The notes below the pieces were generated by a model. It saw only the letters and a program-made list of their open reading frames with translations. It made no database searches and was not told the DNA's origin. The position numbers and the translations under genes are program-made. Positions 1 through 36,232 of a stretch of DNA of 36,232 nt are shown piece by piece. Numbering within the stretch: position 1 is the first letter of the stretch; each line of letters begins with the position of its first letter. The stretch spans positions 373 through 36,604 of the forward strand of contig MHIE01000020.1 in NCBI GenBank assembly GCA_001817345.1, given 5' to 3'. Source of the DNA: Candidatus Buchananbacteria bacterium RIFCSPHIGHO2_01_FULL_44_11 (lineage in GTDB: Bacteria; Patescibacteriota; Patescibacteriia; Buchananbacterales; UBA6539).

Positions 1-61
1 GTGAAAGTTTTGAGTACATTTTGCAATATTCAACGTTAAACTGTTAAAATCGTGGCACATC

Positions 62-137
62 GCACAACACGGCATATCCGGTTCCGCTTCGCTCCACCCA
101 AATGCTTCGCACTTCAGATGATGCCGATACGTTAGGT
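62..137 (+). other. attC site A
   Basis: Inverse core GCACAAC (62-68) and core GTTAGGT (131-137, a perfect GTTRRRY). Inner arms GGCAT and ATGCC pair next to the cores, with spacers AC and GATAC. The variable middle carries CTCCACCCAAATG at 92-104. It closes a cassette that begins outside the window; a frame ending in TAA at 45-47 could be the tail of that cassette's gene, but too little is visible to call it. Confidence 0.8.
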
Positions 138-531
138 GAAATTGTGCTAATATAAAAATAATTAAATAACTAATTTATGATGAGCTTAGTCTTATTCACA
201 TTTGGTTTTATCTTTGTAGCCGGTGCTACACTGAGTCTACTAGTTGATGCTTTCCATTGGGGCTGGTCGGTTTTAATTTATATATTAGTTACTGCACTTA
301 TACTTATTAAAATAAAACAAAAAAATAGCACCGGCGGTAAAAAAATAGCAACTTTATTTATTTTTATACTAGGATTTATCGTGGCCATGGTCATACTATT
401 TATAGTTTATATTCTTATCTTTGGCACCGGCTCACTCCTTAGTGATACTTAAGAAGAATTAATCAGCGCAACCACACCTAACACGGTTTTAGCGAAATAC
501 CGCAAAGCGTGACATCGCCAAAACCGTTCCG
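132..531 (+). mobile_element. Gene cassette 1
   Basis: Bounded by the core of site A and site B. Start core GTTAGGTG and end inverse core CACCTAAC are perfect reverse complements (8 of 8). It contains one ORF (177-452), 45 bases after the cassette start. Confidence 0.82.
177..452 (+). CDS. Cassette 1: small multi-pass membrane protein, unknown function
   Basis: A 91-residue, very hydrophobic protein. Three likely membrane segments are visible: about residues 3-23, 27-44 and 58-82, with a short Lys-rich loop (IKIKQKNSTGGKK) between the second and third. No family is recognised. The ORF fills most of cassette 1 and reads in the array direction; its stop is 24 bases before the inverse core of site B. 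There is no clear Shine-Dalgarno; the start has two adjacent ATG codons and either could be used. Expression would depend on an upstream array promoter or a cassette-borne one that I cannot identify. Small hydrophobic proteins are common among cassette genes of unknown role. Confidence 0.65.
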   Translation: MMSLVLFTFGFIFVAGATLSLLVDAFHWGWSVLIYILVTALILIKIKQKNSTGGKKIATLFIFILGFIVAMVILFIVYILIFGTGSLLSDT

Positions 532-537
532 TTGTGC
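476..537 (+). other. attC site B
   Basis: Inverse core ACCTAAC (476-482, perfect RYYYAAC) and core GTTGTGC (531-537). The inner stem is clear: CGGTTTT pairs with AAAACCG and, beyond one extra base, GCGA with TCGC. The spacer is AC on the left. At 62 bp this is the shortest site of the array. Confidence 0.85.
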
Positions 538-898
538 GAAATTTAAGAACTTTATAACTAACAACACAAATTTATGGCAGAAAAAAAACAGTTTAATAAA
601 ACTTCAAAAATTTTGCTTATTATTGCCGTTGTCTTTTACGGAGCACAATTTTTTACACGACCATACGTGGGTGATACGGCATCACTATTTGGATACTTGG
701 GCGGTTTTTTTACTTTAATTGCTATAATTCAATATTTTAGAAGTAAACCAAATAGTAAGAGTTCTTAAACTTCGTACAACACCGAATATACGGCTACGAT
801 AAAATTCCTTTTTTACACAACATTAAAGAGCTGAATTTTATCTCCACCAAAATTTTTCTACGCCTCAGGCTCCGAAAAACTTCGTATATTCGGATACG
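532..898 (+). mobile_element. Gene cassette 2
   Basis: Lies between the cores of sites B and C. Start core GTTGTGCGAA and end inverse core TTCGTACAAC are complementary at 9 of 10 positions (the exception can be a G-T pair). One ORF (574-768). Confidence 0.82.
574..768 (+). CDS. Cassette 2: small two-segment membrane protein, unknown function
   Basis: A 64-residue protein with a basic N-terminus (MAEKKQFNKTSK), a hydrophobic segment at about residues 13-28 and a second at about 38-54, ending in a short basic tail (FRSKPNSKSS). The ATG is 42 bases after the cassette boundary and the stop only 5 bases before the inverse core of site C, the tight packing typical of a cassette gene. An overlapping frame from 509 starts inside attC site B and is rejected. 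No family recognised. Confidence 0.62.
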   Translation: MAEKKQFNKTSKILLIIAVVFYGAQFFTRPYVGDTASLFGYLGGFFTLIAIIQYFRSKPNSKSS

Positions 899-904
899 TT
901 GTCG
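774..904 (+). other. attC site C
   Basis: Inverse core GTACAAC (774-780), core GTTGTCG (898-904). The inner arms CGAATATACG and CGTATATTCG are perfect complements over 10 bases, with spacers AC and GATAC as in site A. At 131 bp it is the longest site; the middle carries CTCCACCAAAATT at 842-854. Confidence 0.88.
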
Positions 905-974
905 GAAATATTGTTCTTTGACAGCAAAATACTTTTAGAGGGTGTAAGCCTAAATTAAAAAAGGAGAGATAACC

Positions 975-1154
975 ATGCTTAACTGGTTACGTCCCAAGAT
1001 TGGTTATTTTGGAGTATTGCTAATGATTGTAGCTGGAGTTTGGGGGATCAACACACCACCAGATAATATTCCAGCTATTGCATTACTCCTTACAGGAGGA
1101 TTACTTGCAATTCTGCAAATGCAGATCGGTTTCACACCGAGAAAAAAAACATGA
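975..1154 (+). CDS. Cassette 3: 59-aa hydrophobic protein
   Basis: A short gene with the best ribosome binding site of the array (AAGGAGAG at 961-968, 6 bases before the ATG). The protein starts MLNWLRPKIGYFG and has two hydrophobic segments (about residues 9-25 and 33-50), ending in a basic tail (FTPRKKT). The longer frames overlapping it on both strands have no ribosome binding site. No family recognised. The strong binding site and position inside a cassette support translation. Confidence 0.6.
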   Translation: MLNWLRPKIGYFGVLLMIVAGVWGINTPPDNIPAIALLLTGGLLAILQMQIGFTPRKKT

Positions 1155-1160
1155 CAATAC

Positions 1161-1195
1161 TTGGGAAGAAGCGTCTTTAACAACCTTCTTCCCAA
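1161..1195 (+). other. Stem-loop after cassette 3 gene
   Basis: TTGGGAAGAAG (1161-1171) and CTTCTTCCCAA (1185-1195) form a perfect 11-bp stem with a 13-base loop, 6 bases after the stop of the 59-aa gene. No T-run follows on either side, so a terminator is unproven; it may protect the mRNA end. Confidence 0.6.
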
Positions 1196-1245
1196 CCCCC
1201 TCTAAAAGTATTTTGTTAAAAAGAAAAAATCAAGAACAATTCATC

Positions 1246-1322
1246 CGACAACACGGTTTAAGCGCAATTGCTTACTTGGCAGACATTTGAACGCAACTGA
1301 CGCCAAAACCGATGCGTTGTCC
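1246..1322 (+). other. attC site D
   Basis: Inverse core CGACAAC (1246-1252), core GTTGTCC (1316-1322). Inner arms CGGTTT and AAACCG, plus AGCG/CGC(C), with spacers AC and ATGC. The left arm resembles that of site B. Confidence 0.83.
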
Positions 1323-2111
1323 GAAATTCAAAAAATCATTCTATGAATGTAAAAATTCTAGAGCTGATATCTGGCGCCCAAAAGGCTACCGGATTAACTG
1401 TTATTATCGATGTATTTCGCGCTTTTTCTACAGCATGTTATGTTGTTAATAATGGGGCCGAACGGATTATTCCAGTCGGAGACATTGACAGTGCTTACGA
1501 CATAAAACGAAGTAACCCAAGTTACGTACTAATTGGCGAGAGAAAAGGAATGAAACCTCCGAATTTTGACCATGGTAATTCGCCTGCACAAATCGAACAC
1601 GAAAGTTTTGACAAGAAGACAGTTATCCAAACAACCTCGGCTGGTACTCAAGGAATTGATCAGGCGAAAAAAGCCGATCAAATCATTACGGGTAGCTTCG
1701 TAAATGCCGGGGCGATTGTTAAGTACATCAACTCACAAAATCCTAAAACAGTTTCGTTGGTTGCTATGGGCAGTGCCGGTATTCACATAGAAGATGAAGA
1801 TACATTGTGCGCGAAATACATAAAAAATGAACTGGAAGGGAAAATGAACGATTTTAAACAAATAGTTGATCATCTCAGAGGTTACAGAAGTGCACAAAAG
1901 TTCTTCGATGACACCAAGGAATGGGCGCCGGCCAGGGACTTTGATTTATGCATGACGGTTAATAAGTTTAATTTTGTATTAAAAGTACAGAAGGAAATAA
2001 AATATTCTTACTTGAAAAAAATAGATGTTTAGTAATTAATATTTTTTGAACTTCGGACAACAGCGTCTATCCGCCACTCCACTTCGTTCCGCAGCGCATG
2101 AGACGCAAAAG
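1317..2111 (+). mobile_element. Gene cassette 4 (ComB-like gene)
   Basis: Start core GTTGTCCGAA and end inverse core TTCGGACAAC are perfect complements (10 of 10), the strongest match in the array. It carries the only enzyme-sized gene among the cassettes. Confidence 0.85.
1343..2032 (+). CDS. Cassette 4: ComB-like 2-phosphosulfolactate phosphatase family protein
   Basis: A 229-residue protein. Recognisable ComB-family blocks are VIIDVFRAFSTAC (about residues 20-32) and TTSAGTQG (about 97-104), followed by an ITGSFVNA-type segment. Known members are Mg-dependent acid phosphatases; ComB of methanogens removes phosphate from 2-phosphosulfolactate in coenzyme M synthesis, but bacterial homologues occur without that pathway, so the substrate here is unknown. 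Length is close to the family norm. The ATG is 26 bases after the cassette boundary and the stop 22 bases before the inverse core of site E. Nothing in the window suggests coenzyme M or sulfolactate metabolism. I am fairly sure of the family, not of the reaction. Confidence 0.8.
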   Translation: MNVKILELISGAQKATGLTVIIDVFRAFSTACYVVNNGAERIIPVGDIDSAYDIKRSNPSYVLIGERKGMKPPNFDHGNSPAQIEHESFDKKTVIQTTSAGTQGIDQAKKADQIITGSFVNAGAIVKYINSQNPKTVSLVAMGSAGIHIEDEDTLCAKYIKNELEGKMNDFKQIVDHLRGYRSAQKFFDDTKEWAPARDFDLCMTVNKFNFVLKVQKEIKYSYLKKIDV

Positions 2112-2117
2112 TTATAT
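2055..2117 (+). other. attC site E
   Basis: Inverse core GGACAAC (2055-2061), core GTTATAT (2111-2117). Inner arms GCGTCT and AGACGC; the loop carries CCGCCACTCCACTTCG. The core GTTATAT departs from GTTRRRY at one base. Confidence 0.78.
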
Positions 2118-2712
2118 TCAATTCAGGCAGCTCGCTACCGTGTGTCAAATAGCTAATTTTATATACTTAAATCTTAATGTCTTAATATGGAGAAAAATAC
2201 GAACAAATTTATATATTGGACACCAAGGGTGCTGTCAATTCTACTTATCGTCTTTTTAGCGATATTCTCCTTGGATGTTTTTGATGGTGATTATGGCTTC
2301 TGGGGAACAGTATTGGGATTGCTTATTCATAATATTCCTTCTTTTATTCTGTTTGGTATTCTAATCATCTCTTGGAAATATGAGATGGTTGGCGGAGTTG
2401 CTTTTATTCTCGCAGGCATGTCATATATGGTATTTACCGTTGTAAGAGAATCCGTCGAGCCGTGGTATATGTTACTCATTTTGTCTCTAATACTTGTAGT
2501 GCCAGCATTTCTTATAGGAATTTTATTTATAGTTGGGTGGTTCAAAAAGAAAAAAATAGCGCGAGCTGCCTGAACTCAAAAATTTTGCTTTGGAACGTTG
2601 CACTAAATTTTTGCCCTTCGGGGAATATAACAAGGAGTATAAGGTTACGAAGTCTTGCAGACTTCTCCACCCAAATTACTCCCGTTGGTCGCAACTTCTC
2701 ATATCCCTAACG
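2112..2712 (+). mobile_element. Gene cassette 5
   Basis: Start core GTTATATTC and end inverse core GAATATAAC are perfect complements (9 of 9), even though these boxes differ from those of neighbouring cassettes. One ORF (2187-2573). Confidence 0.83.
2187..2573 (+). CDS. Cassette 5: four-segment membrane protein, unknown function
   Basis: A 128-residue integral membrane protein with likely spans at about residues 13-29, 35-60, 67-84 and 92-117, and a basic end (WFKKKKIARAA). Acidic Asp residues (LDVFDGDYGF) lie between spans 1 and 2. No family recognised; it resembles generic small DUF-type membrane proteins of Patescibacteria. The ATG is 75 bases after the cassette start and no strong ribosome binding site is seen. 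Frames overlapping it on either strand (2327-2545 minus, 2462-2710 plus) are shadows, the second running into attC site F. Confidence 0.65.
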   Translation: MEKNTNKFIYWTPRVLSILLIVFLAIFSLDVFDGDYGFWGTVLGLLIHNIPSFILFGILIISWKYEMVGGVAFILAGMSYMVFTVVRESVEPWYMLLILSLILVVPAFLIGILFIVGWFKKKKIARAA

Positions 2713-2718
2713 TTACAT
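2625..2718 (+). other. attC site F
   Basis: Inverse core ATATAAC (2625-2631), core GTTACAT (2712-2718). The inner stem is less regular than in other sites (AAGG/CCTA, TAT/ATA and ACGAAGT/ACTTC parts pair). The middle contains CTCCACCCAAATT at 2665-2677, shared with sites A and C. Confidence 0.72.
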
Positions 2719-3118
2719 GAAATGCAATTTTTTTATCAGTAATTAAAAAAATATGGAAAAAATTTACAAACAATGTCAGTCGTGCGGCATGCCACTAAAA
2801 AAAGATGAAAAGGGAGGTGGCTCAGAAAAAGATGGTTCATTAAGTAAAATGTACTGCAGTTCTTGCTATCAAGATGGTGCTTTTAAAAATCCACAGATGA
2901 CTTTGCGAGAGATACAGAAGCTTGTTGACGATGTTTTAAAAAACGAAATGGGGTGGTGGAAAATTTTTAGGTGGCTAGCTGTAAAGCAGATACCAAAACT
3001 TGCGAGGTGGAAAACAAATTAAAAGAATTGCACATCATATAACACTCGATATCCGCAAGGGCTAAAGCCACATTTCAATTTCGTTTCACTTCATTGAAAC
3101 ATCGGATATCGAAAAACG
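2713..3118 (+). mobile_element. Gene cassette 6 (zinc-ribbon gene), last of the array
   Basis: Start core GTTACATG and end inverse core CATATAAC are complementary at 7 of 8 positions. One ORF (2753-3022). Confidence 0.8.
2753..3022 (+). CDS. Cassette 6: small zinc-ribbon protein
   Basis: An 89-residue protein with two Cys pairs, CQSCG at about residues 8-12 and CSSCY at about 35-39, separated by a Lys/Gly-rich segment. This is the layout of the putative zinc ribbon family zf-ribbon_2 (PF12674). Members are stand-alone or fused to regulators, and their function is mostly unknown; binding of one Zn ion by the four Cys is expected. The C-terminal half is helical and basic, with no enzyme motif. 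The ATG lies 40 bases after the cassette start, and the stop 14 bases before the inverse core of site G. Confidence 0.75.
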   Translation: MEKIYKQCQSCGMPLKKDEKGGGSEKDGSLSKMYCSSCYQDGAFKNPQMTLREIQKLVDDVLKNEMGWWKIFRWLAVKQIPKLARWKTN

Positions 3119-3124
3119 TTGTCC
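3037..3124 (+). other. attC site G (right end of the array)
   Basis: Inverse core ATATAAC (3037-3043), core GTTGTCC (3118-3124). The inner arms TCGATATCCG and CGGATATCGA are perfect over 10 bases; a second stem TTTCAAT/ATTGAAA lies inside. No partner inverse core (GGCGGACAAC) appears further right, so the array ends here. Confidence 0.87.
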
Positions 3125-3204
3125 GCCATAAAATTTTATTTTTTCCTACATAATAACCTGATTAACAACCACTTTCTAAATAACTCTTTATTAGTAAAAA
3201 TACT

Positions 3205-3972
3205 ATGACCCTAGACGATGAACAAAGAATTCCCCCGGATGCTGCGGAATGGCATCCTCCCGAAGAAGAGCCAGAGCATGAAAGAATCCCTGCAGCACAG
3301 GAATTGGAAACTCAGCATAATGTTCCAGAGGAAAATAAAAATCTACCCGCATTACCTACCGAAAAGGTTCGACCAACGGCAAAAAATCCAATTGAAGAAG
3401 TCACGGTTGGGCTCTGGCAAACACTCGGTCACTATGATGCTCCAACACGAATCATCCTGACCTTAAAAGATGGAAGTACCGCAGAAATGCCATGGGAGCA
3501 GGCCGAGCCATTATTGCCCCCGGAATTTCGGACCGCCCGAGAACTTGGGCAATCGGCACGCCAACTTGAACGAAAAATAAATCATTTGATGACCGCTATT
3601 CGCCAGGAAACATATGTAATGCAAGGTAGCGGAGGCCTTAAGGGTGGTTTACGCCGGCTGGTTGGTATGGAGTATCGGCCGCTTCAATATCTTAATACTT
3701 TAGCAGAACTAGCTGATGAGGTTGATAAAATAGCACAAGAAAGCTTTCTTGAGTTACGACAAATGACAAACATTCATGGAACTTACCAAGATAGAATTCC
3801 CGAACTCACTTCAAGTCTTGAGCTTTGCCAACAGAAACTAGAAGAAATTGTTGCCAGTATATCTGGGGATCTACCAAAAGTTCAAGATACCTATGACTTA
3901 TACCAACGAAAATTATTGGATCGAAAATCTTTAAAAAGTGACAGCCATGCTAAGTTACCTAAACCCGAATAG
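3205..3972 (+). CDS. Hypothetical coiled-coil protein next to the array end
   Basis: A 255-residue soluble protein. The first 60 residues are acidic and Pro/Glu-rich and probably disordered. A short predicted beta segment follows (RIILTLKDGSTAEMPWEQ, about 82-99), then a long helical, coiled-coil-like C-terminal half with many Leu/Glu/Gln. There is no signal peptide, membrane span or catalytic motif that I recognise. The ATG is 80 bases after attC site G and no attC follows the gene, so it appears to be fixed chromosomal sequence, not a cassette. An overlapping frame from 3218 is a shadow. It may begin a transcription unit with the Nudix and lipoprotein genes, 63 bases apart. Confidence 0.7.
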   Translation: MTLDDEQRIPPDAAEWHPPEEEPEHERIPAAQELETQHNVPEENKNLPALPTEKVRPTAKNPIEEVTVGLWQTLGHYDAPTRIILTLKDGSTAEMPWEQAEPLLPPEFRTARELGQSARQLERKINHLMTAIRQETYVMQGSGGLKGGLRRLVGMEYRPLQYLNTLAELADEVDKIAQESFLELRQMTNIHGTYQDRIPELTSSLELCQQKLEEIVASISGDLPKVQDTYDLYQRKLLDRKSLKSDSHAKLPKPE

Positions 3973-4035
3973 AAAAAATAAAATTACACCACCCAATACA
4001 GCCTATCCGATTCAAAAGCTAAATAAATTATTTTT

Positions 4036-4449
4036 ATGGATAAAACTCAATTCACAAAATTTGTTAACAGCGCCGGCGGCATAATTGTAAACCAAAAAAA
4101 TCAGGTGGCCATAATTAAAATGCCTGACAATGACTGGGGATTCCCCAAGGGCAGCATTGATGAAGGTGGAAGCCATCTGACAGCAGCCAAACGGGAAGTT
4201 TATGAAGAAACCGGTCTGGCAGACTTAAAAATGGTCAAGGAATTTGAACCGTATCAAAGACCAAATGGCTCCGATCCCCAGGAACTAAAGACTATTTACA
4301 TGTTCTTATTTAGGACTAGTCAGGAAGAACTGAAGTCAATTGAGCCTGACGTGATTGAAGCCAAATGGGTTAATAAAGACAAGGTCACTACCGTATTAAC
4401 CTACCCAAAAGACATAGAATTTTTTGAAAAAATAAAAAGTGAACTATGA
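4036..4449 (+). CDS. Nudix hydrolase (diadenosine-polyphosphate/MutT type)
   Basis: A 137-residue Nudix protein. The Nudix helix spans about residues 39-61, with the catalytic, metal-binding REVYEE (53-58) followed by TGL. One departure is visible: where the box normally has the first Glu (GX5E), residue 45 is Gly. The WGFPKGSIDEG segment before it is typical of diadenosine polyphosphate hydrolases and related MutT-like enzymes that cleave nucleoside diphosphates linked to another moiety; the actual substrate cannot be told. The stop overlaps the start of the lipoprotein gene (ATGA), so the two are translationally coupled. Confidence 0.88.
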   Translation: MDKTQFTKFVNSAGGIIVNQKNQVAIIKMPDNDWGFPKGSIDEGGSHLTAAKREVYEETGLADLKMVKEFEPYQRPNGSDPQELKTIYMFLFRTSQEELKSIEPDVIEAKWVNKDKVTTVLTYPKDIEFFEKIKSEL

Positions 4450-5783
4450 AAAAAGCAATTTTAATCGTCCTGGTCGGAGTTGGTCTAGCCTTGGTTGGAT
4501 GCATTAAACAGCCGTCGGCGGTCAATCAAAACACTAACCAACCGGCAATAAATCAAAACCTAAACGTTGAAAAACCACCGATTATTGACCATTTTGCTTG
4601 CAGTGATTACTGCCCCGGACCCAAAGAGCAATATATGGTAAAAATATATCAGGGTGTCACTGACCAAAAAGAATGCCGGCAATTGGGCGGCACGCCGTAT
4701 ACTTACTACGGCTGGGGCGAATACCATATTTGTCTGGCCGAGAATAAGGGCTCTTCAGCTACCTGGCAAACATACCAAAACCAGAAATATGGATTTGAAA
4801 TCAAATATCCTCAAGGCTGGCAAATGCTCCTGGAAATGGACGACATTAGTCGAGTTTCTTTTGGCCAAACCAAAAATATAGGGAGCAATGGCTATGACGG
4901 CGAATGGTTTGTCTTTATCTACAACCAATCCCAGAAAACCGTAGAAGCACTGATCAAAGATATGGGTGATCAATTCGGCGAGCAAAGACGTGAAAAAAGG
5001 GAAAATATAATAGTTAACGGCCTGCCGGCCCTTAAAGTTACCGTAACTACAATAACCATTCCGGATTGGATTTATCAATCTGTATTTATCGAACAGGCCG
5101 GTAAGATTTATGTGATTAGCAATGGCGCCGTAGCAAACGATTTATTTGATGAGTTTTATAACAGTTTTAAAATTACATCAATAACCGCTGCCCCGTCAGT
5201 CAAGACTTTAACCTACTTAGTTTCTAACGAAGCGGAAGCAAAATATTGCAATGGCGCCGACATGGATAGTGACGGCTTTAGAAAAACTATCACTACTCAA
5301 ATTACTACCGACACGCCCATAGACAATATGACGATCACTGAGTTAGCCAAAGCCACGGTTGTCGCCGCAACCACCGGCATGTGCCAAGAAGTTTTAAAAC
5401 AAAACGATCTGCGAGTGGAGGGTGATACTGTTTACATTGCGCCAATTGATGCCTGGGCCGGTGTGTCAATCACAATGTGCAGCTGCATACCGGAGATGGA
5501 CGTAAATCTCCTGCGCTTGCCGGGCATAAAAAAAGTGGTCCACGGAAGCGCTTTAAACCAACCTATCCAAAATAACACTAGATACTGCATAATAGATAGT
5601 GATTGCGTTGCTGCAACGTGCTGTCATCCAACCGCCGCGGTGAACAAAGAAAATCAGCCTGACTGCCAAGGCACTATGTGTACCCTAGAATGCCAAGGGC
5701 CTCTTGACTGTGGTGCCGGCAAGATAATCTGCGAAAACAATCTTTGCACCATAAAATCAAATCTGCCTACTACGGCAGAGTGA
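4446..5783 (+). CDS. Secreted Cys-rich lipoprotein
   Basis: A 445-residue protein with a clear lipoprotein signal: basic start, hydrophobic core and lipobox LVGC with the acceptor Cys at residue 19. An Asn/Gln/Pro linker follows, then a Cys-containing segment (DYCPGPKEQY). A region from about residue 108 starts with WQTYQNQKYGFEIKYPQGW, a Tyr-Phe-Tyr-Pro-Trp pattern common in extracellular PsbP-like domains of Patescibacteria. The last 70 residues hold many Cys pairs (CCHP, CTLECQ, CGAGKIIC), probably disulfides. It is presumably anchored outside the membrane. It overlaps the upstream Nudix gene by 4 bases. Exact function unknown. Confidence 0.8.
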   Translation: MKKAILIVLVGVGLALVGCIKQPSAVNQNTNQPAINQNLNVEKPPIIDHFACSDYCPGPKEQYMVKIYQGVTDQKECRQLGGTPYTYYGWGEYHICLAENKGSSATWQTYQNQKYGFEIKYPQGWQMLLEMDDISRVSFGQTKNIGSNGYDGEWFVFIYNQSQKTVEALIKDMGDQFGEQRREKRENIIVNGLPALKVTVTTITIPDWIYQSVFIEQAGKIYVISNGAVANDLFDEFYNSFKITSITAAPSVKTLTYLVSNEAEAKYCNGADMDSDGFRKTITTQITTDTPIDNMTITELAKATVVAATTGMCQEVLKQNDLRVEGDTVYIAPIDAWAGVSITMCSCIPEMDVNLLRLPGIKKVVHGSALNQPIQNNTRYCIIDSDCVAATCCHPTAAVNKENQPDCQGTMCTLECQGPLDCGAGKIICENNLCTIKSNLPTTAE

Positions 5784-5815
5784 GCGGCGCAAAATTAAAT
5801 TATTATGTTGCTCGC

Positions 5816-5924
5816 CGAATACTCCGAAGCGCTCCGTCGCTCGCCACGCTAACGCTTTTGGCGTAGCGGGCCAAAGCTTGAACTGTCTTAGCTTTGGAGC
5901 GTCGGCGACTTACTTCGGAGTCGG
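5816..5924. repeat. Nested palindrome between convergent genes
   Basis: Outer arms ACTCCGAAG (5821-5829) and CTTCGGAGT (5913-5921) enclose CGCTCC (5830-5835) / GGAGCG (5896-5901), a hairpin CGCTAACGC-GCGTAGCG (5848-5869) and another CCAAAGCT/AGCTTTGG (5871-5897). The arms can form a branched structure. It sits between the + lipoprotein gene and the - gene at 5934, where a bidirectional terminator or REP-like element would be expected. No T-run follows. Confidence 0.6.
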
Positions 5925-5933
5925 GTTCATTTT

Positions 5934-7334
5934 CTAGGCCGCCTCGTCAACGGATTCCTCTGGCGACAAATCAGGTTTTTGGCCTGATTTTTTTTGCGTT
6001 GGTTCAGACAACTCAGCCAGCGAGCCGCTAATATCTTTCATAATCTGCGACAAATCTTTGGTTTCCGCCTCTAGCAGCTTAAGTAACTGTTTGGCTTGGG
6101 CTTTCTTGGTTTTATCTTTGGCCGTGGCTAGTTCCTTTCTGGTTGCTAAAATTCGCTGGGAGATAAAATCGGCCTGAGGCAAAACATAGCGGTCACGGTA
6201 GTTAGTTAATTGCTCGGCTTGCTTTTGGGGTTCAGTTGAAACTTTTTCCGGCACCGCAAAAAATGGCTTGACCGGCCGGGCCATCTCCTTTTTGCCCATT
6301 GCCACGGCCACAAAATGAGAAATTTCCAAATTTCGCTGAACCAGCAAACTGTTTTTGACTCGCAACCGTCCCAGGTTCTGTTCAAGGCTTGGTTTGGCTG
6401 GCTGAATCTCCGCTTTAGTCTTTTTTAAACCGGGCAAATAATTGGTAAAGATATTAATCACTTTGTCTCTGAGACTGAACTGTTTTTCCGGCGGCATAGT
6501 TGTCACTTCTTTTTCCAATTGGCCCAAAAACTGTTCGTGATATTGCCCGCGCAGTTCTTCCAGTTGAACTTGGGCCGTTAATTCTGCTTTTTTTTGCGTC
6601 CGGCCGGACAGTTTATCCCACCAGCTCCTAGCTACCTGGCCGACTTTGTCTCGCCAAGCATAACTGAGGTAATCAGCCACTGGCTTGGAAACGGGTAAAG
6701 CTTTGATTTCCGATTTGGCTGAAACCGTTTCTTTTAATTTAAAATATTTGAAGTCTTTAAGAAACTCCAAGTTATCTTCAAAAAACCTAGCCTGCCGATA
6801 AAGCTGGCCCAGCGCCTGGCCTTCTTTTAAATCTTTTTCCCGGTCTTGCTCTTCTTGGATTTCTGACCCTGCGGCTGGTCCGGCCAAAGAATTTAAATAG
6901 GCGACGCGGTGACCGATTGCCTGGTCAAACTTTTTGTTGGTTTGCAGCCTTTTAACCTTAGTCACGTACCAGGCCCGGTCCTGATCTTCTTGATTAGGTG
7001 TGTCCAGTTCTTGTTCCCAGGTTTGCAAAGTTTTTTGCTGCTCAAAACCCAGTTCATTTAGCTGCTGCTGGTTAATACCCCACTCATCCAGCTTTTGCTG
7101 ATAACGCTTGGCCAATAGCTCTGACAACTCGGCCAAGGGTATAGTCTGAGGATCTTTGGATAAGGCTTGTTGCGCCTCTTGAATTAATTGCTGGCTTTCC
7201 GGCCGCCCGTCGTCAATCAAAGCAAACACTCTTTCAAATTTTAGCCTGGCTTCGGCTAAACTAATCTCGGCTCGTTCGTCGCTTGGTTCGAGTTCCAAGC
7301 TGTCGGGCCGATAACCGCTGAATTTTTCCGCCAT
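5934..7334 (-). CDS. Hypothetical cytoplasmic coiled-coil protein
   Basis: A 466-residue, hydrophilic, charged protein rich in Glu, Gln, Lys and Leu, with long helical stretches and no signal peptide or membrane span. A Trp-containing segment (SYAWRDKVGQVARSWWDKL, about residues 222-240) is the only distinct aromatic patch. The C-terminus is acidic and probably disordered. No family recognised. It starts 11 bases after the stop of thrS and is therefore co-transcribed with it; this may be simple operon packing and need not mean a shared function. The ATG follows an AT-rich spacer without a clear ribosome binding site. Confidence 0.7.
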   Translation of the reverse strand: MAEKFSGYRPDSLELEPSDERAEISLAEARLKFERVFALIDDGRPESQQLIQEAQQALSKDPQTIPLAELSELLAKRYQQKLDEWGINQQQLNELGFEQQKTLQTWEQELDTPNQEDQDRAWYVTKVKRLQTNKKFDQAIGHRVAYLNSLAGPAAGSEIQEEQDREKDLKEGQALGQLYRQARFFEDNLEFLKDFKYFKLKETVSAKSEIKALPVSKPVADYLSYAWRDKVGQVARSWWDKLSGRTQKKAELTAQVQLEELRGQYHEQFLGQLEKEVTTMPPEKQFSLRDKVINIFTNYLPGLKKTKAEIQPAKPSLEQNLGRLRVKNSLLVQRNLEISHFVAVAMGKKEMARPVKPFFAVPEKVSTEPQKQAEQLTNYRDRYVLPQADFISQRILATRKELATAKDKTKKAQAKQLLKLLEAETKDLSQIMKDISGSLAELSEPTQKKSGQKPDLSPEESVDEAA

Positions 7335-7345
7335 ATAATTAATAG

Positions 7346-9109
7346 TTACAACCTTTGGTCAACTTCTTTTTTAATTCTGGCGATGAAGTCAGCCTGACTC
7401 ATGGATTCGGTCTCTTTTTGACCCCGAATCCGGACATTAAGCTGACCGCTGTCTATTTCTTTTTGGCCAATTACCAGCATATAAGGCACTTTGAATTTTT
7501 CCGCCTTGCGGATTTTGTAACCGACGGTTTCGTTGACTGTGTCAACTTCCACTCTCATGCCGGCCGCCGCTAACTCGTCAGCCAGTTTTTGGGCCACCGG
7601 TAAGAAATCCTCACCCACCGGAATCACCTGGGCCTGAACCGGCGCCAGCCAAACCGGAAACGCGCCAGCGTAGTGTTCAATTAAAATCGCCATAAAGCGT
7701 TCGGGCGAACCGACAATGGCGCGATGAATCATCACTGGCATTTTTTCTTTGCCGTCGCTGTCAATGTAAACCAGACCAAAGCGCTGAGGCATGCCAAAAT
7801 CCAGCTGAATCGTGGAAATCTGCCACTCCCGGCCGATGGCGTCGTTAGCGATTACGTCCATTTTTGGCCCGTAGAAAGCCGCCTCGCCCTCGGCCTTTTG
7901 GTACTTGAGTTTATTTTTTTTCAGAATGTCTTCCAGAATTTTTTCCGCTTTCTGCCAGGTTTTGACTTCGCCGATGTATTTATCCTGGTTTTTTGGATCA
8001 CTTAAAGACAACCGGATCCAGTACTCCATGCCGTAAGTTTTTAGCGCTTGCTCAATCATTCCTAAAACGGCGGTAAATTCTTCTTCAATCTGGTCTTCCC
8101 TGCAAAAACAGTGGCCGTCGTCTTGGGAAAAAGACCGCAGCCGGGTCAGCCCGGAAAGTTCGCCCGGCTTTTCGTCCCGATAAAGGTTGGCAAAGTCCGC
8201 GATTTTAATCGGCAAATCTTTGTAACTTCTCATTTTGGCCGCATAAATCTGGGTGTGCTGAGGGCAGTTCATCGGTTTGAGGAAATACTGCTCTTCAGTG
8301 TAGTGCGACTTGACTTCAAGCATATTGTCTTTGAATTTGTCGTAGTGGCCAGAGACTTTGAAGAGTTCAGCTTTATTGATATTGGGCGTATGCACTACCT
8401 GATAACCGATTTTTTGCTGCAATTCATTGGAATAGTCAATAATCATTTGCCGAATAGTAGCGCCGCGCGGCGTGTAAAGCGGCATGCCCGGACCGACTAA
8501 ATCGGAAAAAACAAATAATTCCAGCTGAACGCCAAGCTTACGGTGGTCTCTCGCTTCAGCCAAGGCCAAACGCTTCAAATAATCAGCCACCTCTTTTTGA
8601 CTGGCAAACGCCGTGCCGTAAATCCGCTGGAGCATGGCGTTTTTTTCGTCACCCCGCCAATAGGCGCCGGCGACTTTAAGCAGCTTAAAACCGCCGATTT
8701 CCTTGGTGGACTTAACGTGAGGTCCTTTGCACAAATCAACAAACCTGACTTCGTCCTTGCCGGCCACCATTTCGTAAAAACCCAGCTCGAGCTCGCCACT
8801 GGCCTGGAGCTGTTCAGCCATTTCCACTTTGTAAGGCTGGTGCTGTTTTTCTAAAAATTTAATCGCTTCAGCCGATGGCAGTTTGTATTGATTAAGCCGC
8901 TGGTCTTGGTCAATGATATTTTTCATTTTTTCTTCCAGCTTTTGCAAGTCGTCTTCGGAAAAAGTTTTTCCCGCCATGTCAAAATCATAATAAAAGCCTT
9001 CAGCAATCGGCGGGCCAATGGTTAATTTGGCCTGAGGATAAAGCTCTAAGACCGCCTGGGCTAAAACGTGGGCGGCGGTGTGCCGGATTTTTTCTAAATT
9101 AGAATTCAT
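7346..9109 (-). CDS. thrS: Threonyl-tRNA synthetase lacking the TGS domain
   Basis: A 587-residue class II synthetase that charges tRNA-Thr. The protein begins directly in the editing domain: HTAAH at 10-14 and C127/H131 (CKGPH) are its metal/active-site residues. The catalytic core follows with zinc ligands C282 (MNCPQH), H333 (DGHCF) and H462 (MIHRA), motif 2 (YRDEKPGELSG) and a C-terminal anticodon-binding domain from about 485. E. coli ThrRS has about 640 residues; the N-terminal TGS domain (about 60 residues) is missing, a form seen in other small-genome lineages. A TATAAA-like box sits just before the ATG, so a leaderless message is possible. It is co-directional with the downstream coiled-coil gene. 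Confidence 0.96.
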   Translation of the reverse strand: MNSNLEKIRHTAAHVLAQAVLELYPQAKLTIGPPIAEGFYYDFDMAGKTFSEDDLQKLEEKMKNIIDQDQRLNQYKLPSAEAIKFLEKQHQPYKVEMAEQLQASGELELGFYEMVAGKDEVRFVDLCKGPHVKSTKEIGGFKLLKVAGAYWRGDEKNAMLQRIYGTAFASQKEVADYLKRLALAEARDHRKLGVQLELFVFSDLVGPGMPLYTPRGATIRQMIIDYSNELQQKIGYQVVHTPNINKAELFKVSGHYDKFKDNMLEVKSHYTEEQYFLKPMNCPQHTQIYAAKMRSYKDLPIKIADFANLYRDEKPGELSGLTRLRSFSQDDGHCFCREDQIEEEFTAVLGMIEQALKTYGMEYWIRLSLSDPKNQDKYIGEVKTWQKAEKILEDILKKNKLKYQKAEGEAAFYGPKMDVIANDAIGREWQISTIQLDFGMPQRFGLVYIDSDGKEKMPVMIHRAIVGSPERFMAILIEHYAGAFPVWLAPVQAQVIPVGEDFLPVAQKLADELAAAGMRVEVDTVNETVGYKIRKAEKFKVPYMLVIGQKEIDSGQLNVRIRGQKETESMSQADFIARIKKEVDQRL

Positions 9110-9409
9110 AGTTTTATAATCACTATTATTGATAAGTTAATTTAAATCTTCGCCTCGCCCCGCTTCAAGCTATTCACCAACCTTTGAATTCTAATTGTAG
9201 TAAGCCGCAAGGCGTTTCCGAGCCAAAGCGTCAAAAATCCATCAAACACCTTCGAGCTTGGGGCGGGGTGCCGGATTTTTTCCAATTTGTCATCCATACG
9301 ATTTTAATTTTAAATACTTAATTTTAAATTTTAAGTAAAGTCAAAATAATTAAATATTTAAAATTTGGTTATTTAATTAAAATTTAGAATTTAAAATTGG
9401 AAATTGACG
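9110..9409. other. Intergenic: decayed thrS-start copy, inverted repeat and AT-rich tract
   Basis: An imperfect inverted repeat (CGCCCCGCTTCAAGCT near 9156-9171 and AGCTTGGGGCGGGG near 9255-9268) flanks unrecognised sequence. At 9262-9297 a minus-strand remnant resembles the start of thrS. The rest (9298-9409) is AT-rich with several weak palindromes. No gene seen. Confidence 0.6.
9262..9297 (-). pseudogene. Fragment duplicating the 5' end of thrS
   Basis: Read on the minus strand from 9297 it encodes MDDKLEKIRHPA, against MNSNLEKIRHTA at the start of thrS. The DNA is nearly identical over about 27 bases (25 matches by eye), including GAAAAAATCCGGCAC. After that the frame does not resemble thrS. 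It looks like a leftover of a partial duplication or of an insertion that copied the gene start. Confidence 0.6.
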
Positions 9410-9961
9410 TTACTTTTTTGCCTTTCTGTGATACTCGTAGCGCAATATTCCCATCACCACTTCATCGTGCCAATAACCCTCACGGAAAAAATGATCGCGC
9501 AGCCTGCCCTCTTCTTTGAAACCAATTTTTTTGTAAGACTTGGCGCCGCGAATATTGTAAGCGATATAGCGCAATTCAATCCGGTGGAGCTTTAATTTTT
9601 TAAAACCATAGTTAACCAGTAAGCGCCCGGCCTCAGTGCCGCAGCCCTGGCCCCAATAATATTTATCACCAATCATAATGCCGTACTCAGCTCGCTTGGC
9701 GTACTGATCAATCTTCATTAAAGCGATACTGCCAATATGCCGGCCGTCAGCTGTATCAATGGCCAAAACAACCCGCGATTTGTCTTTTTTGGCGGCGGCG
9801 ATCCATTGCCTTTCCTCTTTTAACGTCGGCGGTTTGTTGTCATAAATGGCCAAAAATTTTGTTACCTCCTGGTCCGCCAGCCAACGACAATAATCCGGCG
9901 CGTCTTTAAACGACATCGGCCGTAAAATTACTTTTTTGCCTTTAAGGACTGGTTTAGTCAT
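9410..9961 (-). CDS. GNAT acetyltransferase, RimJ/RimL type
   Basis: A 183-residue acetyltransferase. It begins MTKPVLKGKKVILRPMSF, the usual first strand of the RimJ/RimL family (N-terminal protein or small-molecule acetylation with acetyl-CoA). The GIMIGDKYYWGQGCGTEAG segment (about residues 92-110) is the acetyl-CoA pyrophosphate loop, followed by the NIRGAKSYKKIGFKEEG motif typical of the family. I chose the ATG at 9961 over an upstream in-frame start at 10003, because the extra residues (MFAKFQCGVGKLII) come from a repeated palindrome. The substrate is unknown; these enzymes often act on ribosomal proteins, antibiotics or amino-acid derivatives. Confidence 0.85.
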   Translation of the reverse strand: MTKPVLKGKKVILRPMSFKDAPDYCRWLADQEVTKFLAIYDNKPPTLKEERQWIAAAKKDKSRVVLAIDTADGRHIGSIALMKIDQYAKRAEYGIMIGDKYYWGQGCGTEAGRLLVNYGFKKLKLHRIELRYIAYNIRGAKSYKKIGFKEEGRLRDHFFREGYWHDEVVMGILRYEYHRKAKK

Positions 9962-9977
9962 AATGATTAATTTACCC

Positions 9978-10149
9978 ACCCCGCACTGAAATTTCGCGAA
10001 CATCTACGACAAAATTCTAACTTCAGTGGGCGCGGAGTCGCCTGCGGCTTGCCATCTGCTTAATCCACGAAAAAATATAAAATTAGTGCAGGGTTATTTT
10101 TTACACCCGCCATTCACCACGCTGGCGCGTGGATTTTGGCGGTAAAAAA
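9978..10149. repeat. Composite palindromic element, copy 1
   Basis: Left arm CCCCGCACTGAAATT (9979-9993) and right arm AATTAGTGCAGGGTT (10081-10095) form the outer module. It is followed by a second module in which ATTTTTTAC (from 10096) pairs with GTAAAAAAT (ending 10150), CGCCA with TGGCG, and CCACG with CGTGG around a CTGGCG loop. The same two-module layout recurs at 25827-26014. No coding content. Confidence 0.7.
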
Positions 10150-10206
10150 TAAAAAACCAACCAGAAAAAATATCTGCTTGGGTCCCGGCCTCTGCGCTAA
10201 GGCGCA

Positions 10207-10237
10207 GGAATCTCGAAATTCGAATCTCGAAATTCGA
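10207..10237. repeat. Tandem repeat, unit about 14 bp
   Basis: AATCTCGAAATTCG occurs twice in a row. It lies in a 10150-10340 stretch of degenerate TTTGGAATTT-type sequence with no gene; two frames through it (10114-10359 and 10268-10492, minus) read like translated simple repeats and are not called. Confidence 0.55.
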
Positions 10238-10341
10238 AACAATGTATAATTACCGAAACTCAGATGATCAAAAACGGTTTTGTATTTTGATATTTGAATT
10301 TGGAATTTGTTTCGGATTTGGGATTTCGGATTTGGAATTTT

Positions 10342-10504
10342 CTTGGCGCGTAGCGCCAAGACTGGGAGGTTCCACCCAAATTCTCAATACCGACAACGTA
10401 CTGAGCACTTGATTTATTATATTGGCCTCAAGGTTTAGCCCCAAACAACGGGAATCCGCCAGTTGGCGAAACGAAGTTGGTAACTTCGCCAATCACCTTA
10501 AGGT
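10342..10504 (-). ncRNA. Candidate structured RNA, 6S-like (SsrS)
   Basis: A perfect consensus promoter on the minus strand would start transcription near 10504. The predicted RNA can fold into a long irregular rod: CGCCAACTGG..TTCC on the 5' side pairs with GGAA..CCAGTCTTGGCG on the 3' side, enclosing an unpaired centre and a small hairpin CTCAGTAC/GTATTGAG with loop GTTGTCG. A stretch GGGGCTAAACCTTGAG, then CCAATATAAT, resembles the 5' side of the E. coli 6S central bubble as I recall it, and the small 3'-side hairpin also matches 6S architecture. It ends near a CTTGGCGC-TAC-GCGCCAAG hairpin (10342-10360). Alternatives: a T-box-like leader (it contains GGGUGGAACC) or another abundant small RNA. 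The function call is tentative; that an RNA is made here is more secure. Confidence 0.5.
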
Positions 10505-10510
10505 AAATTC

Positions 10511-10539
10511 ATTATAAAAAATTGACTCAAAAATGTCAA
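10511..10539 (-). promoter_or_regulatory. Perfect consensus sigma-70 promoter
   Basis: On the minus strand, -35 TTGACA (10534-10539), 17-base spacer, -10 TATAAT (10511-10516). TTGAC and GTCAA (10523-10539) form an inverted repeat over the -35 and spacer that could be an operator. There is no ORF with a ribosome binding site just downstream, which points to an RNA gene. Confidence 0.85.
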
Positions 10540-10546
10540 ATCCGGT

Positions 10547-11704
10547 CTAGTTTCCTGCTTGAATTTGAATCTCAATCTTTTCCTGAATCCGCGGCGTTTT
10601 TTTCAGCCAGTTGGGGAAAAATTTGACTTCGACGGATTTAACCTCCGGATACTGACTAAAGTAGACCTGGATTTCTTCAGCGGTTTTGCCGACTAATTTA
10701 CTTTTATCCAGCAGCTGATTAGTTTCGGCAATAACCATATTAGCCTTGATCGCTACTTTTACACTCACCGCCTGAGTTTCGGCATTGTAGCTAGCCACCG
10801 AATAAGAAAAATTGCCGGGATTAAGCGAACTCAGTTTCTGATCTGAAGCTAACGCCGACTTAATTTTCTCCCGGGCTAAACTTAAGACTTGGTTTTCGTC
10901 AAAAACTACCAGCAAGGCCTTAAAAGTCATGGCCGCGGAAAATTCGGAAATTTCATCTCCCGGCTGGGCGGAAAAATTAATCTCACTGCCCTGCTCCATG
11001 ACTAGCCTGGGCCAAAGGCTCTCTTGCGGCGTCAAATACTGGTTCGCCTGTTCCAAAATCTGCTGATACAACTTGTCTTTTAAAGTTTTTTGGGCGTTAT
11101 CTAAATCACTTTGAGCGACAATAGAAATATCACCGGCTTCCCCCAGCGTTTGGTCGTTCTGGGCGTAAATTTTTTCCTGGAGCGGACCCCACAGCCCGGG
11201 AATAATAAAACGCATCGGTTTGATGGCTGAAAATTGATCCGGGTTATCAGCGTAAACCTGAACTTTAATTTGACTGCCGGCCGGCACAACGATAGTGTTT
11301 TTGAGTCGAACCAAAACCGTCTCCGGGTCTTCAGGCGCCGCTAGACGGGTGCTCGAGACTAAGGTCTGATCTTGGCTGTAATTATTAATGATAGTTACCT
11401 CACCAACGGTTTGAGCATCAGCCGGTTTTAACCCGGTCGCCGGAAAAATTTGATCGGTTGCTACGGCAATTTCTTGAACCCGGCCGTTAACCACATCACC
11501 AGCCAAAAGAGTAGCCACCGAATCTTTGGCCTGAACGCTAAAATTGAATTCCTGGCCGACTTCGGAGGTCGCCGGGCTGATAATAATTGTCACTTTTGCC
11601 CAAATCAAATAAACAACAAAGGCCAGGAGAGCTAAAGCCAGGCTGAAAAAAATCCAGGCGAAATTGCGGTAAAATTTGGGTAAGTTGAAACTTGGTACTG
11701 ACAT
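10547..11704 (-). CDS. Membrane-anchored baseplate-J-like surface protein
   Basis: A 385-residue protein with one N-terminal membrane anchor (about residues 15-36) and a large outer part. The segment RLKNTIVVPAGSQIKVQVYADNP with the preceding repeats resembles the baseplate-J/gp47-like domains often annotated in Patescibacteria; the similarity is by eye and modest. The C-terminal part (KTAEEIQVYFSQYPEVKSVEVKFFPNW) looks like a small alpha/beta fold. The likely location is outside the membrane, perhaps in surface structures. It has its own promoter and lies downstream of dnaE on the same strand. Confidence 0.7.
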   Translation of the reverse strand: MSVPSFNLPKFYRNFAWIFFSLALALLAFVVYLIWAKVTIIISPATSEVGQEFNFSVQAKDSVATLLAGDVVNGRVQEIAVATDQIFPATGLKPADAQTVGEVTIINNYSQDQTLVSSTRLAAPEDPETVLVRLKNTIVVPAGSQIKVQVYADNPDQFSAIKPMRFIIPGLWGPLQEKIYAQNDQTLGEAGDISIVAQSDLDNAQKTLKDKLYQQILEQANQYLTPQESLWPRLVMEQGSEINFSAQPGDEISEFSAAMTFKALLVVFDENQVLSLAREKIKSALASDQKLSSLNPGNFSYSVASYNAETQAVSVKVAIKANMVIAETNQLLDKSKLVGKTAEEIQVYFSQYPEVKSVEVKFFPNWLKKTPRIQEKIEIQIQAGN

Positions 11705-11730
11705 AATTAATATGATTTACCCTTTACTCA

Positions 11731-11760
11731 ATCATACAACAAAAAAGTGGACTAAGACAA
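11731..11760 (-). promoter_or_regulatory. Promoter for the baseplate-J-like gene
   Basis: Minus strand: -35 TTGTCT (11755-11760), 18-base spacer, -10 TATGAT (11731-11736), giving a start near 11724 and a leader of about 20 bases before the ATG at 11704. Confidence 0.5.
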
Positions 11761-11772
11761 TGACCAAAGGCC

Positions 11773-14700
11773 TTATTCAACGCATTCAATCTTAAAACTG
11801 CCCTGGCCCAATAGAGCCTCAACCTCTTCTTTCAGCCGAACATCGTCAGCAATTAAAAAGTTAGTCATTAGTCTTTTTGACCCCTCCGGCCCAGACACAA
11901 GCAAACAGGCCTTGTATTTGCCCGGAAATTTTTTAAACAGTTCTTTAAGTCTGTCGCTTAAATCGGAATCAAACTGCTGGGGCAAGACAATATAGGCACT
12001 GCCGGCCACCAGCAGTTCATTTTTGGTTTGACCAGAGGGCATACTTTGATTGTTGCCGCCGCCATTGCCGTTGTGGTGATGATGGTTAAACCGCGACCAG
12101 GAGCGGGCATTACTACTGTCGTTTTCCAAAAGCCTGAGTTCTTGCATGACTTTTTCAATGTTATCGGTATTCAGCTCCCTGACCTGATTGCAAATCAGCT
12201 TGGCCTCGCCGTCTTTATCCGACAGACTGCAGTTCATCATAATCACCCGGTCTTCCTGCCAAATTTCCGGGTTGTTTTTCAGGGTGCTGGGAAAAACCAA
12301 AGCCTCAATACCGTTAGTGGCGTCTTCAATCCGGACAAAAAGCATCGGTTCGCCGGATTTAGTCACAATCTTTTTAATTTTAGTCACCACCCCAACCACT
12401 TTTAGCAGACGATTTTTGTGGTTTGGCTGGTCGGCAATAATGTCATTAACCGGAATTACCACCTCAGACAATTTGCCGGCGAATTCCTGAAGCGGATGGG
12501 CGGAAACGTAAAGACCGAGAAATTCTTTTTCCCAATTCAGTTTCTGCTTTTCGGCCGCCGGCTCAATTGAATCAAGGTTTAATTTGGGCAAAACCGATTC
12601 ACTGACCATCATGCCAAAAAGGCTGGATTGTTTGGTGTCGGCCTCCTGGTTGACGTTTTTAATAAAAGTCAAAATTTTATCCATGTTATAAAGCAGAGAA
12701 TTTCTTTCGCCGAACTGATCCAGGGCGCCGGACTTGACCAGGGCTTCCAGGGACTTTTTGTTCAGATCCTTGGTTTTAACCCGGCTTAAAAAATCCGTCA
12801 GACTCTTAAAGTAGCCGTTTGCCCGGCGTTCTTTAATCACTTCGCTGATGATATTTTCGCCTAAATTCTTGACCGCGCTTAAGCCAAACCGAATTTTATC
12901 GCTGGTTTTATCCGGCTTGACTTCCAGGGAATCGTAAACTACGGTAAAAGTCCGGAAACTTTCATTGATATCCGGCGGCAGGACTTCCAGACCCATCTGC
13001 TTGGATTCTTCCACTTCAATGGCGATCCGGTCCAAATTGCCGTGGTCAGAGGTTAAAAGCGAGGCCATGAATTCCGCCGGATACAAAGCTTTAAGATAAG
13101 CGGTCTGGTAGGCAATCATGGCGTAGCAAGCGGCGTGCGACCGGTTAAAACCGTAACGGGCAAAAGGCAAAATGTAATCCCAGATCTGCTTAGCCACTTT
13201 TGGCGATAGGCCGTTTTTAATCATGCCGGAAACCATTTTTTCTTCCTGCTGGCGCAAAAGCGTTAGGATTTTTTTACCCACTGCCTTGCGCAAAACGTCA
13301 GCCTCGCTGTAAGAAAAGCCGGCCAGCTTCCGGGCGATTTCCATCACCTGCTCCTGATAAACCGCGATGCCGTAGGTTTTTTCTAAAATCGGTTCCAGCC
13401 GCGGATCCAAATAATAAATCTTGCGCAAACCGTGCTTGCCGGCGATGTATTCAGGAATCAATTCCATTGGCCCGGGCCGATAGAGCGAAACCATGGCAAT
13501 AATGTCTTCCAGTTCGGTCGGCTTCAATTGTTTGAGATAACGGCGCATGCCCGAACTTTCCAGCTGAAAGACCCCCGTGGTTTCGGTCCGCTGCAGCAGG
13601 GCAAAAGTCTTTTTGTCATTCAAAGGAATTTGGTCAATGTCAATTTCCACCCCCCGGGCTTTCTTTAAAATCTCCAGGGTATTTTCAATGATGGTCAGGT
13701 TTTTGAGACCCAACAAGTCGATTTTCAACAGACCCAAATCTTCAATGGCGTGCATTCCGTACTGGGTCATAATTTCATTTTCGTCTTGGCTGGAACGCTG
13801 GCGGGGAATAAAATTATCCATTGAGTCGGGCGTCACCACGACCCCGCAGGCGTGAGTCGAGGCGTGCCGGGCAGAGCCTTCAAGCTTTTTAGCGATTTCA
13901 ATCAAGCGTTTGCCATCCGGGTCGGTCAAAACCGCAGTTAATTCCGGCACGGTTTTGCAGGCTTGGTCCAAAGACATGAACATCGGAATCAACTTGGCCA
14001 CTTTGTCGCAATAGCTATAAGGCAAGCCCATGACCCGGCCGACGTCGCGGATGGCCGCTCGGGCGGCCATGGTGCCAAAAGTGATGATCTGGGCCACGTG
14101 GTCGCGGCCGTATTTTTGAGCGACGTAATCAAGGACTTCGTCGCGCCGGGTGTCGGCAAAATCACTGTCAATATCAGGCATGGAGATTCTTTCGGCGTTC
14201 AAAAACCGCTCAAAAATCAAATCATATTTGAGCGGATCAATGTTGGTGATATTCAATAGATACGAAACCAAGCTGCCGGCCGCCGAGCCGCGACCCGGAC
14301 CGACCACGATTTTATTGCTTTTGGCCCAGTTGATAAAATCCGCTACAATCAAAAAGTAAGAGGCAAAGCCGGTTTTTTTAATGACTTCAAGCTCATAGTT
14401 CAGCCGGTCGAGGATTTTTTTGTCGAGTTGACCTTGGCCGTAACGTTTTTCCAAGCCGGTCTGGCAAAATTCAGCTAAGCACTGCTCAGGCGTTTTTTTG
14501 TCCGGAACGTCAAAATGAGGCAAAACCGTTTTGCCGAATTCCAATTTAACGTTGCATTTTTCGGCAATCTCCAGGGTGTTTTCCACCACTTCCGGATGGT
14601 CAGCCCAGTCTTTTTTAACCTGTTCGACCGAATGAAAAGAAAAATCTTCGCCGATATAAGACATCCGATCAGTATCAGCCAAAGTCTTTTTGGTCTGGAT

Positions 14701-15369
14701 GCAAAGCAAAACGTCTTGGGCGTAATCATCGTCCCGGTTCAAGTAATGCGAGTCAACCGTGGCGATCACCGGCAGATTCAAACTTTTACTTAAGGCAAAA
14801 ATTTTGTCGTTAGCGATTTTTTGTTTAAGTATAGTCGGATGATGCTGGACTTCCAAATAAAAATTGCCCGGGCCAAAAATTGCCAGCAATTTTTTTGCCA
14901 TCAGTTCCGCCTCGTCGTCTTGGCCGGCGACAAACTTTGAGGCCACCGGCCCCTGGAGGCAGGCACTGGAAGCGATCAGACCCTCACTGTGGGCTTTTAA
15001 TAAATCAAAATCAACCCGCGGTTTATAATAAAAACCATCCAGATGAGCGATGGTTGTGAGTTTAATCAAGTTTCTATAGCCGGCTTCATTTTTCGCCAAA
15101 AGCACCAAGTGATAGGGCCTGACATCAATGCCCGGCCGCTTGTCTTTATGACCGTTTCTGGCAATGTAAGCTTCCACACCCAGGATTGGTTTTATCCCCG
15201 CCTTGGTGGCGGTCTGGTAAAACTCAATTAAACCGTACATGACACCGTGGTCAGTCAAGGCCAAGGCCGGCATGTTGTATTCAACGGCTTTATTAACCAG
15301 CCCGTCAATTTTAGACAAACCGTCCAGCAAAGAATAGTGGCTGTGACAGTGAAGATGGACAAAAGACAT
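11773..15369 (-). CDS. dnaE: DNA polymerase III alpha subunit
   Basis: A 1198-residue replicative polymerase. The N-terminal PHP domain starts at once (HLHCHSHYSLLDG, residues 5-17, His metal ligands). The catalytic palm has PDIDSDF (about residue 400, catalytic Asp pair) and GPGRGSAAGS before it. The fingers (YQEQVMEIA), the helix-hairpin-helix region and an OB-fold (about 990-1080) follow. A low-complexity linker rich in His, Asn and Gly (HHHHNGNGGGNN) precedes a C-terminal domain of about 90 residues. Length fits the DnaE1 type. It is the main leading/lagging strand synthesising subunit. No promoter of good match is seen; the upstream 170 bases hold a mobile palindrome. Confidence 0.96.
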   Translation of the reverse strand: MSFVHLHCHSHYSLLDGLSKIDGLVNKAVEYNMPALALTDHGVMYGLIEFYQTATKAGIKPILGVEAYIARNGHKDKRPGIDVRPYHLVLLAKNEAGYRNLIKLTTIAHLDGFYYKPRVDFDLLKAHSEGLIASSACLQGPVASKFVAGQDDEAELMAKKLLAIFGPGNFYLEVQHHPTILKQKIANDKIFALSKSLNLPVIATVDSHYLNRDDDYAQDVLLCIQTKKTLADTDRMSYIGEDFSFHSVEQVKKDWADHPEVVENTLEIAEKCNVKLEFGKTVLPHFDVPDKKTPEQCLAEFCQTGLEKRYGQGQLDKKILDRLNYELEVIKKTGFASYFLIVADFINWAKSNKIVVGPGRGSAAGSLVSYLLNITNIDPLKYDLIFERFLNAERISMPDIDSDFADTRRDEVLDYVAQKYGRDHVAQIITFGTMAARAAIRDVGRVMGLPYSYCDKVAKLIPMFMSLDQACKTVPELTAVLTDPDGKRLIEIAKKLEGSARHASTHACGVVVTPDSMDNFIPRQRSSQDENEIMTQYGMHAIEDLGLLKIDLLGLKNLTIIENTLEILKKARGVEIDIDQIPLNDKKTFALLQRTETTGVFQLESSGMRRYLKQLKPTELEDIIAMVSLYRPGPMELIPEYIAGKHGLRKIYYLDPRLEPILEKTYGIAVYQEQVMEIARKLAGFSYSEADVLRKAVGKKILTLLRQQEEKMVSGMIKNGLSPKVAKQIWDYILPFARYGFNRSHAACYAMIAYQTAYLKALYPAEFMASLLTSDHGNLDRIAIEVEESKQMGLEVLPPDINESFRTFTVVYDSLEVKPDKTSDKIRFGLSAVKNLGENIISEVIKERRANGYFKSLTDFLSRVKTKDLNKKSLEALVKSGALDQFGERNSLLYNMDKILTFIKNVNQEADTKQSSLFGMMVSESVLPKLNLDSIEPAAEKQKLNWEKEFLGLYVSAHPLQEFAGKLSEVVIPVNDIIADQPNHKNRLLKVVGVVTKIKKIVTKSGEPMLFVRIEDATNGIEALVFPSTLKNNPEIWQEDRVIMMNCSLSDKDGEAKLICNQVRELNTDNIEKVMQELRLLENDSSNARSWSRFNHHHHNGNGGGNNQSMPSGQTKNELLVAGSAYIVLPQQFDSDLSDRLKELFKKFPGKYKACLLVSGPEGSKRLMTNFLIADDVRLKEEVEALLGQGSFKIECVE

Positions 15370-15441
15370 AGGTTATTTTTAGTTTGGAAGTCTGAATAAA
15401 ATCATCGACTTCTCAGGAAAGCAAGCTTTCCCATTAAGACC

Positions 15442-15536
15442 TGGTCATTGCGAGGAGCTCAACTTTACGTCGGTGGACGAAGTAATCTAATGGGCAAAGA
15501 GATCACCACGGTCGCTCCACTCCCTCGCAATGACAC
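15442..15536. repeat. GTCATTGCGAG-type dispersed palindrome
   Basis: GTCATTGCGAGGAG at the left and CTCCCTCGCAATGAC at the right, with AATCTAATGG/GAGATC-like inner parts. This is the widely dispersed palindrome found in many bacterial genomes, of unknown mobility. It lies between dnaE and the gene ending at 15543, and the + frame through it is not a gene. Confidence 0.7.
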
Positions 15537-15542
15537 TTTAGC

Positions 15543-15836
15543 TTATTTTTTCTTTTTGGCCGAGGTCTTTTTTTGTTTTTCCATAAAAAATCCGACTAGC
15601 TTAATTGCCGAATCGGCCAAAACCGCCATGTGGTTTGAACCTTTTTCCAATTTTTCTTTGACTAATTTTAAAATTTTATCCACCAGTTCCAGTTTTTCCC
15701 GGACGCTGATCGTGATTTTACTCATGTTGCGCAGCATGGAAATGACGTAATACATTGCCCAGCAGAAAAACACCGTCAGCCATAAAACCGCGAAAGCAAT
15801 GACTAAATAAAGCAAATCTTTGGAAGTTTCAAGCAT
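15543..15836 (-). CDS. Small TM plus coiled-coil protein
   Basis: A 97-residue protein with one N-terminal membrane span (about residues 8-33, LYLVIAFAVLWLTVFFCWAMYY), then a charged helix (about 38-75, REKLELVDKILKLVKEKLEKG) that looks like a coiled coil, and a Lys-rich tail. The layout resembles DUF948-type small membrane proteins, but no firm family is claimed. It begins 29 bases after the pheT stop, so it is the last gene of that unit. A partial + frame at 15448-15750 is antisense shadow. Confidence 0.7.
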   Translation of the reverse strand: MLETSKDLLYLVIAFAVLWLTVFFCWAMYYVISMLRNMSKITISVREKLELVDKILKLVKEKLEKGSNHMAVLADSAIKLVGFFMEKQKKTSAKKKK

Positions 15837-15865
15837 AGGATTAGATTATTAAGTTATTATTAAAA

Positions 15866-18238
15866 TTAACGTAGACTAGCACCAAAACTGGTTTTTAATT
15901 TATCCACTATTTTCTTAACTACTAAATCAACTTCTTCGGACTTCAATGTCCGGTCAGAAGCGCGGAAAGTCAGGCGAAAAGCCAGACTCTTTTTGTCGGG
16001 CCCAATTGACTGATTGATAAAAGTGCTTAAATAAACAACGGATTCAACCAAACCGTCAGCGGCAGTGACTAAAGCCTCAACTTGCCGCCAAGACAGGTTC
16101 TGACTAACGACAATGGCTAAATCCCGCTGGACCGCCGGGAATTGCGGGATCGACTGGTAGGCCTGAACCGGGGAGGCGTATTTGGCCAAAGTCGCAAAAT
16201 CAAAAGTAAAAAAGGCAACCGAATTAATAATTGAGAATTTACTGGTTAGGTTAGAATTCATCAGGCCGACATGACCGAGTAAATCATTGCCAACCATGAT
16301 ATTCAAAGCTGATCCTGGCTGCCAAAATTTAACCTGAGAATCAATTTCGCTAAACTGATAATTCTTAATACCCATTTTTTTAAGCAGGAACTCAGCGGTG
16401 CCCTTGGCCGCAGAAAAAACATCATGATCCAACACCATTGCCCCAACTAATTTTGGCACTTCGGTCGGCAAATCGTTACTTTTATTCGGAACATAGGTTT
16501 TGCTAAGCTCAAAAAGCCGGAGTTCGGAAAAATTATTTATATTGCTGGCGATATTTTGCAACATTTGGGGAAACAAAACCGGCCGTAAATATTCCATGTC
16601 TTCACTTAAGGGATTAGCAATTTTTAAAGCCTGGTCAGAATTAATCCCTGATTGCTTAAGCAACCACTCAGATACCATGGAATAGTTATAAACTTCGGTA
16701 AAACCCAAACCACTTAAAACGTCTTTGGCTTTATCTTCCCAAACTAGCTCTAAATCCTTGGGCCGAACTGGCATCTGGCCGGTTGGCAGTTGCGTCGGCA
16801 AATTGTGATAGCCATAAATGCGGGCGACTTCTTCGACAATATCATGCTCGCCTTCAATGTCATTGCGCCACCAGGGCCTAGTGATCTGCCAAGTTTTAGT
16901 GCCGGTGATTTTAAAACCAAGGTTAGTCAAGATCTTTTTGACTTGGACCGCCGGGATAGTAATGCCCAAATAACGATCTAAAGTCGCCAAGCTAAAATTG
17001 ATTTTAGTGACTTTAGGTTGAGCCGGGCTGGAGTCTAAAACTAAAGAAGCGACTTTAGCGCCAGTTAAATCTTGGGCTAGCTCGACTGCCCGATCAATAG
17101 CGGCCGTGGTCAGTAGCTTAGGCAGACCTTTTTCAAACAAATCAGAAGATTCCGAATGAAGATTAAGGGCCCGAGCGGTTTTTCTGACTGAAACCGAATT
17201 GAAATTGGCCGCTTCAAAAACAATAGTAGAAGTCTGATTACTGGCGGCTGAATCCTGGCCGCCCATTACCCCGGCAATAGCGATTGGCTTGGCGGCATCG
17301 GCAATCACCAGCATCTGAGATTCTAGCTGATAGGTTTTACCGTCAAGGGCTAAAATTTTCTCACCCGGCTTGGCCAGGCGAACAACAATTTTTTTATCAG
17401 TAATTTTTTGATAATCAAAAACATGCATTGGCTGGCCATATTCGAGCAAAACATAATTAGTGATATCAACAATGTTATTGATCGGCCTAATCCCCGCCTG
17501 CATCAAGCGCAGTTGCAGCCAAAGCGGCGAAAAATCGACTCTAACCCCAGCCATGACTACGGCTTGATAGCGCGGGCAAAGTTTTGGCTGAGTCACCTTA
17601 ACGGTTAAAGACAGTTTTTTAGCCTTCAGTTTCGGCTTGGCTGGCGGCTTAAGCTTGGCCTTAAGGGAAAACACTGCCGCTGCTTCTTGAACTAAGCCAA
17701 CGACTGACATGGCGTCGGGCCGGTTAGAAGTGATTTCAATATCAAACAACTGATCGCTGGGCACCAGCAAAGTTTCCAACGGTTTACCTAATGGCGTGTT
17801 TTCCGGCAAAGTCAAAACGGCATAATGCTCCGTACCAAAACCCAGTTCATCCAGGCCGCAGACCATGCCGGCACTGTCCACCCCACGAATATCAACCGAT
17901 TTTAAAACTGTAGTCTGGCTTAAATTGTCAGGGTTTAACAGGGTCGCACCCTCAAAAGCAAAAGCAATAACATTACCAACGGCGATATTAGGCGCACCGC
18001 AGACCACCGTTTGTTTGCCTTGGCCGTAATCAACGGTGACTAAACGCAGCCGATCAGCGTTGGGATGCGGCTTAATGTCGGTGATTTTGGCTGTGACCAC
18101 TTTTTTGAAGACTGGTTCAACTTTTTCAGTTCGCTCAATACTCATGCTCTTCAAAGAAAACTCCGAAGCAAACTGCTGAGCTGAAACTTTTAGACCAATG
18201 TATTCTTTTAGCCAATTGTAGGAAATTCTTCTGATCAT
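15866..18238 (-). CDS. pheT: Phenylalanyl-tRNA synthetase beta subunit
   Basis: A 790-residue subunit of the (alpha-beta)2 enzyme. Domains in order: N-terminal B1, a tRNA-binding OB domain (about 39-150, ITDIKPHPNADRLRLVTVDYG), B3/B4 editing, B5 (about 400-475), the inactive catalytic-like module and the C-terminal FDX-ACB anticodon-binding domain (last 90 residues, FPAVQRDLAIVV). Its ATG overlaps the stop of the upstream Nudix gene (TAATG). Confidence 0.95.
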   Translation of the reverse strand: MIRRISYNWLKEYIGLKVSAQQFASEFSLKSMSIERTEKVEPVFKKVVTAKITDIKPHPNADRLRLVTVDYGQGKQTVVCGAPNIAVGNVIAFAFEGATLLNPDNLSQTTVLKSVDIRGVDSAGMVCGLDELGFGTEHYAVLTLPENTPLGKPLETLLVPSDQLFDIEITSNRPDAMSVVGLVQEAAAVFSLKAKLKPPAKPKLKAKKLSLTVKVTQPKLCPRYQAVVMAGVRVDFSPLWLQLRLMQAGIRPINNIVDITNYVLLEYGQPMHVFDYQKITDKKIVVRLAKPGEKILALDGKTYQLESQMLVIADAAKPIAIAGVMGGQDSAASNQTSTIVFEAANFNSVSVRKTARALNLHSESSDLFEKGLPKLLTTAAIDRAVELAQDLTGAKVASLVLDSSPAQPKVTKINFSLATLDRYLGITIPAVQVKKILTNLGFKITGTKTWQITRPWWRNDIEGEHDIVEEVARIYGYHNLPTQLPTGQMPVRPKDLELVWEDKAKDVLSGLGFTEVYNYSMVSEWLLKQSGINSDQALKIANPLSEDMEYLRPVLFPQMLQNIASNINNFSELRLFELSKTYVPNKSNDLPTEVPKLVGAMVLDHDVFSAAKGTAEFLLKKMGIKNYQFSEIDSQVKFWQPGSALNIMVGNDLLGHVGLMNSNLTSKFSIINSVAFFTFDFATLAKYASPVQAYQSIPQFPAVQRDLAIVVSQNLSWRQVEALVTAADGLVESVVYLSTFINQSIGPDKKSLAFRLTFRASDRTLKSEEVDLVVKKIVDKLKTSFGASLR

Positions 18239-18645
18239 TAAATTTGGATCATCAAATCTTTGACAAAATGAATTAACTTAAATTTTTTAATTTGGCTTTT
18301 CCTTAGCCAGTGAAACTCAGAATGCTCTTTAGGATTTAATTTGACTTGACCGGAGACATAATCACAAAGATAAGTCAGTTGAGTCACTTGGTGATGATAT
18401 TTCTCTGAGCTGCTGGTAAAGGCGGCGATAATTTTAAGCGGTTTAACCCGCAAACCAGTTTCTTCCTTTATCTCTCGCCGTAAAGCCTGCTCTAGCTTTT
18501 CACCGAATTCAACCGTACCGCCAGGGATGTCCCAAAAACCGGCCATAAAATTTTTGCCGCTGGCTCTTTTAGTAATCAAATACTCGCCGTTTTTGCGAAT
18601 CAAGCCATGGCAGGCCAAATAAAAATTGCCTTTGGTTAAAGACAT
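18238..18645 (-). CDS. Nudix hydrolase inserted between pheS and pheT
   Basis: A 135-residue MutT-like protein with an intact Nudix box (residues 43-65): GX5E (E49) and RREIKEETG (R57-E62). Such enzymes remove oxidised or unwanted nucleoside triphosphates or other nucleoside diphosphate derivatives; the substrate here is unknown. Both junctions are TAATG overlaps: its ATG shares bases with the pheS stop and its own TAA with the pheT ATG. It is thus translated in step with both synthetase subunits, though a role in charging is not shown. Neighbouring pheS and pheT are normally adjacent. Confidence 0.88.
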   Translation of the reverse strand: MSLTKGNFYLACHGLIRKNGEYLITKRASGKNFMAGFWDIPGGTVEFGEKLEQALRREIKEETGLRVKPLKIIAAFTSSSEKYHHQVTQLTYLCDYVSGQVKLNPKEHSEFHWLRKSQIKKFKLIHFVKDLMIQI

Positions 18646-19673
18646 TAAAACTGGTTTAAAAATCTTAGATCGCTCTGGTACAAAATTCTAATATCCGGTA
18701 TTTGCAAACCGGCTTTCATTAAATAAGCTCGTTCTACGCCCCAGCCAAAAGCAAAGCCGGAATATTTTTTGGGGTCAAGACCGCCGGCCTTAAGCACACT
18801 AGGATGTACCATGCCAGAACCGCCTAGCTCATGCCAACCGGCCTTGCACATTTTACAGCCCTGGCCATCACACAGGCCACAGGAGACATCAACTTCAAAA
18901 CTGGGTTCAGTGAATTGAAAATGAAACGGCCGGATCCGCGCTCGCCGGTTCGGACCAAAAAATTCTTTAACAAAATAATCAAGCACACCCTTCAGATTAG
19001 CGATCGTAACATTGGTATCCACCAACAGACCATCAAACTGGTGAAACATCGGCGCATGAGAAACATCAATCTGCCGCCGATAGCATTTGGTGATGTTGAT
19101 TGAGCGCAGCGGCGGCTGGTTTTCCAGTTCCCGGGCAGTGCCGGAAGTGGAATGGGGAGTTAAAATGCGTTGACCCTTGAGACCAACGGGTTTCAGATCA
19201 ATAAAAAAAGTTTCCCACTCGTCGCGGGCCGGATGATCCGGCGGCATGTTTAAAGATTCAAAAGCGTACCAATCCCATTCCACTTCCGGATAGCGAACGC
19301 GGTAAAAACCGATCCGCTGGAAAATGTCGGTAATCTCGCGAATGGCCTGGGTCACCAGATGGAGGTGGCCGTTAGGAAAATCCAGACCCGGCGTCGTGAC
19401 GTCAATTAACTGCCGCTCACCGGCCTGGCCGGACAGTGAAATCTTTAAGGCTGACAATTTTTGTTCAATTTCGGTTTTAAGCTGGTTAGCTAATTGCCCA
19501 ATCTCTTGGCGCGAGGTCGCATCCAAGTCTTTCAGCCGGCGCAAAATATCGGTTAAAGCTCCAGCTTTGCGGCCCAAGTATTTAATTTCCAAAGCCACTA
19601 AATCCGCCTGGTCTTTAATCGCGGTGGCGTCTTGGCTAAATTGCGCCTTAAGTTGTAGAATTTTCTCTTTCAT
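18645..19673 (-). CDS. pheS: Phenylalanyl-tRNA synthetase alpha subunit
   Basis: A 342-residue catalytic subunit. The N-terminal coiled coil (about 1-95) is followed by the class II core: motif 2 region (TSGTARELENQPPLRS, about 176-191), a four-Cys zinc site (CGLCDGQGCKMC) and motif 3 (GFAFGWGVERAYLMKAG, near the end). It charges tRNA-Phe with pheT. It overlaps the membrane-protein gene upstream by 26 bases. No T-box or attenuator was found between the promoter and the operon start. Confidence 0.96.
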   Translation of the reverse strand: MKEKILQLKAQFSQDATAIKDQADLVALEIKYLGRKAGALTDILRRLKDLDATSRQEIGQLANQLKTEIEQKLSALKISLSGQAGERQLIDVTTPGLDFPNGHLHLVTQAIREITDIFQRIGFYRVRYPEVEWDWYAFESLNMPPDHPARDEWETFFIDLKPVGLKGQRILTPHSTSGTARELENQPPLRSINITKCYRRQIDVSHAPMFHQFDGLLVDTNVTIANLKGVLDYFVKEFFGPNRRARIRPFHFQFTEPSFEVDVSCGLCDGQGCKMCKAGWHELGGSGMVHPSVLKAGGLDPKKYSGFAFGWGVERAYLMKAGLQIPDIRILYQSDLRFLNQF

Positions 19674-20061
19674 TTCTTAAATAAGATTTTTTTTGATAGC
19701 TGACAAAGAAAAACTCCAGCGAAGTTAAAACTAAAATGAATAAGACTACAATCCAAATGTTAGCCAAGTTGCGGCTGCGTAAAACGGTCCAGCCGGCAAT
19801 CAAAATGGCAAACCAAATCGCCTGACGCAAGGCCGTATTAATCCGATAATAGATAATCTGTTTTTTGGCGAATTTAGCCCGCAGCCAGTTGCCGACTAAA
19901 AACATTAGGCCCACTAGCGTCAGAAAAAAACTCAGATAAAAAACGGAAAAACCGGCCAAACCGGCATTTTGCGGATCAATAAAAAAAATAGTGATTAACC
20001 AGCTGATCAGGGATAAAACCGAACCAACGGCAATAAAAAATAAAAAAACTTTTATTCGCAT
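19648..20061 (-). CDS. Four-span membrane protein, first gene of the pheST unit
   Basis: A 137-residue protein with about four membrane spans (residues 4-27, 36-58, 82-97 and 101-120) and a basic, charged tail. Unknown function; small proteins of this kind often sit before pheS in Patescibacteria, as far as I recall. Its 3' end overlaps pheS by 26 bases, giving coupled translation. A promoter at 20093-20121 fits this gene as the operon start. Confidence 0.75.
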   Translation of the reverse strand: MRIKVFLFFIAVGSVLSLISWLITIFFIDPQNAGLAGFSVFYLSFFLTLVGLMFLVGNWLRAKFAKKQIIYYRINTALRQAIWFAILIAGWTVLRSRNLANIWIVVLFILVLTSLEFFFVSYQKKSYLRNERENSTT

Positions 20062-20092
20062 TAAGGCGGTTAATATTGCTAAAAGCCCCCTT

Positions 20093-20121
20093 ATTATACC
20101 AAAATAATCCTACGCTGGCAA
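20093..20121 (-). promoter_or_regulatory. Promoter of the pheS-Nudix-pheT unit
   Basis: Minus strand: -35 TTGCCA (20116-20121), 17-base spacer, -10 TATAAT (20093-20098). The start site near 20086 leaves a leader of about 25 bases. Confidence 0.75.
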
Positions 20122-20146
20122 ACGGCTAAAACTAAGTCAGACGATT

Positions 20147-23100
20147 TTAAAACCGGTTGTTCTGGCAGCGACAAGCGCTGGCGTCAATGGGAAAAGGCGT
20201 ACTGCGAATTTCCTGAATGGTTTTAATAATACTGGCTTTCAGGCCGACTAGATCCTTAGCCTGGCCTAAAAACGGCACCCGAGTATCGGTTTCCAAATAA
20301 TAATACATCAGCTGCTCGACTTTTTCGCCAAAAACTTCTTGAGCCGCCAGCTGATAAATTAAAAGCTGCTGTTTGTCATCCGGGTAAATTGTGCTCTGGG
20401 TTTTGCCCTGGCCGGTTTTATAATCAATAATCACCACTCCACCGTTCAAAGAATCAATCCGATCAATTTTGCCGGTAATAACGTAACTTTCGCCGCTGTC
20501 GGTTAAAGGCAAACTGAACATCTGCTCTAAATATTTGGGTAAGGGCAATTCTTTTTGATAACGCTGATAAAAAAGTTTCAGCGCCTTTTTACCGGCTGCC
20601 TTAAATTGATCGTGACGCGGCCGGGACGCATACCAATCGTCAATCCAGTCTTTGTCATAAATCGCCAACAATTCGTCAAAGCTCACCACGGATTTTTGGG
20701 CCGTTAAAATTTTTTTACCAACCGAGAATAAATCCGGCTGACTGACCGCCGAGCGCTGCATCACCAGCTGAAAAAAATGCTGCAAAGTCAGGTGCAAAGT
20801 CGAGCCAAAAGAAAAAATGTCTTTGCCGGCCTGGGGAATTTTTAAAATATACTCCAGCCAGTAGTGATAAGGACAATTTTTAAAAGATTTGATTTGGCTG
20901 AAAGAAAATTTATGCGGCAGAAGGTAATCCAGGTCTTCAGCCGAAATTTTGGTTTCCAATCGGGGTTGAGTTTTAAGCCTCGCCTCAATCTGGCTGCCGC
21001 TATCAGCTTTAGCCGCCACGAGCTTTAAGCCGACCGAACCGAGTTCATGCAAAAAAATGGACGGACGCTTTTTGCGCTGACCGCCGTAATCAACCGCGCT
21101 GGTCAAAAACAAACCCTTTTTGGCCCGGGTCATGGCGACGTAAAAAAGCCGCCGCTCTTCCTGGAGATGAGCATCACCCTCAGGCAAAATCTCTTTAATC
21201 AGCGAATCGGGCAAAGTAATCGGGTCGGACCGGTCGTCAATGGGAAAACGGCGGTCAACCAGATTAACGATAAAAACATATTTAAACTCCAAACCCTTGG
21301 CGGCATGGACTGTAATCACTTTGACCGCGTCCGGTCCGTCTTCCAGATCCTGAGTTAAAGAGCCGGTTTCCCCCGCTTCCAGTTCCAAGTCAATCATCTG
21401 CAAAAAATGCTTGACCGATTTTTCAGCAAACGACTTTTCAAACTCATTGATCTTTTTATAAAACTGATTCAAATAGTTGGTGGCATGAAGCATTTCTGTT
21501 GTCTCTGACCGGGTGATTAAATCCAGATAGCCGGTGTCTTTCAAAAAAGCCAAAAAAACTTCACTGGCCGGTCGGCTCTTGGCTAACTGGCTATGACGAT
21601 TAACCAGGCCTAAAAATTTATCAATCTTTTCGCGAATTTCCGAGCTGGATTTTTGTCTGACTTCCGGCTGAGATAAAATGGAAAAAAGCGAGTAACCCTT
21701 GCGTTTTGCCCAGTAATTAAGCTGAACCAACTCCTGATGACTGAAACCCATGACCGACGAATTCAAAATCCGGTAAACCGCCTGACTTTCATGGTAATCG
21801 TCCAGCAGCCGAAAATAGGCTAAAACGTCCAGAATAATCGGCTTAGTGTATAAGCCGCGCGAAGCTAAGAACCGATAAGGAATGTTTGTCTGACCCAAAC
21901 CCAAAGCAAAGGAATTGGCGACTTCATTGGTCCGGGCTAAAATGGCAAAATCGTTCCAATCGGCTTCTTTATCAAGTTCTTTAAGCTCGGCGATTCTTTT
22001 AACCACGCCGGCGACTTCTTCTTCCCCGGTCCGGTAATGCAGGTGCTCAATTACGCCTTTTTGGTCATTTTGACTTTTGAGTTCTTTGGACAGTTTTTTG
22101 GCTGAATTTTTGGCCAGTTTGACTTCCAGCCGATCAGGGTTATTTTGCTGAATAAATTGATAGGACAAATCCAGAATGTTTTGGGTTGAGCGGTAGTTTT
22201 TAATCAAAAAGACTTCTTTGGCCGCTGGATAATCCTTTTTAAATTCCAAAATGTTAGAAACCGAAGCGCCGCGGAATTTATAAATCGATTGGTCGTCGTC
22301 GCCGACAACGGTGATGTTATTTTGCGGCGCGGCCAGCAATTTAATCAGTTCATACTGGGCATAATTGGTGTCTTGGAATTCATCAACTAAGACATGCTTA
22401 AACTGCCGGCGATATTTGGCTAAAACCGCCGGCCGGTCTTTAAACAATTTTAAACAATAAGTAATCAGGTCGCCGAAATCAAACGCCTGGTTTTCCAGAA
22501 GTAGCTGCTGATAAGTGTGGTAAGCGTCGGCCACTTCTTGAGTTTTTTTAATTTCCTGGGCGATGAATTCTTTTCTTTCTTTTTTAGTCAGTGACTTTAA
22601 AATTTCCGGCTCAACAAAATCTTTAATCAGCTCAGCCGAATCGGTGTTGAGTTTCAAGTCTTCGGCGTATTTAAGATAGTCGGCCGGACTGACGTCGTCG
22701 TCTTTTGCCCGGGAAAAAAACTTGATCAAACTGTGAATGAATTTCGTCGGATTGCCCAATGGCTTGTAGTAATCCAGCTCAAATCGGTCCAAATTTTCCC
22801 GGACCAGCAGCCACTGTTCGGTTTGGTCTAAAACCTTAAAATTGTTGGGCAAGCCAATCTCTAAAGCGTTCTCTTTTAAAATCCGCTCAGCAAAAGAGTG
22901 AAAGGTGGAAACCCAAAGATCCAAATAGCCATAAGGCAAAAGCCGATCAATTCGTTCTTCCATTTCCCCGGCGGCTTTGTCGGTAAAAGTCAAAGATAAA
23001 ATTTCATTGCTTTTGGCCATTTTCTGTTCAATCAGCCAGGCGATCCGCTGGGTAATCACCGTGGTTTTGCCTGTGCCAGCCCCGGCCACAATTAAAAGAG

Positions 23101-23164
23101 GCCCTTCTTGGTGAGTGACCGCTTTTCTCTGCTCGGGATTAAGGTTTTCTAAGTTTAAAGCCAT
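20147..23164 (-). CDS. UvrD/PcrA-type helicase with C-terminal RecB-like nuclease domain
   Basis: A 1005-residue superfamily 1 helicase: Walker A GAGTGKT (residues 28-34), Walker B DEFQD (261-265), GDDDQSIYKFRG motif III and VHAAKGLEF near 640. After the helicase core (to about 760) comes a PD-(D/E)XK nuclease of the RecB/AddB kind, seen as SFSQIKSFKNCPYHYW and VVIIDYKTG (Asp and Lys of the nuclease motif). It thus looks like a single-chain AddA/AddB-like repair enzyme, for DNA end processing. The usual Fe-S Cys cluster of AddB seems reduced: only one Cys at NCPY and CRC near the end. I chose the ATG at 23164 because a promoter lies just upstream. Confidence 0.9.
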   Translation of the reverse strand: MALNLENLNPEQRKAVTHQEGPLLIVAGAGTGKTTVITQRIAWLIEQKMAKSNEILSLTFTDKAAGEMEERIDRLLPYGYLDLWVSTFHSFAERILKENALEIGLPNNFKVLDQTEQWLLVRENLDRFELDYYKPLGNPTKFIHSLIKFFSRAKDDDVSPADYLKYAEDLKLNTDSAELIKDFVEPEILKSLTKKERKEFIAQEIKKTQEVADAYHTYQQLLLENQAFDFGDLITYCLKLFKDRPAVLAKYRRQFKHVLVDEFQDTNYAQYELIKLLAAPQNNITVVGDDDQSIYKFRGASVSNILEFKKDYPAAKEVFLIKNYRSTQNILDLSYQFIQQNNPDRLEVKLAKNSAKKLSKELKSQNDQKGVIEHLHYRTGEEEVAGVVKRIAELKELDKEADWNDFAILARTNEVANSFALGLGQTNIPYRFLASRGLYTKPIILDVLAYFRLLDDYHESQAVYRILNSSVMGFSHQELVQLNYWAKRKGYSLFSILSQPEVRQKSSSEIREKIDKFLGLVNRHSQLAKSRPASEVFLAFLKDTGYLDLITRSETTEMLHATNYLNQFYKKINEFEKSFAEKSVKHFLQMIDLELEAGETGSLTQDLEDGPDAVKVITVHAAKGLEFKYVFIVNLVDRRFPIDDRSDPITLPDSLIKEILPEGDAHLQEERRLFYVAMTRAKKGLFLTSAVDYGGQRKKRPSIFLHELGSVGLKLVAAKADSGSQIEARLKTQPRLETKISAEDLDYLLPHKFSFSQIKSFKNCPYHYWLEYILKIPQAGKDIFSFGSTLHLTLQHFFQLVMQRSAVSQPDLFSVGKKILTAQKSVVSFDELLAIYDKDWIDDWYASRPRHDQFKAAGKKALKLFYQRYQKELPLPKYLEQMFSLPLTDSGESYVITGKIDRIDSLNGGVVIIDYKTGQGKTQSTIYPDDKQQLLIYQLAAQEVFGEKVEQLMYYYLETDTRVPFLGQAKDLVGLKASIIKTIQEIRSTPFPIDASACRCQNNRF

Positions 23165-23170
23165 AACAAT

Positions 23171-23199
23171 ATTGTAACAAAAACCACCATAACCGACAA
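23171..23199 (-). promoter_or_regulatory. Promoter of the UvrD-like gene, likely leaderless
   Basis: Minus strand: -35 TTGTCG (23194-23199), 17-base spacer, -10 TACAAT (23171-23176). A start about seven bases after the -10 falls at or next to the ATG at 23164. The extension to 23218 given by the longest reading frame would lie before this promoter. Confidence 0.7.
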
Positions 23200-23206
23200 C
23201 GCAGAA

Positions 23207-23235
23207 TTGACAAGCCATTACTGTCAGAGTAAGGT
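23207..23235 (+). promoter_or_regulatory. Promoter of the small lipoprotein gene (divergent)
   Basis: Plus strand: -35 TTGACA (23207-23212), 17-base spacer, -10 TAAGGT (23230-23235, weak), start near 23242 and a leader of about 35 bases. It is back to back with the UvrD promoter. Confidence 0.6.
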
Positions 23236-23276
23236 AAAGCTAATTCGTTGTTCAATTCTAGCCTGGAGGGCAAACC

Positions 23277-23900
23277 ATGCGATTATTCCGCTCTTTAACC
23301 CTGCTGACAATTTTAGCCACCGGCCTGGGCTGCAGCCACTTCGGCCCGCCGAGCCTCAAGCGCCAGCCGGAGTTGGATCAGGGCCTTACACCCAGTCGGC
23401 CGCCAGCGGCAACCAATGAATTCGGATTGATTCCTCTGGATGTCTGCTTCTCGGAAGTCACAGCGGGGATGTACCCGGTCGTCATCAACAATATCCCGAC
23501 CACCACCACGGTGACGGTCACCGACTTGCGCCGGCAAGCTGATCAGCGGATAAACGTAGTATGCGAACTGCTGATGAGGCAGGTCCGGGCCAAAGTCCAG
23601 CGGCCAGACGTCAGAGGATTTTACACCACTCGGGATTTCCGATCCCTCCAAACCGTGCCTCAGCCAGACAGCCAGAAAAGATCAGCCATCCTGATTTATG
23701 AAATTCATGTCTTCGTCAAGTTGGCGATCACAGCCCCCCATACTCCCACGCCACTGCCGAGAACAATCCCGGCGACCAAGCCAAAAGCAACCATCATCAG
23801 CACCCTTTTCCCCGCCACTCGGCTGGGGATTTTTTTTATTTTTACATATACCAAATACGTAGAGACACAAAATCTTGTGTCTCTACGTATTTTTTTGTAA
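23277..23900 (+). CDS. Small lipoprotein, 3' end uncertain
   Basis: The frame gives 207 residues. A good Shine-Dalgarno (GGAGGG, 23265-23270) precedes the ATG. The start MRLFRSLTLLTILATGLGC has a lipoprotein signal with acceptor Cys at residue 19. About residues 50-140 look coding; no family recognised. The tail (ATKPKATIISTLF.., then FIFTYTKYVETQNLVSLRIFL) is suspicious: it is read through two hairpin-plus-T terminators (23810-23841 and 23853-23897), and the sense of the segment before it is Pro/Thr-rich in a way typical of antisense reading. A frameshift or an earlier stop is likely; in the other two frames stops lie near 23690-23700. Anchoring outside the membrane is expected. Confidence 0.5.
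   Translation: MRLFRSLTLLTILATGLGCSHFGPPSLKRQPELDQGLTPSRPPAATNEFGLIPLDVCFSEVTAGMYPVVINNIPTTTTVTVTDLRRQADQRINVVCELLMRQVRAKVQRPDVRGFYTTRDFRSLQTVPQPDSQKRSAILIYEIHVFVKLAITAPHTPTPLPRTIPATKPKATIISTLFPATRLGIFFIFTYTKYVETQNLVSLRIFL
23810..23841 (+). terminator. Rho-independent terminator
   Basis: CCCCGCC (23810-23816), loop ACTC, GGCTGGGG (23821-23828, one bulge), then a run of T (from 23830). It lies inside the reading frame of the lipoprotein gene. Confidence 0.7.
23853..23897 (+). terminator. Hairpin with T-run, GTAGAGAC family
   Basis: AAATACGTAGAGACACAA (23853-23870) and its perfect complement TTGTGTCTCTACGTATTT (23875-23892) form an 18-bp stem with a 4-base loop, followed by T on the plus strand. 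The stem shares the GTAGAGAC motif with the palindrome at 34806-34871, so this may be a repeat doubling as terminator. Confidence 0.7.
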
Positions 23901-23911
23901 CACACAAAATG

Positions 23912-23952
23912 TAAAAATAAAAAAATCCGCGCAAGATAGGCATCCGCGCGGG
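23912..23952 (-). terminator. Terminator of the pyrE-pyrF unit
   Basis: On the minus strand: CCGCGC (23946-23951), 13-base loop, GCGCGG (23927-23932), then A TTTTTTT ATTTTT. It is about 50 bases after the corrected pyrF stop (23999). Confidence 0.75.
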
Positions 23953-23998
23953 GAACGAAAATGAATGAACCAAGAGAACAGAACATAGAAAGGCGGGC

Positions 23999-24846
23999 TT
24001 AAGCGGCCAGGGCTTCGTTGATTTGATCCCGATACTCGCGGGCTTTCTTCGCCGCCATTTCAGCGAAATCAGCTCCGTCGGAAGCGTTGTGGATGGCACG
24101 GCTGACGTTGACCACGAAGTTGAATTGCTTGGCCTGTCTGATGGTCTCCAGGACATCGCACCCTGCTTTCCAATAGCCGGAATCAGCAGCCAGGTGCTGG
24201 GTGGAATCAAATCCACCAATTCACCGATCTGCTTGGGGAAGGTGGCGCCCATCACCAAACCGAGCCGAGCCGATTTGTCAGTCTGGCATTGCATGATGTC
24301 CCTGGCCATCTTACGGAACATGGCCATCTCCGTACCGTCTTCTTCACGAACGATGGCTTCTTGGAAGACGGCGGCTTTGGGGTTACTGGTATGGCACAAG
24401 GCGAAGACGAGGTACTGCAATCCGGCGTTGAGCCATGGATCCAGGATATCGGTACCAAGCGAGGCATTAACTGTGACCGCATCTGCCTGGAAGCGTTTAA
24501 GAGCGGTCATGACCTGCATCTCACCGGTATTGCCGATGTCGCCGTACTTACCGTCCAGGATGGTCGGCAGACCGGAGCACTTCTGGATAAAGCCAAACAG
24601 ATTTGCCAGTTCATTCTCGGCGCCGATGGCCGACCAGAACGCCAGGTTCGGCTTAAAACAGCAGCCGAACTCGGCCGTCGCTTCAACGATCGTCTGGCCG
24701 AATTCCAGCAGACCTCTCGGTGTGGGCGCAATGCCCTTGGGAAGCTTCCGGCAGTCCAGATCCAGCCCAATACATAGATGGGAATTTCTCTGCCATTGGG
24801 CTGCCAACAGCCGTTCGGTGATTGACGATGAGCTGTTCGGTTCCAT
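23999..24846 (-). pseudogene. pyrF: Orotidine 5'-phosphate decarboxylase with a frameshift
   Basis: It should decarboxylate OMP to UMP, the last step of de novo pyrimidine synthesis. The first 229 codons read as the bacterial subfamily with CIGLDLD (residues 26-32), FKPNLAFW and LDGKYGDIGNT (catalytic Lys/Asp). After LLIPAIGKQG the frame shifts: continuing in -1 from the run CCC at 24161-24163 restores GCDVLETIRQAKQ and ends ..EYRDQINEALAA at a stop at 23999. So one G appears to be missing from the GGG run. In the uncorrected frame the reading runs to 23842 and ends in nonsense. It is either a sequencing or assembly indel, or a real pseudogene. It has a good ribosome binding site (AGAGGTG) and follows pyrE by 69 bases. 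The + frames over it are shadows. Confidence 0.85.
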
Positions 24847-24915
24847 TAGTGCACCTCTCGTTCTAGAATGAATCCGGCCTATGGCCTGGATGATTACTTC
24901 TCGGACTACTTGATC

Positions 24916-25596
24916 TTACTTGGCGCCATACTTCGCCCGATAGGCTTGGATGGCGGCAAAGACTGCATCATCCATCATGATATGATTTTCTTCGTCCACG
25001 CGGTTGTGTAAGTGGTCGACGATATCATCAAGCGTAACAATAGCGCCAACCTTGATACCAAGCTCATCGCGCAGTGCGGATAAGGCGCTCTTGTCAGAGT
25101 CAAGACTGCGCTCCTGCCGATCGACTGAGACGATCACGCCAGCCACCTCGACTTTGGCCGCGACGCGCAAAATCTCAATTGACTCGCGGACTGACGTGCC
25201 AGAAGTGGTCACGTCGTCAATAATGACTACTCGCTCGCCGTTTTGGAGTTTGCAACCAATGAGATTGCCGCCCTCGCCGTGATCCTTGGCTTCTTTGCGA
25301 TTGAACGTGACCGCCACGTCTAGGTCATAATTTTCGGCTAGGGCGATTGCCGTAGCCGACGCCAGGGAAATGCCCTTGTACGCCGGTCCAAACAGGCAAT
25401 GGAAGTGAGGGCCGATCAGATTGACTACCGCTTGGGCGTAGAAATGCCCCAAACGACGCAGTTTTACGCCGGTGTCAAAATGACCGGTGTTCATGAAAAA
25501 CGGAGCTTTTCGGCCGCTTCTGAGAGTAAAATCGCCGAATTGCAATGCACCGGCATTGACCATGAACTCAATGAATTGTTGCTTGTAAAGCTCCAC
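24916..25596 (-). CDS. pyrE: Orotate phosphoribosyltransferase
   Basis: A 226-residue enzyme that transfers orotate to PRPP to give OMP, the substrate of pyrF, which follows it. The PRPP-binding motif VVIIDDVTTSGTS (about residues 124-136) is intact, and the loop FNRKEAKDHGEGG (about 99-111) is the flexible catalytic loop. The start is GTG at 25596, preceded by AAAGGAGAA at the right distance. Length is normal. It is the first gene of the pyr unit. Base composition and strong ribosome binding sites here differ from the housekeeping genes around, which suggests a different origin, though nothing proves transfer. Confidence 0.93.
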   Translation of the reverse strand: MELYKQQFIEFMVNAGALQFGDFTLRSGRKAPFFMNTGHFDTGVKLRRLGHFYAQAVVNLIGPHFHCLFGPAYKGISLASATAIALAENYDLDVAVTFNRKEAKDHGEGGNLIGCKLQNGERVVIIDDVTTSGTSVRESIEILRVAAKVEVAGVIVSVDRQERSLDSDKSALSALRDELGIKVGAIVTLDDIVDHLHNRVDEENHIMMDDAVFAAIQAYRAKYGAK

Positions 25597-25826
25597 TAGA
25601 CTTCTCCTTTCCAGTGAATTGTCAAAAGAGCGCCTGAATTAGCCCTCCTTTATTAGTAACAACTTACCTTTTGGCTATAAAAAAGTCAACCTGATAAATA
25701 AACCCCGTACTAAATTCCACGATTGTCTTGAGACTAGTTGAATTTAGACTCTCTTTCGTGGGATTTTTATTTTTGAGGAGTTTTTAAATTGTCATTGATT
25801 GTAAGTGTGGTTGGGGTTTGATGCTA

Positions 25827-26014
25827 AACCCCGCACTAAATTCCGCGAACAAATCATGAGGATATTTTTTGAAAACTTCGCGCGAAGTCGCCTTCAGCTT
25901 AATTTGGTTAGGCTTTAAGTCTAACCTTTTGAATTAGTGCGGGGTTATTTTTACAATCGCCATTCACCCTTTTCTGAAAGAAATCTACTAAGACAGGGAT
26001 TCTGGCGGTAAAAA
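25827..26014. repeat. Composite palindromic element, copy 2
   Basis: AACCCCGCACTAAATTC (25827-25843) pairs with GAATTAGTGCGGGGTT (25931-25946) at 16 of 17 positions; inside it are the perfect palindrome ACTTCGCGCGAAGT (25875-25888) and the hairpin GGTTAG/CTAACC. The second module pairs ATTTTTAC (25948-25955) with GTAAAAAT (to 26014) and CGCCA with TGGCG. Same design as 9978-10149. A shorter relative starts with AACCCCGTACTAAATTCC at 25701. Confidence 0.75.
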
Positions 26015-26046
26015 TAAAAAACCGGCCCGCGAGAAAGTAGGCCGGG
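26009..26046 (-). terminator. Minus-strand terminator, second of a tandem pair
   Basis: Minus strand: CCGGCC (26040-26045), 12-base loop, GGCCGG (26022-26027), then TTTTTTATTTTTA. The same 55-base block recurs at 26243-26297. Confidence 0.75.
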
Positions 26047-26242
26047 AAGGCAGAGAGCAGGGCATTCTCTCCCTCTTAGTGTAAGAGGGAGACGCCTGCC
26101 TGCGCCGAATCCTGAGACATTCTTGAGCTTCGGCAGGCAGGGAGGGAGTTATCCTGGCTTTGATAACTCCCCCGCCTGCGCTTCGCTTTGGCGGGCAGGC
26201 CTAGCCCCTCTTAAATTAGGGGGGGGATACCTTTTGGGGACA

Positions 26243-26279
26243 TAAAAATAAAAAAATCGACCCGCGGAAAGCAGGCCGA
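26243..26279 (-). terminator. Minus-strand terminator after the 60-aa gene
   Basis: Minus strand: hairpin TCGGCC..GGTCGA (arms near 26274-26279 and 26257-26262, one mismatch) followed by TTTTTTTATTTTTAT, about 50 bases after the stop of the 60-aa gene. Together with its flank GAAGGCAGGGAGCATGG it is a direct repeat of the block at 26009. Confidence 0.7.
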
Positions 26280-26328
26280 GAAGGCAGGGAGCATGGGCAA
26301 TTAAGCCCGAAAGACGATCGGCTGAGAG

Positions 26329-26511
26329 TCAGCCGGCCAAATACGGAGACCTGACCGGCCAAGGCGTGCCGGCAATGCATACCGGCGGTACGAAAGGCGC
26401 GGCGTTGGGCGCCCGATGGTCGGCGAAAGCCGTGTCTTGGCGGTTTTGCTTGTCGCCTTGAGCTGGCTTTTGGTCATCGCTTGGTAATGAGCGATCGCGT
26501 AAGTCTTTCAT
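26329..26511 (-). CDS. Orphan 60-aa protein with its own promoter and terminators
   Basis: It starts MKDLRDRSLPSDDQKP and ends RSPYLAG; hydrophilic then Pro/Ala-rich, with one Cys and no membrane span or motif that I recognise. I took the ATG at 26511 because GGAGG lies 7 bases before it; a longer frame to 26565 crosses the promoter region. It is transcribed from a strong promoter and stopped by two terminators in tandem, so it is a self-contained unit. It may be a peptide gene or could mark an RNA gene whose ORF is incidental. Its function is unknown. Confidence 0.55.
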   Translation of the reverse strand: MKDLRDRSLPSDDQKPAQGDKQNRQDTAFADHRAPNAAPFVPPVCIAGTPWPVRSPYLAG

Positions 26512-26553
26512 GCAATCCTCCAGAAACAGAATTGGGAAAATAAGGTTAGCTAT

Positions 26554-26582
26554 ATAGTAGCACAAATAACTTGAATCGTCAA
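26554..26582 (-). promoter_or_regulatory. Consensus-like promoter of the 60-aa gene
   Basis: Minus strand: -35 TTGACG (26577-26582), 17-base spacer, -10 TACTAT (26554-26559); start near 26547 with a leader of about 36 bases. Confidence 0.75.
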
Positions 26583-26745
26583 CCCCACACCTTTTCTAGC
26601 TTCTTAGGGTCATCCTGAACTTGTCCCGATTTTTCCCAAATCTCCGATTTGGTGAAAAATCGAGGATCCCGCCTCAGGCGGTGAATTCAGGATCTGCAGA
26701 TTCCGGATCAGGTCCGGAATGACAGGTGAAGAAAAGGTGCGGGGT
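26582..26745. repeat. Inverted-repeat element with nested hairpins
   Basis: Outer arms ACCCCACACCTTTTCT (26582-26597) and AGAAAAGGTGCGGGGT (26730-26745) pair at 15 of 16 positions. Inside are CGATTTTTC-CAAATC / GATTTG-GAAAAATCG (26628-26663), CCGCCTCAGGCGG, and the TCATCCTGAA/TTCAGGA pair common in dispersed bacterial repeats. The left arm overlaps the -35 region of the 60-aa gene. Confidence 0.7.
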
Positions 26746-26756
26746 CAATCGTAAAC

Positions 26757-26787
26757 TAAAAAAACCAACTGAATTGTTTTCAGTCGG
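26757..26787 (-). terminator. Terminator of the ATP synthase transcription unit
   Basis: Minus strand: CCGACTGAA (26779-26787), loop AACAA, TTCAGTTGG (26765-26773), then TTTTTTT. It is about 30 bases after the carbonic-anhydrase-like gene, the last gene of the unit. Confidence 0.88.
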
Positions 26788-26816
26788 CTGTCTGATCTGA
26801 CTTAATTTTTACTCAG

Positions 26817-27230
26817 TTAGCTGATTGGCACCAAGCTCAAATTGCCGGTGGCCGTACCTTGAATAATAAAACTTTTAACACCCAGACTGGGAAATTCCTG
26901 GTTAATTATTTCTTTGATTTTGGCCAAATCAGCTACTTGTTTTTGCCGCTCGGCCTCAGCGTCAGCAATGGCATAAGCGCCGCAATTGTCATGAAGTAAA
27001 ATTATCACTTCTTTGATTTGGTGGAGTCGCAGTGAAATGCTGATTTGTTTTTTGATCATCGCCACTTCTCCAGGCTGGTCAGACAAAATGTCTTTGGCTG
27101 AACCGGCTAAAGACACTAAGTCATAGCTGTCACCGGGATAACCAACGCCGGCTAAAAGGTCAGACCGTTCACCCGGCCGCAGCCGAAAATCAATACAGCG
27201 GAAAACCAAAGCTTGGCAAATGTGGGACAT
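26817..27230 (-). CDS. Beta-carbonic-anhydrase-like protein
   Basis: A 137-residue protein with the zinc ligands and catalytic pair of the beta class: C12-x-D14-x-R16 (CIDFR) and H80-x2-C83 (HDNCG). The beta class hydrates CO2 to bicarbonate; many related short proteins have lost or changed this activity, so the reaction is likely but unproven. It is shorter than typical plant-type enzymes (around 200 residues). The start is only 9 bases after the DUF559 gene and has no clear ribosome binding site. It is the last gene of the atp unit; bicarbonate supply for pyrE/pyrF-type biosynthesis is a guess. Confidence 0.75.
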   Translation of the reverse strand: MSHICQALVFRCIDFRLRPGERSDLLAGVGYPGDSYDLVSLAGSAKDILSDQPGEVAMIKKQISISLRLHQIKEVIILLHDNCGAYAIADAEAERQKQVADLAKIKEIINQEFPSLGVKSFIIQGTATGNLSLVPIS

Positions 27231-27239
27231 AAGTTTCTT

Positions 27240-27626
27240 TTATGCCTCCTTTCTTAAAGGAGGTGGCGAGCTTGCGAGCCGGAGGATTTCCGCTTTTATC
27301 CCCTCAAGCACACCTTCTAAATTAGACCTAACATCGGCGTCCTTAAATCTTATTACTCTTACCCCAAACTCTTCAAGGGCTTTTTGTCTTATCTCATCTT
27401 CTTTAACTCTATCGTTATGACTGGCAGCGCCGTCAATCTCAATTGCCAAATTCAATGAATGGCAATAAAAATCTACGATGTACTTTCCTATCGGTCTCTG
27501 GCGCAAAAAACGATAGCCCAGTTTGTCTTTTTTCAACTCTTGCCACAAAAAAACTTCGGAAAGATTGCCGGCTTGACGCAACTTTTTGGCATATGAATTG
27601 AGATAGTTTTCGTAGTGTAGTTTCAC
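27240..27626 (-). CDS. DUF559 endonuclease-like protein
   Basis: A 128-residue protein of the DUF559 family, related to the very-short-patch-repair (Vsr)/PD-(D/E)XK nucleases. The typical core is IVDFYCHSLNLAIEIDGAAS (about residues 43-62; Asp and Glu-x-Asp candidates for metal binding), followed by RVIRFKDADV. The start is GTG at 27626, with GGAGGGGGAGGG before it. A longer frame to 27863 would translate two 41-bp repeats and is rejected. The gene is flanked by hairpins of the same design on both sides (see findings). Function unknown; its placement after atpC suggests insertion into the unit. Confidence 0.8.
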   Translation of the reverse strand: MKLHYENYLNSYAKKLRQAGNLSEVFLWQELKKDKLGYRFLRQRPIGKYIVDFYCHSLNLAIEIDGAASHNDRVKEDEIRQKALEEFGVRVIRFKDADVRSNLEGVLEGIKAEILRLASSPPPLRKEA

Positions 27627-27627
27627 A

Positions 27628-27708
27628 AATCCCTCCCCCTCCGGGTACTCCCTTTGAGAAAGGGAGCGAATCCCTCCCCCTCCGGGTACTCCCTTTGAGA
27701 AAGGGAGA
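27628..27708. repeat. Two 41-bp direct repeats with hairpins, 5' of the DUF559 gene
   Basis: Two nearly identical copies (27628-27668, 27669-27708), each with CTCCCTTT-GAG-AAAGGGAG (27648-27666 and 27689-27707). A related hairpin CCTCCTTT-CTT-AAAGGAGG (27245-27263) sits at the 3' end of the gene. The repeat lies right after the atpC stop. Confidence 0.85.
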
Positions 27709-27711
27709 ATA

Positions 27712-28152
27712 TTACTCTGATTTAATAGTCGGCTGGTGGGTATGTTTTCTTCTTCTGACCACTTTAAGCCGAGCCAGTTCTTTTTCAATTTTACCGGCCA
27801 AAGCCGTATATTCAACCGCTTCTTTATTCTTAACGTCCTGGAGTAATTTTTTTGCCCGCTCAACCGCTGCCTGGGCTCTCAACTCGTCAATTTCTTCTAC
27901 TCCTTCCGCCGTCTGGGTCAGAACCGTGACTGAATTTTTACCTACTTCAATAAAACCGCGGGAAACGGCCATGGGTAATTCTTGGCCGTCAACTTTTGCC
28001 ACCAGTTCCCCGGCCGCCAGCAAAGCAACCAAAGGAATGTGATTGGGCAAAACTGTAATTTCCCCGGTTTTAGTCGGCAAAGTCACTTGGTCAACGTCTT
28101 TTTGGTAAACCAAGCGCTCTGGGGTCACGATTTTGAATTTGATTTTAGGCAT
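27712..28152 (-). CDS. atpC: ATP synthase epsilon subunit
   Basis: A 146-residue subunit of the F1 central stalk, which inhibits ATP hydrolysis. The N-terminal beta barrel is recognisable (MPKIKFKIVTPERLVYQKDV, then EITVLPNHIPLVALLAAGEL), followed by the two-helix C-terminus and a basic tail (RRRKHTHQ). I start at 28152; the longer frame to 28185 begins in a repeat. It is separated from atpD by 132 bases with palindromes, unlike the tight spacing of the rest of the operon. Confidence 0.9.
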   Translation of the reverse strand: MPKIKFKIVTPERLVYQKDVDQVTLPTKTGEITVLPNHIPLVALLAAGELVAKVDGQELPMAVSRGFIEVGKNSVTVLTQTAEGVEEIDELRAQAAVERAKKLLQDVKNKEAVEYTALAGKIEKELARLKVVRRRKHTHQPTIKSE

Positions 28153-28284
28153 AATTAGCTTGTAGTTTGTAGCTTGTCCCGCCACAATAATTTATTTTTA
28201 AACGAAGGCGGGATCCCGCCGTGGCGGTGATAGCTTGTAGAAGGTAATAAACTATGCCCTAAAAGCTGACGGCTAAAAGCTCAA
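28153..28284. repeat. Palindromic insertion between atpD and atpC
   Basis: It contains the perfect palindrome GGCGGGATCCCGCC (28207-28220), flanked by CCCGCCAC (28178-28185) and GTGGCGG (28221-28227), and direct repeats of AGCTTGTAG (near 28157 and 28232). It looks like an old repeat insertion that remains transcribed in the operon. Confidence 0.65.
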
Positions 28285-29670
<1,386 letters not shown>

Positions 29671-29681
29671 TTAATTAATCA

Positions 29682-30587
29682 TTAAGCGGCTTCTAAAGCG
29701 GCTTTACCGCCGGTAATTTCGGCGATTTCCCGAGTGATCGCTGCCTGGCGAGCCTGGTTAAAAGCTAGCGTCAGGTCATCGATCATATCAGCCGCGGCAT
29801 TGGTCGCGTTTTTCATGGCCATCATCCGGGCCGAATGCTCGGACGCGGTTGATTCCAGCATTGCTTGATAAAGTTGGACGGTCACTAAATGGGGTAAAAG
29901 TTCGTTAAAAACAATTTGCGGTGTGGGTTCAAAAAGATATTCAAAATTCTTTTCCGCCGCCGGCTGAGGGGCACTGGCTTGGCCAACTTGACCCAGCTCG
30001 GCGTCAGCCAAAGGTTCAAGCGGCAAAAGCTGTTTTAGCCGCGGCTTTTGAACCAGGGCGGAATAAAAATCAGTGTAAGCGACAAAAACTTTTTGATAAG
30101 TGCCATCAACAAAGCTGCCGGTAACCGCTTTGACTAAAGCGGAGATTTCTGAAGTCGTTAAAATTACGTCCGGCTTTTCAAATACCGCCACCAACTTTTT
30201 GCCGCTCCGGGCTAAAAATTCCGCACCCCAGCGGCCAATCGCCAGCCACTCAACTGCCGTTTCCGCCTGATCGGCTAATTTCAGCGCCCGACTGACAATC
30301 TGGCTGTTAAAGCCGCCGCAAAGACCACGGTTGGAAGTGACTAAAATAATGGCAACTTTTTTCGCCTCGGATTTTGGCGTCAGCAAAGGATGTTTTTTTA
30401 TCTCCAGCCGGGAAATTAAATTCATCACCATCGCCCAGATGTCAAAAGCGTAAGGCCGGGAAGCCAAAACGGCGTTAACCGCTTTGCGCATTTTTGTCGC
30501 CGCCACCATTTCCATCGCCCGGGTAATCTTTTTGGTATTACCGATTGAGCGAATCCGCTTTTTGATTATTTTAGTCGAAACCGCCAT
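29682..30587 (-). CDS. atpG: ATP synthase gamma subunit
   Basis: A 301-residue rotor shaft. The conserved N-terminal helix (KIIKKRIRSIGNTKKITRAMEMVAATKM) and the C-terminal helix (TNAAADMIDDLTLAFNQARQAAITREIAEI) are both present. I start at the ATG at 30587 rather than the upstream TTG at 30596. Confidence 0.94.
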   Translation of the reverse strand: MAVSTKIIKKRIRSIGNTKKITRAMEMVAATKMRKAVNAVLASRPYAFDIWAMVMNLISRLEIKKHPLLTPKSEAKKVAIILVTSNRGLCGGFNSQIVSRALKLADQAETAVEWLAIGRWGAEFLARSGKKLVAVFEKPDVILTTSEISALVKAVTGSFVDGTYQKVFVAYTDFYSALVQKPRLKQLLPLEPLADAELGQVGQASAPQPAAEKNFEYLFEPTPQIVFNELLPHLVTVQLYQAMLESTASEHSARMMAMKNATNAAADMIDDLTLAFNQARQAAITREIAEITGGKAALEAA

Positions 30588-30601
30588 AACTGCCAATCAA
30601 A

Positions 30602-32104
30602 TTAATTTTTGAAAGTCGCCTTAAAATCACTAATCAATTTCTTTAAGTCTTTTTCAATGCTTTCCGTCAGCTGTTTTTCTTTGGCCAATTCCGCCATAAC
30701 CTTTGTGCCATGAGCCGCACAAAAATCAAGCAATCCCTGCTGGAAATCTTTCACTTTTTCTATTGCCACCTCATCGATATAACCGTTCAGTGCGGCGTAA
30801 AGAATCACCACCTGATCAACTACCGGCAACGGCTGGTATTGACCCTGCTTTAAAATTTCCGTCAGGCGCTGGCCACGGTTAATCTGATTTTTGGTCGCTT
30901 CGTCCAGGTCTGAGCCAAATTGAGAAAAAGCGGCCAGCTCACGGAACTGGGCCATATCCAGCTTGAGGCGGCCCGCCACTTTTTTCATCGCTTTGATTTG
31001 GGCGGCCGAACCGACCCGGGAAACTGACAGACCGGTATTAATCGCCGGCCGAATGCCTTGATAAAACAAATCACTTTCCAAAAAGATCTGGCCATCAGTA
31101 ATGGAAATAACGTTAGTCGGGATGTAGGCGGAAATATCGCCGGCCTGGGTTTCAATAATCGGCAAAGCGGTCAAAGAACCGCCGCCGTAATCTTTGTTCA
31201 ACCGAGCGGCCCGTTCCAGGAGCCGAGAGTGAAGATAAAAAATATCGCCGGGGTAAGCCTCGCGGCCCGGTGGCCGTTTTAAGAGCAGCGAAATCTGGCG
31301 GTAAGCCACGGCTTGCTTGGATAAATCGTCATAAACAACCAAAACGTCTTTACCTTGATCCATGAAATATTCACCCATTGAGCAGCCGGCAAACGGCGCC
31401 AGATAAAGCAAGGCGGCCGGGTCGGCGGCGCCAGCCACGACCACAGTGGTATACTCCATTGCTCCGCGGCTTGCCAGTTCCGTCACGATTCTGGCGATTT
31501 TGGCGTCTTTTTGGCCAATGGCCACGTAGATGCAGGTAACATCCTGACCTTTTTGATTAATGATCGCGTCAATGACTAAAGCGGTTTTGCCGGTTTGCCG
31601 GTCGCCGATAATCAATTCGCGCTGGCCGCGGCCGATCGGAATCATCGCGTCAATGGCAATGACGCCGGTCTGAAGCGGCGTAGTAACCTGCTGCCGGGTA
31701 ATGACTCGGGGCGCGATTTTTTCCACCGGATAAAAAGTTTTGGTCTTAATTTCACCTTTGCCGTCCAGCGGCTGGCCTAAGGGGTTAACGACTCGGCCAA
31801 TGACCGCTTCGCCTACCGGCACTTCTAAAATCCGGCCAGTACTTTCAACCACGTCTCCTTCTTTAATGTCTTTACTTTCGCCCAAAATCATGGCACCGAC
31901 AAAGTCCGCCTCTAAGTTCAAGGCGACGCCAAAAACATTATGACCGAAGTCAAGCATCTCTGAAGCCATCACTTCGCCCAAGCCGGAAATTTTAGCGATG
32001 CCATCACCAGCTTCAATCACCGTGCCGACTTTAGCCACCTTGACGGTTGATTGATAATCCTGGATCTGTTGCTTAATCGCTTCAATAATTTGATCTTTAT
32101 TCAT
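30602..32104 (-). CDS. atpA: ATP synthase alpha subunit
   Basis: A 500-residue regulatory nucleotide-binding subunit of F1: Walker A GDRQTGKT (167-174), Gln and Arg signature [21 protein letters not shown], and the C-terminal helical domain. A 121-base gap to atpH carries a palindrome (see next entry); the other junctions of the operon are tighter. Confidence 0.97.
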
Positions 32105-32105
32105 A

Positions 32106-32201
32106 CCCCGTTAGAAATTAATATGTTAACTACATAAACTGTTTTAAAATTTGGACTGACTTATAATATTTTTAACCCCGTAATTAAAATTTCTAACGGG
32201 G
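32106..32201. repeat. Palindrome of the CCCCG-TAGAAATT family between atpH and atpA
   Basis: CCCCGTTAGAAATT (32106-32119) and AATTTCTAACGGGG (32188-32201) are perfect 14-bp complements. The arms resemble the CCCCG..ACTAAATT elements at 9978 and 25827, suggesting one family. Confidence 0.8.
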
Positions 32202-32225
32202 CAGACGGAATAGTAATTTGATAAA

Positions 32226-32633
32226 TTAAGATTGATTGCTATAAATTTTTTGACGCAAAGTATTTAAACGATGTGCCACGCTGCCGTCAATTAAATAATC
32301 GCCGATCCGAAAAACGGCGCCGCCGCAGAGCTCTGGGTTAACCTGACAATTAAGCTCAACGGTTTGACCCAGGGCAGAGGAAAATTTTTTGGTTAAATCT
32401 TTAACAATCGCTGGGCTCAAAGGCCGGGCGGTTGAAACCTCAACCGCCGTAATCTGTTCTTGCTCGTTATAATATTTTTTAAAATCAGCTAAAATCGTAT
32501 CCGCCTGACCCAATAAACGATTCTGAATTAAAAGTTTGACAAAATTCGCCAACGCCTCGGTCAGCTTTTTGCCCTGGCTTTCTTTAACCGCCTGGTAAAG
32601 GGCGGCGGCGTATTTTTTAGTTTGAATGGCCAT
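32226..32633 (-). CDS. atpH: ATP synthase delta subunit (short)
   Basis: A 135-residue stator subunit joining F1 to the b stalk. N-terminal helices (TKKYAAALYQAV) and the C-terminal domain (ELCGGAVFRIGDYLIDGSVAHRL) fit; E. coli delta has 177 residues, so the middle helical part is reduced. It follows atpF by 4 bases. Confidence 0.88.
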   Translation of the reverse strand: MAIQTKKYAAALYQAVKESQGKKLTEALANFVKLLIQNRLLGQADTILADFKKYYNEQEQITAVEVSTARPLSPAIVKDLTKKFSSALGQTVELNCQVNPELCGGAVFRIGDYLIDGSVAHRLNTLRQKIYSNQS

Positions 32634-32637
32634 AGAC

Positions 32638-33159
32638 TTATTCTGCCTCCCCCGGCTTGGCGGTTTTGATTTTTGCCAGGCTCTGAGCCACTAATTTTTC
32701 ATCAATCGGCTGAGTGATGATGTCGGTTAAAACTTTTTTAGTCGCCGCCACCACTAAATCGGCTGCTTCTTTTTTTACCGCCAGGATCGCATTTTGCTTT
32801 TCCTGGTTCAACTGCACTTTACCCGCCTCAACAATTTTTTTGACTTCGGACTGAGTGGCCGCCAAAGACTTCTGGCGCTCGCTGTCGGCCAGCTGACGGG
32901 CTTCGTTAATCAGCTGCTGTCCCTGCTCTTGAGCCGCCCTAATGGCGGCCAATTTTTTTTCTTCTGACTGTTGCAGATTGGCGGCAATGGCTTTAGCTTC
33001 TTCCAGGCTTTTTTCAATCGTCTTGGTCCGCTCCGTCATTTTAGCGCCCAAGGGCTTGAAAACAAAAAACCACAACACAAAAACCACGATGCTAAAGTTA
33101 ATTAACTGGGCAATCATGATTTGCCAATCAAGATGAAAAGTGGAAATAATGGAATCCAT
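32638..33159 (-). CDS. atpF: ATP synthase b subunit
   Basis: A 173-residue stator subunit: one N-terminal membrane span (about 13-33, MIAQLINFSIVVFVLWFFVF) and a long charged coiled coil with many Ala/Glu/Lys. It is 4 bases before atpH and 54 after atpE, with a stem-loop between. Confidence 0.92.
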   Translation of the reverse strand: MDSIISTFHLDWQIMIAQLINFSIVVFVLWFFVFKPLGAKMTERTKTIEKSLEEAKAIAANLQQSEEKKLAAIRAAQEQGQQLINEARQLADSERQKSLAATQSEVKKIVEAGKVQLNQEKQNAILAVKKEAADLVVAATKKVLTDIITQPIDEKLVAQSLAKIKTAKPGEAE

Positions 33160-33183
33160 CGGAAATAAAGGTTAACACCTGAC

Positions 33184-33207
33184 GTCAGTCCGCCGGAGCG
33201 GACTGAC
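33184..33207 (-). other. Stem-loop between atpE and atpF
   Basis: GTCAGTCCGC (33184-33193) and GCGGACTGAC (33198-33207) form a perfect 10-bp stem around a 4-base loop. It lies right after the atpE stop and could protect the atpE message or lower read-through. Confidence 0.7.
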
Positions 33208-33213
33208 TAGGCA

Positions 33214-33463
<250 letters not shown>

Positions 33464-33488
33464 AATTAATTAGTAATGATTAAGCTTT

Positions 33489-34394
33489 TCAGCCGGCGTG
33501 ACTTTCTTCTTCGTGGCTGGTTGTCATCACCGTCAAAAATACCAGGGTCAACATGGCAAAAATTAAAGCCTGAATAATACCAACAATAATTTCCAGAAAT
33601 AAAAACGGAATGGGCAGGGCATAAGCAAAGATTGCCGCCATCGCCCCCAAAAGCACCTCACCGGCAAAAATATTGCCGAAAAGCCGAAATGACAAGGAAG
33701 CGACTTTCGCCACTTCGCCGATAATTTCAATTAAGCCGACAAAAAATTTAATCGGATTAACCAAAATGGCGGTGTAATCTTTATCTTTAAAAACCTTGCG
33801 CGGTATCTCCAATAGCAGATTCAGCCCGATAAAACGATTCAAATGGCTCCAGGCGCTAGTCATGACGATACCAAAAATATGGGTTAAGACTACGGCCATA
33901 ATCGCCAAGGCTAAAGTGGTGTTTAAGTCAGCCGTGCCGCCGCGCAAAAACGGAATAAAAACCGACTGGCCTCCAACTTTCTCGATAAAACCAATGGAAC
34001 CAACCCCCGGCAGCATGCCCAACCAATTGTTCAGTAAGATAAAAATGAATAAAGGCAAAACTACCGGCAAAAACTTCACTGACTTTTGGCGGGAGCCGGT
34101 AACCGAATCGGCTAAATTCAAAGCGCCGTCGTAAATTACTTCAACGTAATTCTGAATACCGGTCGGCACTGACCGAATCTTTCTCCGGATAATCAAAGAC
34201 CCGACAATAATTAAAAAAATCGCCACCCAGGCAGTTAACAAAGAATTGGTGACGGTAAACTGACCGACGTGAAAAATTGGCTCAGCGAACAAAGTTGCCT
34301 CATGACTGATTGACTGCCCTGCTTCCGCTACTTGATTCAAAGCGTTGGCCTGATTAGCGTCATTAAGATTATTAACGGTTTTTTGTTCGGTCAT
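33489..34394 (-). CDS. atpB: ATP synthase a subunit
   Basis: A 301-residue stator membrane subunit with the essential Arg (R237, SLSFRLFGNIFAGE) facing the c-ring, several membrane spans and a long polar N-terminus (MTEQKTVNNLNDANQANALN) that is probably disordered. It overlaps the upstream atpZ/I-like gene by 23 bases. Confidence 0.94.
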   Translation of the reverse strand: MTEQKTVNNLNDANQANALNQVAEAGQSISHEATLFAEPIFHVGQFTVTNSLLTAWVAIFLIIVGSLIIRRKIRSVPTGIQNYVEVIYDGALNLADSVTGSRQKSVKFLPVVLPLFIFILLNNWLGMLPGVGSIGFIEKVGGQSVFIPFLRGGTADLNTTLALAIMAVVLTHIFGIVMTSAWSHLNRFIGLNLLLEIPRKVFKDKDYTAILVNPIKFFVGLIEIIGEVAKVASLSFRLFGNIFAGEVLLGAMAAIFAYALPIPFLFLEIIVGIIQALIFAMLTLVFLTVMTTSHEEESHAG

Positions 34395-34671
34395 TATTGT
34401 CTACCTGTTTATAAATATCTTTTTTATCTTTTAGCTGCTCTTCAATTGTTTTGATATACTTAATCGCCTGGAAGCTGATGCCAAAAACCGTTATGCCGAA
34501 AGCGATCGCGGTGGTCAGTAAAAATAGCCAGGGCTCAGTCGCAAACCGTCTGTCCAGCCACTGGCCTAAAAATAAAGCGATAATCAACGGACCAGCCAAC
34601 CAACCGGACAACTGAATAAACAACGCCAAACCTTGCTGCCAACCGCCTGACTGATTATTTTGCTCAGCCAT
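34372..34671 (-). CDS. AtpZ/AtpI-like F1Fo assembly protein
   Basis: A 99-residue protein with two membrane spans (about 14-39 and 47-72) and a Lys-rich tail. It is in the place of the AtpI/AtpZ proteins that help c-ring assembly or Mg transport; the short form with the GxWLD loop (FLGQWLDRRFATEPW) fits the AtpZ type. It overlaps atpB, and is the first gene after the atp promoter. Confidence 0.8.
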   Translation of the reverse strand: MAEQNNQSGGWQQGLALFIQLSGWLAGPLIIALFLGQWLDRRFATEPWLFLLTTAIAFGITVFGISFQAIKYIKTIEEQLKDKKDIYKQVDNNDRTKNR

Positions 34672-34778
34672 TTTTTCTTATGTTAATTAGGCTAATTTTC
34701 AGCGACCAACAAAATTTCAGCCACCGACAAATTTTAGCTAAAATAAAATAAAATTTTTCAAATAATCAACATAGCTTC

Positions 34779-34806
34779 AGTATAGAAAAAGGATTGAGTT
34801 TGTCAA
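34779..34806 (-). promoter_or_regulatory. Promoter of the ATP synthase operon
   Basis: Minus strand: -35 TTGACA (34801-34806), 16-base spacer, -10 TATACT (34779-34784); start near 34772 with a leader of about 100 bases before atpZ. Confidence 0.8.
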
Positions 34807-34871
34807 GGGTAGAGACGCACGCCCATCTGCCGGGACACACGTAGAGACGCACAATTGTGCGTCTCTACCCT
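34806..34871. repeat. GTAGAGACGCAC palindromes
   Basis: Three arms: GGGTAGAGACGCAC (34806-34819), GTAGAGACGCACAA (34841-34854) and TTGTGCGTCTCTACCC (34855-34870). The inner pair is a perfect palindrome and the outer pair forms a larger one. The motif also occurs at 23853-23892. It sits between hppA and the atp promoter. Confidence 0.8.
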
Positions 34872-34896
34872 TGATCCGACGTTATTATTCAATATT

Positions 34897-36232
34897 TTAG
34901 ATGCCATGGAGAAGTAAAAATAGAGGCGCCAAAACCAGGGTTAGGGTGGACAAAAGCTTAATCAAGACGTGGAGCGATGGTCCGGCCGTATCTTTGCACG
35001 GATCGCCGACCGTATCACCGACCACCGCCGCTTTGTGGGCAAACGAACCTTTGCCGCCGTACTCACCCATCTCAATATATTTTTTGGCGTTATCCCAAGC
35101 GCCACCGCCGTTATTCAAAAACAATGCCAAAACCACGCCGGCGATAGTGCCGACCATCAAGGTGGCGCCAACCGCCTCTGGACCCAAGATAAAGCCAACC
35201 GCAGTTGGGACTACGACGGCGGTTACGCCAGGTAAAATCATCTCTTTCAAAGCCCCGCGGGTACAGATGTCAACCGAACGGGCGTAATCGGGTTTTTGGG
35301 TCCCAGCCATAATGCCGGGATTTTCTTTAAACTGCTGACGAACGTCGTTGATGATATAGTAAGCCGCTCGGCCGACTGCCCGGATGGCAAAAGCCGAAAA
35401 AACAAAAACCAGTGCCGCGCCAATTAAACCGCCGATAAAAACAACCGGTTTAGCCAGATCCACGCTGACCAAATCTACCTCTTGTAAATAAGCGGAGAAA
35501 AGTAAAAAAGCCGCCAAAGCCGCCGAACCAACGGCATAGCCTTTGGTTAAGGCTTTAGTGGTATTACCAACCGCGTCCAGCCGATCGGTCCGCCGCCGGA
35601 TTGATTCTTCGGATTTAGACATTTCCACAATCCCGCCGGCGTTGTCGGTAATCGGACCAAAATTATCCATGGCCAAAATATAACCGGCGGTCGCCAGCAT
35701 ACCCATTGTCGCCACGGCTGTTCCGTACAAACCGCCGCTGTCCAAACCGGAAAGTTTGCCTAAAAAGTAGGCGGTAAATAAAGCGACGGAAATCACTAAG
35801 ACCGGCAGGCCGGTGCTTTCCATGCCAACAGCCAGACCGGAAATAATGTTAGTCGCCGGACCGGTTTCGGAGGCTTTAGCAATTTCTTTGACTGGCCGAT
35901 AACGGTATTCGGTGTAATATTGGGTGATATAAACAAAGGCAAAACTGGTGGCGATACCAACCAAGCCAGCCAAGAAAAACCAAAACCAATATTGGCCCAA
36001 CATGAGGTAGGTCGCCGCGGCAAAACCAATGGCTGATAGAATACTGGTAACAAAATAACCGCGGTTTAGTCCTTTCATCGGGTCTTCCTCTTCTTTGATT
36101 TTAACGCTCATAACACCGATAACCGAAGCCACTAAGCCAAACGCCCGGGCGGTTAAAGGAAAAATTATACCGTTGATGCCAAAAACCGGGTAAAGGGCGA
36201 TACCCAAAATCATCGCGCCGATATTTTCCGCC
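34897..36232 (-). CDS. hppA: Membrane-bound proton-pumping pyrophosphatase (C-terminal part)
   Basis: The frame is open to the right edge; about 444 C-terminal residues are visible of an expected 650-700. It couples PPi hydrolysis to ion pumping. Visible family blocks are ENIGAMILGIALYP, the ISGLAVGMESTGLPV helix, DNAGGIVEMS, RRRTDRLDAVGNTTKALTKG and the C-terminal GDTVGDPCKDTAGPSLHVLIK with its Asp/Lys ligands. GNTTKA, with Lys where K+-dependent enzymes have Ala, marks the K+-independent H+-pumping type. The stop is 226 bases before the atpZ start, with a separate promoter in between. A proton gradient made here could drive the ATP synthase downstream. Confidence 0.95.
   Translation of the reverse strand, partial: AENIGAMILGIALYPVFGINGIIFPLTARAFGLVASVIGVMSVKIKEEEDPMKGLNRGYFVTSILSAIGFAAATYLMLGQYWFWFFLAGLVGIATSFAFVYITQYYTEYRYRPVKEIAKASETGPATNIISGLAVGMESTGLPVLVISVALFTAYFLGKLSGLDSGGLYGTAVATMGMLATAGYILAMDNFGPITDNAGGIVEMSKSEESIRRRTDRLDAVGNTTKALTKGYAVGSAALAAFLLFSAYLQEVDLVSVDLAKPVVFIGGLIGAALVFVFSAFAIRAVGRAAYYIINDVRQQFKENPGIMAGTQKPDYARSVDICTRGALKEMILPGVTAVVVPTAVGFILGPEAVGATLMVGTIAGVVLALFLNNGGGAWDNAKKYIEMGEYGGKGSFAHKAAVVGDTVGDPCKDTAGPSLHVLIKLLSTLTLVLAPLFLLLHGI

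Follow-up and report, generated by a model that had tools for sequence, protein, structure and literature searches.

The chromosomal integron of Vibrio cholerae, with its integrase VchIntIA (2a3v), combines a divergently oriented integrase gene, an attI site and single-gene cassettes in one orientation; every cassette ends at its 3' side in an attC whose R'' matches the start of its own cassette, and the distal end of the array carries a complete attC. The locus described here shares all of these features. The I2 domain of the integrase has been stated to be necessary for cassette capture and to be absent from all other proteins (PMC7790495); for calling an integron integrase, standard software demands this additional domain (PMC9668308). 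As in the present case, archaeal integrons (Ghaly et al. 2022, PMC9668308) were attC arrays in unexpected lineages, for the most part CALINs in fragmented MAGs, but the archaeal IntIs keep, and were recognised by, the IntI-specific additional domain, which the Patescibacteria type lacks. No description of integrons in Patescibacteria was found in the literature searched (preprints and most subscription papers lay outside the search).

Two further systems invite comparison. The XerA recombinases (NF040815; archaeal, Bacteroidota) have the same inter-motif length as the integrase reported below, which scores above their family cut-off, and likewise have no I2, but the members examined from Bacteroidota and Paenibacillus had no detected adjoining attC arrays. 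In pdif/dif modules, genes also lie between sites recombined by Xer-type enzymes; unlike these modules, the present system has a dedicated divergent integrase, an attI, cassettes in the same orientation and palindromic attCs that are presumably folded.

The window (36,232 nucleotides of contig C20 of Candidatus Buchananbacteria bacterium RIFCSPHIGHO2_01_FULL_44_11) contains, at positions 1-3126, seven attC-type sites and six complete single-gene cassettes, all on the + strand, with ORFs and sites alternating and one gene per cassette. Only the tail of a seventh cassette (cassette 0) enters the window; the upstream 372 bp of the contig lie beyond an N gap. The features are:

1..39, + strand: 3' tail of cassette 0, ACT-domain protein (PF13840); remainder left of the window, across the scaffold gap
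60..139, + strand: attC S1, closing cassette 0; AAC-end/GTT-start 68/131; R3 E=4.6e-8
131..530, + strand: cassette 1; ORF 177-452, 91 aa, membrane-type, no Pfam match; inverted repeat 15/20
474..539, + strand: attC S2; AAC-end/GTT-start 482/531; R3 E=1.7e-4
531..897, + strand: cassette 2; ORF 574-768, 64 aa; inverted repeat 18/20
772..906, + strand: attC S3; AAC-end/GTT-start 780/898; R3 E=4.4e-8
898..1315, + strand: cassette 3; ORF 975-1154, 59 aa; inverted repeat 17/20
1244..1324, + strand: attC S4; AAC-end/GTT-start 1252/1316; R3 E=1.4e-5
1316..2110, + strand: cassette 4; ORF 1343-2032, 229 aa, 2-phosphosulfolactate phosphatase family (Pfam PF04029, E=4e-51); inverted repeat 19/20
2053..2119, + strand: attC S5, the weakest site; AAC-end/GTT-start 2061/2111; R3 E=0.11
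2111..2711, + strand: cassette 5; ORF 2187-2573, 128 aa, DUF7670 (Pfam PF24709, E=6e-32); inverted repeat 2117-2135/2561-2579, with an interruption of about 46 nt
2623..2720, + strand: attC S6; AAC-end/GTT-start 2631/2712; R3 E=4e-5
2712..3117, + strand: cassette 6; ORF 2753-3022, 89 aa, zinc ribbon (Pfam PF12674, E=5e-21); inverted repeat 16/20
3035..3126, + strand: attC S7, distal array end; AAC-end/GTT-start 3043/3118; R3 E=9e-6
3205..3972, + strand: first chromosomal gene past the array; 255 aa, no Pfam match, no relative found, and zero relatives when used as a synteny probe
4036-4449: NUDIX gene, following the chromosomal gene

The initial annotation had recognised seven sites and six single-gene cassettes in one orientation at positions 1-3124, and had named a covariance model as one way to check them. 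The model R3, built from 16 sites, all of other genomes, bears this out: six of the sites are matched at E<2e-4 (range 4e-8 to 1.7e-4), the seventh, S5, at E=0.11, and the coordinates were correct to within a few bases, the array ending at 3126. Over the 36-kb window, R3 gave no further match at E<0.2, and a scan with Rfam returned no family; a reverse-strand echo of S2 appears at E=0.25.

The cassette ends agree with the same reading. When the first 20 nt of each cassette (GTT and the following 17) were compared with its AAC end, five of the six cassettes showed complementarity at 19, 18, 17, 16 and 15 positions, so that in these five R'' is complementary to the cassette's own start (R'). In shuffles of the 3.2-kb array, pairs matching at 18 or 19 positions never arose, and those at 17, 16 and 15 numbered 0.01, 0.06 and 0.33. 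Such inverted repeats of about 20 nt between start and end are the boundary signature expected of cassettes.

In their architecture, the sites depart from canonical attCs, and the description of the array as textbook does not hold, because both attC and integrase differ from those of the textbook integron. The inner stem (L''/L') has 11 bp that are 93-95% paired, the unpaired spacers measure 1/4 nt in contrast to about 3/3 in canonical chromosomal integrons, an AA/TG mismatch is conserved, and the conserved outer arm is longer, about 12 nt versus 7. No consistent extrahelical base was found in L'', the usual arm (definition from PMC3053210), unlike in canonical attCs; a bulge of 2 nt that follows the inner stem in L', considered as a substitute, found support in just 7 of 22 sites. 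When sites were scanned for with generic, symmetric attC palindromes, the strand stayed undecidable until the 1/4 spacing was applied. The inner stem shows compensatory changes, and since the training sites had been chosen by a scanner requiring at least six paired inner-stem bases, only the remaining inner-stem pairs, where such changes also occur, and the linkage tests are free of this selection. R1, a model of this attC type, had matches in 0 of 14 canonical-integron genomes, and the canonical control model R2, which is narrow and misses Acidobacteria and Cyanobium sites detected by a chain search, matched canonical loci and no CPR locus. This lack of cross-recognition in either direction shows that these attCs form a class distinct from canonical ones.

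A leftward search for intI and attI, as had been suggested, is confined on this contig to at most 372 bp; integrase, attI and a cassette were instead found on contig C15 of the same genome, where a tyrosine recombinase gene (C15:4038-4862) diverges from an attI-like site that is followed by a cassette and an attC. Set against this reading, the presumed physical link between integrase and array would span two different contigs (C15, C20) of a genome that is about 78% complete. The integrase type is 270-290 aa long, with invariant catalytic R, K, H, R, H and Y. The attI GTT with a cassette-end match lies upstream of the integrase in the nine loci examined, at a distance of 10-116 nt in eight of them and of 622 nt in the remaining one. 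The best fold match of the C15 integrase is 2a3v, and its best-scoring family model is XerA (237 bits, cut-off 220), whereas with 230 bits it stays under the curated cut-off of 265 for TIGR02249. The genome's other tyrosine recombinases (on C3, C6 and C13) score outside the cassette-integrase family.

What the C15 integrase lacks is a stretch of about 41 residues that bears I2. In members of this type the GKG and H.LRH motifs stand 65-68 aa apart, against 106-112 aa for canonical IntI and 69-73 aa for XerC/D, the exception within the type being genome G142 with 97 aa. Merely about 25 residues correspond to VchIntIA residues 174-240. VchIntIA contacts with extrahelical bases include K209, Y210, W219, P232 and H240 (PMC3053210), and because the I2 stretch is absent, most residues reported to make such contacts are missing. 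The C15 recombinase is not a standard IntI and is related to both XerA and IntI.

A survey of 380 genomes of the phylum Patescibacteria establishes the linkage and orientation of integrase, attI and attC. The integrase type is present in 50 genomes, the attC type in 56 and both in 35, so that 35 of the 50 integrase-bearing genomes have the attC type versus 21 of the 330 others (p=3e-23). All 39 co-located attCs, 32 of them outside the training set, are found on the upstream side of the integrase gene, oriented divergently as in canonical integrons, and 67 of 117 sites are clustered on one strand, with 0 on the opposite strand. Fifteen genomes with the integrase have no detected attC and 21 with attC have no integrase, which is perhaps due to fragmentation, weak models or CALIN-like relics. 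The proposal that a Patescibacteria genome harbours an integron-type cassette array is thus upheld by an association seen in independent genomes: it is a real integron, but of a variant kind. The window probably holds the distal portion of this chromosomal integron, whose type is present in many Patescibacteria.

For its mode of action, we propose that circular single-gene cassettes would be taken up and released by the I2-less integrase, with the GTT (R') of attI and attC as the point of exchange. The cassette end would pair with its own start, giving in the circle an R''/R' arm of about 12-20 bp, and the folded attC, with its 11-bp stem and 1/4 spacer, would offer two recombinase-binding arms like an Xer core site. 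Orientation could be read from the asymmetric spacer and the AA/TG mismatch, not from extrahelical bases docked by I2. We infer that the cassettes are mobile in these cells through integration and excision by this integrase, that folded single strands are the attC substrate, and that the strand might be chosen in this manner.

An assembly chimera or contamination, by which the array would stem from another organism, could be suspected from its GC content of 0.37 versus 0.46 in the flank and from the N gap immediately left of the window. Contig chimerism cannot explain the pattern, however, because independent genomes show the same integrase/attC association (34 others have both, including the one-contig genomes G128 and G317), and the same GC drop is seen inside contig C15, beside gatB and miaA; we regard this explanation as extremely improbable. 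Integron cassettes are usually low in GC. It also seems very improbable that an unassembled canonical IntI with I2 serves the arrays, with the C15 recombinase as an Xer bystander. The incomplete genome would leave room for this, and G142, of the same class, has a full-length TIGR02249 match that scores 235 bits and contains an insert of 32 aa where I2 would be, but the closest relative of that protein has no such insert, none of the 380 genomes passes the TIGR02249 cut-off, the 39 co-located attCs all adjoin the I2-less type, and the common Xer of these genomes forms a separate clade.

An array that is a relic (CALIN), with cassettes that came once and are now immobile, would be in line with its separation from the integrase by contig breaks and with S5 and S6 being the weakest or among the weaker sites. 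Against this, strong end complementarity is kept in five of six cassettes, the integrase is intact with its catalytic residues, and the S6 region (2573-2734) has 87% identity (blastn) with an attC region in G252, a genome of another family, where the near-identical attC stands behind a different gene, making a relic unlikely. Ordinary double-strand exchange of the Xer type between dif-like sites, with another role for the attC palindrome, gains some plausibility from the recombinase's highest score being with XerA and from the resemblance of the attI core and of the R arm, GTTRTRYGAAAT, to an Xer core site. We nevertheless consider it rather doubtful, as compensatory changes preserve the inner stem and every attC has a full stem while attI has no regular one, as in integrons that use folded attCs.

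The position of this integrase relative to IntI bears on the origin of the system. In the tree, I2-bearing IntIs are monophyletic (100/100) and the I2-less integrases fall outside that clade, grouping as one clade in 13% of bootstraps; secondary loss of I2 within IntI finds no support from the tree. It is possible, although we hold this only tentatively, that the Patescibacteria type retains a pre-I2 state, in which folded attC cassettes and an Xer-like integrase are older than the I2 helix. I2 would then be a later acquisition on the branch towards canonical IntI, a refinement for strand choice and docking of extrahelical bases, not the invention that enabled cassette capture. With a widespread integron type that lacks I2, the origin of integrons becomes directly testable, and lineages with genomes of about 1 Mb, thought to be nearly closed, have what appears to be a system dedicated to gene capture, one that searches for integrases would not find. 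Within the array itself, cassette 3 has an additional 36-nt complementary stretch inside its inverted repeat, and the R' of S5 is GTTATATT, preceded by AAAA.

Between positions 1 and 3126 of the window, small ORFs alternate with seven palindromic sites (S1-S7), all laid out as AAC, A, inner stem, loop, inner stem, about 4 nt and GTT, which bears out the extent and the site number given for a cassette array in the initial annotation. The attC character proposed there was recovered with a covariance model of the Patescibacteria type (R3), for which 16 sites from other genomes and no window sequence were used: in the 36-kb window it matched S1-S4, S6 and S7 with E values of 4e-8 to 1.7e-4 and S5 with 0.11. 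The sole further match in the 36 kb was the mirror of S2 (E 0.25), and an Rfam scan of the window gave no family matching the sites. The opening stretch of a cassette, GTT and some 17 nt after it, forms an inverted repeat with its own end, with complementarities of 19, 18, 17, 16 and 15 of 20 in five cassettes; shuffles reached 17 in 0.01 pairs per array and never more. In cassette 5, the inverted repeat is split by about 46 nt. The array ends distally with a complete attC (S7), followed by chromosomal genes, and proximally to the integrase with a GTT that lacks a regular attC stem, a polarity that puts the crossover at R', its position in integrons. Window positions 2573-2734, with the attC of cassette 5 (S6), share 87% identity across 163 nt with positions 2494-2656 of locus L066, where, in a genome of another family, the attC follows a different gene.

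Contents of the cassettes in the window
Cassette 0: ACT domain, tail only
Three cassettes: small proteins, no family
One cassette: 2-phosphosulfolactate phosphatase family protein
One cassette: DUF7670
One cassette (cassette 6): zinc ribbon

In locus L071 (6519-6761; genome G300), the ORF directly adjoining the integrase encodes a zinc-ribbon protein with 45% identity to that of cassette 6. The chromosomal flank encodes a ThrRS-like protein, DnaE, PheT, a UvrD-type helicase, an H+-pyrophosphatase and two ATP synthase-type subunits. DnaE identity is 68-73% to three genomes of the same family, 48-56% to named Patescibacteria whose genes are intact (Falkow-, Moran-, Peregrini-, Magasanikbacteria and others) and at most 47% to other phyla. 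The genome comprises 943 kb at about 78% completeness.

Extension to the left in search of intI and attI, as suggested initially, reaches only the end of the contig 372 bp beyond the window, within cassette 0 and behind a scaffold gap; this gap (G000:C20:341-372), inside the ACT gene and with the same 32 nt at either side, is an assembly artefact. However, another contig of the assembly, C15, carries a 274-aa tyrosine recombinase. An attI-like GTT, from which the recombinase gene points away, lies 109 bp before its start and is followed by a one-gene cassette (ends pairing at 18/20), an attC and another R', the order and polarity of integrons. The two contigs are probably, by inference, the two ends of one array. 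The integrase-side attC on C15 (5296-5588, about 290 nt) contains a gene in its loop, a 60-aa membrane-type ORF (5337-5516) bounded by perfect 20-nt inverted repeats (5308-5327 and 5520-5539). Between integrase start and attI lies the perfect palindrome CACATAACCAGGTTATGTG (4886-4906), which resembles two R boxes and may be a binding site of the integrase or a repressor. In locus L156 (607-1497; G385, another family of the order), miaA also adjoins the integrase, in the orientation opposite to C15.

The attC type differs from the canonical one. In an alignment of 22 sites, with gaps only in S2, AACA and CGTT are invariant, the 11-bp inner stem is 92.6% paired, nine of its pairs show compensatory changes, and the stem covariation score is 0.47, versus 0.16 for shuffled and at most 0.12 for slid alignments. 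Most sites had been picked by a scan demanding six paired bases, which leaves columns 17-21 with their partners as the only ones free of selection; outside the window set these are still paired in 14-15 of 16 sites. The Patescibacteria type departs from canonical attC sites, in which the spacers are close to 3/3 and L'' contains an extra base. Positions 11-12 of the cassette start hold about 1.4 bits each, versus 0.02 and 0.35 in canonical cassettes, and in the own genome position 11 never matches the end, a conserved mismatch. A second Patescibacteria-type model (R1) found no match in 14 genomes with canonical IntI; conversely, all 21 matches of a model trained on nine canonical sites (R2) fell within canonical loci and none in the CPR loci, although R2 has a narrow reach and fails to find sites of Acidobacteria and Cyanobium.

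The C15 recombinase is not a standard IntI. It scores 237 bits, above the cut-off, with NF040815 (NCBIfam; XerA / "integron integrase") and 230 bits, below the cut-off of 265, with TIGR02249 (integron integrase), of which model positions 180-229 are absent. Its closest solved relative is VchIntIA (2a3v), whose residues 174-240 are covered by about 25 residues. In the VchIntIA complex, the extrahelical base G20'' is contacted by Q145, W157, K209, Y210 and W219, and T12'' by P232, H240 and H241 (PMC3053210); the missing stretch covers most of the residues contacting extrahelical bases. Across loci, this short integrase type, which lacks the additional domain I2, has 65-68 aa between GKG and H.LRH, whereas canonical IntI has 106-112 and the E. 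coli enzymes XerC and XerD have 69-73; its catalytic residues are invariant. The predicted structure of a Peregrinibacteria homologue (pLDDT 82) best matches 2a3v. In the integrase of locus L049 (2393-3307; G142), an insert of 32 aa occupies precisely the position of I2; it is missing in the nearest relative (L053) and unlike I2 by eye.

Loss of I2 inside IntI is disfavoured by the sequence phylogeny, since I2-bearing IntI forms a single clade (support 100/100) and none of the I2-less cassette integrases falls inside it. A quick tree united both groups against XerA (SH-aLRT 92); a careful tree did not settle the deep order.

Most likely, the integrase would bind two arms of the folded attC, the outer R arm and the inner 11-bp stem, and recombination of attC with attI would most likely occur at GTT. 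In several loci the attI core is Xer-site-like (TTCGCATAA, spacer, TTATGYGAAAT), comparable to E. coli dif. With neither I2 nor extrahelical bases, the 1/4 spacer and the conserved mismatch could provide the orientation. Use of single strands, mobility of the cassettes and selection of the strand are inferred.

A search of openly accessible journal papers found no description of Patescibacteria integrons or I2-less integrons, and an earlier one may exist; the consulted parts of an aquifer survey, which listed integrons across MAGs with IntegronFinder, hold no statement on CPR integrons (PMC12259885).

Among 380 genomes of the phylum, the short integrase is present in 50, the attC type in 56 (from 54 genera) and the two together in 35 (Fisher p=3e-23). 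All attC matches within 20 kb of an integrase lie upstream and divergent (39/39; 32/32 without the seven training sites); 67 of 117 matches have another match within 4 kb on the same strand, and none has one on the opposite strand. A Peregrinibacteria contig (L085) carries the integrase with six attCs, and comparable short integrases are accompanied by cassette-like repeats in one MAG each of Firmicutes (L079) and Spirochaetes (L119). The Gracilibacteria contig L104, which has the same type of integrase, reads TGA within genes, probably as glycine.
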